A DNA stretch of 64,000 nucleotides, taken from contig RAZE01000022.1 of NCBI GenBank assembly GCA_003611955.1, positions 1 through 64,000 of the forward strand. The letters run 5' to 3'. Positions 1 to 64,000 of this stretch are shown one piece after another; position 1 is the stretch's first letter; each line of letters opens with the position of its first letter. The notes beneath the pieces were generated by a model. The model made no database searches, was not told the DNA's origin, and was given only the letters and a program-made list of their open reading frames with translations. The stretch comes from a bacterium 1XD8-76. GTDB lineage: Bacteria; Bacillota; Clostridia; Lachnospirales; Lachnospiraceae. Position numbers and translations under genes: made by a program.

Positions 1-4
1 AATC

Positions 5-37
5 ATTCCGCTGTCTTTCGACAGCTTCGGAATTTTT
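5..37 (+). terminator. possible intrinsic terminator
   Basis: An inverted repeat pairs 5-10 with 28-33 and 11-15 with 20-24 around a TTTC-type loop, with a three-base bulge, and runs into five Ts on the plus strand. It could end a plus-strand gene left of the window. The T tract is short and no such gene is visible, so this is tentative. Confidence 0.35.
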
Positions 38-120
38 CAGGGCTGCATTACTGTTTATTTGTCAAGGTTCTCTGTGCTTCCGCAGCTCTTTTTCTCTTTC
101 CTCTGTGCGACAGCTTTGTT

Positions 121-149
121 ATCTTATCACGCACACAGGTCTCTGTCAA
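121..149 (-). promoter_or_regulatory. sigma-A promoter reading off the left edge
   Basis: On the minus strand a perfect TTGACA box (144-149) is followed after 17 bases by TAAGAT (121-126). Its transcript would run toward position 1, so it probably serves a gene outside the window, for example more stable RNA genes beyond the two tRNA-Ser genes. The -10 box matches consensus at four of six positions. Confidence 0.45.
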
Positions 150-186
150 GCACTTTTTTTACTAATTTCAGAATTTTCATTCTGAG

Positions 187-276
187 CGGAGAAGGAGGGA
201 TTTGAACCCTCGCGCCGCTATTAACGACCTGCACCCTTTCCAGGGGTGTCCCTTCGGCCAGCTTGGGTACTTCTCC
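187..276 (-). tRNA. tRNA-Ser (anticodon GGA)
   Basis: The reverse complement folds as a 90-nt class II tRNA. A GGAGAAG/CTTCTCC acceptor stem carries discriminator G, the anticodon loop is CTGGAAA with anticodon GGA, a long variable arm is present, and the T-arm contains GGTTCAAATCC. It should decode UCC and UCU. No CCA is encoded. It lies 58 bases downstream of the tRNA-Ser(UGA) gene and is likely co-transcribed with it. Confidence 0.96.
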
Positions 277-334
277 AAGTGTAGCAGAATTATTTTCTAC
301 TATATTAAATTGAATAGTTTGGAGTTATCTCCAG

Positions 335-420
335 CGGAGAGGATGGGATTCGAACCCATGCGCCCTTTCGGACAAACGGTTTTCAAGACCGCCTCGTTAT
401 GACCACTTCGATACCTCTCC
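335..420 (-). tRNA. tRNA-Ser (anticodon UGA)
   Basis: The reverse complement gives an 86-nt class II tRNA. The GGAGAGG/CCTCTCC acceptor stem, the CTTGAAA anticodon loop with anticodon TGA, a long variable arm and a GGTTCGAATCC T-arm are all visible. It should decode UCA and, by wobble, other UCN codons. CCA is not encoded. It is the first gene after a strong promoter at 453-481. Confidence 0.96.
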
Positions 421-452
421 AAAGTATTCCACTTCAAATCAGTGCAAGAAGT

Positions 453-481
453 ATTCTACCAAAAATGGAATACCTTGTCAA
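453..481 (-). promoter_or_regulatory. sigma-A promoter of the tRNA-Ser pair
   Basis: TTGACA (476-481) and TAGAAT (453-458) on the minus strand are separated by exactly 17 bases. The -10 box lies 33 bases before the tRNA-Ser(UGA) 5' end, so a short leader is expected. The near-consensus quality fits a stable RNA promoter. Confidence 0.75.
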
Positions 482-562
482 CACATTTTTTCAAAATTTT
501 CTCCTGACATGGATCCCTGCGTAAAATTCTTTTTTTGATACCGATACGCGACACCTGAGATG

Positions 563-1306
563 TCAGCCGGCGGCCAAAATCCTCTCCGCGACGATCCTGT
601 CCTCCGGTGTGGTCAGCTTGATATTTTCGTAGGATCCCTCCACCAGTTTTACCCTGTGATCCGTAAAATACTCCACCACCATGGCGTCGTCTGTGATGTG
701 GACCCCTTCCTGTTTCAGCTCCCGGAGATTCTTTTCAAGAGCAGCGTAGGCGCCGGTAATCAATTTTGTCTCAAAGACCTGGGGCGTGTGCATGTTCCAT
801 ATCCGGCTTCTGTCGGGCGTCTCCGTCACAAAGCCCTCCTCATCCGCTATCTTGACCGTGTCCTTGCTGGGCACGGCGCTGACACAGGCGCCGTACTTTT
901 TCACCGCCTCGTAGGTGTCCCTGAGAATCTTTTCCGTCAGAAACGGTCTCGCCCCGTCATGCACAAATACATAGCCATCCCTGTTGGGCACTCTCATGTC
1001 TTCCGACACGATGAGCCGCATGGCGCTCGCCACGGAAGCGTAGCGCTCCTCCCCGCCGGCGATCACGGTATCCACCTTGTGAAAATGATATTTTTCAACG
1101 ATCTCCTCGGTCACCCACACAATATCCTTCGCGCCGGTCACCAGAATACAATCGTCTATGATGTCGGACTCTTCCACTGCCTGCAGTGCGTAACAGATGA
1201 GCGGTTTTCCTCCAAGGGGCATAAACTGTTTCGCCGCAGCGCTCTTCATCCTGCTGCCGCTCCCGGCCGCCAGAACCACCGCGGTACACCTTTTCTTTTT
1301 ATCCAT
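563..1306 (-). CDS. ispD: 2-C-methyl-D-erythritol 4-phosphate cytidylyltransferase
   Basis: IspD couples CTP to methylerythritol phosphate in the cytosolic MEP route to isoprenoid precursors. The N-terminal nucleotide-binding loop VVLAAGSGSRMKS with the following K of AAKQF is typical, as are VHDGARPF near the middle and the C-terminal KLTTPEDRIVAE motif. The length of 247 residues is normal. I chose the ATG at 1306 because GGGGAG lies eight bases before it; a GTG at 1315 overlapping the tsaD stop is the alternative. It is the last gene of the tsaE-to-ispD operon and follows tsaD with almost no gap, suggesting translational coupling. Confidence 0.95.
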   Translation of the reverse strand: MDKKKRCTAVVLAAGSGSRMKSAAAKQFMPLGGKPLICYALQAVEESDIIDDCILVTGAKDIVWVTEEIVEKYHFHKVDTVIAGGEERYASVASAMRLIVSEDMRVPNRDGYVFVHDGARPFLTEKILRDTYEAVKKYGACVSAVPSKDTVKIADEEGFVTETPDRSRIWNMHTPQVFETKLITGAYAALEKNLRELKQEGVHITDDAMVVEYFTDHRVKLVEGSYENIKLTTPEDRIVAERILAAG

Positions 1307-1311
1307 ATCGG

Positions 1312-2352
1312 TCACTCCCCAAGCCTCAGATTCGGCACCGCATTCAGGTCATACCCATGGCGCACGCCCTTTTTGAACTCATAATAACCCGCTGTTCCGA
1401 TCATCGCCGCGTTGTCCGTGCAGAAAATCGGGGATGGGCTGTAAAACGCAGCCCCTTCCTTTCGGCACGCCTCCACAAAAGCTTCCCTCAGGGAAGAGTT
1501 GGACGCCACGCCGCCTGCGATGGCAAACTTCCGAAATCCGTACTCCCTGACCGCCGCCATGGAATGTTCCACCAGCACATCCACCACCGCCTTCTGAAAG
1601 GAAGCCGCCACATCCGCCTGATTTACTTCCTCCCCTTTCATCTGACAGCTGTTCAGATAGTTTAATACGGCGGACTTCAGGCCGCTGAAACTGAAATCGT
1701 AGGCCGATTCCACCACTTTTGCCCGCGGAAAATGAATGGCATCGGGATTTCCCTGTTTGGAAACTTTATCGATCTTCGGCCCGCCCGGATAACCGAGGCC
1801 GATGGCTCGCGCCACTTTATCGAAGGCCTCCCCCGCAGCATCGTCCCGCGTCCTGCCGATCACCTCATATTCTCCGTAATCTTTCACCATCACCAGGTGA
1901 GAGTGCCCTCCCGAAGCCACCAGACAGGCAAAGGGCGGTTCAAGCTCCTTATGTTCAATATAGTTGGCGTTTATATGTCCTTCGATATGATGCACGCCGA
2001 CCAGAGGGATCCCGCCGGCAAAACTGAGCGCCTTCGCAAAAGAGACGCCGATCAGCAGCGGACCCACAAGCCCGGGACCATAGGTGACGGCTATCGCCGT
2101 CATATGCTCCAGTTTTTTCCCCGCCTGATCGAGCGCCGCCTGCACCACCTGATTAATCTTTTCGATATGCTTTCTGGAGGCGATCTCCGGCACCACACCG
2201 CCGTAGATCGTATGCAGTTCTATCTGGGAATAGATCACATTGGAGAGAACCTCCCTGCCGTCTTTGACAACTGCTGCCGCCGTCTCATCGCAGGAACTTT
2301 CTATCGCCAGAATCCATGTTGCTTTTTCTTCCATCTTTGCCAACCCGCTCAT
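1312..2352 (-). CDS. tsaD: tRNA N6-adenosine threonylcarbamoyltransferase TsaD
   Basis: TsaD transfers threonylcarbamoyl to A37 of ANN-decoding tRNAs, working with TsaB and TsaE, both encoded in this operon. The N-terminal [16 protein letters not shown], the metal-binding HHIEGH and the SGGHSHL and [10 protein letters not shown] nucleotide-binding motifs of the ASKHA fold are all present. The ATG at 2352 overlaps the upstream stop in an ATGA arrangement, giving 346 residues. An in-frame extension to 2403 would run into the preceding gene and lacks homology-like sequence. A further start at 2334 (MEEKATW) is possible. Confidence 0.96.
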
Positions 2353-2927
2353 CCCGCCTTTTCCGTTTCGTCCTCCGCCGGAGTCCATCCAAGGATCTTC
2401 CATTTTCCCGTATCATCCTTGCGCAGCACATAAATTTCCCGTATCGTCATCAGAGTTGTCTTCTGACGCACAGTATAAATGCATCTGATCTGCGCGCACT
2501 CTCTCCCCTGATACGTATAGTATTCCACCGCAGTGCTCGAGGAGAGCGCCACATGGGATAACACGGTCTCCGCCGCCTCAAAAGCCGCGATCTCCGCCTT
2601 CAGATTTTCCACATACGCTTCCCTGCTCTGATAACTCACAAGTTCCGCATCATACAGTTCAAGCGCCTTGTCAGCCAGTTCCTGCAGTTCCGTCTCCGTC
2701 GGCTTCTCACTGTAATAGCAGTTCATAATTTCGTTATAGTATTTTATCACTTCCCGGACTGTCGGCGGATAATCCTTTTCCAGGTTTCTGAGCAGTACAT
2801 CCTGTACCGCCGTCGTCTCCACTTCCGGCCCCGACCGCTCCACCTTATTGACCAGATAATAGTATAACGCAAATACCGTGATCACCATAACTGCCAGCAC
2901 CGCAGCTGATTTTGGACCTTTTCTCAT
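2349..2927 (-). CDS. membrane-anchored hypothetical protein
   Basis: The 192-residue product has a basic N-terminus, one hydrophobic helix at about residues 8-26 ([18 protein letters not shown]) and a mixed alpha/beta extracytoplasmic domain ending in charged residues. It resembles small conserved proteins found in this position in Lachnospiraceae; DUF6715 is my tentative family recollection. GGGAGG six bases before the ATG supports the start. It sits between rnz and tsaD and overlaps tsaD by four bases, so it is probably expressed with the tRNA genes. No function can be inferred. Confidence 0.75.
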
Positions 2928-2944
2928 GATCCACCTCCCTATGA

Positions 2945-3862
2945 CTACAACTCGCCGTCTTCAAACTGAAGTTCTATACTCTTTCCATCCTTCCCTGCGT
3001 AAGATCTGGGGAAGATTTTTCTCACATCATCCATAAAAGGTTCCGGTCTCGTCAGGGAGGGACTGTAGTGGGTGAGCCACATTTGGCCCACATCCGCTTT
3101 TTTTGCCAGTTTCGCCGCCTCCTGAAAGGTCATATGTTTGTGATCCTTCGCCTTTTCCAGTTTATCCGCCTCGCCGTACATCCCCTCACAGATAAACAGA
3201 TCGGAACCCGCCGCATGTTCCACAATACTTTCCGTCGGTCTGGTATCCGTACAATAGGTCAGTTTCAGCCCTTTTCTCGCGGGACCGAGCACCATCTCCG
3301 GCGTCAAAACACCTTTTTCCGTCTCGATCCGCTCCCCCTTTTGCAGCCGACTCCAATACCTCATCTCGATACCCATCTCTCTCGCCTTCTCCACCTGGAA
3401 ACGCCCGGCCCTGCCGAGCGAGATGCTGTATCCATAGCATACCACATTATGATTCACCCGGAAAGCCTGCACCTGCAGTTCCTCAAAGGCAAAGCTCTCC
3501 TCCGCCTCCGACAGCTCCCTGCAGCGAATTTCAAAGGGCAATTCCGGTGCGATGGTCCGCAGGGCATTAACCACTCTGGTCAATCCCTTTGGCCCCACCA
3601 ATACCAACGGTTCCCTCCGCTCCGCGTTCCCCATCGTCAACAACATGCCGGGCAGTCCGCTGATATGGTCCGCGTGGTAGTGCGTAAAACAGATCATATC
3701 GATCGGGTTGGGACTCCACCCCTTTTCTTTCAGGGCGATCTGGGTTCCCTCTCCACAGTCTATCAGAATGCTGTGGCCGTTATATCTCACCATCAACGAG
3801 GTGAGCCATCTGTAAGGCAGGGGCATCATGCCGCCTGTTCCGAGCAAACAAACATCCAACAT
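2945..3862 (-). CDS. rnz: ribonuclease Z
   Basis: RNase Z trims the 3' ends of tRNA precursors that lack encoded CCA, which fits the two CCA-less tRNA-Ser genes nearby. The metallo-beta-lactamase zinc motif FTHYHADHISGLPG is present, with LLGTGG near the N-terminus, the CDTRPT motif and a C-terminal LTHYSPS histidine motif. The start at 3862 (MLDVCLLG) has AAGGA about nine bases upstream and lies five bases after the rimI stop; an ATG at 3886 would overlap rimI. Length is 305 residues, the short RNase Z form. Confidence 0.93.
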   Translation of the reverse strand: MLDVCLLGTGGMMPLPYRWLTSLMVRYNGHSILIDCGEGTQIALKEKGWSPNPIDMICFTHYHADHISGLPGMLLTMGNAERREPLVLVGPKGLTRVVNALRTIAPELPFEIRCRELSEAEESFAFEELQVQAFRVNHNVVCYGYSISLGRAGRFQVEKAREMGIEMRYWSRLQKGERIETEKGVLTPEMVLGPARKGLKLTYCTDTRPTESIVEHAAGSDLFICEGMYGEADKLEKAKDHKHMTFQEAAKLAKKADVGQMWLTHYSPSLTRPEPFMDDVRKIFPRSYAGKDGKSIELQFEDGEL

Positions 3863-3867
3863 TCTTT

Positions 3868-4326
3868 TTAATCCTTCCGTTTCCACAAGATAAGCGCGTC
3901 TTCTCTCGGTCTGATGTAAAAATTTTTGCGACGCCCTTCCAAAATAAATCCCAACTTCTCATAGAGATGAATTGCCGCTTCATTGGAGGCCCGCACTTCC
4001 AGCGTAAACGCGGTGATACCCCGCTCCTCTCCCTGTCTCAGCAATTCCCTCAACAGGGTCTCCCCGATCTTTTGTCCGCGGAGAGATTCCATGACCGCCA
4101 CGTTGCTGATATCTCCTTCCCCCAGAAGGTCAAAGAGTCCGCACATCCCTGCCAGCTCCCCATTTTCTCTCTCAGCCACCAGATACAGCGCGTTCTCATC
4201 AGCCATTGTATCCAGATATGCCCTCTCCGACCAGGGCTGCGAAAAACTCTCCCTCTCTATCTTTGCCACCGCCGGCACATCCTCCGCCGTCATCCTGCGG
4301 ATCCTAATCTGCTCTTTTTGCGGCAT
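3868..4326 (-). CDS. rimI: ribosomal protein S18 alanine N-acetyltransferase
   Basis: This is a 152-residue GNAT acetyltransferase of the RimI type, which uses acetyl-CoA to acetylate the N-terminal alanine of ribosomal protein S18. The acetyl-CoA loop SLRGQKIGETLL and the C-terminal NEAAIHLYEKLGFILEGRRKNFY block are typical. It overlaps the end of tsaB by 23 bases and has GAGG six bases before its ATG inside tsaB. The tsaE-tsaB-rimI-tsaD linkage is common in Firmicutes and supports the assignment over a generic GNAT. Confidence 0.92.
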   Translation of the reverse strand: MPQKEQIRIRRMTAEDVPAVAKIERESFSQPWSERAYLDTMADENALYLVAERENGELAGMCGLFDLLGEGDISNVAVMESLRGQKIGETLLRELLRQGEERGITAFTLEVRASNEAAIHLYEKLGFILEGRRKNFYIRPREDALILWKRKD

Positions 4327-5044
4327 TCGCTTCCTCTTTCTCTTTTCTCTCCCGCTCCGCCTGGGAGAGGCGCAGATACCCCGGCGCGTACTCCGCTGCC
4401 GACTGCATCTTCCCCTGTTCGTAATACTTCGCCGCCAGCGCCGCCACGGCTGCCGCCCGCTGCCTGTTCATATGAGCCGGCGCAAAGCTGTAGGGTATCT
4501 TTACCCGCCCTGCTATCTGCTCCCGAAACACCGGGACACCGTCCCCGAGAAATATGACGCCTCTGTCAAGCTTATTGCAGCAATCCAGTATCTCCTCAAT
4601 CGGTACGGCGCATTGCTCTTTTATGACATTTATGTCATATCCTTTCACACCGTTTCGCACGAACTCATACAGCCCTGTATAGACCTGATTTCTTCTGGCG
4701 TCCATCAGCGGACAGACTATCTGATCCGTCCCGTAAAGATTGTAAGAGAGCCCTTCCAGGGTCGGCACCGGGATAATCGGTCTGTCTAACGCGAAACCAA
4801 ATCCCTTCGCTGTGGCGGAGCCGATGCGCAGTCCGGTGAAGGAACCGGGACCGGAAGTCACCGCGATCGCATCTATCTCTTCCATATCAAATTCCGTTTT
4901 TTCCCGGACTGCCTCCAGCATTGGAAGCAACGTCTGAGAGTGAGTCTTTTTCGCGTGGATCAAAAATTCCGCCAGCGTCAGATCGTCCTCCCACAGCGCC
5001 ACCGAAGCGGTCAGCCCTGAACTGTCAATCGCCAGTATCTTCAT
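4304..5044 (-). CDS. tsaB: threonylcarbamoyladenosine biosynthesis protein TsaB
   Basis: TsaB is the non-catalytic ASKHA paralogue that dimerises with TsaD and is needed for t6A37 formation. The N-terminal ILAIDSSGLTASVAL, the HSQTLLPML segment and the SGPGSFTGLRIG motif identify it. The first 20 bases overlap the end of tsaE, with an AGG-rich segment upstream of the ATG. The C-terminus is unusually rich in E, K and A (about the last 20 residues), an extension that looks dispensable. Confidence 0.94.
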   Translation of the reverse strand: MKILAIDSSGLTASVALWEDDLTLAEFLIHAKKTHSQTLLPMLEAVREKTEFDMEEIDAIAVTSGPGSFTGLRIGSATAKGFGFALDRPIIPVPTLEGLSYNLYGTDQIVCPLMDARRNQVYTGLYEFVRNGVKGYDINVIKEQCAVPIEEILDCCNKLDRGVIFLGDGVPVFREQIAGRVKIPYSFAPAHMNRQRAAAVAALAAKYYEQGKMQSAAEYAPGYLRLSQAERERKEKEEANAAKRAD

Positions 5045-5489
5045 CCTTATTTACCTGTCTGATCACAATCTTCCTGTAATCAAATCCCTTTTCCAAATCT
5101 TTCTCTATGGTGATCCCGACATATTTTTCCGGCAGGAGTTCTCCAATTCGATCCGCCCACTCGACGATGCACAGGCCTTCGCCATAAAAATAATCCTCAT
5201 AGCCGATCTCATCCATCTCCTCCGCATCGCCGATGCGGTAGACGTCCAGATGGTACAGGGGCATTCTGCCGCTCTCGTATACCTGCACGATCGTAAAGGT
5301 GGGGCTGTTCACCGGCTCTCCGATGTCAAGTCCCCGCGCTATTCCCTGCGTCAAAACGGTTTTTCCAACGCCCAGATCGCCTGTCAGCGTGCAGAGCTGT
5401 CCCCGTTTTGCTCCCCGCCCGATCTTTTCCCCTATTGCAAAGGTATCCTCCGGCTTATAGCTTTCATATATCATTTCTCTGATTTCCAT
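5025..5489 (-). CDS. tsaE: tRNA threonylcarbamoyladenosine ATPase TsaE
   Basis: TsaE is the P-loop ATPase that resets the TsaB-TsaD complex during t6A synthesis. The Walker A sequence GDLGVGKTVLTQG, the NSPTFTIVQ motif and LYHLDVYR are diagnostic, and the length of 154 residues is normal. AGGAG lies about 12 bases before the ATG, a somewhat long spacing. It begins 19 bases after the YcxB-like gene and overlaps tsaB, so all genes from 5988 to 563 look like one operon. Confidence 0.95.
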   Translation of the reverse strand: MEIREMIYESYKPEDTFAIGEKIGRGAKRGQLCTLTGDLGVGKTVLTQGIARGLDIGEPVNSPTFTIVQVYESGRMPLYHLDVYRIGDAEEMDEIGYEDYFYGEGLCIVEWADRIGELLPEKYVGITIEKDLEKGFDYRKIVIRQVNKDEDTGD

Positions 5490-5508
5490 TCCCGTATTCC
5501 GCTCCTGC

Positions 5509-5988
5509 TCATGCCGCCCTGATCTTCACCTTGTCGGGCGATACATATCTGGATATCAGCTGCACCAGCTCTCCGCTTCGCTCTCCCAGTTCCCGCTTCG
5601 GAAACAGGAACGCGTTTACTTTGGATGTGTACAGCAGAACGGTCTTTCCCGTGGAGGATGCCTTGATAACGCTCTCCCAGGGAACAAGCTGTCTCTCCTC
5701 CCCCGCAGTGATTTCCAGCCCCTCCTCCGACAATCTGTAATGCAGAGGCTTTTGAAACACGGGCGCTGCCGCCTGGCTCGCCGCTTTGATGTGGAGCGTC
5801 CAGGGGAAATATAAGATCACAAAAGCACCGATGATCAGATACAGCGGCGTCCCCGTATTAAAAAATCCCACAAGAAAAAGACAGCCCACGATCGTCCCGA
5901 ACAGTCCCGAGGGCGAGGTGTACGCGTGGTGGAGCTGATAATCGTATAGATCCTTTTTTGTGATCCGTATATCCAATTCCATTTCCAT
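5509..5988 (-). CDS. YcxB-like membrane protein
   Basis: The 159-residue protein starts with a short acidic segment (MEMELDIRITKKDLYDY), then two hydrophobic helices at about residues 27-65, then a soluble domain with HYRLSEEGLEI and VPWESVIKASST. This matches the YcxB-like pattern of two TM segments plus a PH-like domain, of unknown role. GGAG eight bases before the ATG at 5988 decides the start; an upstream ATG at 6057 lacks a site. It is the first gene after the promoter at 6089-6117 and appears to lead the t6A operon. Confidence 0.7.
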   Translation of the reverse strand: MEMELDIRITKKDLYDYQLHHAYTSPSGLFGTIVGCLFLVGFFNTGTPLYLIIGAFVILYFPWTLHIKAASQAAAPVFQKPLHYRLSEEGLEITAGEERQLVPWESVIKASSTGKTVLLYTSKVNAFLFPKRELGERSGELVQLISRYVSPDKVKIRAA

Positions 5989-6044
5989 CTCAGAATCTCC
6001 ATTTCTGCGCTTTCGCGCCGCCTTTCTGCTTTCTCCATGACAGA

Positions 6045-6070
6045 AAAGCGCCCACATTGCAGGCGCCTTT
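6045..6070 (-). terminator. leader hairpin or weak terminator
   Basis: AAAG-CGCC (6045-6052) pairs with GGCG-CTTT (6062-6070) with one bulged base and is followed by TTTT on the minus strand. It lies after ribU but also just downstream of the promoter at 6089-6117, so it could end ribU transcripts or attenuate the t6A operon. The U tract is short, which keeps confidence low. Confidence 0.35.
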
Positions 6071-6088
6071 CGCTATTGCTTCTAACAT

Positions 6089-6117
6089 ATTATAATGGAT
6101 TTGTCAGGCTGTGTAAA
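6089..6117 (-). promoter_or_regulatory. sigma-A promoter of the YcxB-tsaE-ispD operon
   Basis: TTTACA (6112-6117) and a perfect TATAAT (6089-6094) are separated by 17 bases on the minus strand. The -35 box lies inside the last codons of ribU, so the two transcription units overlap slightly. The leader to the ATG at 5988 is about 95 nt and contains the hairpin at 6045-6070. Confidence 0.7.
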
Positions 6118-6874
6118 GCCCATTCCTCTCTTTCTTTTCTATCTTCGCGGGAGTGGAATCTTTCAAAACAGGACTGAGTTTTTTATAGATCAGCAGCGTC
6201 ACAACCGAAATGCTCACCCCTTTGAGCAGATTAAGCGGTGCAACCGCCAGAATGACAAAGTTTGTCACGTTGGTGATCGCCGGATTGATCGCCGTTCCCA
6301 TCCCGATGATCGCGTCGAGCGGCATCCCGTACAGCTGAGCAAATTTCGGCAGCAAATACACCGCGTTGAACGCCGTTCCCACCACTGTCATCACAAGCGT
6401 TCCGGAAACGCAGCCGATCACCGCATTCTTTCTCGTCTTCTTCAACAGATAGATAATCGAAGCCGGCAGCAAGAAACTGCAGCCGATGGCAAAGTTTGCG
6501 AGATCCCCCACAAAAGCGGTAGTCGTCCCTTTCATAAGCAGTTTCAGCACAATCTTACACAGCTCTATCATGATCCCCGCAACAGGACCGTAGGCAAATG
6601 TTCCGATTAACGCCGGCAGCTCCGAAAAGTCTATCTTGTAGAAAGGCGGCGCAAAGGGAACAGGAAACTCAAACAGCATTAAAACTGCCGCGATGGCCGA
6701 AAACACACCGATCACCGCTATCTTTCTTGTGGACAGTACCCGCTCCGTGTCGCCCGACACTTTCTTCGCCCACTTTTCCGCGGCGTACGCCACCAAAAAC
6801 AGCGCGCAGATCAGCGCCAAAAACTCCAATAAAAACACCACATTCTCCTGAATACTCTGTAACAGTTCGCTCAT
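6104..6874 (-). CDS. ribU: riboflavin ECF transporter S component RibU
   Basis: This 256-residue hydrophobic protein has about six membrane segments and the S-component signature region RKIAVIGVFSAIAAVLM, followed by FYKIDFSELPALIGTFAYGP and KGTTTAFVGDLANF. S components capture a vitamin and pair with a shared EcfT-EcfA energising module, which is not in this window. The FMN riboswitch upstream supports riboflavin as substrate. An extra N-terminal helix of about 35 residues precedes the core, as in many clostridial RibU proteins, and the C-terminus is charged. Confidence 0.93.
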   Translation of the reverse strand: MSELLQSIQENVVFLLEFLALICALFLVAYAAEKWAKKVSGDTERVLSTRKIAVIGVFSAIAAVLMLFEFPVPFAPPFYKIDFSELPALIGTFAYGPVAGIMIELCKIVLKLLMKGTTTAFVGDLANFAIGCSFLLPASIIYLLKKTRKNAVIGCVSGTLVMTVVGTAFNAVYLLPKFAQLYGMPLDAIIGMGTAINPAITNVTNFVILAVAPLNLLKGVSISVVTLLIYKKLSPVLKDSTPAKIEKKERNGLYTA

Positions 6875-7013
6875 TTTTTCCTCCTATCCCAGTTCCGCGT
6901 ATATCCTGTCAGCACACCTTGATTTAAGAGAATTTCCCGCTGCTTCCGCATCGGTAAATCCTCTTGTGCGCTTCCCGGACATACGCTGTTTTTCCCAGTT
7001 CTACTCAGGCATT

Positions 7014-7044
7014 AAGAAAGCCCCGCACAGAATCCATGCGGGGC
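7014..7044 (-). terminator. intrinsic terminator of the FMN riboswitch
   Basis: GCCCCGCA and TGCGGGGC (7020-7027 with 7037-7044) form an eight-pair GC-rich stem with a nine-base loop, followed on the minus strand by TTTCTT. It lies between the FMN aptamer and ribU, so it is most likely the expression platform: FMN binding would favour this terminator and shut off riboflavin import. Confidence 0.85.
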
Positions 7045-7110
7045 AACGCTGCAAAATTATCATCCGACACCGCGCTCTCCGCGCGATACCAGACCTCTCT
7101 CTTTTACAGT

Positions 7111-7254
7111 TTCTTCTTTCATCCAGACTTTACTGTCGGTTTTGGATTCTCACCAAATCAGCCATTTGCATGGGTCGTAGACTCACCGCCGTTCCGCAGT
7201 CTCTTTGCGGAAAGCGTATCACTACCGGTAGGGAATTGCACCCAACCCCGAAGA
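7111..7254 (-). promoter_or_regulatory. FMN riboswitch (RFN element)
   Basis: The minus strand carries the conserved blocks of the RFN aptamer in order: TCTTCGGGGTTGGGTG, AATTCCCTACCGG, a variable arm, GGCGGTGAGTCTACGACC, GATTTGGTGAGAATCC, CCGACAGTAAAGTCTGGATG and a closing GAAAGAAGA that pairs with the start. It should bind FMN and control ribU through the terminator at 7014-7044. The variable arm between 7178 and 7222 forms its own stem. Confidence 0.96.
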
Positions 7255-7279
7255 ACTTTTTTATATGGTTTACGTTGAT

Positions 7280-7308
7280 AGAATACCACTATGCGGGAGA
7301 AAAAGCAA
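7280..7308 (-). promoter_or_regulatory. sigma-A promoter of ribU
   Basis: TTGCTT (7303-7308) and TATTCT (7280-7285) with a 17-base spacer lie about 25 bases before the aptamer, so transcription would start close to its 5' end. Each box has one or two mismatches to consensus. TATAAA closer to the aptamer lacks a good -35 box. Confidence 0.5.
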
Positions 7309-7331
7309 GCCCTTCTTCCGTTTTCTGCGGC

Positions 7332-7370
7332 AAAAAAGAACTGCCGCATGATATGCGACAGCTCTTTTTT
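7332..7370 (-). terminator. intrinsic terminator of the SASP gene
   Basis: A long A-rich/GC stem pairs 7332-7348 with 7354-7370 around a five-base loop, with two mismatches and T runs on both ends. On the minus strand it lies 25 bases after the SASP stop and ends in TTTTTT. The symmetric A/T ends mean it could also act on the plus strand. Confidence 0.85.
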
Positions 7371-7395
7371 CATTTTTCCGATCATCCGGAAACAC

Positions 7396-7596
7396 TTATT
7401 TGATGTTCTGTTCGTAGTTCTTTACCATTCTCTTAACCATTTCGCCGCCGATGGAACCAGCTTCACGAGAAGTCAAGTCGCCGTTATATCCCTCTTTCAG
7501 GTTGATACCCATCTCAGATGCAACTTCCGTTTTGAATCGGTCCATAGCAGCCTTTGCTTCAGGTACTGCCATAGAAGAATTTTTGCTATTAGCCAT
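7396..7596 (-). CDS. alpha/beta-type small acid-soluble spore protein
   Basis: SASPs coat spore DNA in an A-like form and protect it from UV and heat; they are degraded by the GPR protease on germination. The 66-residue protein has the GPR cleavage block KTEVASEMGI, the central GYNGDLTSREAGSIGG and the C-terminal MVKRMVKNYEQ, all family hallmarks. GGAGG lies close upstream. It looks monocistronic, with its own terminator. I could not find a convincing sigma-G promoter. Its presence implies a spore-former. Confidence 0.95.
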   Translation of the reverse strand: MANSKNSSMAVPEAKAAMDRFKTEVASEMGINLKEGYNGDLTSREAGSIGGEMVKRMVKNYEQNIK

Positions 7597-7709
7597 TTTT
7601 TCATACCTCCATATTTTTCTTGCTATTCAAAGTTTCAGATAAGCCTTTGTGACTTATCCTGTAGTTATTATTGACAGCCTTCTTTTAAATATGTTGGTAA
7701 TGAATGGTA

Positions 7710-8120
7710 TTATTTATTCTCCGATTTTTCACACAAATATTCTATCACATTTTTTCTTGTGATAATTCCGATAAAGCATTTCTGTCCGTCGATCACCGGC
7801 ACAAAATTCTGCTGCACGACCTTGGAAATGAGATCCTCCATTTTCGCACCCACACTCACCGGCTGGTTATCGCGATGCCGTTTTATCTCCTTGATGCGGA
7901 TATCTTCCGCATTATGTAAATTCAGATTATGGCGGTTTTTGATATCCCAGAGCAGATCTCCTTCCGTGATGGTGCCCCTGTAGGCGCCCGTCACTCTGGA
8001 TATCATCGGAATCGACGCGTATCTGTGCGTCTCCATCACATCTAACACCTGCCGCAGCGAATCGTCATCATATACATAAATGCATTCGCCCTTCGGTTTC
8101 AAAAAAAACAAAATATTCAT
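7710..8120 (-). CDS. CBS-domain pair protein
   Basis: The 136-residue protein consists of two CBS domains (about residues 10-60 and 75-130), with YASIPMISRVTGAYRGTITEGDLLW in the first and FVPVIDGQKCFIGIITRKNVIEYL in the second. Such stand-alone pairs bind adenine nucleotides or cyclic dinucleotides and sense energy or second messengers. It follows the DJ-1 gene after three bases with AGAGGTGAG before the ATG, so the two are co-transcribed. The ligand and target are unknown. Confidence 0.85.
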   Translation of the reverse strand: MNILFFLKPKGECIYVYDDDSLRQVLDVMETHRYASIPMISRVTGAYRGTITEGDLLWDIKNRHNLNLHNAEDIRIKEIKRHRDNQPVSVGAKMEDLISKVVQQNFVPVIDGQKCFIGIITRKNVIEYLCEKSENK

Positions 8121-8123
8121 TTC

Positions 8124-8675
8124 TCACCTCTGATAGACAATCTTCTCCGCCATCGCCTGAGCCGCTTCCCGCCCCTCATAACGCTCCAAAATGGAGAGAG
8201 CAAAGGGAATCGCCGCGCCCATTCCCCGGCCGGTCGTAATATTCCCGGAGACAACGCTGGGATCATACATTACTTCCGCGCCCTCCAGCTGGTCTTCCAT
8301 GCCCGGGAAACAGCACGCCTGCCTGTCCTGCAGATGTCCTCTGTGCCCTAAAATGCTGGGCGCCGCGCAGATCGCGCTGACAGGACGGCCCTCCTTCACA
8401 AAAGCATCCACCTGCTTCATCAGATCCTCACACGCCTCCAGATTTTTGGTTCCCGGCATACCGCCCGGCAGCACGATCATCTCCACTTTGTCAAAGTCCA
8501 CTTCCGACAACAGACAGTCCATCTTCACCGTGATCTGATGAGAACCCGTCGCTTGCCGTTCCCCCGTGATGGACACCATCTTCACAGGAATCGACGCCCG
8601 CCTCAAAATATCCACCACGGTGAGCGCTTCTATCTCCTCATAACCCTCGCCAAAAAATACACAAACATCGTTCAT
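8124..8675 (-). CDS. DJ-1/PfpI family protein
   Basis: This 183-residue protein has the DJ-1 fold: the acidic FFGEGYEEIEAL motif, LPGGMPGTKNL, and the nucleophilic elbow AICAAPSILG with the reactive cysteine, then GNITTGRG. Family members act as deglycase-like or glyoxalase-like stress proteins, and several are misannotated as ThiJ. GGAGG nine bases before the ATG supports the start. It forms a two-gene unit with the CBS protein. The exact activity cannot be read from sequence. Confidence 0.88.
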   Translation of the reverse strand: MNDVCVFFGEGYEEIEALTVVDILRRASIPVKMVSITGERQATGSHQITVKMDCLLSEVDFDKVEMIVLPGGMPGTKNLEACEDLMKQVDAFVKEGRPVSAICAAPSILGHRGHLQDRQACCFPGMEDQLEGAEVMYDPSVVSGNITTGRGMGAAIPFALSILERYEGREAAQAMAEKIVYQR

Positions 8676-8768
8676 GACTGCTATCCTCCACTTTTTTACC
8701 TTCTGTTTCTATATATTTTAGTTTACCATTTTATAAGACTTTATCCAATGGATTTGATGTTAAAAATT

Positions 8769-8814
8769 TGTAAATATTTTCTTATTTCTGTAAAAATGTG
8801 GTACACTTATAAAA
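8769..8814 (+). promoter_or_regulatory. AT-rich promoter region of the CYTH gene
   Basis: Two overlapping candidates are visible: TTGTAA (8769-8774) with TAAAAA (8792-8797) at 17-base spacing, and a TATAAA box at 8809-8814 with a poor -35. Either would place the start shortly before the AAGGAG site at 8825-8830. The same 8676-8836 gap must also hold the minus-strand promoter of the DJ-1 gene, for which I see only a weak TTGGAT-17-TAAACT candidate. Confidence 0.3.
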
Positions 8815-8836
8815 CAAGATAAAAAAGGAGATTCCC

Positions 8837-9337
8837 ATGGAGATCGAACGCAAATTTTTATTGAAATGCATACCGGAAAATCTGGAGAATTATAGCTGCC
8901 ATCTGATCGAGCAGGCATATTTATGCACAGAACCTGTCGTGCGCATCCGCAGGCAGGATGAAGAATATTATATGACTTATAAAGGAAGCGGCATGATGAG
9001 CAGGGAGGAATACAACCTTCCGCTGAACAGAGAAGCCTATGAGCATCTGCTGCCAAAAGCTGACGGCAATGTCATATCCAAGAAAAGGTATCTGATACCT
9101 TTGTCGAATGAGGAGATAAACCCCGAATGCCTGTCACTTTTAAACGGCGCTTCCCTCACCGTAGAACTGGATGAGTTCGCGCCGCCCTTTGCGCCTCTTC
9201 TTCTTGCGGAAGTTGAATTTCCGAATGAAGCGGCGGCAAATGCTTTTCGGATGCCGGAGTGGTTCGCCGAGGATGTGACGCAGGATGTCAGATATCATAA
9301 CTCCCATATGTCCAGACAGGTATTTTCCGATGCCTGA
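8837..9337 (+). CDS. CYTH domain protein
   Basis: The 166-residue protein opens with MEIERKFLL, the ExExK metal/phosphate signature of the CYTH superfamily, followed by VVRIRRQDEEYYMTYKG and the later VELDEFAPPF and AEVEFPNEAAA blocks. CYTH enzymes hydrolyse or bind triphosphates (inorganic triphosphatase, thiamine triphosphatase, adenylate cyclase type 2); a triphosphatase role is most likely here. AAGGAG six bases before the ATG fixes the start. It is one of the few plus-strand genes and stands alone. Confidence 0.88.
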   Translation: MEIERKFLLKCIPENLENYSCHLIEQAYLCTEPVVRIRRQDEEYYMTYKGSGMMSREEYNLPLNREAYEHLLPKADGNVISKKRYLIPLSNEEINPECLSLLNGASLTVELDEFAPPFAPLLLAEVEFPNEAAANAFRMPEWFAEDVTQDVRYHNSHMSRQVFSDA

Positions 9338-9398
9338 GTCCCGGCAAATATGTTTTTATCTCATTTATTGCCGCACGATAAAAGCATCCCTCGACATT

Positions 9399-11708
9399 TC
9401 AGTTAATCTCCGCTTCCCACAATTCCTCCCCGTATTGTACCAGAACCTTCCCATACACATGCTCATACCCATGATGTTTCAGCGTTATAGAAACTTTCCC
9501 GTCCTTCCACACCACATGATACAGATTGTACTCCCCGTCCCGGTAGGCGAAATCCTCCCCGTTGTCCTGATAGTGGAGATATTCCCCCTCTCCCGGATAC
9601 ACCCTGAGGATCAGTTCCCTGTCCTTCTCCTTCGACACATGATCCATCTCCGCATAGTGCGGTATAATGCTGCCCGCCCTCACAAACAGCGGACATTCCT
9701 CCAGCGCGGCTTTCCTGATCACGTACTGCCCGCCTTCCAGCGCCTCACCGCTCCAGTAGTCATACCACTTCCCCTCCGGCAGATAGACCATCTTTCTCGT
9801 GGCGCCCTGCTCCACCACCGGCGCCGCAAGAAGGCTCTCCCCGAGCATAAACTGCCCGTTCATGTTCCGGGTCTCCTCATCTTTCTCATACTGCAGGACC
9901 ATCGGGCGCATCAGCGGCAGCCCGCTCTCCTCCTCCTGCCGGAACAGATCGTACAGACAGGGCAGGAGCGCATACCGCAGCTTCAAATATTTACGGCAGA
10001 TGTCCGTCGTCTCCTCATCAAACGTCCAGGGCTCCTGCACCCTGTTTCCGAAAGAACAGTGGTTTCTGCAAAACGGCGACAGGCTTCCCAGCTCGATCCA
10101 GCGGCACAGAAGCTCCTTTGTGGTATCCGCACCGAAGCCGCCGATGTCCGATCCCACATAGGGCATACCGCTCAGCCCCAGATTACAGAGCTGGGGGATC
10201 ACCATCTGCAAATGCGCCCAAAGGCTCTGGTTGTCCCCTGTCCACGCCATAGTATATTTCTGGGAACCGCTGTAACACGCCCTTGTGATCACAAAGGGAC
10301 GTTTCCCGGTCAACTCTTTTAATCCCGCATAAGTTGCCCTTGCCATATTATGCCCGTAAACGTTGTGCACCTCGCTGTGGCATGTTTTTCTCTCCTCCTC
10401 GTGAAACACCACGTCCTCCGGCAGTTCCCCGTTGAAGCTGGCGGGTTCGTTCATATCATTCCAGATACCCGCAATACCGTTTTCCATCAGATACCTGTGA
10501 TTTTCTCCCCACCACTTCCGAACCTCTCTCCTGCCGAAATCAGGATATACCGCCGCCCCGGGCCAGACCACATTTTCGTAGGTATCGCCCTCCGGCGTTG
10601 TCGCGAAATATCCTTTTTCCAGACCCTCGTCGTAGACTGCATATCCCGCGTCCTTCTTGACGCCAGGATCGATGATCGTCACAAGGCGCATCCCCATCCC
10701 GTTCATCTCCTCTGCCAGCCCTCTCATATCCGGGAATTTCTCCTCATCCACCGTAAACACCCGGTATCCCCGCATATAGTCGATATCCAGATGAACCGCG
10801 TCGCAGGGGATCTCATGCTTTCTCATATTCTCCGCGATCCCCCGGACATCCTCCTCACAGCAGTACCCCCAGCGCGACTGGTGATACCCTAACGTCCACA
10901 GCTGCGGCAGCGGCGCCGTACCCGTCAGGTAAGTATATCCCCTGACCACATCCGCCATGGACTCTCCGCCGATAAAATAATAATTCAGGTCCCCTTCATC
11001 CGCCGCAAAGAAATAGTAATCATCCGATTCCTTGCCAAAATCAAAAAAAGTCCTGTAGGTATTGTCAAAAAAGATCCCAAACACCCCGTCCTGCTTCAGC
11101 GTGATAAAAAACGGTATGCTCTTATACAGAGATTTATAAGAATCCACATGGGGGTTGGGGTCATCGGTATTCCAGGACACATACTCATACCCCCGCTTGT
11201 TGAGAAAGCCGGTCTTGTCCCCCAGCCCGTAAAAGCAGTCTCCCCGGTCCATCTTTCTCACAACCTGAACCCGGTGCTCCACCCCGCTGTCCTCCACGGT
11301 GTGCCCCTCCTGCTCCATAAGCTGCCGCATCTGGTCGGAAAGCTTCTTTGGCGGTTTTCTCTCCCCGCGGTAGTCCATACAGAGCGCCTTCCCGTCCTTG
11401 TCGTAAAAATCGCACCTGGCCTCATCCCCGACCTCAACAGTCAGCTCCTCTGTGAAAATCCTCACACAGCTTTGGGCCTCCTTCATCCTGACAGATATGT
11501 CAGTTCTTTTATCCCCCTCTATCGCATGGGACGCAGGGCGGACTCCCGAAAGATCAGAAAATATCCGGATGATAAGATCCGTGTACGCCGTCACCTCCAG
11601 CTCCCCGTTTTCGAACGTGATAAAAACCGATGTACCCTCCTGCCTTGCCTCCACAATTTTTCCGTAAGTTACCTTTTTCACTGCAGAATCCCTCTCTACC
11701 AATTTCAT
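9399..11708 (-). CDS. GH31 alpha-glucosidase
   Basis: This 769-residue cytoplasmic glycosidase has the GH31 layout: an N-terminal beta-sandwich, a TIM barrel with LWTLGYHQSRWGY, the nucleophile motif GIWNDMNEP (D418), the acid/base region WTGDNQS (D492), and C-terminal beta domains. It should release glucose from alpha-linked maltodextrins or related oligosaccharides. No signal peptide is visible. It overlaps malQ in a TAATG junction and is the last gene of the lacI-glgP-malQ operon, so it probably finishes intracellular dextrin breakdown. Confidence 0.93.
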   Translation of the reverse strand: MKLVERDSAVKKVTYGKIVEARQEGTSVFITFENGELEVTAYTDLIIRIFSDLSGVRPASHAIEGDKRTDISVRMKEAQSCVRIFTEELTVEVGDEARCDFYDKDGKALCMDYRGERKPPKKLSDQMRQLMEQEGHTVEDSGVEHRVQVVRKMDRGDCFYGLGDKTGFLNKRGYEYVSWNTDDPNPHVDSYKSLYKSIPFFITLKQDGVFGIFFDNTYRTFFDFGKESDDYYFFAADEGDLNYYFIGGESMADVVRGYTYLTGTAPLPQLWTLGYHQSRWGYCCEEDVRGIAENMRKHEIPCDAVHLDIDYMRGYRVFTVDEEKFPDMRGLAEEMNGMGMRLVTIIDPGVKKDAGYAVYDEGLEKGYFATTPEGDTYENVVWPGAAVYPDFGRREVRKWWGENHRYLMENGIAGIWNDMNEPASFNGELPEDVVFHEEERKTCHSEVHNVYGHNMARATYAGLKELTGKRPFVITRACYSGSQKYTMAWTGDNQSLWAHLQMVIPQLCNLGLSGMPYVGSDIGGFGADTTKELLCRWIELGSLSPFCRNHCSFGNRVQEPWTFDEETTDICRKYLKLRYALLPCLYDLFRQEEESGLPLMRPMVLQYEKDEETRNMNGQFMLGESLLAAPVVEQGATRKMVYLPEGKWYDYWSGEALEGGQYVIRKAALEECPLFVRAGSIIPHYAEMDHVSKEKDRELILRVYPGEGEYLHYQDNGEDFAYRDGEYNLYHVVWKDGKVSITLKHHGYEHVYGKVLVQYGEELWEAEIN

Positions 11709-13177
11709 TAGTGCCTGTCATATAATCTCGCCAGTTCAGCCATCTGATCCGCCAGCTCCCCGGTCAGTTCTCCGGGCAGCAGCCTCCACTTCCAGTTTGT
11801 GCCCAGTGTGGAGGGCAGATTCATCCTCGCCTCATTGCCAAGCCCCAGATAGTCCTGTATCGGGACAACCGCCGTTTCCGCGACAGAGGAAAGGGCCGCC
11901 CTGATCATCCCCTCCCGGATGTCCTTTCTGCGCTTTACAGCGAGATACTTCCCGGCAAAGGAAACGCTCTTTCTCTTCGCACTTCCAAGCCAGCCCTCGA
12001 TCGTATCGTTATCATGGGTTCCCGTATAGACCACCGCGTTCTTCCCATAGTTATGGGGCAGATATTCGCTGTCCGATCCCCCGTCAAAGGCAAACAGAAG
12101 CACCTTCATCCCCGGATAACCGCTCTTTTTTACCAGCCGCAGCACGGAGGGCGTCAAAAATCCCAGATCCTCCGCGATCACATCCCGCTTCCCCAGCTTC
12201 TTTTTCATCACCTGGAAGATATCGTAGCCGGGCCCCTTCTCCCAGTGTCCAAACTCCGCCGTGGGATCTCCGTAGGGGATGGAATAGTACTCATCAAATC
12301 CCCGGAAATGATCGATCCGCAGAATATCATACAACTCATAGCATCTCGAGATACGCCTCATCCACCAGTCATACCCTGTCTCTTTGTGGTATTCCCAACG
12401 GTACAGAGGATTCCCCCAGAGCTGTCCCGTAGCCGAAAATACATCCGGCGGACAGCCCGCCATGGCAGTCGGCAAAAAATTCTCATCCAGCTGAAACAGC
12501 TCCGGCGAAGCCCAGACGTCCGCCGAATCATAGGCCACATAGATCGGAATATCCCCGATGATCCGGATGCCTCTTCCGTTGGCGTACTCTTTTAACGCAA
12601 GCCACTGCTCCTCAAACAAAAACTGCTGGAAGCGGATAAAGCCGATCTCCTCTGCATACTTCTCCCGGTACTGCCGCATCGCCTCCGGCTCCCTGAAACG
12701 GATATCCCTGTCCCACTGACTGAAACTCTTCCCGCCAAAAGCATGTTTCACCGCCATGTACAGCGCATAATCCTCAAGCCAATAAGCATTTTTTTCACAG
12801 AAGGCCGCGTACTCTTCGCTGGATTCTATATCGCTGTTGCGGTATGCCTTTCTCAGGATGTGAAACCTGGTCTCGTAGATCTTCCCGTAGTCCACATATC
12901 TCTGTTCCGAAAGCTCCTCCCCGCAGTCCTTTGCTGTGATCCATCCCGCCTCGATCAGCCTGTCCAGATCGATAAAGTAGGGATTCCCCGCGTAGGTGGA
13001 AAAAGACTGATAAGGCGAATCGCCGTAGCCGGTAGGTCCCAGAGGCAGTATCTGCCACAGAGACTGCCCCGCCCTCCCGAGAAAATCCACAAACTCATAA
13101 CACTCTTTTGAAAATGCCCCGATCCCGTACTTCGACGGAATGCTCGCAACCGGTAACAATACGCCGCTTCGCCTCAT
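11708..13177 (-). CDS. malQ: 4-alpha-glucanotransferase (amylomaltase)
   Basis: MalQ (GH77) disproportionates maltodextrins so that phosphorylase can act on longer chains. The protein begins with the typical RRSGVLLPVASIPSKYGIGAF and LPLGPTGYGDSPYQSFSTYAGNPYFIDL, carries IRIDHFRGFDEYYSIPYG and GTHDNDTIEGW, and ends with NLPSTLGTNWKWRL. The ATG at 13177 has GAGGG just upstream and gives 489 residues; a GTG at 13189 overlapping the glgP stop has no site. It lies between glgP and the GH31 gene. Confidence 0.95.
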   Translation of the reverse strand: MRRSGVLLPVASIPSKYGIGAFSKECYEFVDFLGRAGQSLWQILPLGPTGYGDSPYQSFSTYAGNPYFIDLDRLIEAGWITAKDCGEELSEQRYVDYGKIYETRFHILRKAYRNSDIESSEEYAAFCEKNAYWLEDYALYMAVKHAFGGKSFSQWDRDIRFREPEAMRQYREKYAEEIGFIRFQQFLFEEQWLALKEYANGRGIRIIGDIPIYVAYDSADVWASPELFQLDENFLPTAMAGCPPDVFSATGQLWGNPLYRWEYHKETGYDWWMRRISRCYELYDILRIDHFRGFDEYYSIPYGDPTAEFGHWEKGPGYDIFQVMKKKLGKRDVIAEDLGFLTPSVLRLVKKSGYPGMKVLLFAFDGGSDSEYLPHNYGKNAVVYTGTHDNDTIEGWLGSAKRKSVSFAGKYLAVKRRKDIREGMIRAALSSVAETAVVPIQDYLGLGNEARMNLPSTLGTNWKWRLLPGELTGELADQMAELARLYDRH

Positions 13178-13185
13178 AATCGCCC

Positions 13186-15519
13186 TCACATCATTTTAGT
13201 TAAATGCCACACATCCCTGTTGTACTCCTCGATCGTTCTGTCGGAGGAGAAAAATCCCGCCTTCGCGATATTGTGCAGCATCATCTTCTTCCACTTCGTC
13301 CGATCCTCATAGTCCTCAAACGCCTGATCCTTCACCCGGATATAATCCTCCAGGTCAAGCAGCGTCATAAACCAGTCTTTGTTCAGCAATTCGTCATGGA
13401 GCCTTTTCAGGTTCTCCTTATTGCCTGCCGCCATAGCCTGTTTCCCGACGATAAAGTCCACTGCCTCTTTGATGACCTTGCTCTTCGTGTAATATTTTTT
13501 GGATACATAGCCCGGTTTTCCCTGCTTCCTTTCCTCATAATACCGGATGACCGTATCGGAATCCTCCCCGAAGATATAGATGTTGTCATCCCCCACCAGC
13601 TCATGGATCTCCACATTTGCGCCGTCCGCCGTCCCCAGCGTCACCGCGCCGTTCAGCATAAACTTCATATTGCCGGTGCCGGAAGCCTCCTTGGAGGCCA
13701 ACGAGATCTGCTCGGAGATATCACACGCCGGAATGATCTTCTCCGCATAGCTGACATTATAATTTTCCACCATCAGCACCGTCATATAAGGACTGACATC
13801 CTTGTCATTATTTACGATCTCCTCCAGCACCAGGAGCAGATGGATGATGTCCTTCGCGATCACATAGGCGGGCGCCGCCTTCGCGCCGAAAATAAAGGTC
13901 AGAGGCCTCTTCGGGATCTTGCCTCCCTTGATCTCCAGATACTTGTGGATGATATACAGCGCGTTCATCTGCTGCCTCTTGTACTCATGGAGCCTCTTGA
14001 TCTGGATGTCAAAGATGGAATTCGGATCAAGTTCCACACCTTCCATCTCCTTCACATAAGCCACCAGCTCCTGCTTCTTTGTCCGCTTGATCTCGGCAAG
14101 CTTGTCGAGCACCACCGCGTCATCCTCGAAGGCAAGCAGCTTCTCCAGCTCATCCGCATCCTTTTTAAATCCCTTCCCGATCAGGCTCGTGATATAAGCC
14201 GCCAGCTCTCTGTTGCAGGACAACAGCCATCTTCTGAACGTGATGCCGTTGGTCTTGTTATTGAACTTCTCCGGATAGAGCTTGTAAAAATCATGGAGCT
14301 CCGTATTTTTCAAAATCTCCGTGTGGATCGCCGCCACGCCGTTCACCGAGAAACCATAGTGAATATCGATGTGCGCCATATGTACCTTCTCATCCTTGTC
14401 GATGATCCATACGTTTTTATTTTTCGGGTATTTCTCCCGCACCTTCTTATCCAGATACTGAATGATCGGCACGAGCTGGGGCACCACTTTCTCCAGGTAT
14501 TTCAAAGGCCATTTCTCCAGCGCCTCAGCCAGGATCGTATGGTTTGTGTAAGCGCAGGTTTTGCTCACCACCTCGATCGCTTCATCCATCGTGAACGCCT
14601 TATCCTCCACCAGTATCCGGATCAGCTCCGGGATAACCATCGTCGGATGGGTGTCGTTGATCTGGATCACGCAATGATCATACAGCTTTCTCAGATCCTG
14701 CTTCTTTTCTTTCAGCTCCTGCAAAATGAGCTGCGCCCCATTGCTGACCATAAAATACTGCTGATAGATCCTCAGGAGATTTCCGGCCTCGTCGGAATCA
14801 TCGGGATACAGGAACAATGTCAGGTTCTTCTCGATCTCCTCCTTGTCAAAGCTGATGCCCTCCTTCACGATGCTCTCATCCACAGACTCGATATCAAACA
14901 GATGCAGCTTGTTGACACCACTGTCATATCCAACCACATCGATGTCATAGAGCCGTGACTTCACCGTCAGATCCCCGAATGACACATCAAAGGTCGTCTC
15001 CGTCTTATTTAACCAGCTGTCCTTCTCGATCCACTCGTTCGGTTCCGCCTCCTGCAATTTATCCTGGAACACCTGCTTAAACAGCCCAAAGTGATAATTT
15101 AACCCGATCCCGTCGCCGGGCAGCCCAAGCGTCGCGATGGAATCCAGAAAACATGCCGCCAGACGTCCCAGCCCGCCGTTTCCAAGGGACGGTTCCGGCT
15201 CCACCTCCTCGATCTTCGCAAGCTCCTTACCGTACTTTTTCAGTATCTTCTCAAGTTCCTCATAAATCCCCAGATTGATCAGATTGTTGGACAAAAGCTT
15301 ACCGATCAGAAACTCCGCCGAAATATAGTAGAGCTTTTTGTCCCCCGTGATCTCCTCCGTGACCTCGGTCATCTCCTTTGTCAGCTCCAGGATGGAATAA
15401 TAAAGCTCCGCATCCGTACAATCCGCCAGCCCCTTCCCATACTTCCTCTCCGCCAGCATCGTAAGCTGTGTCTCCATGTTGAGCTGCAGCACTTTCCTTG
15501 GCATCTGTAATTCTGTCAT
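13186..15519 (-). CDS. glgP: glycogen/maltodextrin phosphorylase
   Basis: The 777-residue GT35 enzyme uses pyridoxal phosphate and inorganic phosphate to release glucose 1-phosphate from alpha-1,4-glucans. The PLP lysine motif [15 protein letters not shown], the [19 protein letters not shown] block and [13 protein letters not shown] are conserved. AGGAGG seven bases before the ATG at 15519 decides the start over an ATG at 15543. It follows the LacI-family gene by 45 bases. No glycogen synthesis genes are nearby, so maltodextrin breakdown is as likely as glycogen turnover. Confidence 0.95.
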
Positions 15520-15564
15520 AAACAAACCTCCTGTTATATTCATTCTTCGCGCTTAAACTGTTGC

Positions 15565-16554
15565 TCACGCTATAATATCCAGATACTTCATCCTTACTAT
15601 TGTATGCGGCAATATGACCGCTCTCCCTTCTCCGCCCTGCAAAAGATACTGCAGCTCTTCCACCGCGGCGGCAGAGATCCCCGCAAAGTTCTGCTGCACC
15701 GTGTTCATCTGTTTTCCGGCGTAGCCCATCAGCACCAGACCGTCAAACCCGCAGACCGGGCGGAAGATATCCATCTCGATCAACGCCCGCATGGCGCCGA
15801 TCGCCATCAGGTCCGATCCGCAGACGATCACATCCCTGCTCTTCGCATACTGGAACGTCAGATTCCTCGCCTTCAGTTCGCTGAAATCCCCGTAGCGGAC
15901 AAACAGCTTCACTGAAAGCTCTTCCGCCAGTTCCTCAATTCCCCGAAGCCGCTCCGCACCCGGATAGGAATTCTTTTTTCCGGCGATATACAGGATCTTT
16001 TTCGACCGGTTTTCCAGTATCGTCTTTCTTGCCACATCGATCTGCGCCTGTCTGTGGTTGATGCCGATACAGGAAACCGTCGCCGCATGGTAGGATACAT
16101 CCACCAGCACCATCTTAAATACTCCCCGCTCGATCAGTTCCCAGAGCACCCTGTCATTGCCGGACATCCCGTAGACGATGATGCCCTCGATGCTCTGTGC
16201 CTGAAAATAGCGGATGATCTCCGCCACTGATTTTCCCCTCAGCATGGAGAAAAATACGGTGATCAGGTCTAACTTCATCTCCTGCGCCTTCTGGATGGCG
16301 CCTGCCATATACTGCATGTCGATCTCATCGATCGCCTTGGTCTGGGTGTTTAAGTTCATCAGAAGGGCGATCCGCCCCGCCTGCTTCGAAGAGAGCGCTG
16401 CCGCGATGGAGTTTGGCACAAAATGGAGCTCCTCTATCGCCTCCTTCACTTTCTTCTTTGTCTTTTCGCTGACGCCCGGATAACCGTTCAACACCTTGGA
16501 CACCGTGGATATCGCCACACCGGACCGCCTTGCCACATCTTTGATTGAAACCAT
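15565..16554 (-). CDS. LacI-family transcriptional regulator
   Basis: The 329-residue protein has a LacI helix-turn-helix at residues 1-25 (SIKDVARRSGVAISTVSKVLNG), the hinge helix VPNSIAAALSS and a periplasmic-binding-protein-like effector domain. It sits directly upstream of glgP-malQ-GH31 in the same direction and is likely their repressor, probably sensing a maltodextrin or sugar phosphate. A palindrome matching LacI-family operators lies just downstream of its own -10 box, which suggests autoregulation of the whole operon. Confidence 0.9.
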   Translation of the reverse strand: MVSIKDVARRSGVAISTVSKVLNGYPGVSEKTKKKVKEAIEELHFVPNSIAAALSSKQAGRIALLMNLNTQTKAIDEIDMQYMAGAIQKAQEMKLDLITVFFSMLRGKSVAEIIRYFQAQSIEGIIVYGMSGNDRVLWELIERGVFKMVLVDVSYHAATVSCIGINHRQAQIDVARKTILENRSKKILYIAGKKNSYPGAERLRGIEELAEELSVKLFVRYGDFSELKARNLTFQYAKSRDVIVCGSDLMAIGAMRALIEMDIFRPVCGFDGLVLMGYAGKQMNTVQQNFAGISAAAVEELQYLLQGGEGRAVILPHTIVRMKYLDIIA

Positions 16555-16578
16555 TTCTGCTCCTGTTTCCGTGATTTA

Positions 16579-16590
16579 GAAAACGTTTTC
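16579..16590 (-). promoter_or_regulatory. LacI-family operator
   Basis: A perfect 12-bp palindrome, GAAAACGTTTTC, has the central CG typical of LacI/CcpA-type operators. It begins eight bases downstream of the -10 box at 16598-16603, so a bound repressor would block initiation. The adjacent LacI-family gene is the natural ligand, although a CcpA-like protein could share the site. Confidence 0.75.
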
Positions 16591-16597
16591 CATCGCT

Positions 16598-16626
16598 ACT
16601 ATAGTACAAGCATGAGAGTGTGTCAA
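16598..16626 (-). promoter_or_regulatory. sigma-A promoter of the lacI-glgP-malQ-GH31 operon
   Basis: TTGACA (16621-16626) and TATAGT (16598-16603) are 17 bases apart on the minus strand, immediately after the glycerate kinase gene. The operator palindrome at 16579-16590 follows directly. No other convincing promoter is visible between here and position 9399. Confidence 0.8.
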
Positions 16627-16641
16627 GAGTTTTTTTATTTT

Positions 16642-17775
16642 TTACCCTCTCCCAACCTTCACCATCCGAAACATCCTGACGGCGCCCCGGTAGTACAGTT
16701 CCTCTGCGCGTTCCATCGCATGCTCCAGCGACATCACCCCATTGACAGTCGTCATGATAGAGCGGATACCATATTCATAGATATCCTCCGCCCCTTCTCC
16801 CATACCGCCCACCAGGGCGATCACCGGAACCGCTCTGCTTTTGCAGCGCATGCCCACTCCCTGTACTACCTTCCCGAAACAGGATTGCGCATCGATATGT
16901 CCCTCCCCTGTTATCACAAGATCCGTGTCCTTCAGTCTGGCGTCGAAACCGATCAGATCAAGCACCGTCTCGATCCCGGGATTCAGCTTTGCCCGCAAAA
17001 AGACTAAGAGCGCCGCCCCCAACCCTCCGGCCGCCCCGGAACCTTCCATCTTATCCGGATTCACACCAAACTCCCGGATGATCACATCCCTGTAGTGTTT
17101 CATACCCTGCTCCAGTTCCTTTAACATCTCCGGCGTTGCGCCCTTCTGTTTTCCGAAAGTACAGGTCGCTCCGTCCGGGCCGCAGAGAGGATTCTTCACA
17201 TCGCACATCACGGTAAAGTTTGTTTCCGCCACCCTGTCGTCCAGCCCGGATATGTCGATATGTTCCACCCTGATCAGATCCGCTCCCACGCCCTCCAGCT
17301 CCTCACCGTCTGCATCCAGGAAGCGCACTCCCAGCGCCCGCATGCAGCCCATACCCCCATCGTTGGTCGCCGAGCCGCCGATGGCGATGGAAATATCCCG
17401 AAAACCTCTCTCCAGCGCATCTTTTATCAGTTCACCGGTTCCGTAAGTGGTGGTGCGAAGGGGATTCTTTTTTTCCTGCGGCACCAGGGCATAACCCGAG
17501 GCAAGCGCCATCTCCAGCACCGCTCTTTTCTCATCCGGCTTTCCGTAATACGCGTCGCGGCGCTCCATCAGGGGCCCATGCACTGCGATGGATATCCGCT
17601 CGCCGCCAGCCGCCTTTATCACAGCGTCCACCGTCCCCTCGCCGCCGTCCGCCACCGGCAGTTTTTCACATTTGCAATCGGGAAAAACCTCCTTCGCCGC
17701 CTTTTCTAACAGCTCTCCCGTCCGTTCGTTTGTCAGACTTCCCTTCCAGGAATCCGAAGCAAATAAAAATTTCAT
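16642..17775 (-). CDS. glycerate kinase
   Basis: The protein belongs to the GarK/GlxK glycerate 2-kinase family, phosphorylating glycerate with ATP to feed glycolysis. The N-terminal FASDSWKGSLTNERTGELLE, PVADGGEGTVDA, GGSATNDGGMGC and ITGEGHIDAQSCFGKV blocks are typical. AGGAGG seven bases before the ATG at 17775 favours it over the ATG at 17781; length is about 377 residues. It lies 45 bases after the GH13 gene and closes the MBL-reductase-GH13 group, so it may share regulation with them. Confidence 0.92.
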   Translation of the reverse strand: MKFLFASDSWKGSLTNERTGELLEKAAKEVFPDCKCEKLPVADGGEGTVDAVIKAAGGERISIAVHGPLMERRDAYYGKPDEKRAVLEMALASGYALVPQEKKNPLRTTTYGTGELIKDALERGFRDISIAIGGSATNDGGMGCMRALGVRFLDADGEELEGVGADLIRVEHIDISGLDDRVAETNFTVMCDVKNPLCGPDGATCTFGKQKGATPEMLKELEQGMKHYRDVIIREFGVNPDKMEGSGAAGGLGAALLVFLRAKLNPGIETVLDLIGFDARLKDTDLVITGEGHIDAQSCFGKVVQGVGMRCKSRAVPVIALVGGMGEGAEDIYEYGIRSIMTTVNGVMSLEHAMERAEELYYRGAVRMFRMVKVGRG

Positions 17776-17820
17776 GGCCATCCCTCCTCCGGATAAAAAA
17801 TTATGCCAAAAGCAACTGTA

Positions 17821-19485
17821 TTATATTTCGAGTATCAGCACCTGATATCCGCGCATCCGAACAGTGTTCCCCAGTATCGAAAATTCCGGATAATTATTCA
17901 GCAGCACCTTTTTGCAGGAAACGGGAAGTGTCACTTCCTGCTCTTTTCTCTGATAATTTCCGATCACAAGCAGTGTTTTCTCCCCCTTGCGATAGTATGC
18001 CATCAGATTGCGCCGCTCTCTCAAAAACGGTTCAAACGCGCCGTAAACTATGGTCTCCGTGTACTCCGGATCCTTGCGAAGCGCGATCATTCTCCCGTAA
18101 AAATTCAGCACGGAATCCGGATCATCCTGTTCGGCGGCGGCGTTGATCGTTTTATAGTTTGGATTGACGCGAAGCCACGGCGTCCCGTCCGTAAAACCGG
18201 CGTGGGGCTTGTCCGACCACTGCATGGGGGTTCGGGCATTATCGCGGCTATAGCGAGCGACCACCTTCAAAGCTTCCCCGCAGGACAGTCCGGCGGCAAG
18301 CGCAACCCGGTATTCCTCCAGAGAGGAAATATCATCCACTTCTTCGATGGAAGAAAACGGCACGTTTTCCATCCCCAGTTCCTGTCCCTGATAGATAAAC
18401 GGAATCCCCCGAAGCATAAAGTTCAATGCAGCCAGCATTTTTTTGCTCGCCACACAACAGTCTCCCTGGGGGATATAGCAGGAAACTCCTCTGGGCTGAT
18501 CGTGATTTTCTATTATATTCGCCAGAAACCCGATACAGCCGACCTCCTCCTGCGCCTGAAAACAACAGTTTTTATAGTCCTCCGGTGTGATGAGGTCCGC
18601 ATCGTACCAGCCCTTCCCACTCTTGCCGAAGACCGCGGCACTAAAATCAAAAGCACTGGAAAAATAACCGTTTTCGCCGATGAAACCGGGCAGCTCTCCG
18701 GGCTTTTCGGAAAAGACTTCCCCCACGGAAAACGCATCGTATTTCCGGAACGTGCGGTCGCGCATCTCCTCCAAAAATCCCCCGATTCCTTCCGCTTCCG
18801 CCAGCATTGCTTTGACGCTGCACAGTCCGTCCTCCCTGTCCGGCGCATAGTCATGGAAGGGATGCGCTTTCTTGATATTCATGATCGCGTCAATGCGGAA
18901 TCCTCCCAGACCCTTTTCCAGCCACCAATTGATATTTTTGTACACTTCCTCGCGGAGCTCAGGGTTCTCCCAGTTGAGATCCGGCTGCTTTTTGTGGAAC
19001 ACGTGCAGATATTGTCTATTTGTACCCGGCAGATCCTCCCACACCGAGCCGCCGAAGTAAGAGCGCCAGTTGGTGGGGCGCTTCCCCTCCTCTTTTTCCC
19101 GCAGATAGAAAAAATGACCGTATTTTCCGTCCGGATCCTCACAGGCCTTTTGGAACCACTCGTGTTCGTCAGAACAATGGTTCACCACGAGATCCATCAG
19201 AATGTACATATCCCGCTTCTTCGCCTCGGCGATCAGCCGGTCCATATCCTCCATCGTGCCAAAGCGCGGATCAATACCATAGTAATCGGAAATGTCGTAT
19301 CCCTGATCGGCCAGCGGGGAGGGATAACAGGGGGAGAGCCAGACGATATCCACGCCCAGGTCTTTCAGGTAATCCAGTTTACTGATAATGCCGGGGATAT
19401 CTCCGATGCCGTCCCCGTTGGAATCACAAAAACTTTTGGGATAAATCTGATATGCCACTTTGTCGTGCCACCATTTCTTTTCCAT
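17821..19485 (-). CDS. GH13 alpha-glucosidase (oligo-1,6-glucosidase type)
   Basis: This 554-residue protein is a GH13 subfamily 31-like glucosidase of the MalL/TreC type. It starts with WWHDKVAYQIYPKSFCDSNG, has GGFRIDA (nucleophile D199), SVGEVF (acid/base E256) and ENHDQPR (D329), and QGQELGMENV. Likely substrates are isomaltose, sucrose-type sugars or trehalose 6-phosphate; sequence alone does not separate these. AGGAG eight bases before the ATG supports the start. It follows the aldo/keto reductase gene by 23 bases. Confidence 0.92.
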   Translation of the reverse strand: MEKKWWHDKVAYQIYPKSFCDSNGDGIGDIPGIISKLDYLKDLGVDIVWLSPCYPSPLADQGYDISDYYGIDPRFGTMEDMDRLIAEAKKRDMYILMDLVVNHCSDEHEWFQKACEDPDGKYGHFFYLREKEEGKRPTNWRSYFGGSVWEDLPGTNRQYLHVFHKKQPDLNWENPELREEVYKNINWWLEKGLGGFRIDAIMNIKKAHPFHDYAPDREDGLCSVKAMLAEAEGIGGFLEEMRDRTFRKYDAFSVGEVFSEKPGELPGFIGENGYFSSAFDFSAAVFGKSGKGWYDADLITPEDYKNCCFQAQEEVGCIGFLANIIENHDQPRGVSCYIPQGDCCVASKKMLAALNFMLRGIPFIYQGQELGMENVPFSSIEEVDDISSLEEYRVALAAGLSCGEALKVVARYSRDNARTPMQWSDKPHAGFTDGTPWLRVNPNYKTINAAAEQDDPDSVLNFYGRMIALRKDPEYTETIVYGAFEPFLRERRNLMAYYRKGEKTLLVIGNYQRKEQEVTLPVSCKKVLLNNYPEFSILGNTVRMRGYQVLILEI

Positions 19486-19508
19486 GACAGTCTCTCCTCG
19501 TACCCGCC

Positions 19509-20525
19509 TTACCTTGCCGCCAGAATTTCCCTGTAGTCCTCATAGTTCTTCTCAAGCAGCGTCGGCGTATCCAGCCCGTAAGGACATTTCGATTTACACT
19601 TCCCGCAGTGCAGACAGTTTTCGATGCGTTTCATCTTCTCCTGCCACTCAGGCGTCAGCCAGGCCTCCGACGGAGCCCTCCTGAGCATCAGGCTCATCCG
19701 GGCGCTGTTGTTGATCTCGATCCCAACAGGACAGGGCATGCAATAACCGCAGCCGCGGCAGAACTCGCCCAGCAGTTCCTTTCTGTCCTTCTCGATGACA
19801 GCTTTGATCTCCTCCGTCATCACCGGCGGATTATCTATGTAAGATAAAAATTCATCCAGCTCGCTCTCCCGCTGTACGCCCCAGATCGGCAGCACATTGT
19901 CAAACTGTGCAACGTACGCATACGCCGCCGCAGAATTGGTGATCAGGCCGCCCGAGAGCGCCTTCATCGCGATAAAGCCCATATCCGCCTTTTTGCACGC
20001 CTCCACCAGATCCAGATCCTTCTCCGTGGCCAGATAACAGAAAGGAAACTGCAATGTCTCATACAACCCGCTCTCTATGGCTTCCTTCGCTATGTTCAGG
20101 CGATGGTTCGTGATGCCGATATGCCGAACCATGCCCTTTTCCTTCGCCTCCAGCATGGCCTCATATAGTCCGCTCCCATCGCCGGGCTTTGGGCAGAACG
20201 CCGGGTTGTGAAACTGGTACAGATCGATATGGTCTGTCCGCAGGTTTTTCAGCGAAACTTCGATATCTTTCCAGAAACCCTCCGCATTCACCGCCCCGGT
20301 CTTTGTGGCGATGATCACTTTATCCCGCATACCGTCGAAAGCTTCCCCGACTTTCTCCTCACTGTCCGTGTAAAACCTCGCGGTATCAAAGAACCTGACA
20401 CCTTTGTCGTAAGCTTTTCTCAAAAGCTTTACCGCCTCCTCCCTGCTGATCCGCTGGATCGGCAGCGCGCCGAAGGCGTTCTTCTCCACACAAAAACCTG
20501 TTTTTCCCAATGTTACTTTTGACAT
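19509..20525 (-). CDS. aldo/keto reductase with C-terminal 4Fe-4S motifs
   Basis: The first 230 or so residues form an aldo/keto reductase barrel with FDTARFYTDSEEKVGEA (catalytic Tyr), IIATKTG (Lys) and YQFHNP. The last 90 residues carry two cysteine clusters, CRGCGYCMPCP and CLHCGKCKSKCP, which should bind 4Fe-4S clusters. This fused form is widespread in anaerobes and probably moves electrons between ferredoxin-like carriers and NADP-type substrates. AAAGGAG before the ATG at 20525 fixes the start (338 residues). The substrate is unknown. Confidence 0.9.
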   Translation of the reverse strand: MSKVTLGKTGFCVEKNAFGALPIQRISREEAVKLLRKAYDKGVRFFDTARFYTDSEEKVGEAFDGMRDKVIIATKTGAVNAEGFWKDIEVSLKNLRTDHIDLYQFHNPAFCPKPGDGSGLYEAMLEAKEKGMVRHIGITNHRLNIAKEAIESGLYETLQFPFCYLATEKDLDLVEACKKADMGFIAMKALSGGLITNSAAAYAYVAQFDNVLPIWGVQRESELDEFLSYIDNPPVMTEEIKAVIEKDRKELLGEFCRGCGYCMPCPVGIEINNSARMSLMLRRAPSEAWLTPEWQEKMKRIENCLHCGKCKSKCPYGLDTPTLLEKNYEDYREILAAR

Positions 20526-20585
20526 GATCTTCTCCTTTCCTGTCACCGGCTGCTCCGCCACGGCAACTCTCTGTCTCTATCCAAA

Positions 20586-20614
20586 ACTATACAGCAGACA
20601 TACTTTCAAAGTAT
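20586..20614 (-). promoter_or_regulatory. palindrome over a possible promoter of the reductase-GH13 group
   Basis: A 15-base palindrome, ATACTTTCAAAGTAT (20600-20614), lies 17 bases before a TATAGT box (20586-20591) on the minus strand and covers the -35 position, where no consensus box is seen. The arrangement suits an activator-dependent promoter for the aldo/keto reductase gene. It could also be an internal operon feature. Confidence 0.35.
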
Positions 20615-20624
20615 CCTCCAAAAA

Positions 20625-21431
20625 TCAGAACTCGAGCTCCATCCCCGCATAAATCTCCGCCGCCCTATCACCCAGTTCACGCTTCAACAGCTCCATCGCC
20701 CGTTCCCCGGTGCAGTGCCCGGTGTAAACCTTTTCTATACCCGTCTCCCGGATCTTGCCTGCCAGCGCCAGAACCTCCTCGTCCGATGCTCTGTACAGAT
20801 GCAGGCCGCCGATCAGCACATATACTCTTCTCCCCGGAAAAGTCTGTTTTACCTCCTCTATGATATGGTCTGCGCCGCCGTGACAGCAACTGTTGCAGAT
20901 TATCAGCCCTTTATCCGTCTCAAACACAAGGCTCTGTTCGTGGGAAAAATCATCCGGCGTCCAGACGCCGTCAAGGTAACGGTACATCCCGACTTTCTCC
21001 CCCGCCTTCTCAAGCCCCTCCGTCTTATGAGGCACAAGCGTCACGCCGGGCAACAGCTCATAATCCTCCTGCACTCTGATAAACCGATCCGCCCAGGCTT
21101 CCAAAAGCCCTTCTTTGATACCGATATACCTGTCCTTTTTCCTGTCATAACAGTCCGCGCCGCAGCAGTCCCTGATATAACATTTTGCGTTTTTATTCTC
21201 CTGAAAGAAACGTAGAAACCCGTCCGCATGGTCATAGTGGGCATGGGAGAGCACCGCCAGCTCTATTTTCTCCACCGGGATCCCCAACGCTTTCGCATTA
21301 TCCGCAAAAACCCCTGTCGTCCCCGCATCCAGCAGGATCCGGCGCCCCTCATATTCTATGCAGAGCGACAGCCCCCACTCCGCCTGCAGGGTACTTTTTG
21401 TATTATTGTCCACTAAAACTTTTATTCGCAT
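20625..21431 (-). CDS. MBL-fold metallohydrolase
   Basis: The 268-residue protein has the metallo-beta-lactamase motif LSHAHYDHADGF, a late CCHGGADHI histidine and GGLHLYRAS, and TGHCTGERA near the C-terminus. The N-terminal VLVDNNTKSTLQAEWGLSLCIEYEG resembles the subfamily annotated as dihydropterin-aminobenzene phosphate synthase-like, where true function is mostly unproven. It lies about 100 bases upstream of the reductase gene with a palindrome between, so co-transcription is uncertain. The substrate is unknown. Confidence 0.85.
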   Translation of the reverse strand: MRIKVLVDNNTKSTLQAEWGLSLCIEYEGRRILLDAGTTGVFADNAKALGIPVEKIELAVLSHAHYDHADGFLRFFQENKNAKCYIRDCCGADCYDRKKDRYIGIKEGLLEAWADRFIRVQEDYELLPGVTLVPHKTEGLEKAGEKVGMYRYLDGVWTPDDFSHEQSLVFETDKGLIICNSCCHGGADHIIEEVKQTFPGRRVYVLIGGLHLYRASDEEVLALAGKIRETGIEKVYTGHCTGERAMELLKRELGDRAAEIYAGMELEF

Positions 21432-21504
21432 AGCATACCGCCCTCACCCAACGTTTTATTCCATCTCCGAAATCCCATGCAATGGTAAACAGGCCTCCGG
21501 CATG

Positions 21505-21631
21505 TGCACCTCCCCGATAAGGTGCAGCATACCAAACGCCTATTTGATCAGCTGTCATAAATAATTTTTACCATCTCAAATTGCCTTCAGTGCATGCTTT
21601 AAGTTTAGCACGGATATACACAATTTGTCAC
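21505..21631 (-). promoter_or_regulatory. promoter and leader hairpin before the MBL gene
   Basis: GTGACA (21626-21631) and TAAACT (21602-21607) with an 18-base spacer form a plausible minus-strand promoter. The leader, about 165 nt, contains a seven-pair hairpin TGCACCT/AGGTGCA (21505-21526) with an eight-base loop and no U tract. Just upstream, 21637-21655 is a six-pair hairpin that may weakly end the GH36 transcript. Nothing else is seen in the 21432-21669 gap. Confidence 0.4.
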
Positions 21632-21669
21632 GAAATATCTCACAGGTTTTGAGATTCCATTCAGACTCT

Positions 21670-23775
21670 TTATCCCAGATACACCGCCACGGCTTCCCAG
21701 TTCTCCTTCGGCCTCCAGCGCAGCATTCTCTCTTCAATCCACAGATTCTCCGCCGTACAGAGTCCCTCCGCATATACCTCCGCCATGCTCTCCGGACATC
21801 CCTCCGGCAGAGGGATCCCGATCACCTCCGGCAGCTCCCCGCCGAACGTATGGAGCACCGCACAGGCCACTTTGTCTTTTCCAATCCGTATCAGACCCTG
21901 CCACCCTTTCGGATGTCTGGCACTCTTGATTTTTGGTCCGAACCGGTGAGAGATCCCGTTTTTGATAACAGGTGCTATTTTATGATAGAACGCAATTCCT
22001 CTGTCGATCGCATCCCACTGTTTCTCCGTCAGCTCCGTCACATCCCCGGAGATGCACATCCGCCCCAGAAACGTATTTGCCACCGAGTAAACAATCCTCT
22101 TTATGGAATCCTCCTGTCTGATCACAGCCCAGATCTGGCTCTGTGCCGGATGGATCAGCCTGTGCAGGTTCGCCGCGATGACCGGGATCTCCGGGCACTC
22201 GTGAGCGTCCGAGAAGGACGCCATGCTCATCCGCCCCATAAGTCCGGGCTCCAGCCTGTGTCCGCCCGAAGAACAGTTCTCCAGCACAATACCAGGAATC
22301 TCCCGCTTCACCTTCTCGATAAAGTCCGCTGCCGCCTCCATATTCTGCCGCAGACCCTCGCCCAGGGACTCCGCCCCGTCGCAGCCCATGCCGATGGTCT
22401 CGTTATAATCGATCTTCATGTAACCGAAACCATATTTTTTTAACGTCCCGATCACCTTCTTCGTCAGATACTCCTGCACCCAGGGATCCCGCATATCCCA
22501 GAACCGGCGGAAATAGCTGGTCAGCGCTGCGCCGTCCTTTTTGAGCAGATGCGCTGTATCCTGATAGGCCCTCGCCGCCCTTCCCACGGTCTCGATCTCA
22601 AACCAGAGTCCCGGCACCATTCCCGCATCCCGGATGGCCTGCGTGGTTTTCTCAAGCCCCTCCGGAAACAGCGTCTCTGACACTTTGTAATCCCCCATAC
22701 CGATATCCCAGGGCACGCCGTCCTCCTCATACCAGCCGCAGTCGATCACGAAGTACTGAAAACCTCTCCCCCGGATGCTGTCCAATATCTTCTGAATGTT
22801 TTCATGGGACGGATTCCCCCATGTGGTACAGTACTCATTGAACAACACCGGAAGCCCCTGCTCCGACTCCGGCGCCCTCTCAAAACCCTCCAGCGCCGCC
22901 CTTGTCAGTCTTTCCGCAAAGACATCCAGAGAGTCCGTATGGGCCGCGGAGACGATCGCCTCCGGCGTATCAAAGCTTTCCCCTGTCTCAAGCGTCTTCA
23001 TCCAGTGTCCGAAATCCCGGTCCGCCAGTCCGCCGCTCAGGGCAAGCCCCTCGTCCTTCCGGTACAGCTCCATCTGCCAGGAAGCGTGGTGGGCGATCTG
23101 CGCTCCCCAGAACACATGGTGCTCCGCATCCTCCACCGCCGCGAACGGAAAGAATTTATTCACCGGCATGGAACCCGCCTGCCCGAACTTCTCGCACCGC
23201 ACCGCATGGGGTTCCCAGGCCGGCTCCAGCTGCAGATCCTCCGCGGCGATCCGCTCCATCCGCCCCTCCTGGCTCCACACGCTCCTTGCGCGATATATAA
23301 AAAGCCGCTCGTGCCCGTCCCCCCTCTGATAGGGCGAGAGATTTCCCAGCGAAAAACTCTCAAACATCTCCATAGTCAACGGTTCTTTCCCGGTATTTTT
23401 CAGGGTACAGAAAATCCGCACATAGGAATCTCCCTGCCGCCAGCTCAGACGGTGCACCACCTCATATTTCCCCGGTGCCTCCATCACGGTCTCTATCGTC
23501 AGTCTACCGTCCTCATCCGCCGCACGCTGCTCTCTGAACGTAAGCCTGCGCACGCTCTCCCCGTTGCGCATGGAATTTCCCATCGCGTAGGCCTCGTTGT
23601 AAATATCCCCGGTGAACTTCACCTGCACCAGCGAATCCACCGCCTCCTTCTTCTCATAAAGCTCCTCAAGCGGCAGATCCGCCGGCAGCAGCATCAGACC
23701 GACCTGCTTTTTCTCCGCATCCGTCACATACCGCGCCACCATATCCCCCAGGGAATAATCCTTCAAAATCTCCAT
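21670..23775 (-). CDS. GH36 alpha-galactosidase
   Basis: This cytoplasmic enzyme of about 701 residues should release galactose from raffinose-type alpha-galactosides. The GH36 nucleophile motif YMKIDYN (about D456), CSSGGHR and the acid/base SDAHE (about D523) are present, after an N-terminal beta-supersandwich. The ATG at 23775 has GAGGA eight to nine bases upstream; a GTG at 23790 overlapping the permease stop has poor spacing. As the last gene after two permeases, it defines the likely substrate of the importer. Confidence 0.93.
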   Translation of the reverse strand: MEILKDYSLGDMVARYVTDAEKKQVGLMLLPADLPLEELYEKKEAVDSLVQVKFTGDIYNEAYAMGNSMRNGESVRRLTFREQRAADEDGRLTIETVMEAPGKYEVVHRLSWRQGDSYVRIFCTLKNTGKEPLTMEMFESFSLGNLSPYQRGDGHERLFIYRARSVWSQEGRMERIAAEDLQLEPAWEPHAVRCEKFGQAGSMPVNKFFPFAAVEDAEHHVFWGAQIAHHASWQMELYRKDEGLALSGGLADRDFGHWMKTLETGESFDTPEAIVSAAHTDSLDVFAERLTRAALEGFERAPESEQGLPVLFNEYCTTWGNPSHENIQKILDSIRGRGFQYFVIDCGWYEEDGVPWDIGMGDYKVSETLFPEGLEKTTQAIRDAGMVPGLWFEIETVGRAARAYQDTAHLLKKDGAALTSYFRRFWDMRDPWVQEYLTKKVIGTLKKYGFGYMKIDYNETIGMGCDGAESLGEGLRQNMEAAADFIEKVKREIPGIVLENCSSGGHRLEPGLMGRMSMASFSDAHECPEIPVIAANLHRLIHPAQSQIWAVIRQEDSIKRIVYSVANTFLGRMCISGDVTELTEKQWDAIDRGIAFYHKIAPVIKNGISHRFGPKIKSARHPKGWQGLIRIGKDKVACAVLHTFGGELPEVIGIPLPEGCPESMAEVYAEGLCTAENLWIEERMLRWRPKENWEAVAVYLG

Positions 23776-23786
23776 TCTATACTTCC

Positions 23787-24659
23787 TCACCCTTTCACCG
23801 CTCCAACTGTCATACCCTTGATAAAATACTTCTGCAGACTCAAAAACAGTATCGCAATCGGCAGTACCGAGATCACGATCGCCGCCATCGCCGTCGTATA
23901 GTCGCTGCTCTGCGCCGAAAACAGCGACTGGATCGCCACCGTCAGCGTCTTTAACTGCTTCTTGCTCACATACAGGCTCGCCAGCAGGTAATCATTCCAG
24001 ATCTGAAAGGACTGCATGATGACAAGCGTTGCCATCGCCGGCTTTAACAATGGAAGCACCACCGAAAAGTAGGTCCGAAACACCGAACACCCGTCGATCC
24101 GCGCCGCCTCCTCCAGCTCCAGCGGCACCGTGGACATAAAACTGTTCATCAGGAAAACACCGAAGGATACCCCGGTCGCCACATACATAAAGATGATGCC
24201 GTGCCTCGTGTTGGTCAGATTCAGCCTAAACCCGATCATATAGATCGGCAGAAACAGCGCCTGGTAGGGAATCAAAATTCCCACTATAAAATAGATATAG
24301 GCGAACTTAAAAAACTTCCTGCTGCACCGGGCGATCGCCCAGGCCGTCATCCCGCATAAAAGCGCCAGGATCAGCACGCTTGTCACCGTATAGAACAGCG
24401 TATTGACAAAAGTCGTCCCCAGATCCAACTTCTTGAACGCCGCCGCGTAGTTGTCAAAATTCAGACTCTCCGGCAACGCCAGAGGACTGCTCAGATAGAG
24501 TTCCCTCTTGCCCTTAAAGGAATAATTCAGGATGATGAACAGCGGCGCGATAAACAGAACCGCCGCAAGCGTCATTATGATCTGGACCGCAAGCGTCCCC
24601 TTCGTGTATGGCTGGGACGGCACAAACTCTTTCTCTTTTTTCTTTTTCCCAATACTCAT
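23787..24659 (-). CDS. sugar ABC transporter permease (MalG type)
   Basis: A 290-residue inner-membrane permease with six predicted helices. The EAA loop ELEEAARIDGCSVFRTYFSVVLPLLKPA, which contacts the ATPase, and the C-terminal FIKGMTVGAVKG ending are typical of the CUT1 MalG group. No ATPase gene is in the locus, so a shared MsmX-like subunit is expected elsewhere. The ATG at 24659 overlaps the upstream stop (TGATG); a GTG at 24662 with ideal spacing to AAGGAGG is the alternative. Confidence 0.93.
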   Translation of the reverse strand: MSIGKKKKEKEFVPSQPYTKGTLAVQIIMTLAAVLFIAPLFIILNYSFKGKRELYLSSPLALPESLNFDNYAAAFKKLDLGTTFVNTLFYTVTSVLILALLCGMTAWAIARCSRKFFKFAYIYFIVGILIPYQALFLPIYMIGFRLNLTNTRHGIIFMYVATGVSFGVFLMNSFMSTVPLELEEAARIDGCSVFRTYFSVVLPLLKPAMATLVIMQSFQIWNDYLLASLYVSKKQLKTLTVAIQSLFSAQSSDYTTAMAAIVISVLPIAILFLSLQKYFIKGMTVGAVKG

Positions 24660-25552
24660 CACACCTGTACCTCCTTCTTTTTCAATCCCTTCACCTGGAT
24701 CATCGCCACCATGAGAAGCACCAGCACAAGCGTCACGGACATGGCGCAGCCGTAACCGTACTGCCTGCCATTGATCGCCGTCGTGTACGTCTGATAGATC
24801 ACGGACGTGGAAGCTCTGCCCGGCCCGCCCTTCGTGGAGGAGACAAGCAGATCATAGACTTTCAGCGAACCCGTCGTGATGCCCACCACGCAGATCGTGA
24901 TCGCCGGCGCCAGCATCGGCAGCGTCACATTGATAAACCGGCTCACCGGCCCCGCGCCGTCCACCTTCGCCGCCTCGTGGAGATCCCCCGGTACCGACTG
25001 AAGCCCCGCCAGATAGATGAGCATCCAGTACCCGATCCACTGCCAGTTGTTGGCGATCAAAAGCCCTCTGAGCACCGTTCTCTTTTCCCCGAACAACAGA
25101 AAATTGATATTGGTCCCCAGCGCCTCGTTGAGCGCCGGCAGCACATTGGAAAACATCTTCAGCCACACGAAGCCTACCACCAGGGCGCTGATCAGACAGG
25201 GCACAAACAGCACCGTCCTGTAGACCTTCTGCGCCTTGATGCCGGAGTCCAGCGCCACCGCAAACAACAGCGCCACCACATTCTGAATGATCGTGTTCCA
25301 GATCGTAAAGCGCAGCGTAAACCACCAGGCGTTCCTGAACTCGGGATCTTTTATCAGATCGACATAATTCTGAAACGCTACAAAGGGTTTCTCCGCCGAC
25401 ATACCGTCCCAGCTCGTAAACGAGTAGCGGACTGCCAGAACAAGCGGCACAATCAGTCCTATCGTAAAAATGACGAGTCCCGGAAGTACCATCAGAAAAT
25501 ACTGCCTGGACATCTTCTTCTCCATATAGCTTATCTTTTTTTTCTCTTTCAT
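24659..25552 (-). CDS. sugar ABC transporter permease (MalF type)
   Basis: The 297-residue permease has six hydrophobic segments, an N-terminal basic stretch and the EAA motif DLHEAAKVDGAGPVSRFINVTLPMLAPA. LIANNWQWIGYWMLIYLAGLQSVP and the GGPGRASTSVIYQTY loop are characteristic of CUT1 MalF/MsmF permeases. It pairs with the overlapping MalG-type gene. The gap before it holds an intrinsic terminator, so its expression is probably lower than that of the binding protein. Confidence 0.93.
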   Translation of the reverse strand: MKEKKKISYMEKKMSRQYFLMVLPGLVIFTIGLIVPLVLAVRYSFTSWDGMSAEKPFVAFQNYVDLIKDPEFRNAWWFTLRFTIWNTIIQNVVALLFAVALDSGIKAQKVYRTVLFVPCLISALVVGFVWLKMFSNVLPALNEALGTNINFLLFGEKRTVLRGLLIANNWQWIGYWMLIYLAGLQSVPGDLHEAAKVDGAGPVSRFINVTLPMLAPAITICVVGITTGSLKVYDLLVSSTKGGPGRASTSVIYQTYTTAINGRQYGYGCAMSVTLVLVLLMVAMIQVKGLKKKEVQV

Positions 25553-25594
25553 AAGCTTACATCTCTCTTTCCCCAGTCATAAACATGCTTCATG

Positions 25595-25624
25595 AAAAAA
25601 GGGGAAAAGCCTCCGCCTCTCCCC
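25595..25624 (-). terminator. terminator between binding protein and permeases
   Basis: Positions 25601-25610 pair with 25615-25624 in a ten-base stem (two G-U pairs) with a four-base GGAG loop, followed on the minus strand by six Ts. It lies 15 bases after the binding-protein stop. Partial readthrough would give more binding protein than permease, a common arrangement in importer operons. Confidence 0.85.
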
Positions 25625-25638
25625 TCTCATAGTATCGT

Positions 25639-26982
25639 TTAGTTCGCGGAACTTGCGTCCACTCTGCCGTCGGAAGCTTTCAGACAATCCTCAAAGGATT
25701 CGTCGCCCTGCAGCCATGCCGCGATGTCTTTCGCGTTCTCCTCCTGGAAACCGCCCCATACGAGCTGGTTGTTCCCGAGCGTCACGTCCACGATCATGCC
25801 GTCCGCCGCATATGCGTCGATATCAGCCTGGCTGGGATTTGTGAAAGTAGGAGTCACGTCTTTCAGCATGGAAGCTGTCTTTGTGTAGTCCAGGATCTCC
25901 ACCGCCAGTTCCTTGTCGGATGTCAGTACATCCAGCACCTTATTTACAGCATCCTGATGCTCTGTAGCCGCACTTGTCATGATCGTGATATTCGGCTCAA
26001 AGATCAGCCTGGAATCGCCGGTCTGGTTCGGGAACGGGAAGATACCGAAGTCAAAACTTTCATCGATATCCAGGAAGTTCTGGATCGACCAGGAACCGGA
26101 AACCTTCATCGCCGCTTCGCCAAGCACCATCTTCGCATCGCAGTCTGTCTGCTCTGTGGAGAATGTCTCGGGATAGGTGTTGTCGAAGATCAGCTTGTTG
26201 TATGTATAAGCCGTCTGCGCCGCTTCATCTTCCGAGAAGGACACTTCGCCTGCGCGGAACTTGTCGCCCCATGTGGGATCGTTGTTGAACACATCGTTCA
26301 TCATGAACTGCATGGTCACATTGCCGATGGACCAGGTATCTACCATGTGGCTCGCGAAAGGTGTAATGCCCTTTGCGTTGCAGTCGTCGATGATCGCCTG
26401 TAAATCCTCCTGTGTCTTCGGCACTTCCCAGCCGTTCTCGGCGAACATCGTCTTGTTGTAGTAGACGCCCTGATACAGCGCGTTGTACACGAGGCCGTAT
26501 GTCTTGCCGTCGATGGTCACGTTCTCCCTCGCCGCATCCAGGCCCTTGTCCAGATAAGACGCGTCGATCTCGCCCAGAATTCCCTGCGGTGCGTAAGTCG
26601 CCACGTCCTGAGCCTTGCCGATCATGATATCGGGCAGGCCGGACTGCATATACTGCTGCATCTTCGGCTGGAAATCATTGCCCCAGTCCACGCATTCCCA
26701 CTCCAGAGTCACTTCGGGATACTTTGCCGCCAGAGCCTCATCGATCATATCCTCGATCCCCGCGTCCGTTGTGGACTGACCTGCCAGTACGGTCAGAGTC
26801 ACAGCCTCGCCGGAAGAGCTCTCCGCCGCCGGTGCCTCCGCCTCAGCGTCTCCGCTCTCCTCCGCGGGCGCCTCCGCCGCCGGCGCTTCTTCAGCAGGCG
26901 CTTCCGAATTGCCGCAGCCTGCTAAAAGCCCTGCTGTCATACAGGTTGCAAGAAGTAAACTCAGTAAACTTTTCTTTTTCAT
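25639..26982 (-). CDS. sugar ABC transporter substrate-binding lipoprotein
   Basis: A 447-residue lipoprotein with a signal peptide and lipobox LLAGC (lipidated Cys23), then an acidic, A/E/P-rich linker at about residues 26-58, then a bacterial extracellular solute-binding domain of family 1 with YNALYQGVYYNKTMFAENGW. It would capture the oligosaccharide outside the membrane. The adjacent GH36 gene points to alpha-galactosides such as raffinose or melibiose, an inference. GGAGGAAGG lies just before the ATG. The gene has its own regulated promoter region at 27044-27105. Confidence 0.93.
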   Translation of the reverse strand: MKKKSLLSLLLATCMTAGLLAGCGNSEAPAEEAPAAEAPAEESGDAEAEAPAAESSSGEAVTLTVLAGQSTTDAGIEDMIDEALAAKYPEVTLEWECVDWGNDFQPKMQQYMQSGLPDIMIGKAQDVATYAPQGILGEIDASYLDKGLDAARENVTIDGKTYGLVYNALYQGVYYNKTMFAENGWEVPKTQEDLQAIIDDCNAKGITPFASHMVDTWSIGNVTMQFMMNDVFNNDPTWGDKFRAGEVSFSEDEAAQTAYTYNKLIFDNTYPETFSTEQTDCDAKMVLGEAAMKVSGSWSIQNFLDIDESFDFGIFPFPNQTGDSRLIFEPNITIMTSAATEHQDAVNKVLDVLTSDKELAVEILDYTKTASMLKDVTPTFTNPSQADIDAYAADGMIVDVTLGNNQLVWGGFQEENAKDIAAWLQGDESFEDCLKASDGRVDASSAN

Positions 26983-27043
26983 TTTCCTTCCTCCATTTCG
27001 TTTTTTACGACAGCCGCCTGGAACTGCCGCTTTTGATGATTTT

Positions 27044-27105
27044 ATTATAATAAAAACAAGAGAGGTACAATTAGGAAAAATTTGAAAATTTCAGTTGGAT
27101 TTTTC
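27044..27105 (-). promoter_or_regulatory. regulated promoter of the alpha-galactoside binding protein gene
   Basis: A perfect TATAAT (27044-27049) has no good -35 box. Instead, two similar heptamers on the plus strand, ATTAGGA (27070-27076) and AGTTGGA (27093-27099), lie 23 bases apart, the inner one at the -35 position. The outer one is inside a 14-base motif (27092-27105) repeated exactly before the kinase gene at 30521-30534. This layout fits an AraC-type activator, presumably the neighbouring YesN-type regulator. Confidence 0.5.
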
Positions 27106-28686
27106 GAACCTGCTCCTGTACTCCCGGGGGCTCATCCCCGTGCTCTTGCGGAACACTCTGCTGAAATAAGTATAATCATCGTATCCCACCATAAAAGCAA
27201 CCTCCGTCAGGTTTTTCTTCCCCTCCTGTATATACTGTTTCGCCTTCTCCATCCTCCTGTTTGTGATATACAGAACCGGGCTCTCCCCTATCTCCTGCCG
27301 GAATACCCTCGAGAAATAGGAGTGCTCCACATGGAACTGCTCCGCCAATGTCGTCAGAGTCAATTCCTCGTAAAAATGTCCGTCGATCCAGGCCGCTGCC
27401 TCCTGCACGATGGCCTTCATGGAATCGGTTGCCGCCTCCTTCTTCTCCGGGACCAGCATGCTGACCACTTCCCGCATCATGTCACACACACTCCGGATAT
27501 CCAGACTTTCCACCGTCTTATCCAGAGATTCCGTCACGTTTTCTATATCGATCGCTTTCTCCCTGCTGCACTCTCTGGCGGCAAAATCCTGCAGCGCATT
27601 CATGATCTGCCGAACGGTCTGTTTCACTTCCAGATAACTCCACCCCTGCTTTTCGCAGTCCGCAAGCCCGCTCTCCTCCAGGATCACCCGGCAGACGCCG
27701 TCCCCGTCCCGGGCCGCCAGATAAAAACTGATCTGCTTTTCTTTCTCCTCCTGAAAGTGAAGCCTCATCCGGCCCTCCTTCTCTCCGCCTTCCTCACAGA
27801 ACAGTATCTCATCTTTTCTGCAAAATTTTCGCTCCATCAAAATCCCCACGGTCTCCATATAGGCCGTATGGAGACTCTCCATGGAATAGGAATGCCCGCT
27901 GATACACAGCGTCAGTTCCGTCTGCAAAAATTCTGACATCCCTGTCATCAATCGTTCCGCCGTCTGCTCCAGCTCCCGCCCGCTCATCTCCGTGATGATC
28001 AGAAACTCGTTGGAATGATAGATATGATTGAATACGATGGCCTTCTCATTGCGTAAAAATTCCCGTATTCTCTCTTTCGTGTGGAAAGAGAACGCATTTC
28101 TGGTCTGCCGGCTTTTGCGGACTGCCTCCTGCAGATTATGTATCTTCAGGAGGATCAGACTGATCCCTGCCAGATCCATGTTTGCGTTGACGGACACACT
28201 GGAAGCAAGCGGAAGCTGTCTGTGAGCGATCATCTCACTGAACTCCGTATCCTGTATCAGGGAAGCCGCCTCCTGCAGGCTCTTCTGCTCATGTTCCCGC
28301 TCCCCGATCATCTCCAGCGCCCTGACCAGCGCATTCACCAGATCCATCTTCGTCACGGGTTTCATCAGGTAGTTGATGGATCCCGCCAGAAAGGAATCCT
28401 TCACATAGGCAAAGTCGTTGTAACCGCTGACCACAAAGGAGATCACTTTCGGATATTTTTCCTGCACCACAGCCAGAAGTTTTGTCCCTGACAAAAAAGG
28501 CATATCGATATCCGTGATCAGAATATCCGGTATCTCCTCCTCCATCTTTCGCAGCACATCCTCCCCGTCCACCGCGGGCTCCAGCAATTCCAGAGAATAC
28601 TTTTCCCAGGGAATCATCCGTTTCAGTTTTTCCCTCGTCCAGTATTCGTCATCGGCGATCAGCACTTTATACTTTCTCTCACTCAT
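27091..28686 (-). CDS. YesN-type response regulator with AraC output domain
   Basis: The 531-residue protein has an N-terminal receiver domain (LIADDEYWTREKL, ILITDIDMP with the phospho-acceptor Asp, MKPVTKMDL), a long middle region and a C-terminal AraC HTH pair (LTTLAEQFHVEHSYFSRVF and VAFMVGYDDYTYFSRVFRKSTGMSPREYRS). It should activate the alpha-galactoside uptake genes when phosphorylated by the neighbouring kinase. It overlaps the kinase gene by eight bases, and its stop codon lies inside the regulatory motif at 27092-27105. Confidence 0.93.
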   Translation of the reverse strand: MSERKYKVLIADDEYWTREKLKRMIPWEKYSLELLEPAVDGEDVLRKMEEEIPDILITDIDMPFLSGTKLLAVVQEKYPKVISFVVSGYNDFAYVKDSFLAGSINYLMKPVTKMDLVNALVRALEMIGEREHEQKSLQEAASLIQDTEFSEMIAHRQLPLASSVSVNANMDLAGISLILLKIHNLQEAVRKSRQTRNAFSFHTKERIREFLRNEKAIVFNHIYHSNEFLIITEMSGRELEQTAERLMTGMSEFLQTELTLCISGHSYSMESLHTAYMETVGILMERKFCRKDEILFCEEGGEKEGRMRLHFQEEKEKQISFYLAARDGDGVCRVILEESGLADCEKQGWSYLEVKQTVRQIMNALQDFAARECSREKAIDIENVTESLDKTVESLDIRSVCDMMREVVSMLVPEKKEAATDSMKAIVQEAAAWIDGHFYEELTLTTLAEQFHVEHSYFSRVFRQEIGESPVLYITNRRMEKAKQYIQEGKKNLTEVAFMVGYDDYTYFSRVFRKSTGMSPREYRSRFEKSN

Positions 28687-30460
28687 TCTCCTGCTCTCCC
28701 TCTATCTTTGGTATCACCATCCGCACCTTTGTCCCCTCTCCGACAATGCTCTCGATACGCAGCCCATACTCTTCCCCATATAAGATCTTCAATCTGGCAT
28801 TGATGTTGTGGATACCGATCGAATTTCCTCTCTCCACATAATCCAGATTGCTGTGTCTAAGACTCTCATTCATCTTCTCCGCGTCCATCCCCACGCCATT
28901 GTCCGACACGCAGATCTCCAGCAACTCTCCCTGCACTTTCGCCTCTATCCGGATCCTCTTCTCCCCCCGTTTGTTTCTGAGTCCGTGGTTTAACGCGTTC
29001 TCCACCAGCGGCTGAACACATATTTTCGGCACTCTTGCCTGCAGGGATTTGGAATCGATATCGTAGTCATACTGTACATTATCCTGCATCCTGACGTTCA
29101 TCACATAGCAGTAGTTCTTTAAATGCACGATCTCCTTAGCCACCGTGGAAAAAGGCTCCTTCATGTTTAAACTGTACCGGAAAATGTTGGACAGAGACTG
29201 ACTTAGCATACTGACCTCCGGACAATTCCTCACCTCCGCGATACTGCTCATCGTGTCCAGCGTATTGTACAGAAAATGCGGGTTGATCTGCGCCTGCAGC
29301 GCCTTGTACTGTGCCTGCACCAGCAGAAGATTTGCCTGATTCTCCTTCTCCTTCAGTTCCTCCACCTGATCTAACATCACATTGAAATTTCTGCCGAGCT
29401 CGCCGATCTCATCCTTTTTCGTCACATTGGCCCGCAGCTCCATCTCCCCGCCAGCGATCCGCTTGATCGTCTGCATCAGCATGTCGAGGGGTTTTGTGAT
29501 CGTACTGGAGACGATAAAAATCAGCGCCACCGACACGATCACCATCACCACCGCTATTGTCACGAGGTTTAACGACAGCGCCCTCTGATTCTGCTGCAGA
29601 ATGCTCTCCGGCATCAGCGAATACGCCGTCAGGTTGTATTTTCTCTGCTCCGCCTGAAACAGTTCCTGGGTGGATTTACTCTCTATGGACGCCTGATTTC
29701 CCGCCTGAATTTGCCCGGAGATCACCTGATAAATGCCGTCGTCCACCTCCGACAGGCTTCCCCGCGAGACGATCGGCCTGTCGGAGTCCGACTGCAGCCA
29801 GATATACATCGTATTCTCCGTACAGTATTTCTCCAGAATATCTGTGAAGACCTTGCTGTCCACATCGCACACCACATAGCCGATCTTGCGCTCTCTGTTG
29901 CTGTTGTTGTAGAGTTTTAACACAAAACGGATGATATCCTTCTCCCTGTATGTGTTGTAATACCCCGAGATCAGCAGCGCCGTCTCATCGGAATCTACAT
30001 ACTCCTGCACTTTTCCCGCATTGTACGCCTCCATATCCTCATAGATATCCACCGGATAATTGTGCTTCGGCGTGGTCGCCTTCCGATATGTGCTGATGAG
30101 CTCATGATCCGCCGTGTACAGGTAGAGCGCCATCACCTTATCGCTGGTCTCAAAGCTCCCGGCCCCCACATCGTAGGCCTTCCGGTAAAAATCATTCCGC
30201 AATCGCTCGATCGTATAGCTCTCATCTTTCAGCGCATTGATCAGATCCTGCTCCCCATACACCTTGATCAGCTTCTTCTCCATATTTCCCGTAAACTGAT
30301 AGATCTCCTCCTGCATATTTTTCAGGGAATTTTCGCTCTCCTCCCTGGAAAGGTTGTAGATCATCTCAGAGGAAGTCTCTTTAAACAAAAAAGTCTGTAT
30401 CAAAAGCGCCAGAAGCACGCACACAATACAGCTCAGCAAAATACGAAAACGCAGTTTCAT
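28679..30460 (-). CDS. YesM-type sensor histidine kinase
   Basis: The 593-residue membrane kinase has a TM helix near residues 5-22, a large extracytoplasmic sensor domain, a second TM at about 300-325, a HAMP domain (SSTITKPLDMLMQTIKRIAGGEM) and a His_kinase domain with the phospho-acceptor QINPHFLYNTLDTM and ATP-binding VSDNGVGMDAEK. Such kinases sense extracellular sugars, often with a binding protein. GGAGG six bases before the ATG at 30460 decides the start. Its likely partner is the overlapping YesN-type gene. Confidence 0.93.
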   Translation of the reverse strand: MKLRFRILLSCIVCVLLALLIQTFLFKETSSEMIYNLSREESENSLKNMQEEIYQFTGNMEKKLIKVYGEQDLINALKDESYTIERLRNDFYRKAYDVGAGSFETSDKVMALYLYTADHELISTYRKATTPKHNYPVDIYEDMEAYNAGKVQEYVDSDETALLISGYYNTYREKDIIRFVLKLYNNSNRERKIGYVVCDVDSKVFTDILEKYCTENTMYIWLQSDSDRPIVSRGSLSEVDDGIYQVISGQIQAGNQASIESKSTQELFQAEQRKYNLTAYSLMPESILQQNQRALSLNLVTIAVVMVIVSVALIFIVSSTITKPLDMLMQTIKRIAGGEMELRANVTKKDEIGELGRNFNVMLDQVEELKEKENQANLLLVQAQYKALQAQINPHFLYNTLDTMSSIAEVRNCPEVSMLSQSLSNIFRYSLNMKEPFSTVAKEIVHLKNYCYVMNVRMQDNVQYDYDIDSKSLQARVPKICVQPLVENALNHGLRNKRGEKRIRIEAKVQGELLEICVSDNGVGMDAEKMNESLRHSNLDYVERGNSIGIHNINARLKILYGEEYGLRIESIVGEGTKVRMVIPKIEGEQENE

Positions 30461-30494
30461 GCCTCTCCTCCCTGTCCCCACATGTGTTTACTAT

Positions 30495-30551
30495 ATCTTA
30501 CCATATAACCCCTTTCTTTCCAGTTGGATTTTTCCTCAAATATGAGTTGGA
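30495..30551 (-). promoter_or_regulatory. regulated promoter of the kinase-regulator pair
   Basis: TAAGAT (30495-30500) lies 21 bases downstream of two direct AGTTGGA repeats on the plus strand (30522-30528 and 30545-30551), 23 bases apart. The inner repeat is part of a 14-base motif identical to that before the binding-protein gene. Distance from the inner repeat to the -10 box is within one base of that promoter. Positive autoregulation by the YesN-type regulator is the natural reading. Confidence 0.45.
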
Positions 30552-30557
30552 CTATTT

Positions 30558-30587
30558 TGAAAAAGGACCCGCCGAGACGGGTCCTTT
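30558..30587 (-). terminator. intrinsic terminator of the RyR-domain gene
   Basis: AAAGGACCCG (30562-30571) pairs perfectly with CGGGTCCTTT (30578-30587) around a six-base loop, followed on the minus strand by a T-rich stretch. It starts 14 bases after the stop of the RyR-domain gene and separates it from the kinase promoter. Confidence 0.85.
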
Positions 30588-30600
30588 CCTGTTATTAAAA

Positions 30601-32016
30601 CTATTCTATGGACAACAGCAGCCTGACGCTGCTTCTGTCTTTTTCCTTCTCCCCTTCCGTCAACTCCGCATAGGGAACCAGATCCCTGTGAATGCGGAGG
30701 GCGGCATCTTTCGTCTTCCCGTTTTCCGGAACGCCATATCTCCAGTTATTCAGATAGTGGAATCTGCACCATCTGATATGTTCCAGTTCCGAGAGTTTCT
30801 CCAGCAGATCCGGCGTTATCCGATCAGCGCTCTGTCCCTGCTCCCTCAGCATGAGCAGGCGCACCTCGTGATAGTCCGCCGCGCTGACATTGGAACTTCG
30901 GGAAAAACTGTCCAGTTTCTTCCACTCCTCGTCCTTCGCATCCGCCGACTCCACCGCCGCTCCTCCATCTGAAATATACCGCAGATGGATCCGTTTCGCC
31001 CGCTCAAACAGAACGTCGCTCAGAATATAATCCGGATTCTTGGAAACCTCTCTCCACTCAAATATCTGCAGACGATTCCTGTCCGTCAGAAGTTCCAGTT
31101 CCTCCACCGCGGAGAACACATCGATTCTCTCCCGCACCGTCACCGTGAGCAGATCTCTTATCAGCGTCAGCTGTTCGCCCTGCTCCAAAACCACAACCAT
31201 GTCTGCCTCCTCCAGCAGGGGCAGATGAACGTACCAGGGTTCCTCATAAAATATCACCGGATCACTGACAGACCCGAGCTGCGGATGCACCGATGAAAAG
31301 TAGGTTCCATCTCCAAAAATATGATATTCTATCCGCTGATCCGCGTCAAAAATATTGTCCTGAAGGGCATAAAATAACAGCTTCTCGCCCAAAAGGCCGA
31401 ATCCCAGAAACACCACCCTCAACTGATGCCCGCGATCTGCAGAAGTTTTATACAGGCAGTGCTCTTTCCAGAACAGCCTTGCCGCGGTGTCCTCCGGACA
31501 AAACAGCCGCAGTCCACTGTCCGCAACGGTCTGCGCAGGCAGCGACTGGCTCTGAAGATAGACGGTTTTCTCTCTCAATCTCTCCCGATATTTTCGGTAA
31601 AAATCGAAATTGTCTTTCTCTTCCCCGAAAAGAATATACTTCCGCGCATTTATGAAATCGGCATTCTCCCCTCCATCGATCCCGCGGCCTCCCAGCTGCA
31701 CAAGCAGCTCCTCCCGATCCGGTCCGTACACCGCAACACTGTCTCTCCGAAAGGAACACACCCAGGCCGTCAGCCTTCTGCGCAATTTTGAAAAAATCAA
31801 CAACACCCCGCCGGCTGTCGCCAGAGGAGCCGTCCACCGCGACAACTCCACCAGAACGTTTGGCGTCGGATCCTGATATTCCATACCGTACATACATAAA
31901 GTGATGAAAGCGGAATCCCTCGCCGTCTCCCCGCTCAGCACGAAACCCGCAGTCCCCAACAGAAACGGTGTGATAAATAAAATGATCTGTATAGCTTTGG
32001 TGATTTTCTTCCTCAT
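30601..32016 (-). CDS. two-TM protein with Rossmann-like and RyR-like domains
   Basis: From the ATG at 32016 the protein has 471 residues. Two hydrophobic helices (about 8-28 and 62-78) flank a short loop with NVLVELSRWTAPLAT, a pattern seen in bacterial channel-like proteins. A degenerate nucleotide-binding region follows (DSVAVYG, about 94-190), then a second with VVFLGFGLLGEKLL (about 199-310). The last 60 residues, with LEHIRWCRFHYLNNWRYG and RIHRDLVPYAEL and EKEKD, resemble the RyR domain of ryanodine receptors. A TTG at 32112 would lie upstream of a terminator and is unlikely. Function is unknown; nucleotide-gated ion flux is one guess. It appears to be a single-gene unit. Confidence 0.75.
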   Translation of the reverse strand: MRKKITKAIQIILFITPFLLGTAGFVLSGETARDSAFITLCMYGMEYQDPTPNVLVELSRWTAPLATAGGVLLIFSKLRRRLTAWVCSFRRDSVAVYGPDREELLVQLGGRGIDGGENADFINARKYILFGEEKDNFDFYRKYRERLREKTVYLQSQSLPAQTVADSGLRLFCPEDTAARLFWKEHCLYKTSADRGHQLRVVFLGFGLLGEKLLFYALQDNIFDADQRIEYHIFGDGTYFSSVHPQLGSVSDPVIFYEEPWYVHLPLLEEADMVVVLEQGEQLTLIRDLLTVTVRERIDVFSAVEELELLTDRNRLQIFEWREVSKNPDYILSDVLFERAKRIHLRYISDGGAAVESADAKDEEWKKLDSFSRSSNVSAADYHEVRLLMLREQGQSADRITPDLLEKLSELEHIRWCRFHYLNNWRYGVPENGKTKDAALRIHRDLVPYAELTEGEKEKDRSSVRLLLSIE

Positions 32017-32065
32017 GTCTTTCTCTCTGCTCTCCCTTTTGTAGCGGGCAATCTGCCTGGACGCC

Positions 32066-32097
32066 AAAACAGCCCTCATATACATCATAAGGGCTGT
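32066..32097 (-). terminator. intrinsic terminator upstream of the RyR-domain gene
   Basis: ACAGCCCT (32069-32076) and AGGGCTGT (32090-32097) form a perfect eight-pair stem with a 13-base loop, then TTTT on the minus strand. It probably ends transcripts arriving from phosphofructokinase and the small open frame. It also argues that the RyR-domain gene starts at 32016 rather than further upstream. Confidence 0.6.
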
Positions 32098-32122
32098 CGG
32101 CGATATCTGCAATATGCTTTTT

Positions 32123-32308
32123 TTATCCTGCCATGCAGTTCTTTACAAATCTCTTTTCCACCTCTCCCTGATGTTTAAAGTCCACTTCCCTCAGAAAACT
32201 GTCCACCAGAAGCGGAGGATGACATTTCTCGTTGATATATGCGGTCTCACAGACGCCAAAGCAACAGGGGTAAGGGAAATCTATACTCCGCCCCTCTAAA
32301 ATGGCATT
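32123..32308 (-). other. start-less cysteine-containing open frame, possible gene remnant
   Basis: Between phosphofructokinase and the terminator at 32066-32097, one minus-strand frame stays open for 61 codons, from just after an in-frame TAG at 32309-32311 to TAA at 32123-32125. It reads SIDFPYPCCFGVCETAYINE, then KCHPPLLVDSFLREVDFK and a basic C-terminus ending in NCMAG. No ATG, GTG or TTG with a ribosome site is in a suitable place. It may be a decayed gene end. The rest of the 32017-32339 gap shows nothing further. Confidence 0.25.
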
Positions 32309-32339
32309 CTACTGCGTAACAAATCCTTGATATCACTCT

Positions 32340-33566
32340 CTATTTTCTCACCAGATGTCTCGGTGTGCCGTTCACATACAGCGGCATCAGCTCGCCCATG
32401 ATAAGGGGTCTGCCGTACTTCTCGAAATCGTCTGTCAGATCCGTGCCGTCCGCCGTGATCCACTCGTCGGGAACCTTTCTCTCCACGTTCGCGATCGCGT
32501 GAATATCGTAAGCGCTTGTACCGCACTGGTAAGGATCGTCACCGTTTCTGTCCAGAGTGATCATCATGCCTGTCTTGCCCTCGTTTGCAGCGACAACAGC
32601 GTCATGTCCCACCTGGAAGGCCTCGTTGATGTCTGTCAGGGATGCGATGTGAGTCGCCGCTCTCTGCAGTGTGGAGAACTCGATCGCCCTCGTCTTAAGG
32701 CCTGTCTCCTCGGCAACCTTCTGCGCCAGGATCACAGCTGTTCCGGACATCTGCTTATGGCCGAACGCATCCACAGCCACTTCTCTGCCGAGCTCGCATA
32801 CAAATCTGCCGTCCGCGATCTGAACACCCTCAGATACCGCAATAACAACAGAAGACTTCTTTGCCGCCAGTTCTTTCACCTTATCCATGAAAGCATCCAT
32901 ATCGAATACTCTCTCCGGCAGATAGATGGCATCCGGTCCCTCGCAGTCGCTGCCGCGGGATAAAGCTGCCGCCGCTGTCAGCCAGCCTGCGTTACGTCCC
33001 ATGATCTCCACGATACATACCGTGGGTTTCTGTACGCCGAAGGAAGAGTTGTCGCGGATGATCTCCTTCATGGAAGTTGCGATATATTTTGCCGCGGAGC
33101 CATAGCCGGGGCAATGGTCAGTGATCGGAAGATCGTTGTCAATTGTCTTGGGCACGCCCACAAATCTCTGGTTCTTGCCGTGCGCCGCCGCATAATCGGA
33201 AAGCATCTTTACGGTATCCATGGAATCATTGCCGCCGCAGTAGAAAAGGCATTCGATATCATGCTTCTCCATGATCTCAAAAACTTTCTCGTAAACTTCC
33301 TCGTGTCCCTCGATCTTCGGCATTTTAAACCTGCAGGAACCAAGGAATGCGGAAGGGGTTCTCTTCAGCAATTCGATACCTGTCTCATCCGCAAGATATT
33401 CGTCCAGATCGCAGATCTTATCCTGCAGAAATCCTTCGATGCCGTGAACCATACCATAAACTTTGTTCACGCCAAGTTTCTTTGCCGCCGCATACACGCC
33501 TGCAACGGAAGAATTGATCACAGCGGTAGGGCCGCCGGACTGTCCAACTACAACATTTCCCTTCAT
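32340..33566 (-). CDS. 6-phosphofructokinase, probably pyrophosphate-dependent
   Basis: The 408-residue enzyme catalyses fructose 6-phosphate phosphorylation in glycolysis. It has the N-terminal GQSGGPTAVINSSVAG, the phosphoryl-donor loop FYCGGNDSMDTV, PKTIDNDLPITDHCPGYGSAAKYIA and EIMGRNAGWLTAA. The Asp-Ser after GGN, instead of the GGDGS of ATP enzymes, favours pyrophosphate as donor, although GGDDS is the usual form. AAGGAG seven bases before the ATG at 33566 fixes the start. It follows rplQ by about 90 bases, so it may receive readthrough from the ribosomal operon. Confidence 0.9.
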   Translation of the reverse strand: MKGNVVVGQSGGPTAVINSSVAGVYAAAKKLGVNKVYGMVHGIEGFLQDKICDLDEYLADETGIELLKRTPSAFLGSCRFKMPKIEGHEEVYEKVFEIMEKHDIECLFYCGGNDSMDTVKMLSDYAAAHGKNQRFVGVPKTIDNDLPITDHCPGYGSAAKYIATSMKEIIRDNSSFGVQKPTVCIVEIMGRNAGWLTAAAALSRGSDCEGPDAIYLPERVFDMDAFMDKVKELAAKKSSVVIAVSEGVQIADGRFVCELGREVAVDAFGHKQMSGTAVILAQKVAEETGLKTRAIEFSTLQRAATHIASLTDINEAFQVGHDAVVAANEGKTGMMITLDRNGDDPYQCGTSAYDIHAIANVERKVPDEWITADGTDLTDDFEKYGRPLIMGELMPLYVNGTPRHLVRK

Positions 33567-33597
33567 AACTGTTCTCCTTTTCATCTTTTATTTGGAT

Positions 33598-33639
33598 AAT
33601 ACAGAAGTCCTCATCCTGTATACCTACAGAATCAGGACT
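33598..33639 (-). terminator. terminator-like hairpin after rplQ
   Basis: AGTCCT (33606-33611) pairs with AGGACT (33634-33639), and the inner eight bases also pair with one G-U, giving a near-perfect 15-pair stem with a GGTA-type loop and one mismatch. The following minus-strand sequence is T-rich but interrupted. It may end the ribosomal superoperon or attenuate it before phosphofructokinase, for which no separate promoter is evident. Confidence 0.6.
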
Positions 33640-33653
33640 CCTCTCTTCACATT

Positions 33654-34190
33654 TTATACAAGTTCCAACACTACCTGCATCGCCGCATCACCTTTGCGGG
33701 GGCCGATCTTCACAATTCTTGTGTATCCGCCCTTGCGGTTCGCGTACTTCGGCGCCACTTCGTCAAACAGCTTGTTTGCCATGTTGATTTCTTTTGTGTT
33801 TTTCTTCTTTCCTGCGGGAGTGGCCGGCACTTCCGTCACGGGATAGAGTACTTTCATCATCTGGCGTCTCGCATGCTGTCTGGACGGAAGATCTTTCCTG
33901 ATCTCTTTCTCCACCTCGTCAAAAACGGTCACTTTCTTGCCGTCAACAACCTCTTTGACTCTCTTGCCGTCTTTGTCCTTGCGGGCAACCTTTGTTTTCA
34001 CCTTAACGGTCTCGAAGTTATCTTTTTCCTTTACTGCCAATGTGATCACATGCTCCGCGATCTTACGAACTTCCTTCGCTCTCGCTTCAGTCGTCACGAT
34101 CTTACCGTGATACAGAAGGTTCGTCACCTGATTTCTGAGCAGTGCTTTTCTCTGGCTGCTTGTTCTGCCAAGTTTTCTGTATTTTGCCAT
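33654..34190 (-). CDS. rplQ: 50S ribosomal protein L17
   Basis: L17 lies near the polypeptide exit side of the 50S subunit. The start [31 protein letters not shown] and the end [25 protein letters not shown] are conserved. At 178 residues it is about 55 longer than typical bacterial L17: a lysine-rich insertion of about 45 residues follows [10 protein letters not shown], and a shorter one lies near [13 protein letters not shown]. It is the last gene of the superoperon, 136 bases after rpoA. Confidence 0.97.
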
Positions 34191-34326
34191 GTTAGGCTCC
34201 TTTCATATCAAATGGATCATCCCGGCCACGCTCATCGGTCTTACTTACCGGGGTATTGTCAGTTACCATCTATGAATACACATCCGCGCTCTTTGGGCTT
34301 ATCGGAAATGTATGCTCATTCTGCCT

Positions 34327-35295
34327 TTACTCCTCGCTGGGGTTCAGCTGAAGTCCTAATTCTTTCAGCTTCGCCAGCACTTCCTCCAGAGATTTCCGTC
34401 CCAGATTCCGGACTTTCATCATATCTTCGGAAGTTTTATTTGTCAACTCTTCCACCGTATTGATACCTGCGCGCTTTAAGCAGTTGTAGGAGCGGACTGA
34501 AAGTTCCAGTTCGTCGATGCTCATCTCCAGAACCTTACCCTTTTCGTCATCCTCCTTCTCCACCATAACTTCAGCGGACTTCGCATTTTCGGAGAGATCG
34601 ATAAAGAGATTCAGGTGCTCGCTGAGTACCTTGGCCGCAAGGCTCACCGCCTCGTCCGGGGCCAGTGTTCCGTCCGTATAAACATCCATCGTCAGTTTGT
34701 CGAAATCAGTCACCTGACCCACACGGGTATTTTCCACTGTCACATTGACGCGCTCCACCGGTGTATAGATGGAATCTACCGCAATAACGCCGATAGACAT
34801 ATCGCTGCTTTTGTTCTTGTCAGCGCCCACATAGCCTCTGCCATTTGTGATCGTCAATTCCACATATAACTTGGAATCTCTTCCGCCGCTCAGCGTCGCA
34901 ATAACCTGCTCAGGATTCATGATCTCAATATCCTGGTCAACCTGAATGTCGGAGGCATGGATTACTCCTTCCCCCTGATAGTCAATATATGCCGTCTTAG
35001 TTTCGTTGCCGTCGCTGTTGTTTTTGATAGCGAGGCTCTTAATATTCATGATGATCTCCGTCACATCTTCCTTTACGCCCTCGATCGTCGTAAATTCATG
35101 CAGAACACCATCAAATTTCACCTGGCTTACAGCTGTACCGGGCAATGAAGAAAGCATGATTCTTCTGAGAGAGTTACCAAGTGTGATGCCATAACCCCTT
35201 TCCAAAGGTTCTACCACAAATTTGCCATACTTCTTATCGTCAGAAATCTCTACAACCTCAATGTTAGGTCTTTCAAAATCAAACACTGCAAACAC
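34327..35295 (-). CDS. rpoA: RNA polymerase subunit alpha
   Basis: RpoA forms the dimer that nucleates RNA polymerase assembly. The N-terminal domain carries [24 protein letters not shown], and after a linker the C-terminal domain has [25 protein letters not shown] and [20 protein letters not shown], which contacts UP elements and activators. The length of 322 residues is normal. It lies between rpsD and rplQ, the classic alpha-operon order. Confidence 0.98.
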
Positions 35296-35362
35296 CCTCC
35301 TTTTCTATACATGTGAGAAAAACATAGCGCAGTCTCACGTTATGTTTTTCTCTTATGCCGGA

Positions 35363-35956
35363 TTACTTGGAATACAATTCGACGATAGCCATTTCATCAA
35401 CAGGTACGTCTATCATTTCTCTTGTAGGAAGTGCTTTGATAGTGCCTTTGAAAGCATCCAGGTCCACATCCATCCACTCAGGAACCAGTCTGCCCGCCGT
35501 AACTTCAATAATATCTTTGTATCTCTGAAGCTCTCTGGATTTTTCTCTTATTTCAATTGTGTCGCCGACGCTGATCAGATAGGACGGAATATTCACTGCC
35601 TTGCCGTTCACAAGGATGTGCTTATGTCCGACGATCTGTCTCGCCTCTCTTCTTGTTCTCGCAAAACCCATCCTGAAAATTACGCTGTCCAGCCTTCTCT
35701 CCAGAAGGATCATCAGGTTTTCACCTGTACGTCCTTTCATTCTCTCAGCTTTTTCATAGTAGTTTCTGAAAGGTCTCTCCAGAACCCCATAGATAAACTT
35801 CGCCTGCTGTTTTGCTCGAAGCTGCAGAGCGTACTCGCTCATCTTCTTGCCAGCCCTGGGAGATTTCCTCCTGGACTTTTTATCATATCCCAGAAAAGTC
35901 GGATCCAGTTCCAGGGAACGACATCTTTTCAGTACCGGTACTCTGTTTACTGCCAT
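35363..35956 (-). CDS. rpsD: 30S ribosomal protein S4
   Basis: S4 is a primary 16S rRNA binder that starts 30S assembly and, in many bacteria, represses its own operon. The S4 RNA-binding region [33 protein letters not shown] is clear. The N-terminus lacks the paired CxxC zinc cysteines, so this is the zinc-free form. Length is 197 residues. It sits between rpsK and rpoA, with about 100 bases of AT-rich spacer before rpsK. Confidence 0.97.
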
Positions 35957-36054
35957 TTAATTATTTTCCTCTCTTTCTATACATTGTTTACAGTACATTT
36001 GTACATTCATCCAACGCTCTATGCACACTCGCTTGTTTTTCTTTTGCTATCGCA

Positions 36055-36453
36055 CTATACGCGGCGGCGTTTCGGAGGCCGACATCCGTTATGAGGAACC
36101 GGTGTCACGTCGCGAATGCTCACTACTTCCAGTCCGCAGGCCTGAAGCGCACGGATCGCCGCCTCACGTCCTGAACCGGGGCCTTTTACAAAAACATCAA
36201 CCGTCTTAAGGCCGTGCACAAGCGCTGCCTTCGTCGCTGTTTCCGCCGCCATCTGTGCTGCATACGGAGTAGATTTCCTTGAACCTCTAAAACCAAGACC
36301 ACCGGCACTTGCCCAGCTCAGAGCATTGCCTTCCGTATCCGTCAATGTAACGATCGTATTATTGAAGGAAGACTGAATATGTGCCTGTCCGCGTTCAACG
36401 TTTTTCTTGACACGTCTTTTTGTCACTTTTTTTGCTGTAACTTTTTTTGCCAT
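36055..36453 (-). CDS. rpsK: 30S ribosomal protein S11
   Basis: S11 lines the 30S platform near the E site. [43 protein letters not shown] and the C-terminal [18 protein letters not shown] are the standard family blocks. The basic N-terminal leader [17 protein letters not shown] is slightly repetitive. The length of 132 residues is usual. It follows rpsM by 42 bases. Confidence 0.98.
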
Positions 36454-36495
36454 TTTAAACTAACCTACTTTCTCTTTGCTATGCATGATTATTTT

Positions 36496-36864
36496 TTATT
36501 TCTTCTTGTTTGCTACGGTTCTCTTCGGTCCCTTACGTGTTCTCGCGTTGGTCTTTGTATTCTGACCACGAACCGGAAGACCTTTTCTGTGACGGATACC
36601 ACGATAGCATCCGATTTCCTGCAGTCTCTTGATATTCAGAGCAACATCTCTTCTGAGGTCACCTTCCACCATATAATCTGCATCAATCACTTCGCTGAGT
36701 TTCTTTACTTCTTCGTCTGTCAGATCACGACAGCGGGTATCGGGATTCACTTTCGCCGCCGCACAGATCTTTGTTGCACTCACACGTCCAATACCATAAA
36801 TATAGGTAAGTCCGATTTCGACACGTTTGTCTCTGGGTAAATCTACACCTGAAATACGAGCCAT
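36496..36864 (-). CDS. rpsM: 30S ribosomal protein S13
   Basis: S13 sits at the top of the 30S head and contacts the P-site tRNA and the 50S subunit. [26 protein letters not shown], the [23 protein letters not shown] block and the basic [11 protein letters not shown] tail are typical of its 122 residues. A ribosome site (GGAGG) precedes the ATG. An unusually long structured gap of 179 bases separates it from rpmJ. Confidence 0.98.
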
Positions 36865-37043
36865 TCCATTTTTCCTCCACTTTCTTTGTTTCTTAGGATT
36901 TGCCTTAGATGGTTAAGTTACTAATTGACTGGGCTTTATACCAGGCGGCAAAAAATTCCTGCCCCTATGTCAAAGCCAGCCGGAAAATATCCGACCTTTC
37001 CGAATACCTCTCGGTATCAAAAAGTAAAATCTGGAACAGGCTC
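36865..37043 (-). other. structured rpmJ-rpsM gap
   Basis: This gap is longer than its neighbours and holds at least two hairpins on the minus strand: ATACC-GAGA-GGTAT (37004-37017) with a GNRA-type loop, and GGAAA/TTTCC (36982-36986 with 36997-37001). A TTGACA near 36967-36972 has no -10 box at a proper distance. A plus-strand open frame here has no coding signs. It may be a regulatory or processing element. Confidence 0.35.
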
Positions 37044-37157
37044 TTAGCCCTGTACCTGTTTGTGTTTCGGATTCTCGCAGATTATTCTTATTTTCCCTTT
37101 TCTCTTAATAACTTTGCACTTTTCGCAAATCGGTTTTACTGATGATCTAACCTTCAT
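37044..37157 (-). CDS. rpmJ: 50S ribosomal protein L36
   Basis: This 37-codon gene reads [20 protein letters not shown] and then [17 protein letters not shown]. The CxxC, C and H residues form the zinc site of the canonical, zinc-binding L36. AGGAGG lies seven bases before the ATG. It is placed between infA and rpsM, as in most Firmicutes alpha operons. Confidence 0.96.
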
Positions 37158-37240
37158 CGTGTTCCCTCCTTTCAAAAAGACCGTTTCTCATTGTATCATA
37201 AGCACGCTGCTATTGCAAGCAAAATTATTTGTAATTATTC

Positions 37241-37459
37241 TTATTTGTCTCTCCAGATGATTCTTCCCTTCGACAGATCGTAGGGAGAAAGCTCCAGTGT
37301 CACCTTGTCGCCGGGCAGTATACGAATAAAATTCTGTCGCAGCTTACCGCTGATATGTGCCAGCACTCTGTGTCCGTTTTCCAGTTCCACCTGAAACATC
37401 GTATTCGGCAATTTCTCCACCACAGTTCCTTCAATTTCAATTACATCTGCTTTTGACAT
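37241..37459 (-). CDS. infA: translation initiation factor IF-1
   Basis: IF-1 binds the 30S A site during initiation. The 72-residue OB-fold protein has the family pattern [40 protein letters not shown] and [18 protein letters not shown]. It overlaps the end of the KOW-protein gene by 19 bases, so the two are translationally coupled. Confidence 0.98.
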
Positions 37460-37701
37460 GCTTTAACCTCCTGAATAATGATACCCGCATCAATTTTCTC
37501 CCCCCGGAGCAGCCTTTCCTGCACCGCAGGGTTACAATACTTTTTTATGATCTGAATATGTTTTCTGTTCTTCTTTTTCGGATGTTCGCAGGACCTTATT
37601 TTTCCGTCCGCCAAATATACATACTCTTTTTCTTCGCCAACAATAAGATATATTTTATTTCTGTCATGTCCCGCAAGGGATACCGCCATATAACCAGTCA
37701 T
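37441..37701 (-). CDS. KOW-domain RNA-binding protein
   Basis: The 86-residue basic protein starts with [28 protein letters not shown], a KOW-like segment also seen in eukaryotic/archaeal L14e-type proteins, followed by a K/R-rich helix. Clostridia regularly carry such a gene between map and infA; it is thought to bind RNA or the ribosome, though its role is not established. It overlaps infA and lies 29 bases after map. Confidence 0.85.
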
Positions 37702-37730
37702 TTTTATTCCAGTTCTTATTCCAGTTTTAG

Positions 37731-38486
37731 TCAGTGGCTGAGCGTTAAAATTTCCGGCTCGCCCTCTGTGATCAGAATCGTATTTTCATAGTGAGCGGAA
37801 ATACTTCCGTCCTCCGTCACAACAGTCCAGTCGTCGTCCAGCCACTCCACATCCGCCCGCCCAAGATTGATCATGGGCTCCACCGCCAGTGTCATGCCCG
37901 ACACCAGCCTGACTCCCTTTCTTCTCTGACGGAAATTGGGGATCTGCGGATCCTCATGGAGAGACGTCCCCACTCCGTGTCCCACCAGATCTCTGACGAT
38001 GCCGTAGCCAAACTGACTGATATAGTCATCTATCGCGTTGGAGATATCATGGAGGTGTCCTCCGGCCCGCGCCATCCTGATCCCCTCAAAAAAGCTTTGA
38101 CGCGTTCTTTCTATTAAAAGCTGTGCCTCTCTGCTGATCTCTCCCACCGCATAAGTTCTCGCCGCATCGGAATGATAGCCTTTATAGATCAGTCCTGCAT
38201 CCAGACTTACAATATCCCCGTCCATCAATATTCTTTCCCTGCGGGGAATCCCATGTACTACCTCGTCGTTGACAGAGACACAGATGGAAGCCGGATATCC
38301 ATTATAATTTTTGAAATTCGGAATACATCCCATATCCCGAATCATTTTTTCTCCCATCTGGTCAATCTCCAGAGTGGAAATACCGGGACGGATCGCCTTT
38401 CCCAATTCATCGTGCACGATCTCCAGAAGTCTGCAGGACTCCCGCATAAGTTCGATCTCTCTCGCTGATTTTATACTAACTGCCAT
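37731..38486 (-). CDS. map: methionine aminopeptidase, type I
   Basis: Map removes the initiator methionine from nascent proteins. The 251-residue protein has the five metal ligands in their usual setting: SLDAGLIYKGYHSDAARTY (two Asp), GHGVGTSLHEDPQIPNF (His), MTLAVEPMINLG (Glu) and DGSISAHYENTILIT (Glu). It lacks the N-terminal zinc finger extension of some type I forms. It follows adk by 44 bases. Confidence 0.97.
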   Translation of the reverse strand: MAVSIKSAREIELMRESCRLLEIVHDELGKAIRPGISTLEIDQMGEKMIRDMGCIPNFKNYNGYPASICVSVNDEVVHGIPRRERILMDGDIVSLDAGLIYKGYHSDAARTYAVGEISREAQLLIERTRQSFFEGIRMARAGGHLHDISNAIDDYISQFGYGIVRDLVGHGVGTSLHEDPQIPNFRQRRKGVRLVSGMTLAVEPMINLGRADVEWLDDDWTVVTEDGSISAHYENTILITEGEPEILTLSH

Positions 38487-38530
38487 TATTCATGCCTTCT
38501 TTAACATCACATAGTCTGCACAGTATCAAT

Positions 38531-39172
38531 CTATGCCAGAATTTCCGTAATCTCCTTAAACACATCCATCATGTCTTTCGTTCCGTCCACCGTTTTCAAA
38601 ATACCCTTCTTTTCGTAGAACTCGATCAGCGGCTGTGTCTGTTCATGATAAACATTCAGACGGTTCTTTACCGTCTCTTCCCTGTCATCGTCTCTGAGAA
38701 TCAGCGCGTCCCCGCACTTATCGCAGATGCCCTCCTTTTTGGGCGGTACATTCTCGACATGATAAGTGGCTCCGCAGGATACGCAGGCGCGTCTGCCCAC
38801 CATCCTTCTTATGATTCTCTCGTCCGGCACTTCCATGTCGATGGCATGGTCAATTTTGTCCCCAAGCTCCGCAAGCGCTTTGTCCAACACCTCTGCCTGG
38901 GGGATGTTTCTCGGAAAACCGTCCAGAATATAACCGTTTTTACAGTCTTCCTGGGACACTCTGTCCATCAGGATCTTCACGGTCAGTTCATCCGGAACGA
39001 GCAATCCCTGATCCATATAGCTCTTTGCCTCTTTTCCGAGTTCCGTGCCGTTCTTAATATTCGCACGGAAAATATCGCCTGTAGAAACGTGCGGCAGATG
39101 ATATTTCTCCGCTATCATTTCTGCCTGTGTTCCTTTGCCCGCACCGGGCGCCCCTAACATAATAATCTTCAT
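38531..39172 (-). CDS. adk: adenylate kinase
   Basis: Adenylate kinase interconverts ATP plus AMP with two ADP. The P-loop GAPGAGKGTQAEMIAEKYHLPH, the GFPRNIPQAEVLD and the LID domain are present. The LID holds four cysteines (CVSC, then CDKC), so it is the zinc-binding type common in Gram-positive bacteria. Length is 213 residues. It stands between secY and map. Confidence 0.98.
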   Translation of the reverse strand: MKIIMLGAPGAGKGTQAEMIAEKYHLPHVSTGDIFRANIKNGTELGKEAKSYMDQGLLVPDELTVKILMDRVSQEDCKNGYILDGFPRNIPQAEVLDKALAELGDKIDHAIDMEVPDERIIRRMVGRRACVSCGATYHVENVPPKKEGICDKCGDALILRDDDREETVKNRLNVYHEQTQPLIEFYEKKGILKTVDGTKDMMDVFKEITEILA

Positions 39173-39215
39173 TTTAATACCCCTGCCCCTTTCATACTTC
39201 TCTCATCATGCCGAT

Positions 39216-39242
39216 TATGGGATGGAGAATCTCCATCCCATA
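39216..39242. repeat. 27-base perfect inverted repeat in the secY-adk gap
   Basis: Thirteen bases (39216-39228) are followed by a single base and then their exact complement (39230-39242). In RNA they would form a very stable stem with at most a tiny loop. There is no U tract after it on the minus strand, so it is not a standard terminator. It could be a processing site, a stabiliser or a dyad binding site. Confidence 0.6.
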
Positions 39243-39271
39243 TCATAGCATAAGACCGTCAGTCATCGCTT

Positions 39272-40588
39272 TTAATCATTCAAAAAACCTTTGTAATTGC
39301 GAACCAGCATCAAGGATTCTACCTGTTTCAGTGTCTCCACTACCACGCTGACAATAATGATCAGGCTCGTACCGCCGAAGGATACGCTTGCGCCGAACAC
39401 ACCGTTAAAGAAAAACGGTAATACGCACACGATAGTAAGACCGCAGGCTCCGATAAAGATGATGTAATTCAAGATCTTTGTCAGATATTCGCTGGTGGGC
39501 CTGCCGGGCCTGATACCCGGTATGAAACCTCCCTGCTTCTTCATGTTCTCAGCGATCTCGATCGGGTTGAACGTAATAGAAGTATAGAAATAAGCAAAGA
39601 AGATTACCAGTGCAACATATACCAGAAGGCCTATGCTGTAGATCGGCTCACTCGGTCTGCACCAGTTGCTTGAGCTGAGCCCTCGAAGCACCTTGCCCCA
39701 AAATCCCGTTCCGCCATTCACCCCGAACAGGGAGCAAATGATAACAGGAAACTGCATGAGGGAAGATGCAAAGATAACCGGAATAACACCGGCAGTATTG
39801 ATCTTGAGCGGAATATTGCTGGAATTTCCTCCGTACATTTTCCTGCCCTGCATCTTTTTCGCATACTGTACCGGTATCTTGCGAACTCCGGAGTTCAGTA
39901 TAATAACAAGTACTACCATTAAAACGATCACCGCTATAATAATGACGGAAGCTACCACTGCCGGAGCTATCTCCCTGTTTGTGACAAACTGTTTGAATAA
40001 TCCGACCAGCTCCTGCGGCATTCTGGATACGATATTGATCGTCAGGACCACAGAGATACCGTTTCCGATTCCCTTTTCCGTGATTCTCTCACCGATCCAC
40101 ATCAGAAACGCACTGCCCGCCGTCAAGGCGACAACAACTGTGATCACATTGAGCGCATTGTAGTTCTGCAGGAGGCCACGCCGTCCGAAACCGATCGCCA
40201 TAGCGCTCGATTCTACCAGCGCCAACGCCACCGTCACATAACGGGTGATCGCCGTGATCTTCTTTCTGCCCTCTTCTCCGTCTTTCTGCATCTCCTCCAG
40301 CTTCGGAATCGCAATCGTCAAAAGCTGTATGATGATGGAAGATGTGATATACGGCGTAATATTGAGGGCAATAACCGACATGCTCAGAAATGAGCCGCCT
40401 GTAAAAGCATCGAAGAGATTAAAAGCATCTCCCGTCTGCTGCGCAAACCAGTTTGCAAAGTAGTCTCTGTTTACCCCAGGTACAGGAAGCTGGGAAGCAA
40501 GCCTGATAATTACCAGCATTCCCAGCGTATACAGAACTCTCTGTCTGATTTCCTTTACTTTAAATGCATTTTTTAATGTTGTAAGCAT
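39272..40588 (-). CDS. secY: preprotein translocase subunit SecY
   Basis: SecY is the ten-helix channel of the general secretion pathway. The 438-residue protein shows the N-terminal amphipathic [21 protein letters not shown], the plug-region FTGGSFLSMSVIALNITPYI, GNGISVVLTINIV and PTSEYLTKILNYI. It overlaps the rplO stop in a TAATG junction, the normal spc-operon layout. The inverted repeat in the following gap may set adk levels. Confidence 0.98.
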   Translation of the reverse strand: MLTTLKNAFKVKEIRQRVLYTLGMLVIIRLASQLPVPGVNRDYFANWFAQQTGDAFNLFDAFTGGSFLSMSVIALNITPYITSSIIIQLLTIAIPKLEEMQKDGEEGRKKITAITRYVTVALALVESSAMAIGFGRRGLLQNYNALNVITVVVALTAGSAFLMWIGERITEKGIGNGISVVLTINIVSRMPQELVGLFKQFVTNREIAPAVVASVIIIAVIVLMVVLVIILNSGVRKIPVQYAKKMQGRKMYGGNSSNIPLKINTAGVIPVIFASSLMQFPVIICSLFGVNGGTGFWGKVLRGLSSSNWCRPSEPIYSIGLLVYVALVIFFAYFYTSITFNPIEIAENMKKQGGFIPGIRPGRPTSEYLTKILNYIIFIGACGLTIVCVLPFFFNGVFGASVSFGGTSLIIIVSVVVETLKQVESLMLVRNYKGFLND

Positions 40589-41028
40589 TACATTACCTCT
40601 GTTGTTCCACCAAGTGCCTGAATTTTTTCAGAAGCAGATGCGCTGAAAGCGTTTGCTTTCACATTCAGCTTCTTGGTAAGTTCTCCGTTTCCAAGGATTT
40701 TTACACCGTCTCCGGGATTTTTTACAATGCCTTTTTCCATTAATGCCTGTACATCCACTGTACTGTCATTGTCAAATACTTCAAGAGCACTGATATTAAT
40801 GCCTACGATCTCTTTTCTGTTTCTGTTCTTAAAGCCTCTCTTGGGAAGTCGTCTGTATAAAGGCATCTGACCGCCCTCAAAACCAATTCTGGGTGCTCCG
40901 GAACGAGCTTTCTGTCCCTTATGGCCTTTACCGGCTGTTTTGCCGTTACCTGAACCGTGTCCACGACCTCTTCTGAAATTATCGCTGTGTTTGGAACCTT
41001 CCGCGGGTCTCAAGTTAGATAAATCCAT
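40588..41028 (-). CDS. rplO: 50S ribosomal protein L15
   Basis: L15 is a late-assembly 50S protein with a long basic N-terminal arm. [42 protein letters not shown] and [18 protein letters not shown] are here, in 146 residues. Its stop overlaps the secY start, tying membrane insertion capacity to ribosome production. Confidence 0.98.
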
Positions 41029-41051
41029 TCTGATGACACCTCCTTCTCTAT

Positions 41052-41240
41052 TTAAGCTTCCTCTACTTTTACTAAGTGTCTTACTCTCTGAATCATGCCT
41101 CTGGTTGCTCCGTTATCAGGCATTTCCACTGTCTGATGCATCTTACGAAGCCCCATCGCAACGACAGTTGCACGCTGCTTCGGGATCGCACCAATAGGAG
41201 ACTTTACTAAAGTAATTTTTAACATTTTATTATCTGCCAT
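41052..41240 (-). CDS. rpmD: 50S ribosomal protein L30
   Basis: This 62-residue protein has the L30 pattern [42 protein letters not shown] and VRHLVKVEE. It follows rpsE by 14 bases. The start MADNKMLKI gives a short N-terminal extension; an internal ATG five codons on is possible but has no better site. Confidence 0.97.
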
Positions 41241-41254
41241 TTTGGTTCTCCTCT

Positions 41255-41764
41255 CTAGCTTACAACTTCTTCTACGGATTTACCGCGGCTCTTTGCAACC
41301 TCCTCAGGAGTCTTCAACTGACTTAAGCCTGAAATTGCCGCAAGGACTACGTTCTGCTTATTGTTGGAACCCAGGGACTTTGTACGGATATTCCTGATTC
41401 CTGCAAGCTCGCAGACGATACGCGTCGGTCCGCCCGCGATGATACCGGTACCTTCGGGAGCCCTCTTTAACAGAACTTCTGAAGAACCATATCTTCCAAT
41501 AAAGTCATGTGTGATACTGTTGTTCTCATCGATGGCAACGTTCACCAGATTTTTGATGGCATCCTCTTTGCCTTTCCGGATGGCCTCAGGGATTTCAGTA
41601 GCTTTTCCCAGGCCGGCACCTACATGACCATTACCGTCACCAACAACCACAAGAGCTGTAAAACGCATATTACGTCCGCCCTTTACAACCTTAGTTACAC
41701 GTTTGATGGTAACAACTTTTTCAGTTAATTCCATGTTGCTTATATCTATGATTGTACGCTTCAT
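41255..41764 (-). CDS. rpsE: 30S ribosomal protein S5
   Basis: S5 supports decoding accuracy and helicase activity at the mRNA entry channel. RRTIID-like start, [42 protein letters not shown] and the C-terminal [21 protein letters not shown] blocks are visible in 169 residues. The gene lies between rplR and rpmD as expected. Confidence 0.98.
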
Positions 41765-41780
41765 GTACGTTTCTCCCTTC

Positions 41781-42149
41781 CTAGAATGTAAGGCCAGCTT
41801 CTCTGGCCGCTTCAGCTAATGCTGCTACTTTACCCTGATATATATAACCGCTTCTGTCAAAGACTACCGTATTGATGCCTTTTTCAAGTGCTCTTTTTCC
41901 AATTACCGTTCCAAGATATGCCGCTGCGTCAACGTTATCCGTCTTCTCCAGTTCCGCTTTCACTTCTTTCTCAAGAGTGCAGGCGGAAGCAAGAGTTACC
42001 CCGGCTGTATCGTCGATAATTTGAGCATACATATGATTATTGCTTCTGAACACTGACAGACGAGGTCTTTCAGCAGTTCCGGACAAACGGTTACGCATTC
42101 TTCTGTGCTTTTTTGCACGAACTTCCTGTCTCGATTTTTTACTAACCAT
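41781..42149 (-). CDS. rplR: 50S ribosomal protein L18
   Basis: L18 binds 5S rRNA with L5. The basic N-terminus [55 protein letters not shown] and the ending [26 protein letters not shown] are typical of the 122-residue family. Confidence 0.98.
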
Positions 42150-42169
42150 TTTTACACTCTCCTTATCTG

Positions 42170-42712
42170 TTATTTCTTACCGGTCTTACCAACTTTACGT
42201 CTGATTACTTCATCAGCATACTTGATACCCTTGCCCTTATAAGGCTCCGGTCTTCTCTTGTCTCTGATCTCAGCCGCGAATTGACCAACTTTTTCTTTAT
42301 CGATACCCTTTACAATGATTACGTTCTGGCCTTCCAGTACCGTCTCAATGCCTTCGGGATCCGTCATCTCAACCGGGTGGGAATAACCCAGAGATAAGGT
42401 AAGCACCTTACCGGCTTTTGCCGCCCTGTAACCTACACCGTTTACTTCCAGTTTCTTCTGGAAACCTTCTGTCACACCGACTACCATGTTGTGGATCAGT
42501 GTTCTGGTGAGGCCGTGTAAAGATTTCATCTTCTTCAAATCGTTCGGTCTGGTTACGGTTATTTCCGCACCTTCCATCTTGATCTCCATCTCGGATGGAA
42601 GTACTCTCTCCAGAGTACCCTTAGGACCTTTTACAGTCACCTTATTATTTTCTGCAATCTCCACAGTGACACCTGCGGGAACCGCGATTGGCATTCTCCC
42701 TATACGTGACAT
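42170..42712 (-). CDS. rplF: 50S ribosomal protein L6
   Basis: L6 lies near the factor-binding site of the 50S subunit and consists of two related halves. [19 protein letters not shown] opens the protein, and the signature [26 protein letters not shown] closes it. Length is 180 residues, normal. It starts 68 bases after rpsH. Confidence 0.98.
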
Positions 42713-42780
42713 GCCCGTACCTCCTGTATTCTATATTTTGCGAAAATGTAAAGCATTTTTCCGGGTGAAATCTTCTCACC

Positions 42781-43182
42781 CTACCACACGAACGCCAACA
42801 CTTCGCCGCCTACGCCTAACTCTCTCGCCTTCTTGTCTGTGATAACTCCCTGGTTTGTGGAAACGATAGCGATTCCCAGACCACCCAGAACTTTCGGCAT
42901 ATCTTCCTTGCCCGCATATACGCGAAGACCCGGCTTGGAAATTCTCTTGATACCGGAAATGATCTTCTCATTTCTGTCTGCACCGTACTTCAAAGTAATG
43001 CGGATCGTGTTGAATGAACCGTCTTCCACCACTTCAAATTTTTTGATATAACCTTCATCTGACAGAATCTGCGCGATAGCCAGTTTCATTTTGGATGAGG
43101 GTACATCTACTGTATCATGTTTTGCAGTATTTGCATTACGGATTCTTGTAAGCATATCTGCAATAGGGTCACTCATTGTCAT
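42781..43182 (-). CDS. rpsH: 30S ribosomal protein S8
   Basis: S8 is a central 16S rRNA binder and the autoregulator of the spc operon in E. coli. [22 protein letters not shown], the [26 protein letters not shown] region and the C-terminal GGEVLAFVW are all standard. Length is 133 residues. Confidence 0.98.
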
Positions 43183-43222
43183 GGTCAGTTTCCTCCTTCT
43201 TCATTTAGACTCATCACGCATC

Positions 43223-43408
43223 CTACCAGCTTGATTTCTTTACGCCGGGGATCTCGCCCTTATATGCCAACTCACGGAAGCAAATTCTGCAGATTCCGTA
43301 TTTTCTTAAATATGCATGGGGACGACCACAAATTTTGCAGCGGCTGTACGCTCTCGTGGAGAACTTCGGTTTGCGCTGCTGTTTAATCTTCATCGCTGTT
43401 TTAGCCAT
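43223..43408 (-). CDS. rpsN: 30S ribosomal protein S14, zinc-binding type
   Basis: The 61-residue protein has four cysteines in [21 protein letters not shown], the zinc ribbon of the short, Zn-dependent S14 form. It sits between rplE and rpsH as usual. A zinc-independent S14 paralogue, if any, is not in this window. Confidence 0.97.
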
Positions 43409-43423
43409 GGAATTTACCTCCTG

Positions 43424-43963
43424 TTATTTTTCATAGGGCATATTGAATAATCTCAGCAACTCACGAGCCTCTTCGTCTGTCTTGGCCGTAGTTACGATGA
43501 TCACATCCATGCCTCTCACTTTGTCGATCTTATCATACTCAATCTCTGGGAAGATGATCTGCTCCTTGATGCCCAGCGCATAGTTGCCTCTCCCGTCGAA
43601 CGCGTCCCTGCTGACACCGCGGAAGTCACGCACACGGGGCAGAGCCAGGTTCACCAGACGATCTAAAAACTCATACATCTTCTCACCGCGAAGCGTCGTC
43701 TTACAGCCGATGGACTGTCCTTCCCTGATTTTAAAGTTTGCGATAGATTTCTTCGCTTTTGTGACAACAACATGCTGGCCGGTAATCTTTTCCATATCAG
43801 CGACAGCGGCCTCGAGTACCTTCGGATTTTCCTTTGCCTCACCAACACCCATATTTACAACGATCTTGTCGATTTTAGGAACTTCCATGATATTCTTATA
43901 GCCAAACTTTTTGATCATAGCGTCTACGATCTCATTTTTGTACATATCTTTTAATCTGCTCAT
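43424..43963 (-). CDS. rplE: 50S ribosomal protein L5
   Basis: L5 binds 5S rRNA and touches the P-site tRNA and the S13 bridge. [52 protein letters not shown] and the [19 protein letters not shown] block are present in 179 residues. It follows rplX by 15 bases. Confidence 0.98.
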
Positions 43964-43978
43964 GTTTACCCTCCTTCC

Positions 43979-44290
43979 TTAATCGATCACATCGCCTGTG
44001 GATTTGGCGAAACGGACTTTTTTATCTCCATCCATTTTGAAGCCCACTCTGGTCGGTTTTCCTTTGTGAACATACATCACATTGGAAATGTCGATCATAG
44101 CTTCTCTCTGTACGATACCGCCGTTAGCGTTTGCCGCGGAGGGTTTCATATGCTTTGTGATCATATTCACGCCTTCCACCAGCACTCTGCCCTTTTTGCG
44201 GTCGATTTCAAGGACTTTACCTTCTTTGTCTTTATCTTTTCCGGCGATCACTTTCACGGTGTCGCCCTTTTTGATCTTTAACATTGCCAT
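43979..44290 (-). CDS. rplX: 50S ribosomal protein L24
   Basis: L24 starts 50S assembly. The 103-residue protein has the KOW motif [24 protein letters not shown], followed by [16 protein letters not shown] and [12 protein letters not shown]-like segments. It lies 12 bases after rplN. Confidence 0.98.
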
Positions 44291-44302
44291 AACCGGTACC
44301 TC

Positions 44303-44671
44303 CTATAATACTTCCGGAGCCAGGGAAACAATCTTCATAAACTGTTTCTCTCGAAGCTCTCTTGCTACCGGTCCAAAGATACGTGTTCCTCTCGGAGTCT
44401 TGTCATCTTTGATAATAACAGCAGCATTTTCATCGAATCTGATGTAAGAACCATCTTTGCGGCGGGCGCCCTTTACGGTACGCACAACGACAGCTTTTAC
44501 TACATCGCCCTTTTTCACAACGCCGCCTGGTGTTGCATCTTTGACAGAAGCAACGATTATATCACCAATACTTGCATATCTTCTAGTAGAGCCGCCCATT
44601 ACCCTGATGCAAAGCAGTTCTTTTGCACCCGTGTTATCGGCAACTTTCAGTCTGGTTTCCTGCTGAACCAT
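44303..44671 (-). CDS. rplN: 50S ribosomal protein L14
   Basis: L14 forms intersubunit bridges and is the binding site of the silencing factor Rsf[44 protein letters not shown] and [24 protein letters not shown] are conserved in 122 residues. Confidence 0.98.
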
Positions 44672-44722
44672 GTTGATTCTCCTTTCATTTAGTTCGTTCG
44701 TGCCTGCTTTTCTATGCCTGGT

Positions 44723-44977
44723 TTACTTCGCACGTTCAACGATCTCGACAAGTCTCCATCTCTTATCCTTCGACAGAGGTCTCGTCTCCATAACCTTCAC
44801 GGTATCACCGATATGACAGTCGTTGTTCTCGTCATGAGCTTTCAATTTGTAAGTTCTCTTTACGATCTTGTTGTAGAGCGGATGTCTCTCATTATTCTGG
44901 ATCGCCACAACGATCGTCTTATCCATTTTATCGCTGACAACTTTGCCAGTACGTGTCTTTCTCAAATTTCTTTCCAC
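44723..44977 (-). CDS. rpsQ: 30S ribosomal protein S17
   Basis: S17 is an OB-fold 16S rRNA binder. [45 protein letters not shown] and [18 protein letters not shown] match the family over 84 residues. It follows rpmC after about 37 bases. Confidence 0.98.
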
Positions 44978-45014
44978 GATTTGCTCTCCTTTCCAGTTAA
45001 TACAATACGCTAGT

Positions 45015-45215
45015 TTAGTTTGCCTTTGCCGTGATCACAGTCTGAATACGGGCAATGTTCTTTCTGACTTCCTTGATCCTTGCTGTATTGTCCAACTGAT
45101 TCGTTGCATTCTGGAACCTCAAATTGAAAAGTTCTTTCTTGGCAGCTACCAACTCTTCTGCTAACTCTGCAGAAGTCTTTGCCCTTAAATCTTCTACATA
45201 TTTATTAGTTTTCAT
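45015..45215 (-). CDS. rpmC: 50S ribosomal protein L29
   Basis: The true start is the ATG at 45215, giving 66 residues that begin [22 protein letters not shown] and contain [34 protein letters not shown]29 is a two-helix protein at the tunnel exit, next to the trigger-factor site. The first 11 bases overlap the end of rplP; a longer open frame upstream is only rplP read out of frame. Confidence 0.97.
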
Positions 45216-45642
45216 TTGATGCACCACCTTCCAGGTCTGCTTTAGAAACAACCTTACATTTACATGGAAGCTTATGTGTTGCAAGACGCAGCGCTTCTTT
45301 TGCAATATCCTCAGGTACTCCTGCGATCTCGAAAAGCACACGTCCCGGCTTAACAACTGCTACCCAGTATTCCAGAGTACCCTTACCGGAACCCATACGT
45401 GTTTCTGCTGGTTTTGTTGTTACAGGTTTATCCGGGAAAATCTTGATCCAGACTTTACCGCCACGTTTCACGTAACGTGTCATAGCCACACGGGCTGCCT
45501 CGATCTGGTTAGACTTTATCCAGGCCGGTTCCATTGCGATAATACCATATTCGCCATAGGTAATCGTTGTGCCTCTGGTAGGCTTGCCTGCCATGGAACC
45601 ACGGAACTGTTTACGACGTTTTACTCTCTTTGGCATTAACAT
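45205..45642 (-). CDS. rplP: 50S ribosomal protein L16
   Basis: L16 organises the A-site side of the 50S subunit. The start [24 protein letters not shown] is the normal one for the family, and [41 protein letters not shown] follows in the second half. Length is 145 residues. It overlaps rpmC by 11 bases and begins three bases after rpsC. Confidence 0.98.
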
Positions 45643-45644
45643 AA

Positions 45645-46301
45645 TTATTTCTCGCTCCCTTCCTTATTTCCTTTAGCGGGAAGTACTTCGCCCTTGTAGA
45701 TCCAGACTTTCACACCGACTTTGCCATATGTGGTATCTGCTTCCGCAAAACCATAATCAATATCAGCTCTCAGCGTCTGAAGCGGAATAGTACCTTCACT
45801 GTAGAACTCTGTACGCGCAATATCCGCACCGCCGAGACGTCCTGAACATGCCGCTTTGATACCGAGCGCTTTCGCTTTCATCGTTCTGCCCATGCAGGAC
45901 TTCATCGCTCTTCTGAAAGATACACGGTTCTCAAGCTGCTGCGCGATATTCTCCGCGACAAGCTGTGCATCTCTGTCCGGCACCTTGATCTCCTTGATGT
46001 CGATCAGAACTTTCTTGTCTGTCATCTTGGAAAGCTCCGCCTTTGTCAGCTCGATCTCCGCGCCGCCCTTGCCGATCACAACACCGGGTTTCGCTGTATA
46101 AATAATCACTTTCACTCTGTCAGAAGCTCTTTCAATTTCAATTTTGGAGATACCGGCAGCGTATAATTTCTTTTTCAGATATTTTCTGATATTGTAGTCT
46201 TCCACCAGATAATCGGAAAACTCAGCATCAGCATACCATCTGGAATCCCAATCCTTAATAATACCGACTCTGAGGCCGTGAGGATTAACTTTCTGTCCCA
46301 T
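45645..46301 (-). CDS. rpsC: 30S ribosomal protein S3
   Basis: S3 guards the mRNA entry channel. [24 protein letters not shown], the KH domain with [18 protein letters not shown], and the C-terminal [25 protein letters not shown] and [19 protein letters not shown] identify it. Length is 218 residues. Confidence 0.98.
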
Positions 46302-46348
46302 ATACTTAACTCCTTTCTTTCATGTCCGCGGAGCGGACATTCTCTCTG

Positions 46349-46735
46349 TTATTTCTCGTTCAGCACGATCTTGATATGGCTCATTCTCTTTTCGATTCTG
46401 TAAGCCCTGCCCTGTGCCCGGGGTCTCACACGTTTCATAATAGGACCATTGCTTGCATAGCATTCCTCAATATAAAGGTTAGCCGCATTCATGCCATTGT
46501 TGTTTTCAGCATTGGCAATCGCTGATTCCAGTAATTTTTTGATCACGCCGGAAGCGTATCTGGGGTTGTACTCCAGAACTGCCAGGGCGCTTGTTACATC
46601 TTTGCCTCTGATGGCATCTAATACAAAGCATGCTTTCTGTACAGGAATCCTTGCGTAAGATAACTTAGCGGAAGGTCTTGTATCTTTCTGAGCATTTCTT
46701 TCTCTTTTGATCTGACTTCTATGTCCTTTAGCCAT
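46349..46735 (-). CDS. rplV: 50S ribosomal protein L22
   Basis: L22 extends a hairpin into the exit tunnel, where some macrolide resistance mutations arise. ARIPVQKACFVLDAIRGKDV, ESAIANAENNNGMNAANLYIEECYASNGPIMKR and the RAQGRAYRIEKRMSHI tip are conserved in 128 residues. Confidence 0.98.
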   Translation of the reverse strand: MAKGHRSQIKRERNAQKDTRPSAKLSYARIPVQKACFVLDAIRGKDVTSALAVLEYNPRYASGVIKKLLESAIANAENNNGMNAANLYIEECYASNGPIMKRVRPRAQGRAYRIEKRMSHIKIVLNEK

Positions 46736-46757
46736 AGTGTAAACCTCCTTTCAAACC

Positions 46758-47039
46758 TTATCTCACTTTGGATTTCTTATCTTCTTTTGCATGTCCTCTG
46801 TAGGTTCTGGTTGCAACAAACTCGCCTAATTTATGTCCAACCATGTCCTCCGTAACATATACAGGCACATGCTTTCTGCCGTCGTGAACCGCAAATGTGT
46901 GTCCCACGAAGGACGGGAAAATTGTGGAACGGCGGGACCAGGTCTTAATGACCTGTTTCTGGCCGGACGCATTCAAAGCATCTACTTTTTTCAGTAAGCT
47001 CGCGTCTGCGAACGGGCCTTTTTTCAATGATCTCGACAT
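46758..47039 (-). CDS. rpsS: 30S ribosomal protein S19
   Basis: S19 sits in the 30S head near the A-site finger. [65 protein letters not shown] and [15 protein letters not shown] match the family over 93 residues. Confidence 0.98.
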
Positions 47040-47060
47040 GATTCTTCCTCCTCAATATGA

Positions 47061-47903
47061 TTACTTGATCGCTCTACCGTCTCTTCTTCTTACAATCATC
47101 TTGTTAGAAGCTTTTTTCTTCTTACGGGTCTTTAAGCCAAGTGCAGGTTTGCCCCAGGGTGTGCTCGGGCCCGGACGTCCGATCGGCGCACGTCCTTCAC
47201 CACCGCCGTGCGGATGGTCATTCGGGTTCATAACAGAACCGCGGACCGTAGGTCTAATGCCCATGTGACGTTTCCGTCCTGCTTTACCAATATTGATGAG
47301 GTTGTGGTCAACGTTGCCCACCACGCCGACTGTGGCGCGGCATACGGCGAGAACCATTCTCATTTCACCGGAGGGAAGACGAAGCGTTACATACTTGCCT
47401 TCTTTTGCCATAAGCTGCGCGCTGTTGCCGGCGCTGCGAACCATCTGGCCTCCCTTTCCGGGATATAACTCAATGTTGTGCACCTGCGTACCAACCGGGA
47501 TATTCTCAAGCGGCAGACAGTTGCCAACCCTGATTTCCGCTTCGGGACCGTTCATGACTTTCATGCCGTCTGTCAGCCCTTCGGGAGCGATAATATATGC
47601 TTTCTGTCCGTCTGCGTAGCAGATCAGAGCGATATTCGCCGTTCTGTTGGGATCGTACTCGATACCGATCACAGTTGCCGGAATACCGTCTTTGTTTCTC
47701 TTAAAGTCAATGATTCTGTATTTCTGTCTGTTGCCGCCGCCGTGATGACGAACGGTGATCTTTCCCTGATTGTTTCGTCCCGCATTTTTCTTCTTGCTCG
47801 CAAGCAGAGACTTTTCAGGGGTCTTCTTTGTGATCTCAGAGAAATCAGAACCAGTCATATTTCTTCTGGAAGGTGTATATGGGTTATAGGTTTTAATTCC
47901 CAT
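47061..47903 (-). CDS. rplB: 50S ribosomal protein L2
   Basis: L2 is essential for subunit association and peptidyl transfer. From the ATG at 47903 (AAGGAG nine bases upstream) the 280-residue protein reads [21 protein letters not shown], and later carries [28 protein letters not shown], with the functionally key His. An ATG 51 bases further up lacks conservation. A structured gap precedes it. Confidence 0.98.
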
Positions 47904-47930
47904 GTCTTTTTTCTCCTTTTCTTTTTTGTC

Positions 47931-47974
47931 GCAATGGAGTTCTCGGCGCTCCACCGGTTCCCCGGCTCCATCGC
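47931..47974 (-). other. hairpin in the rplW-rplB gap
   Basis: Nine bases at 47931-47939 pair with 47966-47974 (one G-U), enclosing an inner CCGG-GGAA-CCGG type hairpin at 47954-47965. There is no U tract. It lies about 30 bases before the rplB ribosome site and may modulate L2 translation or mark a processing point. Confidence 0.35.
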
Positions 47975-48000
47975 ATAATCAAAATGCGCCGCCGTTCATT

Positions 48001-48300
48001 TTAGAGTCCTGTAAAGATCTCGATCTCTTTACTGTCAGCCGTGAGCTGGACGATAGCCTTTTTCGTCTTAGCCGTTCTGCCGACTATCATGCCTCTTCTC
48101 TTCTTTTTGCCATCCATGTTTATCGTGTTGACACGCTGCACTCTGGTCCCTTCAAACATCTTTTCCACCGCTTCCTTCACCTGCGACTTTGTCGCATCGG
48201 GATGCACCAGAAATGTATACTTTTTGTCAGCCATACCAGCCATGCTCTTTTCCGTGATAACCGGTTTCAGGATTACGTCATAATATTTCAGGTCAGCCAT
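48001..48300 (-). CDS. rplW: 50S ribosomal protein L23
   Basis: L23 is the tunnel-exit docking site for trigger factor and [47 protein letters not shown] and [14 protein letters not shown] are typical of its 99 residues. The start overlaps the rplD stop by one base (TAATG). Confidence 0.98.
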
Positions 48301-48923
48301 TATGCATACACCTCCTCAATCTTTGCAACAGCATCCTTTGTCAGGATCAGTGTTCCTGCTTTTAAGATGTCATAAACATTGATCGTTCCCGGCAGAGCCG
48401 TCTGCACGAAGGGGAGATTGTTTGCGGATTTGATCACCACATCATCCTTTTCACCCAGTACAACCAGCGCTTTATCCTCCACTTTCAGATTCTCCAGCAC
48501 CGCTTTGAACTTCTTTGTCTTGATCTCATCGAATTTCAGTTCATCCAGAACAACGAGCTTGCTCATGGCAACCTTATCGGATAATACTGACTTTAATGCT
48601 GCTCTCTTTTCTTTTTTGTTCATCTTAAAGGAATAGTCTCTCGGCACGGGGGCAAACACGACACCGCCGCCCTTCCACTGAGGTGATCTCGTAGATCCCT
48701 GTCTCGCATGACCGGTTCCTTTCTGTCTCCAGGGCTTTCTTCCGCCGCCGGATACTTCGCCGCGGGTCTTTGCCTTCTGGGTACCCTGACGATTGTTTGC
48801 AAGCTGCTGCAATACTGCCATGTGAACCAGATGCTCATTCACTTCCACGCCGAAAACAGCGTCGTTCAGCTCTACAGTACCAACTTCCTTGCCTTCCATA
48901 TTGTAAACAGATACTTTAGCCAT
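48300..48923 (-). CDS. rplD: 50S ribosomal protein L4
   Basis: L4 reaches into the exit tunnel and, in gamma-proteobacteria, represses the S10 operon through its leader. [49 protein letters not shown] is the conserved loop region. Length is 207 residues. Whether it acts on the structured leader at 50010-50325 is unknown. Confidence 0.98.
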
Positions 48924-48947
48924 CTCATTTCCTCCTTTCGCCCCGAA

Positions 48948-49631
48948 TTATGCTTGTGCTCTGGTCGTCTCTTTGATGGTAACCAGCGCTTTCTTAGGTC
49001 CCGGAACGGAGCCTTTTATCAACAGCAGATTCTTCTCTGCATCCACTTTTACTACTTCCAGATTCTGAACTGTCACTTTCACGCAGCCCATATGTCCCGG
49101 CATGCCTTTTCCCTTGAATACTCTGCTGGGGGATGAGCAGGCGCCGTTACTTCCCTGATGACGATGGAACTTGGAGCCGTGTTTCATGGGGCCTCTGTGC
49201 TGTCCGAGTCTCTTGATCGCGCCCTGGAATCCCTTACCTTTGGAAATACCGGAGGCATCCACTCTCTCGCCTACTTCAAAGATATCCGCCTTGATCTCCT
49301 TGCCCAGTTCGTACTCCTCCGCGTTTTCAAAGCGGAACTCTCTGACATATCTCTTACCGGAAACACCGGCCTTCTTGAAGTGACCCATCTCTGCTTTGTT
49401 CACGCCGTGAGCGCGCGTCACTTTCCTTTTACCGCCTTTGTCCGTGTTGACGATCTTTTCCTTCTTGTCAACAAAACCTACCTGAACTGCTTTGTAACCG
49501 TCGTTCTCTTCCGTCTTGATCTGGGTTACTACGCAGGGACCCGCCTGGAGAACGGTTACCGGTATCAGCGTGCCGTCTTCCTGGAAGATCTGAGTCATTC
49601 CGACTTTTGTAGCTAAAATCGCTTTCTTCAT
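48948..49631 (-). CDS. rplC: 50S ribosomal protein L3
   Basis: L3 is one of the first proteins to bind 23S r[87 protein letters not shown] and [19 protein letters not shown] are conserved in 227 residues. It follows rpsJ by 60 bases. Confidence 0.98.
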
Positions 49632-49691
49632 TTTACCCTCCTTTTTTTCTACATCGGACCATACTTGCGCATGTTCATAACTAGTAGAAGG

Positions 49692-50009
49692 TTATTTCTG
49701 TTTCATTTTGATATCAATATACACGCCGGCCGGCATTTCCAATCTCTGCAGCGCATCGATGGTCTTGGGCGTCGGTGCAATGATGTCGATCAGTCTCTTG
49801 TGAGTTCTCTGCTCAAACTGTTCTCTGGAATCTTTGTACTTGTGAACCGCTCTTATGATAGTAACAACCTCTTTCTTAGTAGGAAGGGGTACCGGTCCGC
49901 TCACCTGAGAACCATTCTTCTTGACTGTTTCGATGATTTTTTTGGCAGACGCATCAATCAGCTGATGGTCATAAGCTTTTAATGTAATTCTCATTACCTG
50001 ACTTGCCAT
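49692..50009 (-). CDS. rpsJ: 30S ribosomal protein S10
   Basis: S10 (NusE) is in the 30S head and also joins transcription antitermination complexes. [70 protein letters not shown] is the family core in 105 residues. AAAAGGAGG lies before the ATG. It is the first gene of the superoperon. Confidence 0.98.
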
Positions 50010-50325
50010 AAAAAAAGTCGCCTCCTTTTCGCACTTTATTATTTAAGTACGACAAGCGGTGACTGTACACTCTTCCGTGTGTGTCCAACGCCCGGATACC
50101 CGGCGTGCCTTTTCACAGTATTCTGTGAAGTACCTGTTCTCACACGTCTCTGCCTCTCCTTTAAAATAAGTCCTTGCAGAATATTCTACGTTTGTACAGT
50201 GACTTGTCGTCAGTTTCCTTACCGGAGATCTCTGATCTTCCGGTTTGACATTCGCTCCACGGAAAACCTGTCAGTAGTTACCCGCTGACAGCAACCTCAC
50301 GCTTCATCGCTATCATGCCACAGCA
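50010..50325 (-). ncRNA. structured leader of the S10 superoperon
   Basis: The leader between the promoter and rpsJ is about 310 nt. Three local hairpins lie within it: CTGTCAG/CTGACAG (50268-50274 with 50285-50291), ACCGGA/TCCGGT plus GATC/GATC (50221-50244), and TTCACAG/CTGTGAA (50112-50129). A long-range closing stem also exists: 50049-50056 pairs with 50203-50210 (8 bp) and 50062-50068 with 50194-50200 (7 bp). No intrinsic terminator is seen. The fold suggests a cis-regulatory RNA, possibly bound by a ribosomal protein. Confidence 0.5.
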
Positions 50326-50331
50326 ACAGCT

Positions 50332-50360
50332 ATTGTACTATAGAAAATTCGAGAATGCAA
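50332..50360 (-). promoter_or_regulatory. sigma-A promoter of the S10 superoperon
   Basis: TTGCAT (50355-50360) and TACAAT (50332-50337) are separated by 17 bases on the minus strand. It is the only strong promoter between the hemerythrin gene and rpsJ. It probably drives all genes down to rplQ. Confidence 0.8.
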
Positions 50361-50394
50361 GGACTTTTTTAAATTTTTTTCGATTTTTTGCCTG

Positions 50395-50817
50395 TTACAG
50401 GCGGTTTGGATTATTTACGTAGTTTATATACTCCGCCACGGAGCGATCGAAGCCTTCAATATGTTTGAAGAGCCAGTCCACCACCTGCTCCTTTACCTGT
50501 TCCACAAAGTCTTCCGTAGGTCCCTCGGATTCCTCCAGAAATTCATGCAGCGCATCTACCGTCTTTTTAAATTCCTCATGTTTCCCCCTGTGCTCCGCAT
50601 ATCCCGGGTAGGATACCTCCTGCTGGAGTTTTTCCTCCTCTGTAAAGTGAAACTCCGTGTACTCCGCAAGGTAATCCAGCATTTTGATGGCTTTCATCTT
50701 GCCGTCCCCCTCCTCACAGGCGTTCACGAGCGCTGCGATCCGCTCAATCAGTTCTCTGTGCTGGGCGTCTATCGTTTTATTGCCGGTCAATAAGTTGTCG
50801 CTGAATTCTATGATCAT
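50395..50817 (-). CDS. bacteriohemerythrin
   Basis: The 140-residue four-helix protein binds oxygen at a di-iron site. The iron ligands appear as DAQHRELIERI, TEFHFTEEEKLQQEVSYPGYAEHRGKHEEF and WLFKHIEGFD. In anaerobes such proteins may sense or scavenge oxygen. The ATG at 50817 has AAGGAAGGGG upstream; a longer frame to 50979 runs through the promoter and is not coding. It is divergent from ptb-buk. Confidence 0.93.
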   Translation of the reverse strand: MIIEFSDNLLTGNKTIDAQHRELIERIAALVNACEEGDGKMKAIKMLDYLAEYTEFHFTEEEKLQQEVSYPGYAEHRGKHEEFKKTVDALHEFLEESEGPTEDFVEQVKEQVVDWLFKHIEGFDRSVAEYINYVNNPNRL

Positions 50818-50860
50818 AACTTCCCCTTCCTTATATGATATACAATATTTTCTGTCCTTT

Positions 50861-50889
50861 ATCTTACCACCAATCGGCGGTTTTGTTAA
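50861..50889 (-). promoter_or_regulatory. sigma-A promoter of the hemerythrin gene
   Basis: TTAACA (50884-50889) and TAAGAT (50861-50866) are 17 bases apart on the minus strand. The leader to the ATG is about 37 nt. Confidence 0.65.
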
Positions 50890-50960
50890 TCCGTTTTTCC
50901 AACTTTTTAGCCCAACAGCTCCCGAATGTGACTTTCCCCGGCAAATTAGCTGTAAACGCC

Positions 50961-50989
50961 TTGATTTTTGTGCGTTCAAGTGATACTAT
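50961..50989 (+). promoter_or_regulatory. sigma-A promoter of ptb-buk
   Basis: TTGATT (50961-50966) and TACTAT (50984-50989) are 17 bases apart. The start would be near 50996, about 60 bases before the ptb ATG. It is back to back with the hemerythrin promoter. Confidence 0.65.
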
Positions 50990-51057
50990 TTTATCAGAAA
51001 TTTTATGTGAAACAGCATAAAAAACTATAGGATTAAAGAAAACAAAGGAGCAAAAAA

Positions 51058-51975
51058 ATGAGCAAGAATTTTTCTGATTTACTCTCCCGGGTTTCCGCAT
51101 GCAAAAAAAAGACTCTCTCTGTCGCGGTTGCCCAGGATAAGGCCGTGCTGGAGGCCGTAAAAGCCGCAAAGGAACAGGGTATTGCGGATGCCATTCTGGT
51201 CGGCGACGAGGCAAAGATCGGTGAGATCGCCGCAGAACTCGGTATGGATATGACAGAATATACCGTGATCCACGAGGAGGATACCGTGGCGGCTTCCTTA
51301 AAAGCCGTTCAGCTCGTGCACGACGGCAAGGCCGATATGTATATGAAAGGACTGCTTGACACCAAAACTTTCTTAAAGAGCGTATTAGATAAGGAAGTGG
51401 GGCTGCGCACCGGTAAACCCCTGTCCCATGTATGCGTGTTTGAAATTCCCGGCATTGATCGCCTTGTATTTTTGACCGATGTGGCTTTCATGCCCTACCC
51501 CACGCTGGAAGATAAAGTGAATATCATCAACTACACCGTGGAAGTCGCCAATGCCTGCGGTGTGGAAATGCCGAAGGTTGCGCCTCTCGCCGCCGTGGAA
51601 GTTGTCAATCCGAAAATGCCCGTCACGGTGGACGCGGCGGAGCTGACAAAGATGAACGAAGAGGGAAAGATCACAGGCTGTATCGTGGACGGCCCCTTGT
51701 CTCTGGACATCGCTTTATATAAGGAAGCGGCTGAAGAAAAGGGCGCCCTCGACAGAAAAGTGGCCGGTGATGCGGACATCCTGCTGTTCCCCGATATCCA
51801 CGCCGGAAACCTTGTCTACAAGGCGATTGTACATATGGTAAACGTAAAGAACGGCAACATCCTGACCGGAACCAAGGCTCCCGTCATTCTGACGTCCCGT
51901 TCCGATACCTGCGAGGTGAAAGTAAACTCTATCGCGCTGGCAGCGCTGGCAGCTGAGACTTTAAAAAGCGAATAA
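51058..51975 (+). CDS. ptb: phosphate butyryltransferase
   Basis: Ptb converts butyryl-CoA and phosphate to butyryl phosphate, the first step of the kinase route to butyrate. The 305-residue protein has the phosphotransacetylase/Ptb family blocks [74 protein letters not shown] and [15 protein letters not shown]. The short length and the adjacent buk separate it from acetyl-specific Pta. AAAGGAG precedes the ATG. It is followed by buk after 20 bases. Confidence 0.93.
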
Positions 51976-51995
51976 CGAGAAAAAGGAGAACGATT

Positions 51996-53066
51996 ATGTC
52001 TGTTAAAACTTTAGTGATCAACCCCGGTTCCACCTCCACCAAAATCGGTATTTTTGAGGATGAGACCTTATTATTTGACGAAACACTGCGACACTCCACA
52101 GAGGAGATAGCCCGCTATGATTCTATTATCGATCAGAAGGATTTCCGCCGGGATATCATTCTGGACTTCCTGAAATCGAAAGATTTCGATGTAAATTCAC
52201 TGGATATGGTCGTCGGCAGGGGCGGTATGTTAAAACCCATTCCCGGCGGCACCTACGCCGTAAATGACACGCTGGTTCACGATCTGGAACTCGGCGTCTC
52301 CGGACAGCACGCCTCCAATCTGGGCGGCATCTTAGCCCGGGAGATCGCGGATTCCATCGGCAAACCCAGTTATATCGTGGATCCCGTAGTCGTAGATGAG
52401 CTCTGCGACGAGGCAAGAATTTCCGGCGTTCCCGAGCTTCCCAGGATCAGCATTTTCCATGCATTGAACCAGAAAGCGGTGGCAAAGCGTTACGCTGCGG
52501 AAAGCGGCAAAGATTACAATGATCTGAATCTGATCGTTGTTCATATGGGCGGCGGCGTTTCCGTCGGCGCACACAGTCAGGGCAAAGTTATCGATGTGTT
52601 CAACGCCCTCGACGGCGACGGAGCGTTCTCCCCTGAGCGCGCGGGCAGCGTGCCTTCCGGCGCTCTCGTAAAAATGTGCTTCTCCGGTAAGTACACCGAG
52701 AAGGAAGTGTACAAAAAGCTCGTCGGCGCAGGCGGTTTCAACGCACTCCTCGGCACAAACGACATGCGTGAAGTGGAAAAGATGGTCCAGGACGGCAACA
52801 AGGAAGCGGATCTGTTTCGAAGAGCGTTTATCTTCCAGGTAGCAAAAGATATCGGCTCCATGGCTTGCGTGCTTTCCGGCAAGATCGATCAGATCATCAT
52901 CACCGGCGGCATCGCTTACGATAAAGAAGTGGTTGCCGGTCTGAAAGAGCACTGTGAGTTCCTCGCCCCCGTTACCGTTTATCCGGGTGAAGACGAGCTG
53001 CTTGCTCTGGTACAGGGTGGTCTTCGCGTCGTGAACGGAGCGGAGAAAGCTGCAGAATATAAATAA
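51996..53066 (+). CDS. buk: butyrate kinase
   Basis: Buk transfers phosphate from butyryl phosphate to ADP, giving ATP and butyrate. The ASKHA-fold motifs are [75 protein letters not shown] and [10 protein letters not shown]. The length of 356 residues matches butyrate rather than acetate kinases (about 400). AAGGAG precedes the ATG. With ptb it shows that the organism makes butyrate by the kinase route. Confidence 0.95.
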
Positions 53067-53081
53067 GGATTTGAATCAATC

Positions 53082-53119
53082 AACCACCAAATCGGCAAAT
53101 TCCCCGGTTTGGTGGTTTT
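53082..53119 (+). terminator. intrinsic terminator of ptb-buk
   Basis: AACCACCAAA (53082-53091) pairs with TTTGGTGGTT (53108-53117), a perfect ten-pair stem with a 16-base loop, running into TTTTATT. It lies 15 bases after buk and could also limit readthrough from the convergent dehydrogenase gene. Confidence 0.85.
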
Positions 53120-53127
53120 ATTAAAGC

Positions 53128-54087
53128 TCATATCAGTCTGTTCTCAGGTTCTTTCCCCGTAAAAACATCCATGACTGCCCTGGCGGTCACTATAGATGTC
53201 TCTTCACAGTTCTCAAAAGTTTCCGCTGAAACATGGGGAGTAGCTATATAATTGTCAAATCGGAACAACTGACTCTTTAAATCAACCGGCTCAGTCTCAA
53301 ACACATCCGTTCCCATTCCGCCGATTTTTCCGTTCTGAAGTGCTTCGGCCAGATCATTTTCATTTACGATATTACCCCTCGCCGTGTTTACAATCAGTAC
53401 ACCATCTTTCATCTTTTTGATATTTCCTCTGCAGATCAAATGATGCGTCTCCTCTGTCGCGGGCAGATGTATGGAGATAATATCGGATAATTCAAATATC
53501 TGTTCCAGCGATACCATCTCCACCCCCAGACTCTTCGCCCTTTCCACATCCGGATATTTATCATACGCAATCACCCTGGGGGAAAATCCCCGAAGACGCA
53601 CTGCAACATTTCTTGCAATGGCGCCAAATCCCAAAAGTCCCACCGTTCTGCTTCTCATTTCATGGAACATAGGGCGTTGCCATTCTCCTTTTCTGATGGA
53701 GCTGTTCAATCTTGGCACGGCCCTTACAAGACTCAACATCAGTGCGATCGTCTGCTCTGCCACTGCCGATGAATTGATTCCCGGACTGTTGCATACGACA
53801 ATCCCATGCCGCTTTGCCCCCTGCAGATCGATGTTGTCCACCCCAACGCCAAAGCGTGCAATCGCTTTCAAGTTTGGAGCGTGTGAAAAAATTTCATCAT
53901 TCCAGGTGTCAACTCCTGCTACGACACCATCGACCTCTCCTATGATCGTTTTCAGTTCATCTGCCGACAGCGGTCTGCCTTTTCGATTCTCAATAATTTC
54001 ACAGCCCCCATCTTCCAGTATTTTTTTCCCTTCCCCGCAATATTTCGAATAATTTGTCACCGTGACCAATACTTTTTTCTTTTTCAT
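53128..54087 (-). CDS. D-isomer-specific 2-hydroxyacid dehydrogenase
   Basis: The 319-residue NAD-dependent enzyme has a catalytic domain, the Rossmann signature VGLLGFGAIARNVAVRL, the Arg in VNTARGNIVNENDL, and the catalytic His in ATPHVSAET. It resembles D-3-phosphoglycerate dehydrogenases but lacks any ACT regulatory domain. It overlaps the GH gene by four bases and ends a catabolic operon, so a role on a sugar-derived hydroxyacid is more likely than serine synthesis. The substrate is not known. Confidence 0.88.
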   Translation of the reverse strand: MKKKKVLVTVTNYSKYCGEGKKILEDGGCEIIENRKGRPLSADELKTIIGEVDGVVAGVDTWNDEIFSHAPNLKAIARFGVGVDNIDLQGAKRHGIVVCNSPGINSSAVAEQTIALMLSLVRAVPRLNSSIRKGEWQRPMFHEMRSRTVGLLGFGAIARNVAVRLRGFSPRVIAYDKYPDVERAKSLGVEMVSLEQIFELSDIISIHLPATEETHHLICRGNIKKMKDGVLIVNTARGNIVNENDLAEALQNGKIGGMGTDVFETEPVDLKSQLFRFDNYIATPHVSAETFENCEETSIVTARAVMDVFTGKEPENRLI

Positions 54088-57000
54088 TCATTTTTCTCTC
54101 TTTCTGTCTGCCAATATAACGGCGTAGTCAATACTCCCATCGGAGTCAGCTGATATTCATAGGCCCATTTTGCGCCCTCGGTACGCCACAGATTCGGTCC
54201 ATACCAGGTCTCTGTGTGATCCGTATGATGCACCGCGCCGAACGCGTTTGCACGGTTTCCATATACCTTAATGCACACTTTGTGTTCGCCTGCACTTACC
54301 TTTTCAAAGTTCAGACGGTACGGTGCATAGATCAAATTTTTTTTGATTTTTCCGTCCAGTTCTACCTGCAGAAGCGCTCCCCGATATCCCGGAATTTCCA
54401 ACCACAAATCGCCTTCTCCAGTACACAGGTTCGTCTCATATATCAAATTTCCGGCATAAAACGGGAGCCCCTGCGCCGTATAATCCCCGTAATATATTCG
54501 GGCAGGATAATCCGTCAGCACTGCCTTTTTCCCTCTGATTTCCACTCCGAACTCCCCGAGGAGATACGCCCATTCCACATTCGTCTTTTCTCCAAACGGA
54601 ATCTGAAGTTCCAACACATTCTTTCCCTTCTTCAGACTTCCCAGACAGATCTTTCTAATGCTTCTGTCTACATACCAGCCTGCGTCATCCGTTTCCACCG
54701 CGCACCCGTTTAGCTCTACCTTCATCTCTTCCGGATGTTCTACCGCAAGAAATGTACGGAAAATACTCTTTTTTGTACATATCTCAAATCGCAGTTTCAG
54801 CAAATGCTCCCTGTCTTCTTTCCCTTTTGTCGCCCAGGGCTGCGCCAGAGCTTCCATGCGCATCGGATAGTTTAGCTTTTGTCGAAATCTGTTGTCAATT
54901 TTCAGCAGTTCTTCTTCCTCCTGCCACTCACCATCATCAAACGCATACTCCGCCATATCCAGCAGGCAGCAATTTTCTTCCTCCAGGACAATTTTTTCGG
55001 GTTCGGGAAGCCGTTTTTTCCTTTCCGCCGGAAATATCCGGACAGACCCGATGGATGCCTTCCCTCTTTTCTGCTCCTGACGTAACGGTTCCAGTTCGAA
55101 CAAAAGACTGTCATAAACCGAAACATAAGCTGTCAGAATCGTTCTTCCCTTTTGGTAGTCCGCTGTTGTCTCCCGTATTTCTCCGGTCTGCGCATCATAC
55201 AGCCTCGGCCGGTATTCTCCCCGGATAAATATGGTAAGCTTTTCCATATAAGTAATATCCTTATTCTGCGGTTTATTCACATGACACAGAAAAATCCACT
55301 TCCGCTCTGCCTCCTCCCGCAATTGATAAAACATATTCTTTGTCCGCTTTCCGGATTCCCTGTGCTTTATTCTGGTTGGATCATCTCCGTCTGCACTCTC
55401 GCTCCATACCTCTACATCCCTGTACGGTTCCAGAATCGAAAGTACTCTGTCCCTTCGGAAAGGTATCTTTCCGCATTTTTCTGCCAGTTTGACCATCCTG
55501 TCCGTTCTTTGCCCCTCCTCAAACAGAGGCGGCTCACCCACGAATATTACTTTGCCGCCCGACTGCCAAAACTGTTCCAGATGCTGATATGTGTTATTTC
55601 GAAGCGTCATACATCCCGGCACCAGAATAACCTCATACTCCGATCGTCCTACACGAAAATATTCCGAATCTCCCCTCTCTCCAAGTTCTTCCAATACCAT
55701 CTCGGAAATAAAGTCAAAATCTATCAGCCCATAAAGCAGCCAGGAAATAATACTCTCAAATTGCTCCTCCAAAGCTTCCCTGATTTCCGCCCCCTGAGAT
55801 CGGCATCCCCAGTATAACCAGTATGACTCAACCGGATGTATCACACCTACCCGAACTTTTGTCTTTCCCCGGGTTAACACTGTATTCAATCTTGCAAAAT
55901 AGTCCTCCAGTACATGATATTCCCGATACCAGGGCGACTGATACCCTATACTCGCCGGATAATCCCGCTTTGCCTCTCCCTCCATTGATGCCCATGTCAA
56001 ATGCGGTATCCGCACGGTCACTCCCAAAGCCGCCTGCCAGTCTCCGGCAAGCTTGTGCCCGCGAAAATCAAAATCCCAGCCCGTGACGCCATAAATTTCG
56101 CTCGCCACCCCTTCTCTTCCCATCTGATGCGCCAGGCTCTGTGCCTGCTTTGCCGTGGAGAGTTCTCTTCTGTCACAGAGCATATCTATTCCCGGCAGCC
56201 CAAAGTTCATCATGGGCCGCATCACCTCCCCTACCGCCATTGTCTGGGAATGCAGCGTCCACTCATTCATCATATGACCGGTAAGGCAGATACCATGGTT
56301 TTCACACCATTCTCCGATATTGTCACCATATGCCTCCGAAAATCTCTCACACAAATGCCTGTGATATAAATATCTGGCGGCGGACACCATGTCTTTTCCT
56401 CTGTCCCAGACCAGTTCCGGCAAATGATCCAGTATAGACTTCCCGTAGCGTTTCACAAACGTATTCTCGAAATCATCTGTGAAGGGCAGAATGACCGGCT
56501 TTTTCTGAAAAGGTTCTTCCAGCCTCTCTTTATGGGCAAATTGGGGTTCGTCTGTAAATATAGCCGGGATCTCCGTACCAAAGTCCTTTCCAAGATGCCT
56601 GTAATAGGACTCGTGGGTCAGTTCTATAAAACGCTCCACTGAATCTTTATCCAGTGTATTGACATAAGACTGATTGTTGAACCACGGCGTATTCCCTGAT
56701 ATCTCCAGCCAGGCACACCATATTTGAGTATCTTTTCCTTTTTGCAGCTCATAAGGCACTTTATCCAGCCGCCTGTACGATTCCAGATATCCCTCCTCAT
56801 TCAGCCGTACTGCGTAATACCCAAGGAAAGTTCTTTTCCCGCTTCTGACGGCTTTGGCCGCCGCCATATATCCCTTCTCCTTTTCTTCCAGGACCTCCTG
56901 AGGTTCCAAAACGAGAAAACGCATTCTGTATTTTTCTTCTCTTGTCACAAGACCTCCCGCGCTGCCGGACGGCCACCTGTCCTCATCATAGAGCCAGCAC

Positions 57001-57266
57001 AGTAACCCTTCCTCCTTCATTCTTTCTTCACATGCGCAGACAATCTCGAAAAAATCATTTCCCAGATATGATGTGTCTAATCCAACCCGACAGTGAATAT
57101 GCGCGCCCCCCATTCCCATGTCGGAAAACTGTCTTATCTGTTCCAATAAAAGAGCTTTGTCCAGATGACAGTTCCAGGCCCAGAATGGCGTCCCCCTGTA
57201 CTCGGCAGAAGGATTCCGAAATAGTGCCGGATCCAATTTTTTATCTTTCGCTCTCTTGTAAAGCAT
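54084..57266 (-). CDS. large GH106-like glycoside hydrolase
   Basis: This 1060-residue protein starts with FRNPSAEYRGTPFWAWNCHLD, then QIRQFSDMGMGGAHIHCRVGLDTSYLG and LYDEDRWPSGSAGG, a barrel pattern seen in GH106-type alpha-L-rhamnosidases and related uncharacterised families. The middle has IFTDEPQFAHKERLEE, with acidic residues possibly at the active site. C-terminal beta-sandwich regions (about 780-1050) look carbohydrate-binding, with the QGLPFYAGNLIYE motif. No signal peptide is present, so it acts inside the cell. The family assignment is moderate; the substrate is unknown. Confidence 0.75.
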   Translation of the reverse strand: MLYKRAKDKKLDPALFRNPSAEYRGTPFWAWNCHLDKALLLEQIRQFSDMGMGGAHIHCRVGLDTSYLGNDFFEIVCACEERMKEEGLLCWLYDEDRWPSGSAGGLVTREEKYRMRFLVLEPQEVLEEKEKGYMAAAKAVRSGKRTFLGYYAVRLNEEGYLESYRRLDKVPYELQKGKDTQIWCAWLEISGNTPWFNNQSYVNTLDKDSVERFIELTHESYYRHLGKDFGTEIPAIFTDEPQFAHKERLEEPFQKKPVILPFTDDFENTFVKRYGKSILDHLPELVWDRGKDMVSAARYLYHRHLCERFSEAYGDNIGEWCENHGICLTGHMMNEWTLHSQTMAVGEVMRPMMNFGLPGIDMLCDRRELSTAKQAQSLAHQMGREGVASEIYGVTGWDFDFRGHKLAGDWQAALGVTVRIPHLTWASMEGEAKRDYPASIGYQSPWYREYHVLEDYFARLNTVLTRGKTKVRVGVIHPVESYWLYWGCRSQGAEIREALEEQFESIISWLLYGLIDFDFISEMVLEELGERGDSEYFRVGRSEYEVILVPGCMTLRNNTYQHLEQFWQSGGKVIFVGEPPLFEEGQRTDRMVKLAEKCGKIPFRRDRVLSILEPYRDVEVWSESADGDDPTRIKHRESGKRTKNMFYQLREEAERKWIFLCHVNKPQNKDITYMEKLTIFIRGEYRPRLYDAQTGEIRETTADYQKGRTILTAYVSVYDSLLFELEPLRQEQKRGKASIGSVRIFPAERKKRLPEPEKIVLEEENCCLLDMAEYAFDDGEWQEEEELLKIDNRFRQKLNYPMRMEALAQPWATKGKEDREHLLKLRFEICTKKSIFRTFLAVEHPEEMKVELNGCAVETDDAGWYVDRSIRKICLGSLKKGKNVLELQIPFGEKTNVEWAYLLGEFGVEIRGKKAVLTDYPARIYYGDYTAQGLPFYAGNLIYETNLCTGEGDLWLEIPGYRGALLQVELDGKIKKNLIYAPYRLNFEKVSAGEHKVCIKVYGNRANAFGAVHHTDHTETWYGPNLWRTEGAKWAYEYQLTPMGVLTTPLYWQTEREKNE

Positions 57267-57319
57267 GTCATTTCCCCCATATCTTCCACAATTTATTGCG
57301 CAGTACCGAAATTTGTGTC

Positions 57320-57360
57320 AAAAAAATGGAGAGTATTCCAAAAATACTTTGCGAATACCC
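57320..57360 (-). terminator. terminator or attenuator between binding protein and GH gene
   Basis: GAGTATTC (57331-57338) pairs with GAATACCC (57353-57360), one G-U, over a 14-base loop; seven Ts follow after four bases on the minus strand. As in the alpha-galactoside locus, it would give more binding protein than downstream enzymes. Confidence 0.5.
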
Positions 57361-57379
57361 CCCTTCATCCATCACTTGT

Positions 57380-58747
57380 TTACTTTACCTGCTCAAACTT
57401 TAACTGCATCGCATTTATTACATCCTCCGCATTCGCGTCTCCCGCAATAACTTCCTGGAACTTTGAAGTGAGTTCATCGCTGACTCCGCTCGGCCACGCA
57501 TTGTTCAGGTTATAGATCGTCGACAGACCGTCGTATCTCTGCATATACTCCTGAATCATTTCCCGCTCATCGGACAGACTTTTATGCACCGGAATATTGT
57601 CATTAGACGCTGCCCACGCCTCAAATAACGGCGTTCCTTCTGTAAACCAGTAATTCAGGACTGCTTTAATCGCTTCCTCGCGTCCTTCATTTGCACCTGC
57701 AAAGATCCCCTCCGCCGGCGTCAGGTTATACACAAGTTCTTCCCCATTTTCATTTGACGGCAGCATGAAGATTCCTCTTTCAAATTCTGCTGCCCCGTTG
57801 GCCATCAGCGCTTCCCATCCAAAGCTTCCGTCAAAAGTCATCGCTGCTCTTCCATCGATAAAGGCTTGTCTTGCCTGATCATGTGATAATCCCAGAGTAT
57901 CTTCCATAACATATCCGTTATCATACAGATATTGATATTTCTCTACCGTTTCCCTCCAGCCGTCATCTGTAAATTTCGTCTCGCCTGTGTAAAGCTGACT
58001 GTCAAAATCAGGATTGTCATTATAGATGCAGGATGCCCCCATCATATATGTGCCAAACTGAATTACATATGCATCTTTATCACCCATAACGATCGGTGTA
58101 ATACCCTTCTCTTTCAACGCATCACAGCAGGCAAGAAATTCTTCCCAGTTCATCGGAACTTCTGTGATTCCGGCTTCCTCAAAAAGAGACTTATTGTACC
58201 ATGTTGTGAGGAAACTGGATCCCAGCGGCACTGCGTAATTCTTCCCATCAAACGAAAACGCTCCCGTCATGTCTTCTCTGAAATCGCCAATACATTTTAA
58301 ATCGCTCAGTTCCAGACAATATCCCGCCTCTACCAACGGTTCCGCCTGTTTGTTTGGCCACCACTCAAATATGTCAGGCCCCTCACCGCTTGCAAACTTC
58401 ATCTGCACCGTGGATTTAAAATTGTCGCTCGGAAGTTCCTCCACCTCAATTGTGATTCCCGGGAACTGTTCGTTCACCATTTCCGGCAGAGTCTCATTAT
58501 AAAACTCATTTTCGCCGCCGGTAATAAACATAAAATTCAGTGTAACATCTTCCCCTTCATATGTGAAACCGGAATCCTCCTGCTGCTCCACCTGCTCTTC
58601 TGACTGTTCCGCCTCCTGGCTTTCCGGCTGTTCCTCCGCCTTCGTCTCATCAGGAGCACTTCCTGTCTCATTGCTGGCACAGCCAGTCAAGAGCATAGTC
58701 CCCATCACGCTGACTGCCAGAAGACAACTCACAAACTTTTTCCTCAT
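57380..58747 (-). CDS. sugar ABC transporter substrate-binding lipoprotein
   Basis: The 455-residue precursor has a signal peptide with lipobox LLTGC (Cys23), an acidic E/Q-rich linker (about 27-60) and a family 1 solute-binding domain with YAVPLGSSFLTTWYNKSLFEEAG. It probably feeds the permeases encoded at the right window edge, with an ATPase from elsewhere. The ligand is unknown, but the downstream GH suggests an oligosaccharide or glycoside. AAGGAG seven bases before the ATG fits. Direct repeats precede its promoter. Confidence 0.93.
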   Translation of the reverse strand: MRKKFVSCLLAVSVMGTMLLTGCASNETGSAPDETKAEEQPESQEAEQSEEQVEQQEDSGFTYEGEDVTLNFMFITGGENEFYNETLPEMVNEQFPGITIEVEELPSDNFKSTVQMKFASGEGPDIFEWWPNKQAEPLVEAGYCLELSDLKCIGDFREDMTGAFSFDGKNYAVPLGSSFLTTWYNKSLFEEAGITEVPMNWEEFLACCDALKEKGITPIVMGDKDAYVIQFGTYMMGASCIYNDNPDFDSQLYTGETKFTDDGWRETVEKYQYLYDNGYVMEDTLGLSHDQARQAFIDGRAAMTFDGSFGWEALMANGAAEFERGIFMLPSNENGEELVYNLTPAEGIFAGANEGREEAIKAVLNYWFTEGTPLFEAWAASNDNIPVHKSLSDEREMIQEYMQRYDGLSTIYNLNNAWPSGVSDELTSKFQEVIAGDANAEDVINAMQLKFEQVK

Positions 58748-58806
58748 CCGTTTTCTCCTTCCTGTTTCTTATAGTTTTTTGATAGGTTTATCCTAGCATA
58801 TGTCCG

Positions 58807-58837
58807 GTAACTTTTTTGAACATAATCAGTAACTTTT
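58807..58837 (-). promoter_or_regulatory. direct repeats before the binding-protein gene
   Basis: Two copies of GTAACTTTT (plus strand, 58807-58815 and 58829-58837) lie 22 bases apart, 13 of 16 surrounding bases matching. A TGC-TAGGAT extended -10 candidate follows downstream on the minus strand near 58790. Spacing of about two helical turns is typical of AraC-family half-sites, so the adjacent YesN-type regulator is the likely binder. Confidence 0.45.
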
Positions 58838-58850
58838 CTGTCACAGGCAA

Positions 58851-59615
58851 TCACCCGGCGAAACTCTCCGGCCGCACTCCAAAAACTCTTTCTGCTGTTT
58901 TATGAAAAATATCCTCTTTCCATTGGGGATGCCTTTCCAATATCGTATTATATTTTGCCAGTTCTGTCGGTATCTGTAGAGGAGAGTCGGAAGAAAACAT
59001 TACTTTTTTGCCTTCCAGAGCACAGAGCGCCTTATAAGTCTCGCCAATTCCACACCCGCTCGGTTCCAGGTAAACCTGTTCAAATTCTAAAGCCAGCTGT
59101 ATCGCCTGGTCTGCAAAAAATCCATTCCCGAGATGGGCTATGATCATTTTTACATCCGGATATCGCATGGCTGCCTTTTTCAGTTTTACCGGATCGGCAA
59201 AAGGAATTCCATAACCCGTATGTACCATCACCGGCACCTGCAGCTTTCTCGCATTTTCAAACACGAATAGGGCATCTTTTGATTCAGGATCTACAGCGTG
59301 ACCTGCCGGAGTCAGCTTCAGTCCTACAAATCCCAGCTCTTTTATACAGCGTTCAGCCTCCGAGGCATAATCTTTCGGTGTAAAATGCGGATTAATAGAA
59401 GCCATCCCCCAGTAATTTTTATATTTCCTGCAAAAATCACTGACTCTGTTATGATACTGCCTCGTGATCTCCAGATATGGCCTGCCGATAAAAGGCTGTA
59501 CAATTCCTCCTGTTATTCCATATTTTTGATTATTCTCAGACAGATCCTCCTCCGTATGAACACAGTCAAAAACAACATCCTCTCCCAAATGTGAATGTGC
59601 ATCCAGAATCATCAT
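58851..59615 (-). CDS. amidohydrolase family 2 protein
   Basis: The 254-residue TIM-barrel hydrolase has the metal-binding DAHSHLGED near the N-terminus, VMVHTGYGIP, IIAHLGNG and MFSSDSPLQIP, the order expected for the PF04909 family. Members include decarboxylases and lactonases acting on aromatic or sugar-derived acids. It overlaps the regulator stop by four bases, so it is co-expressed with the kinase and regulator. It may hydrolyse a lactone or related product in the pathway; substrate unknown. Confidence 0.85.
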   Translation of the reverse strand: MMILDAHSHLGEDVVFDCVHTEEDLSENNQKYGITGGIVQPFIGRPYLEITRQYHNRVSDFCRKYKNYWGMASINPHFTPKDYASEAERCIKELGFVGLKLTPAGHAVDPESKDALFVFENARKLQVPVMVHTGYGIPFADPVKLKKAAMRYPDVKMIIAHLGNGFFADQAIQLALEFEQVYLEPSGCGIGETYKALCALEGKKVMFSSDSPLQIPTELAKYNTILERHPQWKEDIFHKTAERVFGVRPESFAG

Positions 59616-61132
59616 TTGCCTTCTCTCCTTTTTTTCCTGTACTCCTGAGGTGTCTCCCCCATAATCTTTTTAAATACCTTAAAAAAATATTTGGGATTGG
59701 CATACCCCACTTCCCCCGATATCATTTCAATACTGAGCATGGAGTCCGATAAAAGCCGTTTGGCATGATCCATCCTTATTTTTGTCAGATAATCATTAAA
59801 ACTGATCCCGTTTTCCTTCAGTATATTGCGGCATACAGACGGAGTCACATATATATTCATTGCTATTGTGGATAAAGTTATTTTCTGGTTATAATTTTTT
59901 TGAATGTAACTATCGATCACTTCAAATAAATCCTGTTCCTGCTCTTCTGCCACCGACTGAAAAATAAGAGTTATATATCCGGATATCTCCCGCCTCATTC
60001 TGCTCAGATCTTTTTCAAAGACATATCTGGTATCGAAATATTTCATAATATCATCTTTTTCTATATTCTTCATCTCTGCATAATCGTTTACTTTCCTCAC
60101 CATATACTCACAGGTTTTTCTTATATCTCCCAAAGTATATTGTGAAATGTCCATATTTTCAAAAAAACGATTCATCACAGGCACTATCTCTCCCGTATCA
60201 TATCTCATCCTGTTAAACCACTCGTCCATGCATTCATGGGAATATATGAAATTATGTTTTGATTCTTTTCCGCTATATAATACCTGTTGCGTTTCTCCCG
60301 CGTAGATTTCACGCAGAGCCCTGTCATTTTCTTTCCTGAGCATATTTAATTTAAAAATATCTTCTGCAGTGCGACTGATTACACAGATAATATTTTCGTC
60401 CTCATATTGCATGAGCAGTTCCTTTGTAATCTGCTCCGCCTTCCACTTCAAATAGTTTTCCCATTCCGTCCCGGTATACAGCAGGATAAAGTATTGATAT
60501 TTTGCAGATGAATTTTTTATTACTGACCATTTCACACTGCCTGCGTCTTCCTGGCAGATCGAATAACTGATTTTATACGCATCTTCACTTCTGCATATAA
60601 CGGAGATCAAACACAGGCAGGTCTGCTCAAAACGGCCCGCTTCCTTCGCTGACATTTCATACGAATCCCCCAAAATCAGTTCCTGCAGCGCTCTGTTATT
60701 ATCCTCCATCTCCAATAGCCTCATCTTTGCTTCTGTCGTCGCAATTTTGCTATGCCGTTCGATCTCCCGCACTGCTTTTTCGAGCTGCCTGGCTATTTCC
60801 TCCGAGGAAAACGGCTTTAGAACATATCCGATCACCTGGGATTCGATAGCTTTATGCATATATTTAAAATCTTTAAAGCTGCTGAGCACAATAACCGGCT
60901 GTCTCATCCCGTCTTTTCTGAGCGTCTCCAAAAACTGAACGCCATCCATTTTGTTCATTTTCATGTCCGTGATGACGATGTCAGGGTTGTTCTCTCTCAC
61001 CAGTTCCAGACCTGCAAGACCATTTTCCGCTTCTCCCACGCATAGATATGGACTGTTTTCAATATCGCTGATTTTTTTGATTAATCCTTTTCGGATAATA
61101 GCTTCGTCATCAATTATAATATAAGAGTACAT
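59612..61132 (-). CDS. YesN-type response regulator with AraC output domain
   Basis: From the ATG at 61132 the protein has about 506 residues: receiver domain (IIIDDEAIIRKGL, VITDMKMNKMDGVQF, VLKPFSSEE), a long middle region and an AraC HTH pair (STIAMNIYVTPSVCRNILKENG and ISGEVGYANPKYFFKVFKKIMGETPQEYR). AAGGG seven bases before supports this start; a GTG at 61156 overlaps the kinase stop. It likely controls the binding-protein, GH and dehydrogenase genes downstream. Confidence 0.92.
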   Translation of the reverse strand: MYSYIIIDDEAIIRKGLIKKISDIENSPYLCVGEAENGLAGLELVRENNPDIVITDMKMNKMDGVQFLETLRKDGMRQPVIVLSSFKDFKYMHKAIESQVIGYVLKPFSSEEIARQLEKAVREIERHSKIATTEAKMRLLEMEDNNRALQELILGDSYEMSAKEAGRFEQTCLCLISVICRSEDAYKISYSICQEDAGSVKWSVIKNSSAKYQYFILLYTGTEWENYLKWKAEQITKELLMQYEDENIICVISRTAEDIFKLNMLRKENDRALREIYAGETQQVLYSGKESKHNFIYSHECMDEWFNRMRYDTGEIVPVMNRFFENMDISQYTLGDIRKTCEYMVRKVNDYAEMKNIEKDDIMKYFDTRYVFEKDLSRMRREISGYITLIFQSVAEEQEQDLFEVIDSYIQKNYNQKITLSTIAMNIYVTPSVCRNILKENGISFNDYLTKIRMDHAKRLLSDSMLSIEMISGEVGYANPKYFFKVFKKIMGETPQEYRKKRREGK

Positions 61133-61152
61133 CTCCCCACCCTTCCCATATC

Positions 61153-62931
61153 TCACCGTATTTTAAGAGGAAGCAAAATAAGAACCTTCAATCCGCCGTC
61201 TTCCCTGCTGTAGAGTTCCAGCCCATACTCTTTTGAATATGCGATCTGAATTCTTCTCTGGATATTCATAAGTCCTATACTATGCCCGCTTTCCGTCATC
61301 TCTTCTTCCGCTGTATAGCTGTCAATTTTTTCCTGCGAAATTTTTCTCCGAATATCATTCCTTTCTTTCTCCGTTATAAATTTTCCGGGATTCTCTACTT
61401 TTATGCATAATTTCTCTCCCGATTCTTCCGCACTGATTTTTATCCACCATGCTCTTTCCTCGTCAACCAGTCCGTGCTCAATACAATTTTCAACGATCGG
61501 CTGTAAAATGAATTTCAATACCCTGTGCGTTTTCAACTCTTCCGGAATTTCCTCTATCACTTTAATTTCATTGCCAAATCGTATCTCCTGTATTTTTACA
61601 TACTTGCGGATATTATCCATTTCTGTATCCAAAGTTTCCTCCGTCCGCTCAAAGTCAATGCTATAATGAAGCATATTTCCAAGTAATTTTGACATTTGCG
61701 CAATCTGCCTGTTTCCATCTAATTCAGCAAGACTGTTAATGTTTTCCAGCGTATTAAACAAAAAATGAGAATTAATCTGGCTCATCAGTCCATTCAGCTT
61801 TTCTTTTAATAGAAGAATTTGGCTGACATACTGTTCCTGTATCAGTTCCTGAATACGCGTTATCATTTTATAAAATTTATTGTAGAGTATACCTATCTCG
61901 TCTTTCCGTTTCTGCATCTTAGTCGGAAGTTTAAATTCTGTCTCCGGGACCTGAAGCATCAACACGGACAGTTTTACGATCGGATCTATAAAGTGTTTCT
62001 CGATCACCAGCACAGAGACAATAATAAAAAACACACATACGATCAGAAGCCATATCAAATTCCATATATTTTTCTCATACAGTTCATTTAGTTCTTCCAC
62101 TCCATATCTGGAAACCAGTTTCCAGTCATTAACTCCCAATGTATGATACACTATCCCTCCGTTTCTGACATCTATAACTCCCTGATCCGAGTTTTGTATG
62201 ATCTCTTTTTCCCCGGCACTAAACTCCATATCTCCTATAATCCGGTATAGAATTTCCCCATCATCTCCCATCACCAGCACTCCGTCGTCAAAAACGGCAT
62301 CCCTGTCCAAGCCTTCTATCACTTTGTTGTTACAAACAACTGCAATATACGCTATCCTTGTTCCTTTCTCGTCCGCAACAGGGCGGATTTCCAAAATATA
62401 TTTACCTGCTACCCTCTTATTGGGAGACTCCCAGAACGTCACCAATCTGTATAGATTTCGTTCTTTCATACTTAGATACCAATCACTCTGTTCATAATCT
62501 GTCTCCAAATAAAACTCTTTTGATTTCGTATAAGAATAGGTATATCCCTTTTCCGTAAAAAGATATACCCCTTCCACATATTTATTATTACAAATCAAAT
62601 TATTACAGATATAGATATATTCCCTGTAATTTGTCAGTCGCTGCATGGCAGTCGGCCCAATATTTTCTGTTTCCATATCCGCAATCGACTGAATACAGTA
62701 TTTGTTATCATATCTGCTGTGTATCAGCGATACCACAAGTTCATCGATCTCCTGCAATGCGTTATCAATCTGATAGGCCGCCTTTTCGGTCTCGCTTTTT
62801 GCCGCAAATCTTGTCTGCTCATCATAAAACTGATAAAAGTTTTTAATATGCAGATAAAACAGGATAAGAACCGGCACAATCGAGACGAACAACAAGCCTA
62901 CGGTAAATTTTGTTTTGAGGCTTTTTCTCAT
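61153..62931 (-). CDS. YesM-type sensor histidine kinase
   Basis: The 592-residue kinase has a TM at about 8-28, an extracytoplasmic sensor domain, a second TM at about 290-310, a HAMP-like segment and a His_kinase domain with QINSHFLFNTLENINSLAEL, where the His is the phospho-acceptor. The C-terminal ATPase part contains QPIVENCIEHGL. It lies 16 bases after the permease gene and overlaps the regulator, so transporter and sensor are made together. Confidence 0.92.
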   Translation of the reverse strand: MRKSLKTKFTVGLLFVSIVPVLILFYLHIKNFYQFYDEQTRFAAKSETEKAAYQIDNALQEIDELVVSLIHSRYDNKYCIQSIADMETENIGPTAMQRLTNYREYIYICNNLICNNKYVEGVYLFTEKGYTYSYTKSKEFYLETDYEQSDWYLSMKERNLYRLVTFWESPNKRVAGKYILEIRPVADEKGTRIAYIAVVCNNKVIEGLDRDAVFDDGVLVMGDDGEILYRIIGDMEFSAGEKEIIQNSDQGVIDVRNGGIVYHTLGVNDWKLVSRYGVEELNELYEKNIWNLIWLLIVCVFFIIVSVLVIEKHFIDPIVKLSVLMLQVPETEFKLPTKMQKRKDEIGILYNKFYKMITRIQELIQEQYVSQILLLKEKLNGLMSQINSHFLFNTLENINSLAELDGNRQIAQMSKLLGNMLHYSIDFERTEETLDTEMDNIRKYVKIQEIRFGNEIKVIEEIPEELKTHRVLKFILQPIVENCIEHGLVDEERAWWIKISAEESGEKLCIKVENPGKFITEKERNDIRRKISQEKIDSYTAEEEMTESGHSIGLMNIQRRIQIAYSKEYGLELYSREDGGLKVLILLPLKIR

Positions 62932-62947
62932 TTTTCCCCTCCGAAAA

Positions 62948-63781
62948 TCAACCTTTTACCGCCCCTACTGTCAATCCTCCCACAAACTGTTTCTGGAGGA
63001 CTGAATACGCAATCAGCATCGGCAGAGCACTCAAAAAACAGGCGGCAAACAACATCGTCCACTGTGTCGGTTTCTGCATATCCCCGAGAAAAGACAACAT
63101 AACCAGCGGTAGTGTTTTTTTCGTGGATGTGGATAAAAACAGCATGGATAAAAAGAAGTCATTCCAGATCGGCACCCCCTGGGTAATAATAATGGAGGCC
63201 AGCACCGGCTTTGTGAGCGGCACCACAATTTTTAAAAAGGTCTTAATCTGGCTGGCACCATCTATTCTCGCTGCTTCTTCCAATGCCAACGGCACACCGG
63301 ACTTCACAAAATTAGTATATACAAAAATGGAAAACGGAATCGAAATCGTGACATACATGACAATAGGAGCGATATAACTGTTATTGATTTTAAAGGAGCG
63401 CATAATACTGTAAATCGGAATGATCGACATCTGCGCGGAAATCATCATTCCCGCGAGGAAAAAAATCTGCAAAAACGCAGACATCTTTGTCTTCAGTCTG
63501 GCAAGAGCATATCCTGCCAACGGGGCGACTATAAGCAACGCCGCCACACTGCTGAAAGTGGTTATCACACTGTTTTTTAAAGAACGAAAATAATGCATTT
63601 TACGAAATGCCTCTCTATAGCTTTCCAGTGAAAACTGATTAAACAGCTGCAAAAAAGACGTTCCGTTGTCCGGCGAACGCAGCGAGCCGGACAACGCTAT
63701 CAAAAGCGGCGACAACATTACGGCAAAAAATAAAATAATAATACCGCTGAAAATAATTTCTTTCCATACCGATTTTTTCAT
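62948..63781 (-). CDS. sugar ABC transporter permease (MalG type)
   Basis: The 277-residue permease has six hydrophobic segments, the EAA loop LALEEAARIDGASQIKTFLKIVVPLTKP and the C-terminal LQKQFVGGLTVGAVKG. Its ATG overlaps the stop of the upstream permease (TAATG). It probably works with the lipoprotein at 57380-58747, although regulator and amidohydrolase genes lie between. Confidence 0.93.
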   Translation of the reverse strand: MKKSVWKEIIFSGIIILFFAVMLSPLLIALSGSLRSPDNGTSFLQLFNQFSLESYREAFRKMHYFRSLKNSVITTFSSVAALLIVAPLAGYALARLKTKMSAFLQIFFLAGMMISAQMSIIPIYSIMRSFKINNSYIAPIVMYVTISIPFSIFVYTNFVKSGVPLALEEAARIDGASQIKTFLKIVVPLTKPVLASIIITQGVPIWNDFFLSMLFLSTSTKKTLPLVMLSFLGDMQKPTQWTMLFAACFLSALPMLIAYSVLQKQFVGGLTVGAVKG

Positions 63782-64000
63782 TACATTTCCACCTCCTTCT
63801 TATTAAAGAAAAATAATACGATGCACGAAACCGCCAGAATCACGATAAATGCCGACGCTGCCAGCGCTTCTGCCAGACCATACTGATATTCCACAAATGC
63901 AAGTTTGTATACGCTGTACATAAGCGTACTCGTTGAAGATCCCGGTCCGCCGCCAGTCAGTGTAAACACATAATCGAATGATTTAAATCCGTTTATCAAT
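63781..64000 (-). CDS. sugar ABC transporter permease (MalF type), 3' part
   Basis: Only the last 72 or so codons are in the window, and the reading frame runs off the right edge. FDYVFTLTGGGPGSSTSTLMYSVYKLAF is the characteristic C-terminal loop of MalF/UgpA-type permeases, followed by a last membrane helix and the basic tail FFNKKEVEM. The rest of the gene and the promoter of this operon are beyond the window. Confidence 0.88.
   Translation of the reverse strand, partial: LINGFKSFDYVFTLTGGGPGSSTSTLMYSVYKLAFVEYQYGLAEALAASAFIVILAVSCIVLFFFNKKEVEM

Follow-up and report, generated by a model that had tools for sequence, protein, structure and literature searches.

How might expression of the operon headed by rpsJ be controlled in a bacterium of the family Lachnospiraceae? 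The question is raised by a long leader found in the window, that is, in the whole stretch of 64,000 nucleotides that was analysed, and it bears on a general matter: in the literature searched, as far as the available parts of its articles go, control of the S10 operon outside the gamma-proteobacteria is predicted, not worked out. The gene of ribosomal protein S10, rpsJ, identified by its translation, lies on the minus strand (49692-50009) and is the first of its cluster; the genes that follow, named from their translations, are those of L3, L4, L23 and L2. The leader occupies, on the same strand, the space between the promoter and rpsJ. That promoter (50332-50360, minus strand; -35 TTGCAT at 50360-50355, -10 TACAAT at 50337-50332, spacer of 17) is absent from the list of the automated scan and was read by eye in the sequence; from the position of its two boxes transcription would be expected to start at about 50325, in agreement with the start proposed in the earlier note on this DNA. 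Upstream, and likewise on the minus strand, the leader has for neighbour a gene at 50395-50979, whose product we take to be a bacteriohemerythrin-like protein.

The best explanation that we can offer, and one that we hold to be rather probable, is that of an S10 leader which belongs to class RF03136 and in which three strands make up an expression switch. The class is already known and the long-range stem that sets up the switch is real, while the output switch beyond the Rfam model is found in no paper searched. It is therefore convenient to begin with the class, then to consider in turn the two pairings that compete for one strand.

The S10-Clostridia leader and its boundary

The earlier note knew of no established equivalent of this leader in the lineage, and this has to be corrected. 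The comparison with Rfam ribosomal leaders that it recommended yields a match: the 5' 112 nt of the leader (50204-50315, minus strand), comprising helices P1, P2 and P3, correspond to the S10-Clostridia leader core, RF03136, over the full model (positions 1-81), at 70.8 bits for a gathering score of 35.1, and are a member of the class by score and position. The same RNA is present in 183 of 200 sampled genomes of the family and in 7/9 genomes of the window's genus; among 14 control genomes it is found in B. subtilis and L. lactis. Its place is constant, as rpsJ follows in 82/83 loci, the remaining one being cut by a contig end, and the window's own locus likewise precedes rpsJ, where the S10 operon begins. 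Three leaders of the family (L056, L069 and L076) have neither the RF03136 match nor the switch. The Firmicutes S10 leader is credited to Yao et al. 2007, and numerous examples from Clostridia were added by Eckert and Weinberg 2020, according to the sections available of the latter article (PMC7247131).

What the window leader has in common with the class is its first 112 nt; the switch half lies beyond. The 81 positions of the model stop at GACAA, within the strand A1 described below; the larger part of A1 is left outside, and so are the whole of A2, the closed stem and the U7 tract, about 190 nt of leader altogether. Judged from the conserved strands, the model appears to end too early. Its drawing of P3 may also call for a second look. 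Indeed, the outer pairs UGUC:GACA of that helix can form in the window sequence, and a tree-based test finds for them no joint changes beyond chance (1495/2000 null draws), while a shifted register, GUCA(A)GUU:AACUGRC, which frees A1, has joint changes in excess (26/2000 in the same test, a figure to be weighed against the seven helices or pairs that the test took in). The RF03136 structure may need revision, P3 being possibly drawn in the wrong register.

The long-range stem A1:A2

The 5' half of the stem, strand A1 (50194-50210, minus strand), reads ACGACAAG-UC-ACUGUAC; its partner, strand A2 (50049-50068, minus strand), reads GUACAGU-CACCG-CUUGUCGU and is common to both states of the proposed switch. 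On the minus strand ACGACAAG (50210-50203) is exactly complementary to CUUGUCGU (50056-50049), as is ACUGUAC (50200-50194) to GUACAGU (50068-50062), which makes a stem of 15 pairs enclosing about 160 nt. Folding of 50215-50040 (176 nt) gives -54.8 kcal/mol and a z of -4.17, with A1:A2 as the outer helix; the longer stretch 50345-49990 has a z of -4.15 with A1:A2 absent from its minimum-energy structure, and a stretch beginning at A1 includes the stem in its minimum-energy structure. The earlier note is thus borne out in that the S10-operon leader is structured and that its long-range stem is conserved and lies at the coordinates given. The three strong local hairpins that had also been claimed fare less well: those between A1 and A2 exist, but the insert that carries them is not conserved: over 256 leaders its length varies between 39 and 188 nt, with a median of 72.5, and it resists alignment.

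Leaders were extracted from 288 loci, later 314 after divergent leaders had been added. Blocks recurrent in the family are GRCGACAAGUCACUGUAC (A1), GUACAGUCACCRCUUGUCGUACU (A2) and AGUGCGAAAAGGAGGCGACUUUUUUUAUG, and the A1:A2 stem is nearly invariant among relatives. The A2 pattern with at most two mismatches is found in 172/295 genomes of the order, a part of which is due to chance, since the backwards pattern, used as a control, appears in about 32 genomes by hand count of the listing; with at most one mismatch it is found in 16/19 genomes inside the order and in 0/372 genomes of the class outside it. One genome of the order (G462, family f11), with 16 matches in total, has at least 12 copies of GGACAGTCCCCGCTTGTCG, two mismatches away from the A2 pattern and scattered over its contigs, probably an unrelated repeat.

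A stem that hardly varies offers little purchase to covariation, and the test that the earlier note had called for gave accordingly a divided answer. Conservation is extreme and tests using divergent leaders back the stem, on the tree for its outer half only; the strict per-column tree-aware test finds no pair with E < 0.05, the best value being 0.13, in P3, because 62/90 columns change fewer than five times. Without any imposed structure, RNAalifold recovered 13/14 tested A1:A2 pairs from 28 leaders aligned with MAFFT, with a covariation term of only -0.39 and a local hairpin predicted at the Shine-Dalgarno. This alignment was hand-picked from the 314 leaders: 34 were listed, of which six (L061, L065, L124, L197, L268 and L271) were removed by hand, some as wrongly cut stretches and some for thinning. 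On it 95.6% of A1:A2 cells are paired, four pairs have double changes, and the pairing or the covariation score is reached by 0/500 shuffles, which ignore relatedness.

Permutation of partners goes in the same direction. A1:A2 is supported in the first such test (0/200), and over distinct strands, with anchors set independently of any pairing, the native stem beats all permutations (0/2000), even though four A1 strands seem mis-placed (L257, L284, L290 and L319) and count against it; in these later permutation tests divergent leaders were added and each distinct strand was given one row. On the tree, joint changes are in excess in the outer half of the stem (13/2000, to be weighed, again, with seven helices or pairs in the test) and not significant in its inner half (227/2000); some of the controls slid by -1 in this test coincide with their own column and are meaningless. 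Rows were dropped for low block scores, for a missing Shine-Dalgarno or U-tract or for a contig cut: 31/288 in the per-column covariation, 33/314 in the distinct-strand permutation and 38/314 in the joint-change test. As leaders without a U-tract were among them, the distinct-strand permutation and the count of abutting stems given below cover only leaders with one. Examples of native partners are ACUGCAC:GUGCAGU in L085 and, in L280, CGAGAUG:CUUCUCG, where one position is mismatched. Comparative support is good, and points to selection that preserves the pairing of A1 with A2.

A probable second pairing, of A2 with the Shine-Dalgarno strand

The same A2 strand has a second partner. Its segment 50064-50054, AGUCACCGCUU, is complementary to the Shine-Dalgarno strand AAGGAGGCGACU (50016-50027, minus strand; GGAGG at 50025-50021), with two mismatches, A50060/C50020 and G50057/A50023. 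Inside this closed state CGUACU (50051-50046) can pair with AGUGCG (50035-50030), forming an inner hairpin (50030-50051, minus strand) in which 95.2% of cells are paired and joint changes on the tree are not in excess (1421/2000); it uses C50051, G50050 and U50049, which the A1:A2 stem also uses. A2 being common to both, A1:A2 and A2:Shine-Dalgarno are mutually exclusive, and in the window they are within 1 kcal/mol of each other (-67.1 kcal/mol for the open state, A1:A2, and -66.3 kcal/mol for the closed one). As read from the sequences, the leader thus appears to hold what defines a mutually exclusive switch: two conserved pairings with one strand in common.

For the closed stem comparative support is fair, weaker than for A1:A2. 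Over 147 distinct rows, 98.4% of its basal cells and 98.6% of its Shine-Dalgarno cells are paired. In divergent lineages the two strands change together (L280, where one pair is lost on both sides; L297; L321), and in the partner permutation over distinct strands native pairing is better in 22/27 cases, a result reached by 13/2000 permutations. The first partner permutation had left the pairing unsupported, with 158/200 as good or better; on the 28-leader alignment the stem has no double change, and in its basal part joint changes on the tree are not significant (198/2000). In the leaders L278/L301 (re-coded by eye) and in the L092, L316 and L320 groups, the native pairing is no better than swapped partners. 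A singular position is the central mismatch A2-9/SD-16, mostly A.C, A.G or G.A and paired in 2.7% of cases. Its two sides change together on seven branches, hardly ever so as to make a pair (0/2000 null draws), as if it were kept unpaired because the stem must not grow too strong.

The closed hairpin alone is worth -19.2 kcal/mol despite its two mismatches, and it abuts a U7 tract (50010-50016, minus strand) directly before the AUG of rpsJ. An intrinsic terminator is recognized by a stable stem with a U run immediately after it, and the earlier statement that none can be seen has to be given up; its companion, that control could act on translation or elongation, is plausible. The terminator scan accepted loops of 3-8 nt only, and the closed hairpin was not listed. 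A stem of at least 4 bp abuts the U run in 273/281 leaders, or 14/17 by distinct sequence; the latter count is reached by 7/2000 permutations and the mean stem length by 100/2000. By the same rule no stem abuts the U run in L294/L318/L322, in the L295/L321/L323 group and in L298.

The U-tract goes with A2. When leaders are classed by their A2 score alone, at least six U among the seven positions before the AUG are found in 261/262 leaders scoring at least 25 (243 of them with seven U), in 11/13 scoring 19-24 and in 9/38 scoring below 19, these last nine including leaders in which a diverged A2 can be seen by eye (L290, L297, L302 and L323). An earlier tally, partly circular as its criterion included the U-tract, gave 243 leaders with seven U and 15 with six among 258 with A2, and at least six U in 2/29 without A2; under that same, partly circular criterion, the distance from GGAGG to AUG is 11 nt in 237/258 leaders with A2 and 5-10 nt in 24/29 without. 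The U-tract being coupled to A2, an intrinsic terminator with the Shine-Dalgarno inside its stem is plausible.

A candidate switch and its alternatives

We can now put these elements together. Pairing of A1 with A2 would leave the Shine-Dalgarno outside any strong stem, so that rpsJ and its operon would be ON. Were A1 unavailable, A2 would pair with AAGGAGGnGACU and the Shine-Dalgarno would be buried in the hairpin that ends in U7, turning the operon OFF through blocked initiation, intrinsic termination, or both. A ribosomal protein bound to the core, and perhaps also to the hairpin H4 considered below, would keep A1 from A2, and the outcome would be negative feedback. By analogy with E. coli the ligand would most likely be L4; we infer both its identity and the direction of control. 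The obvious route would be for the core to capture A1 through UGUC:GACA, yet these are pairs without covariation support.

Computed folds are consistent with part of this scheme. With nothing masked, A1:A2 is dominant in 246/269 leaders, the window itself being a mixture; with A1 masked, A2 pairs with the Shine-Dalgarno in 240/269 leaders, against 49/269 with a control mask. Masking A1 shifting A2 onto the Shine-Dalgarno, whatever hides A1 should turn rpsJ off. The openness of the Shine-Dalgarno itself is unchanged in these folds (median unpaired 0.28 unmasked versus 0.32 masked, 269 leaders), and we hold the switch reading slightly less firmly on this account. In unmasked folds it is more than half open in only 53/269 leaders, being held partly paired by a local hairpin of low stability, AAAAGGAG:CUUUUUUU (-4.7 kcal/mol), which a ribosome would presumably melt, as it would not the strong closed one.

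It is tempting to go further, and to see in the closed hairpin a terminator and a lock on the ribosome site for the order as a whole, with the U-run as spacer, one and the same ribosomal protein signal ending transcripts and blocking initiation, and the stem held near its tipping point by the mismatch kept unpaired. We regard this extended version as a tentative one, with somewhat less than an even chance of being right. A comparable chance, appreciable while short of even, must be granted to a simpler mechanism that acts on translation only, where the closed state hides the Shine-Dalgarno, no termination takes place, and the U-tract serves the AAAAGGAG:CUUUUUUU hairpin or the 11-nt spacing to the AUG. 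A stem with two internal mismatches is indeed weak for a terminator, the two runs beside the Shine-Dalgarno, one of A and one of U, are conserved, and the local hairpin is predicted by RNAalifold; it is, however, with A2 that the U-tract goes, and variants of the U-run such as UAUUUUU are unmatched in the A-run (-1.0 kcal/mol). Two positions of the Shine-Dalgarno strand point the same way: SD-18 varies almost only from A to G, as would suit a U-A or U.G pair with A2, and joint changes link SD-16 to A2-9, a position outside the local hairpin.

Two other readings would dispense with the switch or with its feedback. A1:A2 might be a mere scaffold on which a protein finds H4 and the insert displayed, A2 and the Shine-Dalgarno pairing only incidentally; the dominance of A1:A2 in unmasked folds (246/269 leaders), the retention of H4 in L069 and L076, which lack the RF03136 match, and the failure of the closed stem in the first permutation and in the 28-leader count would all agree with it. 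We nevertheless think it unlikely, as A2 and the Shine-Dalgarno strand evolve jointly and the U-tract is coupled to A2, while the insert to be presented is not conserved and H4 is absent in 94/314 leaders. That the leader should answer to a signal foreign to the operon, whether an elongation or termination factor, transcript stability or temperature, seems to us quite improbable: some RNAs of the r-leader type possibly bind no ribosomal protein, but the protein that an r-leader binds is usually encoded in the same operon (Eckert and Weinberg, PMC7247131, for both points in the sections available), and rpsJ follows 82/83 RF03136 loci, the last one being interrupted where its contig ends.

The three-strand switch that we prefer has precedents for its parts. 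The E. coli S10 leader is bound by uL4, and L4 acts there both on transcription, by termination in the leader, and on translation; it stands at the head of the same operon and its action resembles that proposed here, a likeness of working that need not extend to the RNA itself. Unlike the E. coli leader, that of the window has a terminator-like stem that holds the Shine-Dalgarno, and a U run that abuts the AUG (these comparisons resting on the portion of PMC10931766 at hand). For C. difficile, a heat-stress study presents data which, in the text available, lend no support to the L4 model of E. coli (PMC3933415). In the Peptostreptococcaceae the rpsJ motif RLC-47-1, first found in Clostridioides difficile, is another candidate ribosomal leader that precedes rpsJ; it differs in belonging to three genera of another family, as far as one can compare by the description in the accessible part of the article (PMC11109978). 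Terminators of rimP leaders are so near the gene start that the ribosome-binding site may be included (PMC2965389, from its available text), a precedent for a terminator over a ribosome-binding site, although for another gene and sequence, and for a general motif without visible antiterminator. In the literature searched, which takes in neither the article by Yao et al. (2007) nor the supplement to PMC7247131, no description of the A1/A2/U7 switch was found; part of it may already have been drawn there. Conservation across a large order exposes here what is most likely the leader's output half, with exact strands named for mutation, and this could be a candidate case of a single hairpin controlling both transcription and translation.

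There remains the hairpin H4, ACAC[ACGGAAGA]GUGU (50067-50082, minus strand, read from the sequence), which has two bases in common with A2 (50068-50067) and is incompatible with the pairing CGUGUG (50146-50141):CACACG (50081-50076). An element of the H4 type (ACAC[ACGG..]GUGU) is present in 220/314 leaders and absent in 94/314 by the same criterion. L069 and L076 retain the hairpin, as ACACCCGGAAGCGUGU, upstream of the Shine-Dalgarno despite having no RF03136 match; H4 being kept in such leaders, it may be a second protein site, and in these two a minimal ribosomal protein site. In leaders of Paenibacillus and Cohnella (L103, L104, L106, L109 and L110) an element ACACACCCGG is located inside the 5' hairpin, not downstream, and is followed by CCCCUUUGCCAU; it is seemingly the same element shifted within the leader, and L103 has no RF03136 match at the gathering score. 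Mimicry of rRNA by H4 was considered and rejected: E. coli 23S rRNA has ACACACGG at 943 and ACCCGG...GCCATGGG from 677, which resemble H4 as found in some leaders, but 14/200 shuffles attain the same local score, 12; the stretch at 943 is not known to be kept in other bacteria.

A few observations may be added on the surroundings. The covariance-model search of the window detects an FMN riboswitch at 7107-7259 (minus strand, 101.7 bits), and two tRNA-Ser genes (GGA and TGA) are found at the start of the window (186-420, minus strand). At the start of rpsJ itself (49998-50009, minus strand) and in its relatives, where S10 begins with MAS, the serine codon is AGU in 121/124 leaders with A2, and AAGUC is complementary to the GACUU of the Shine-Dalgarno strand.
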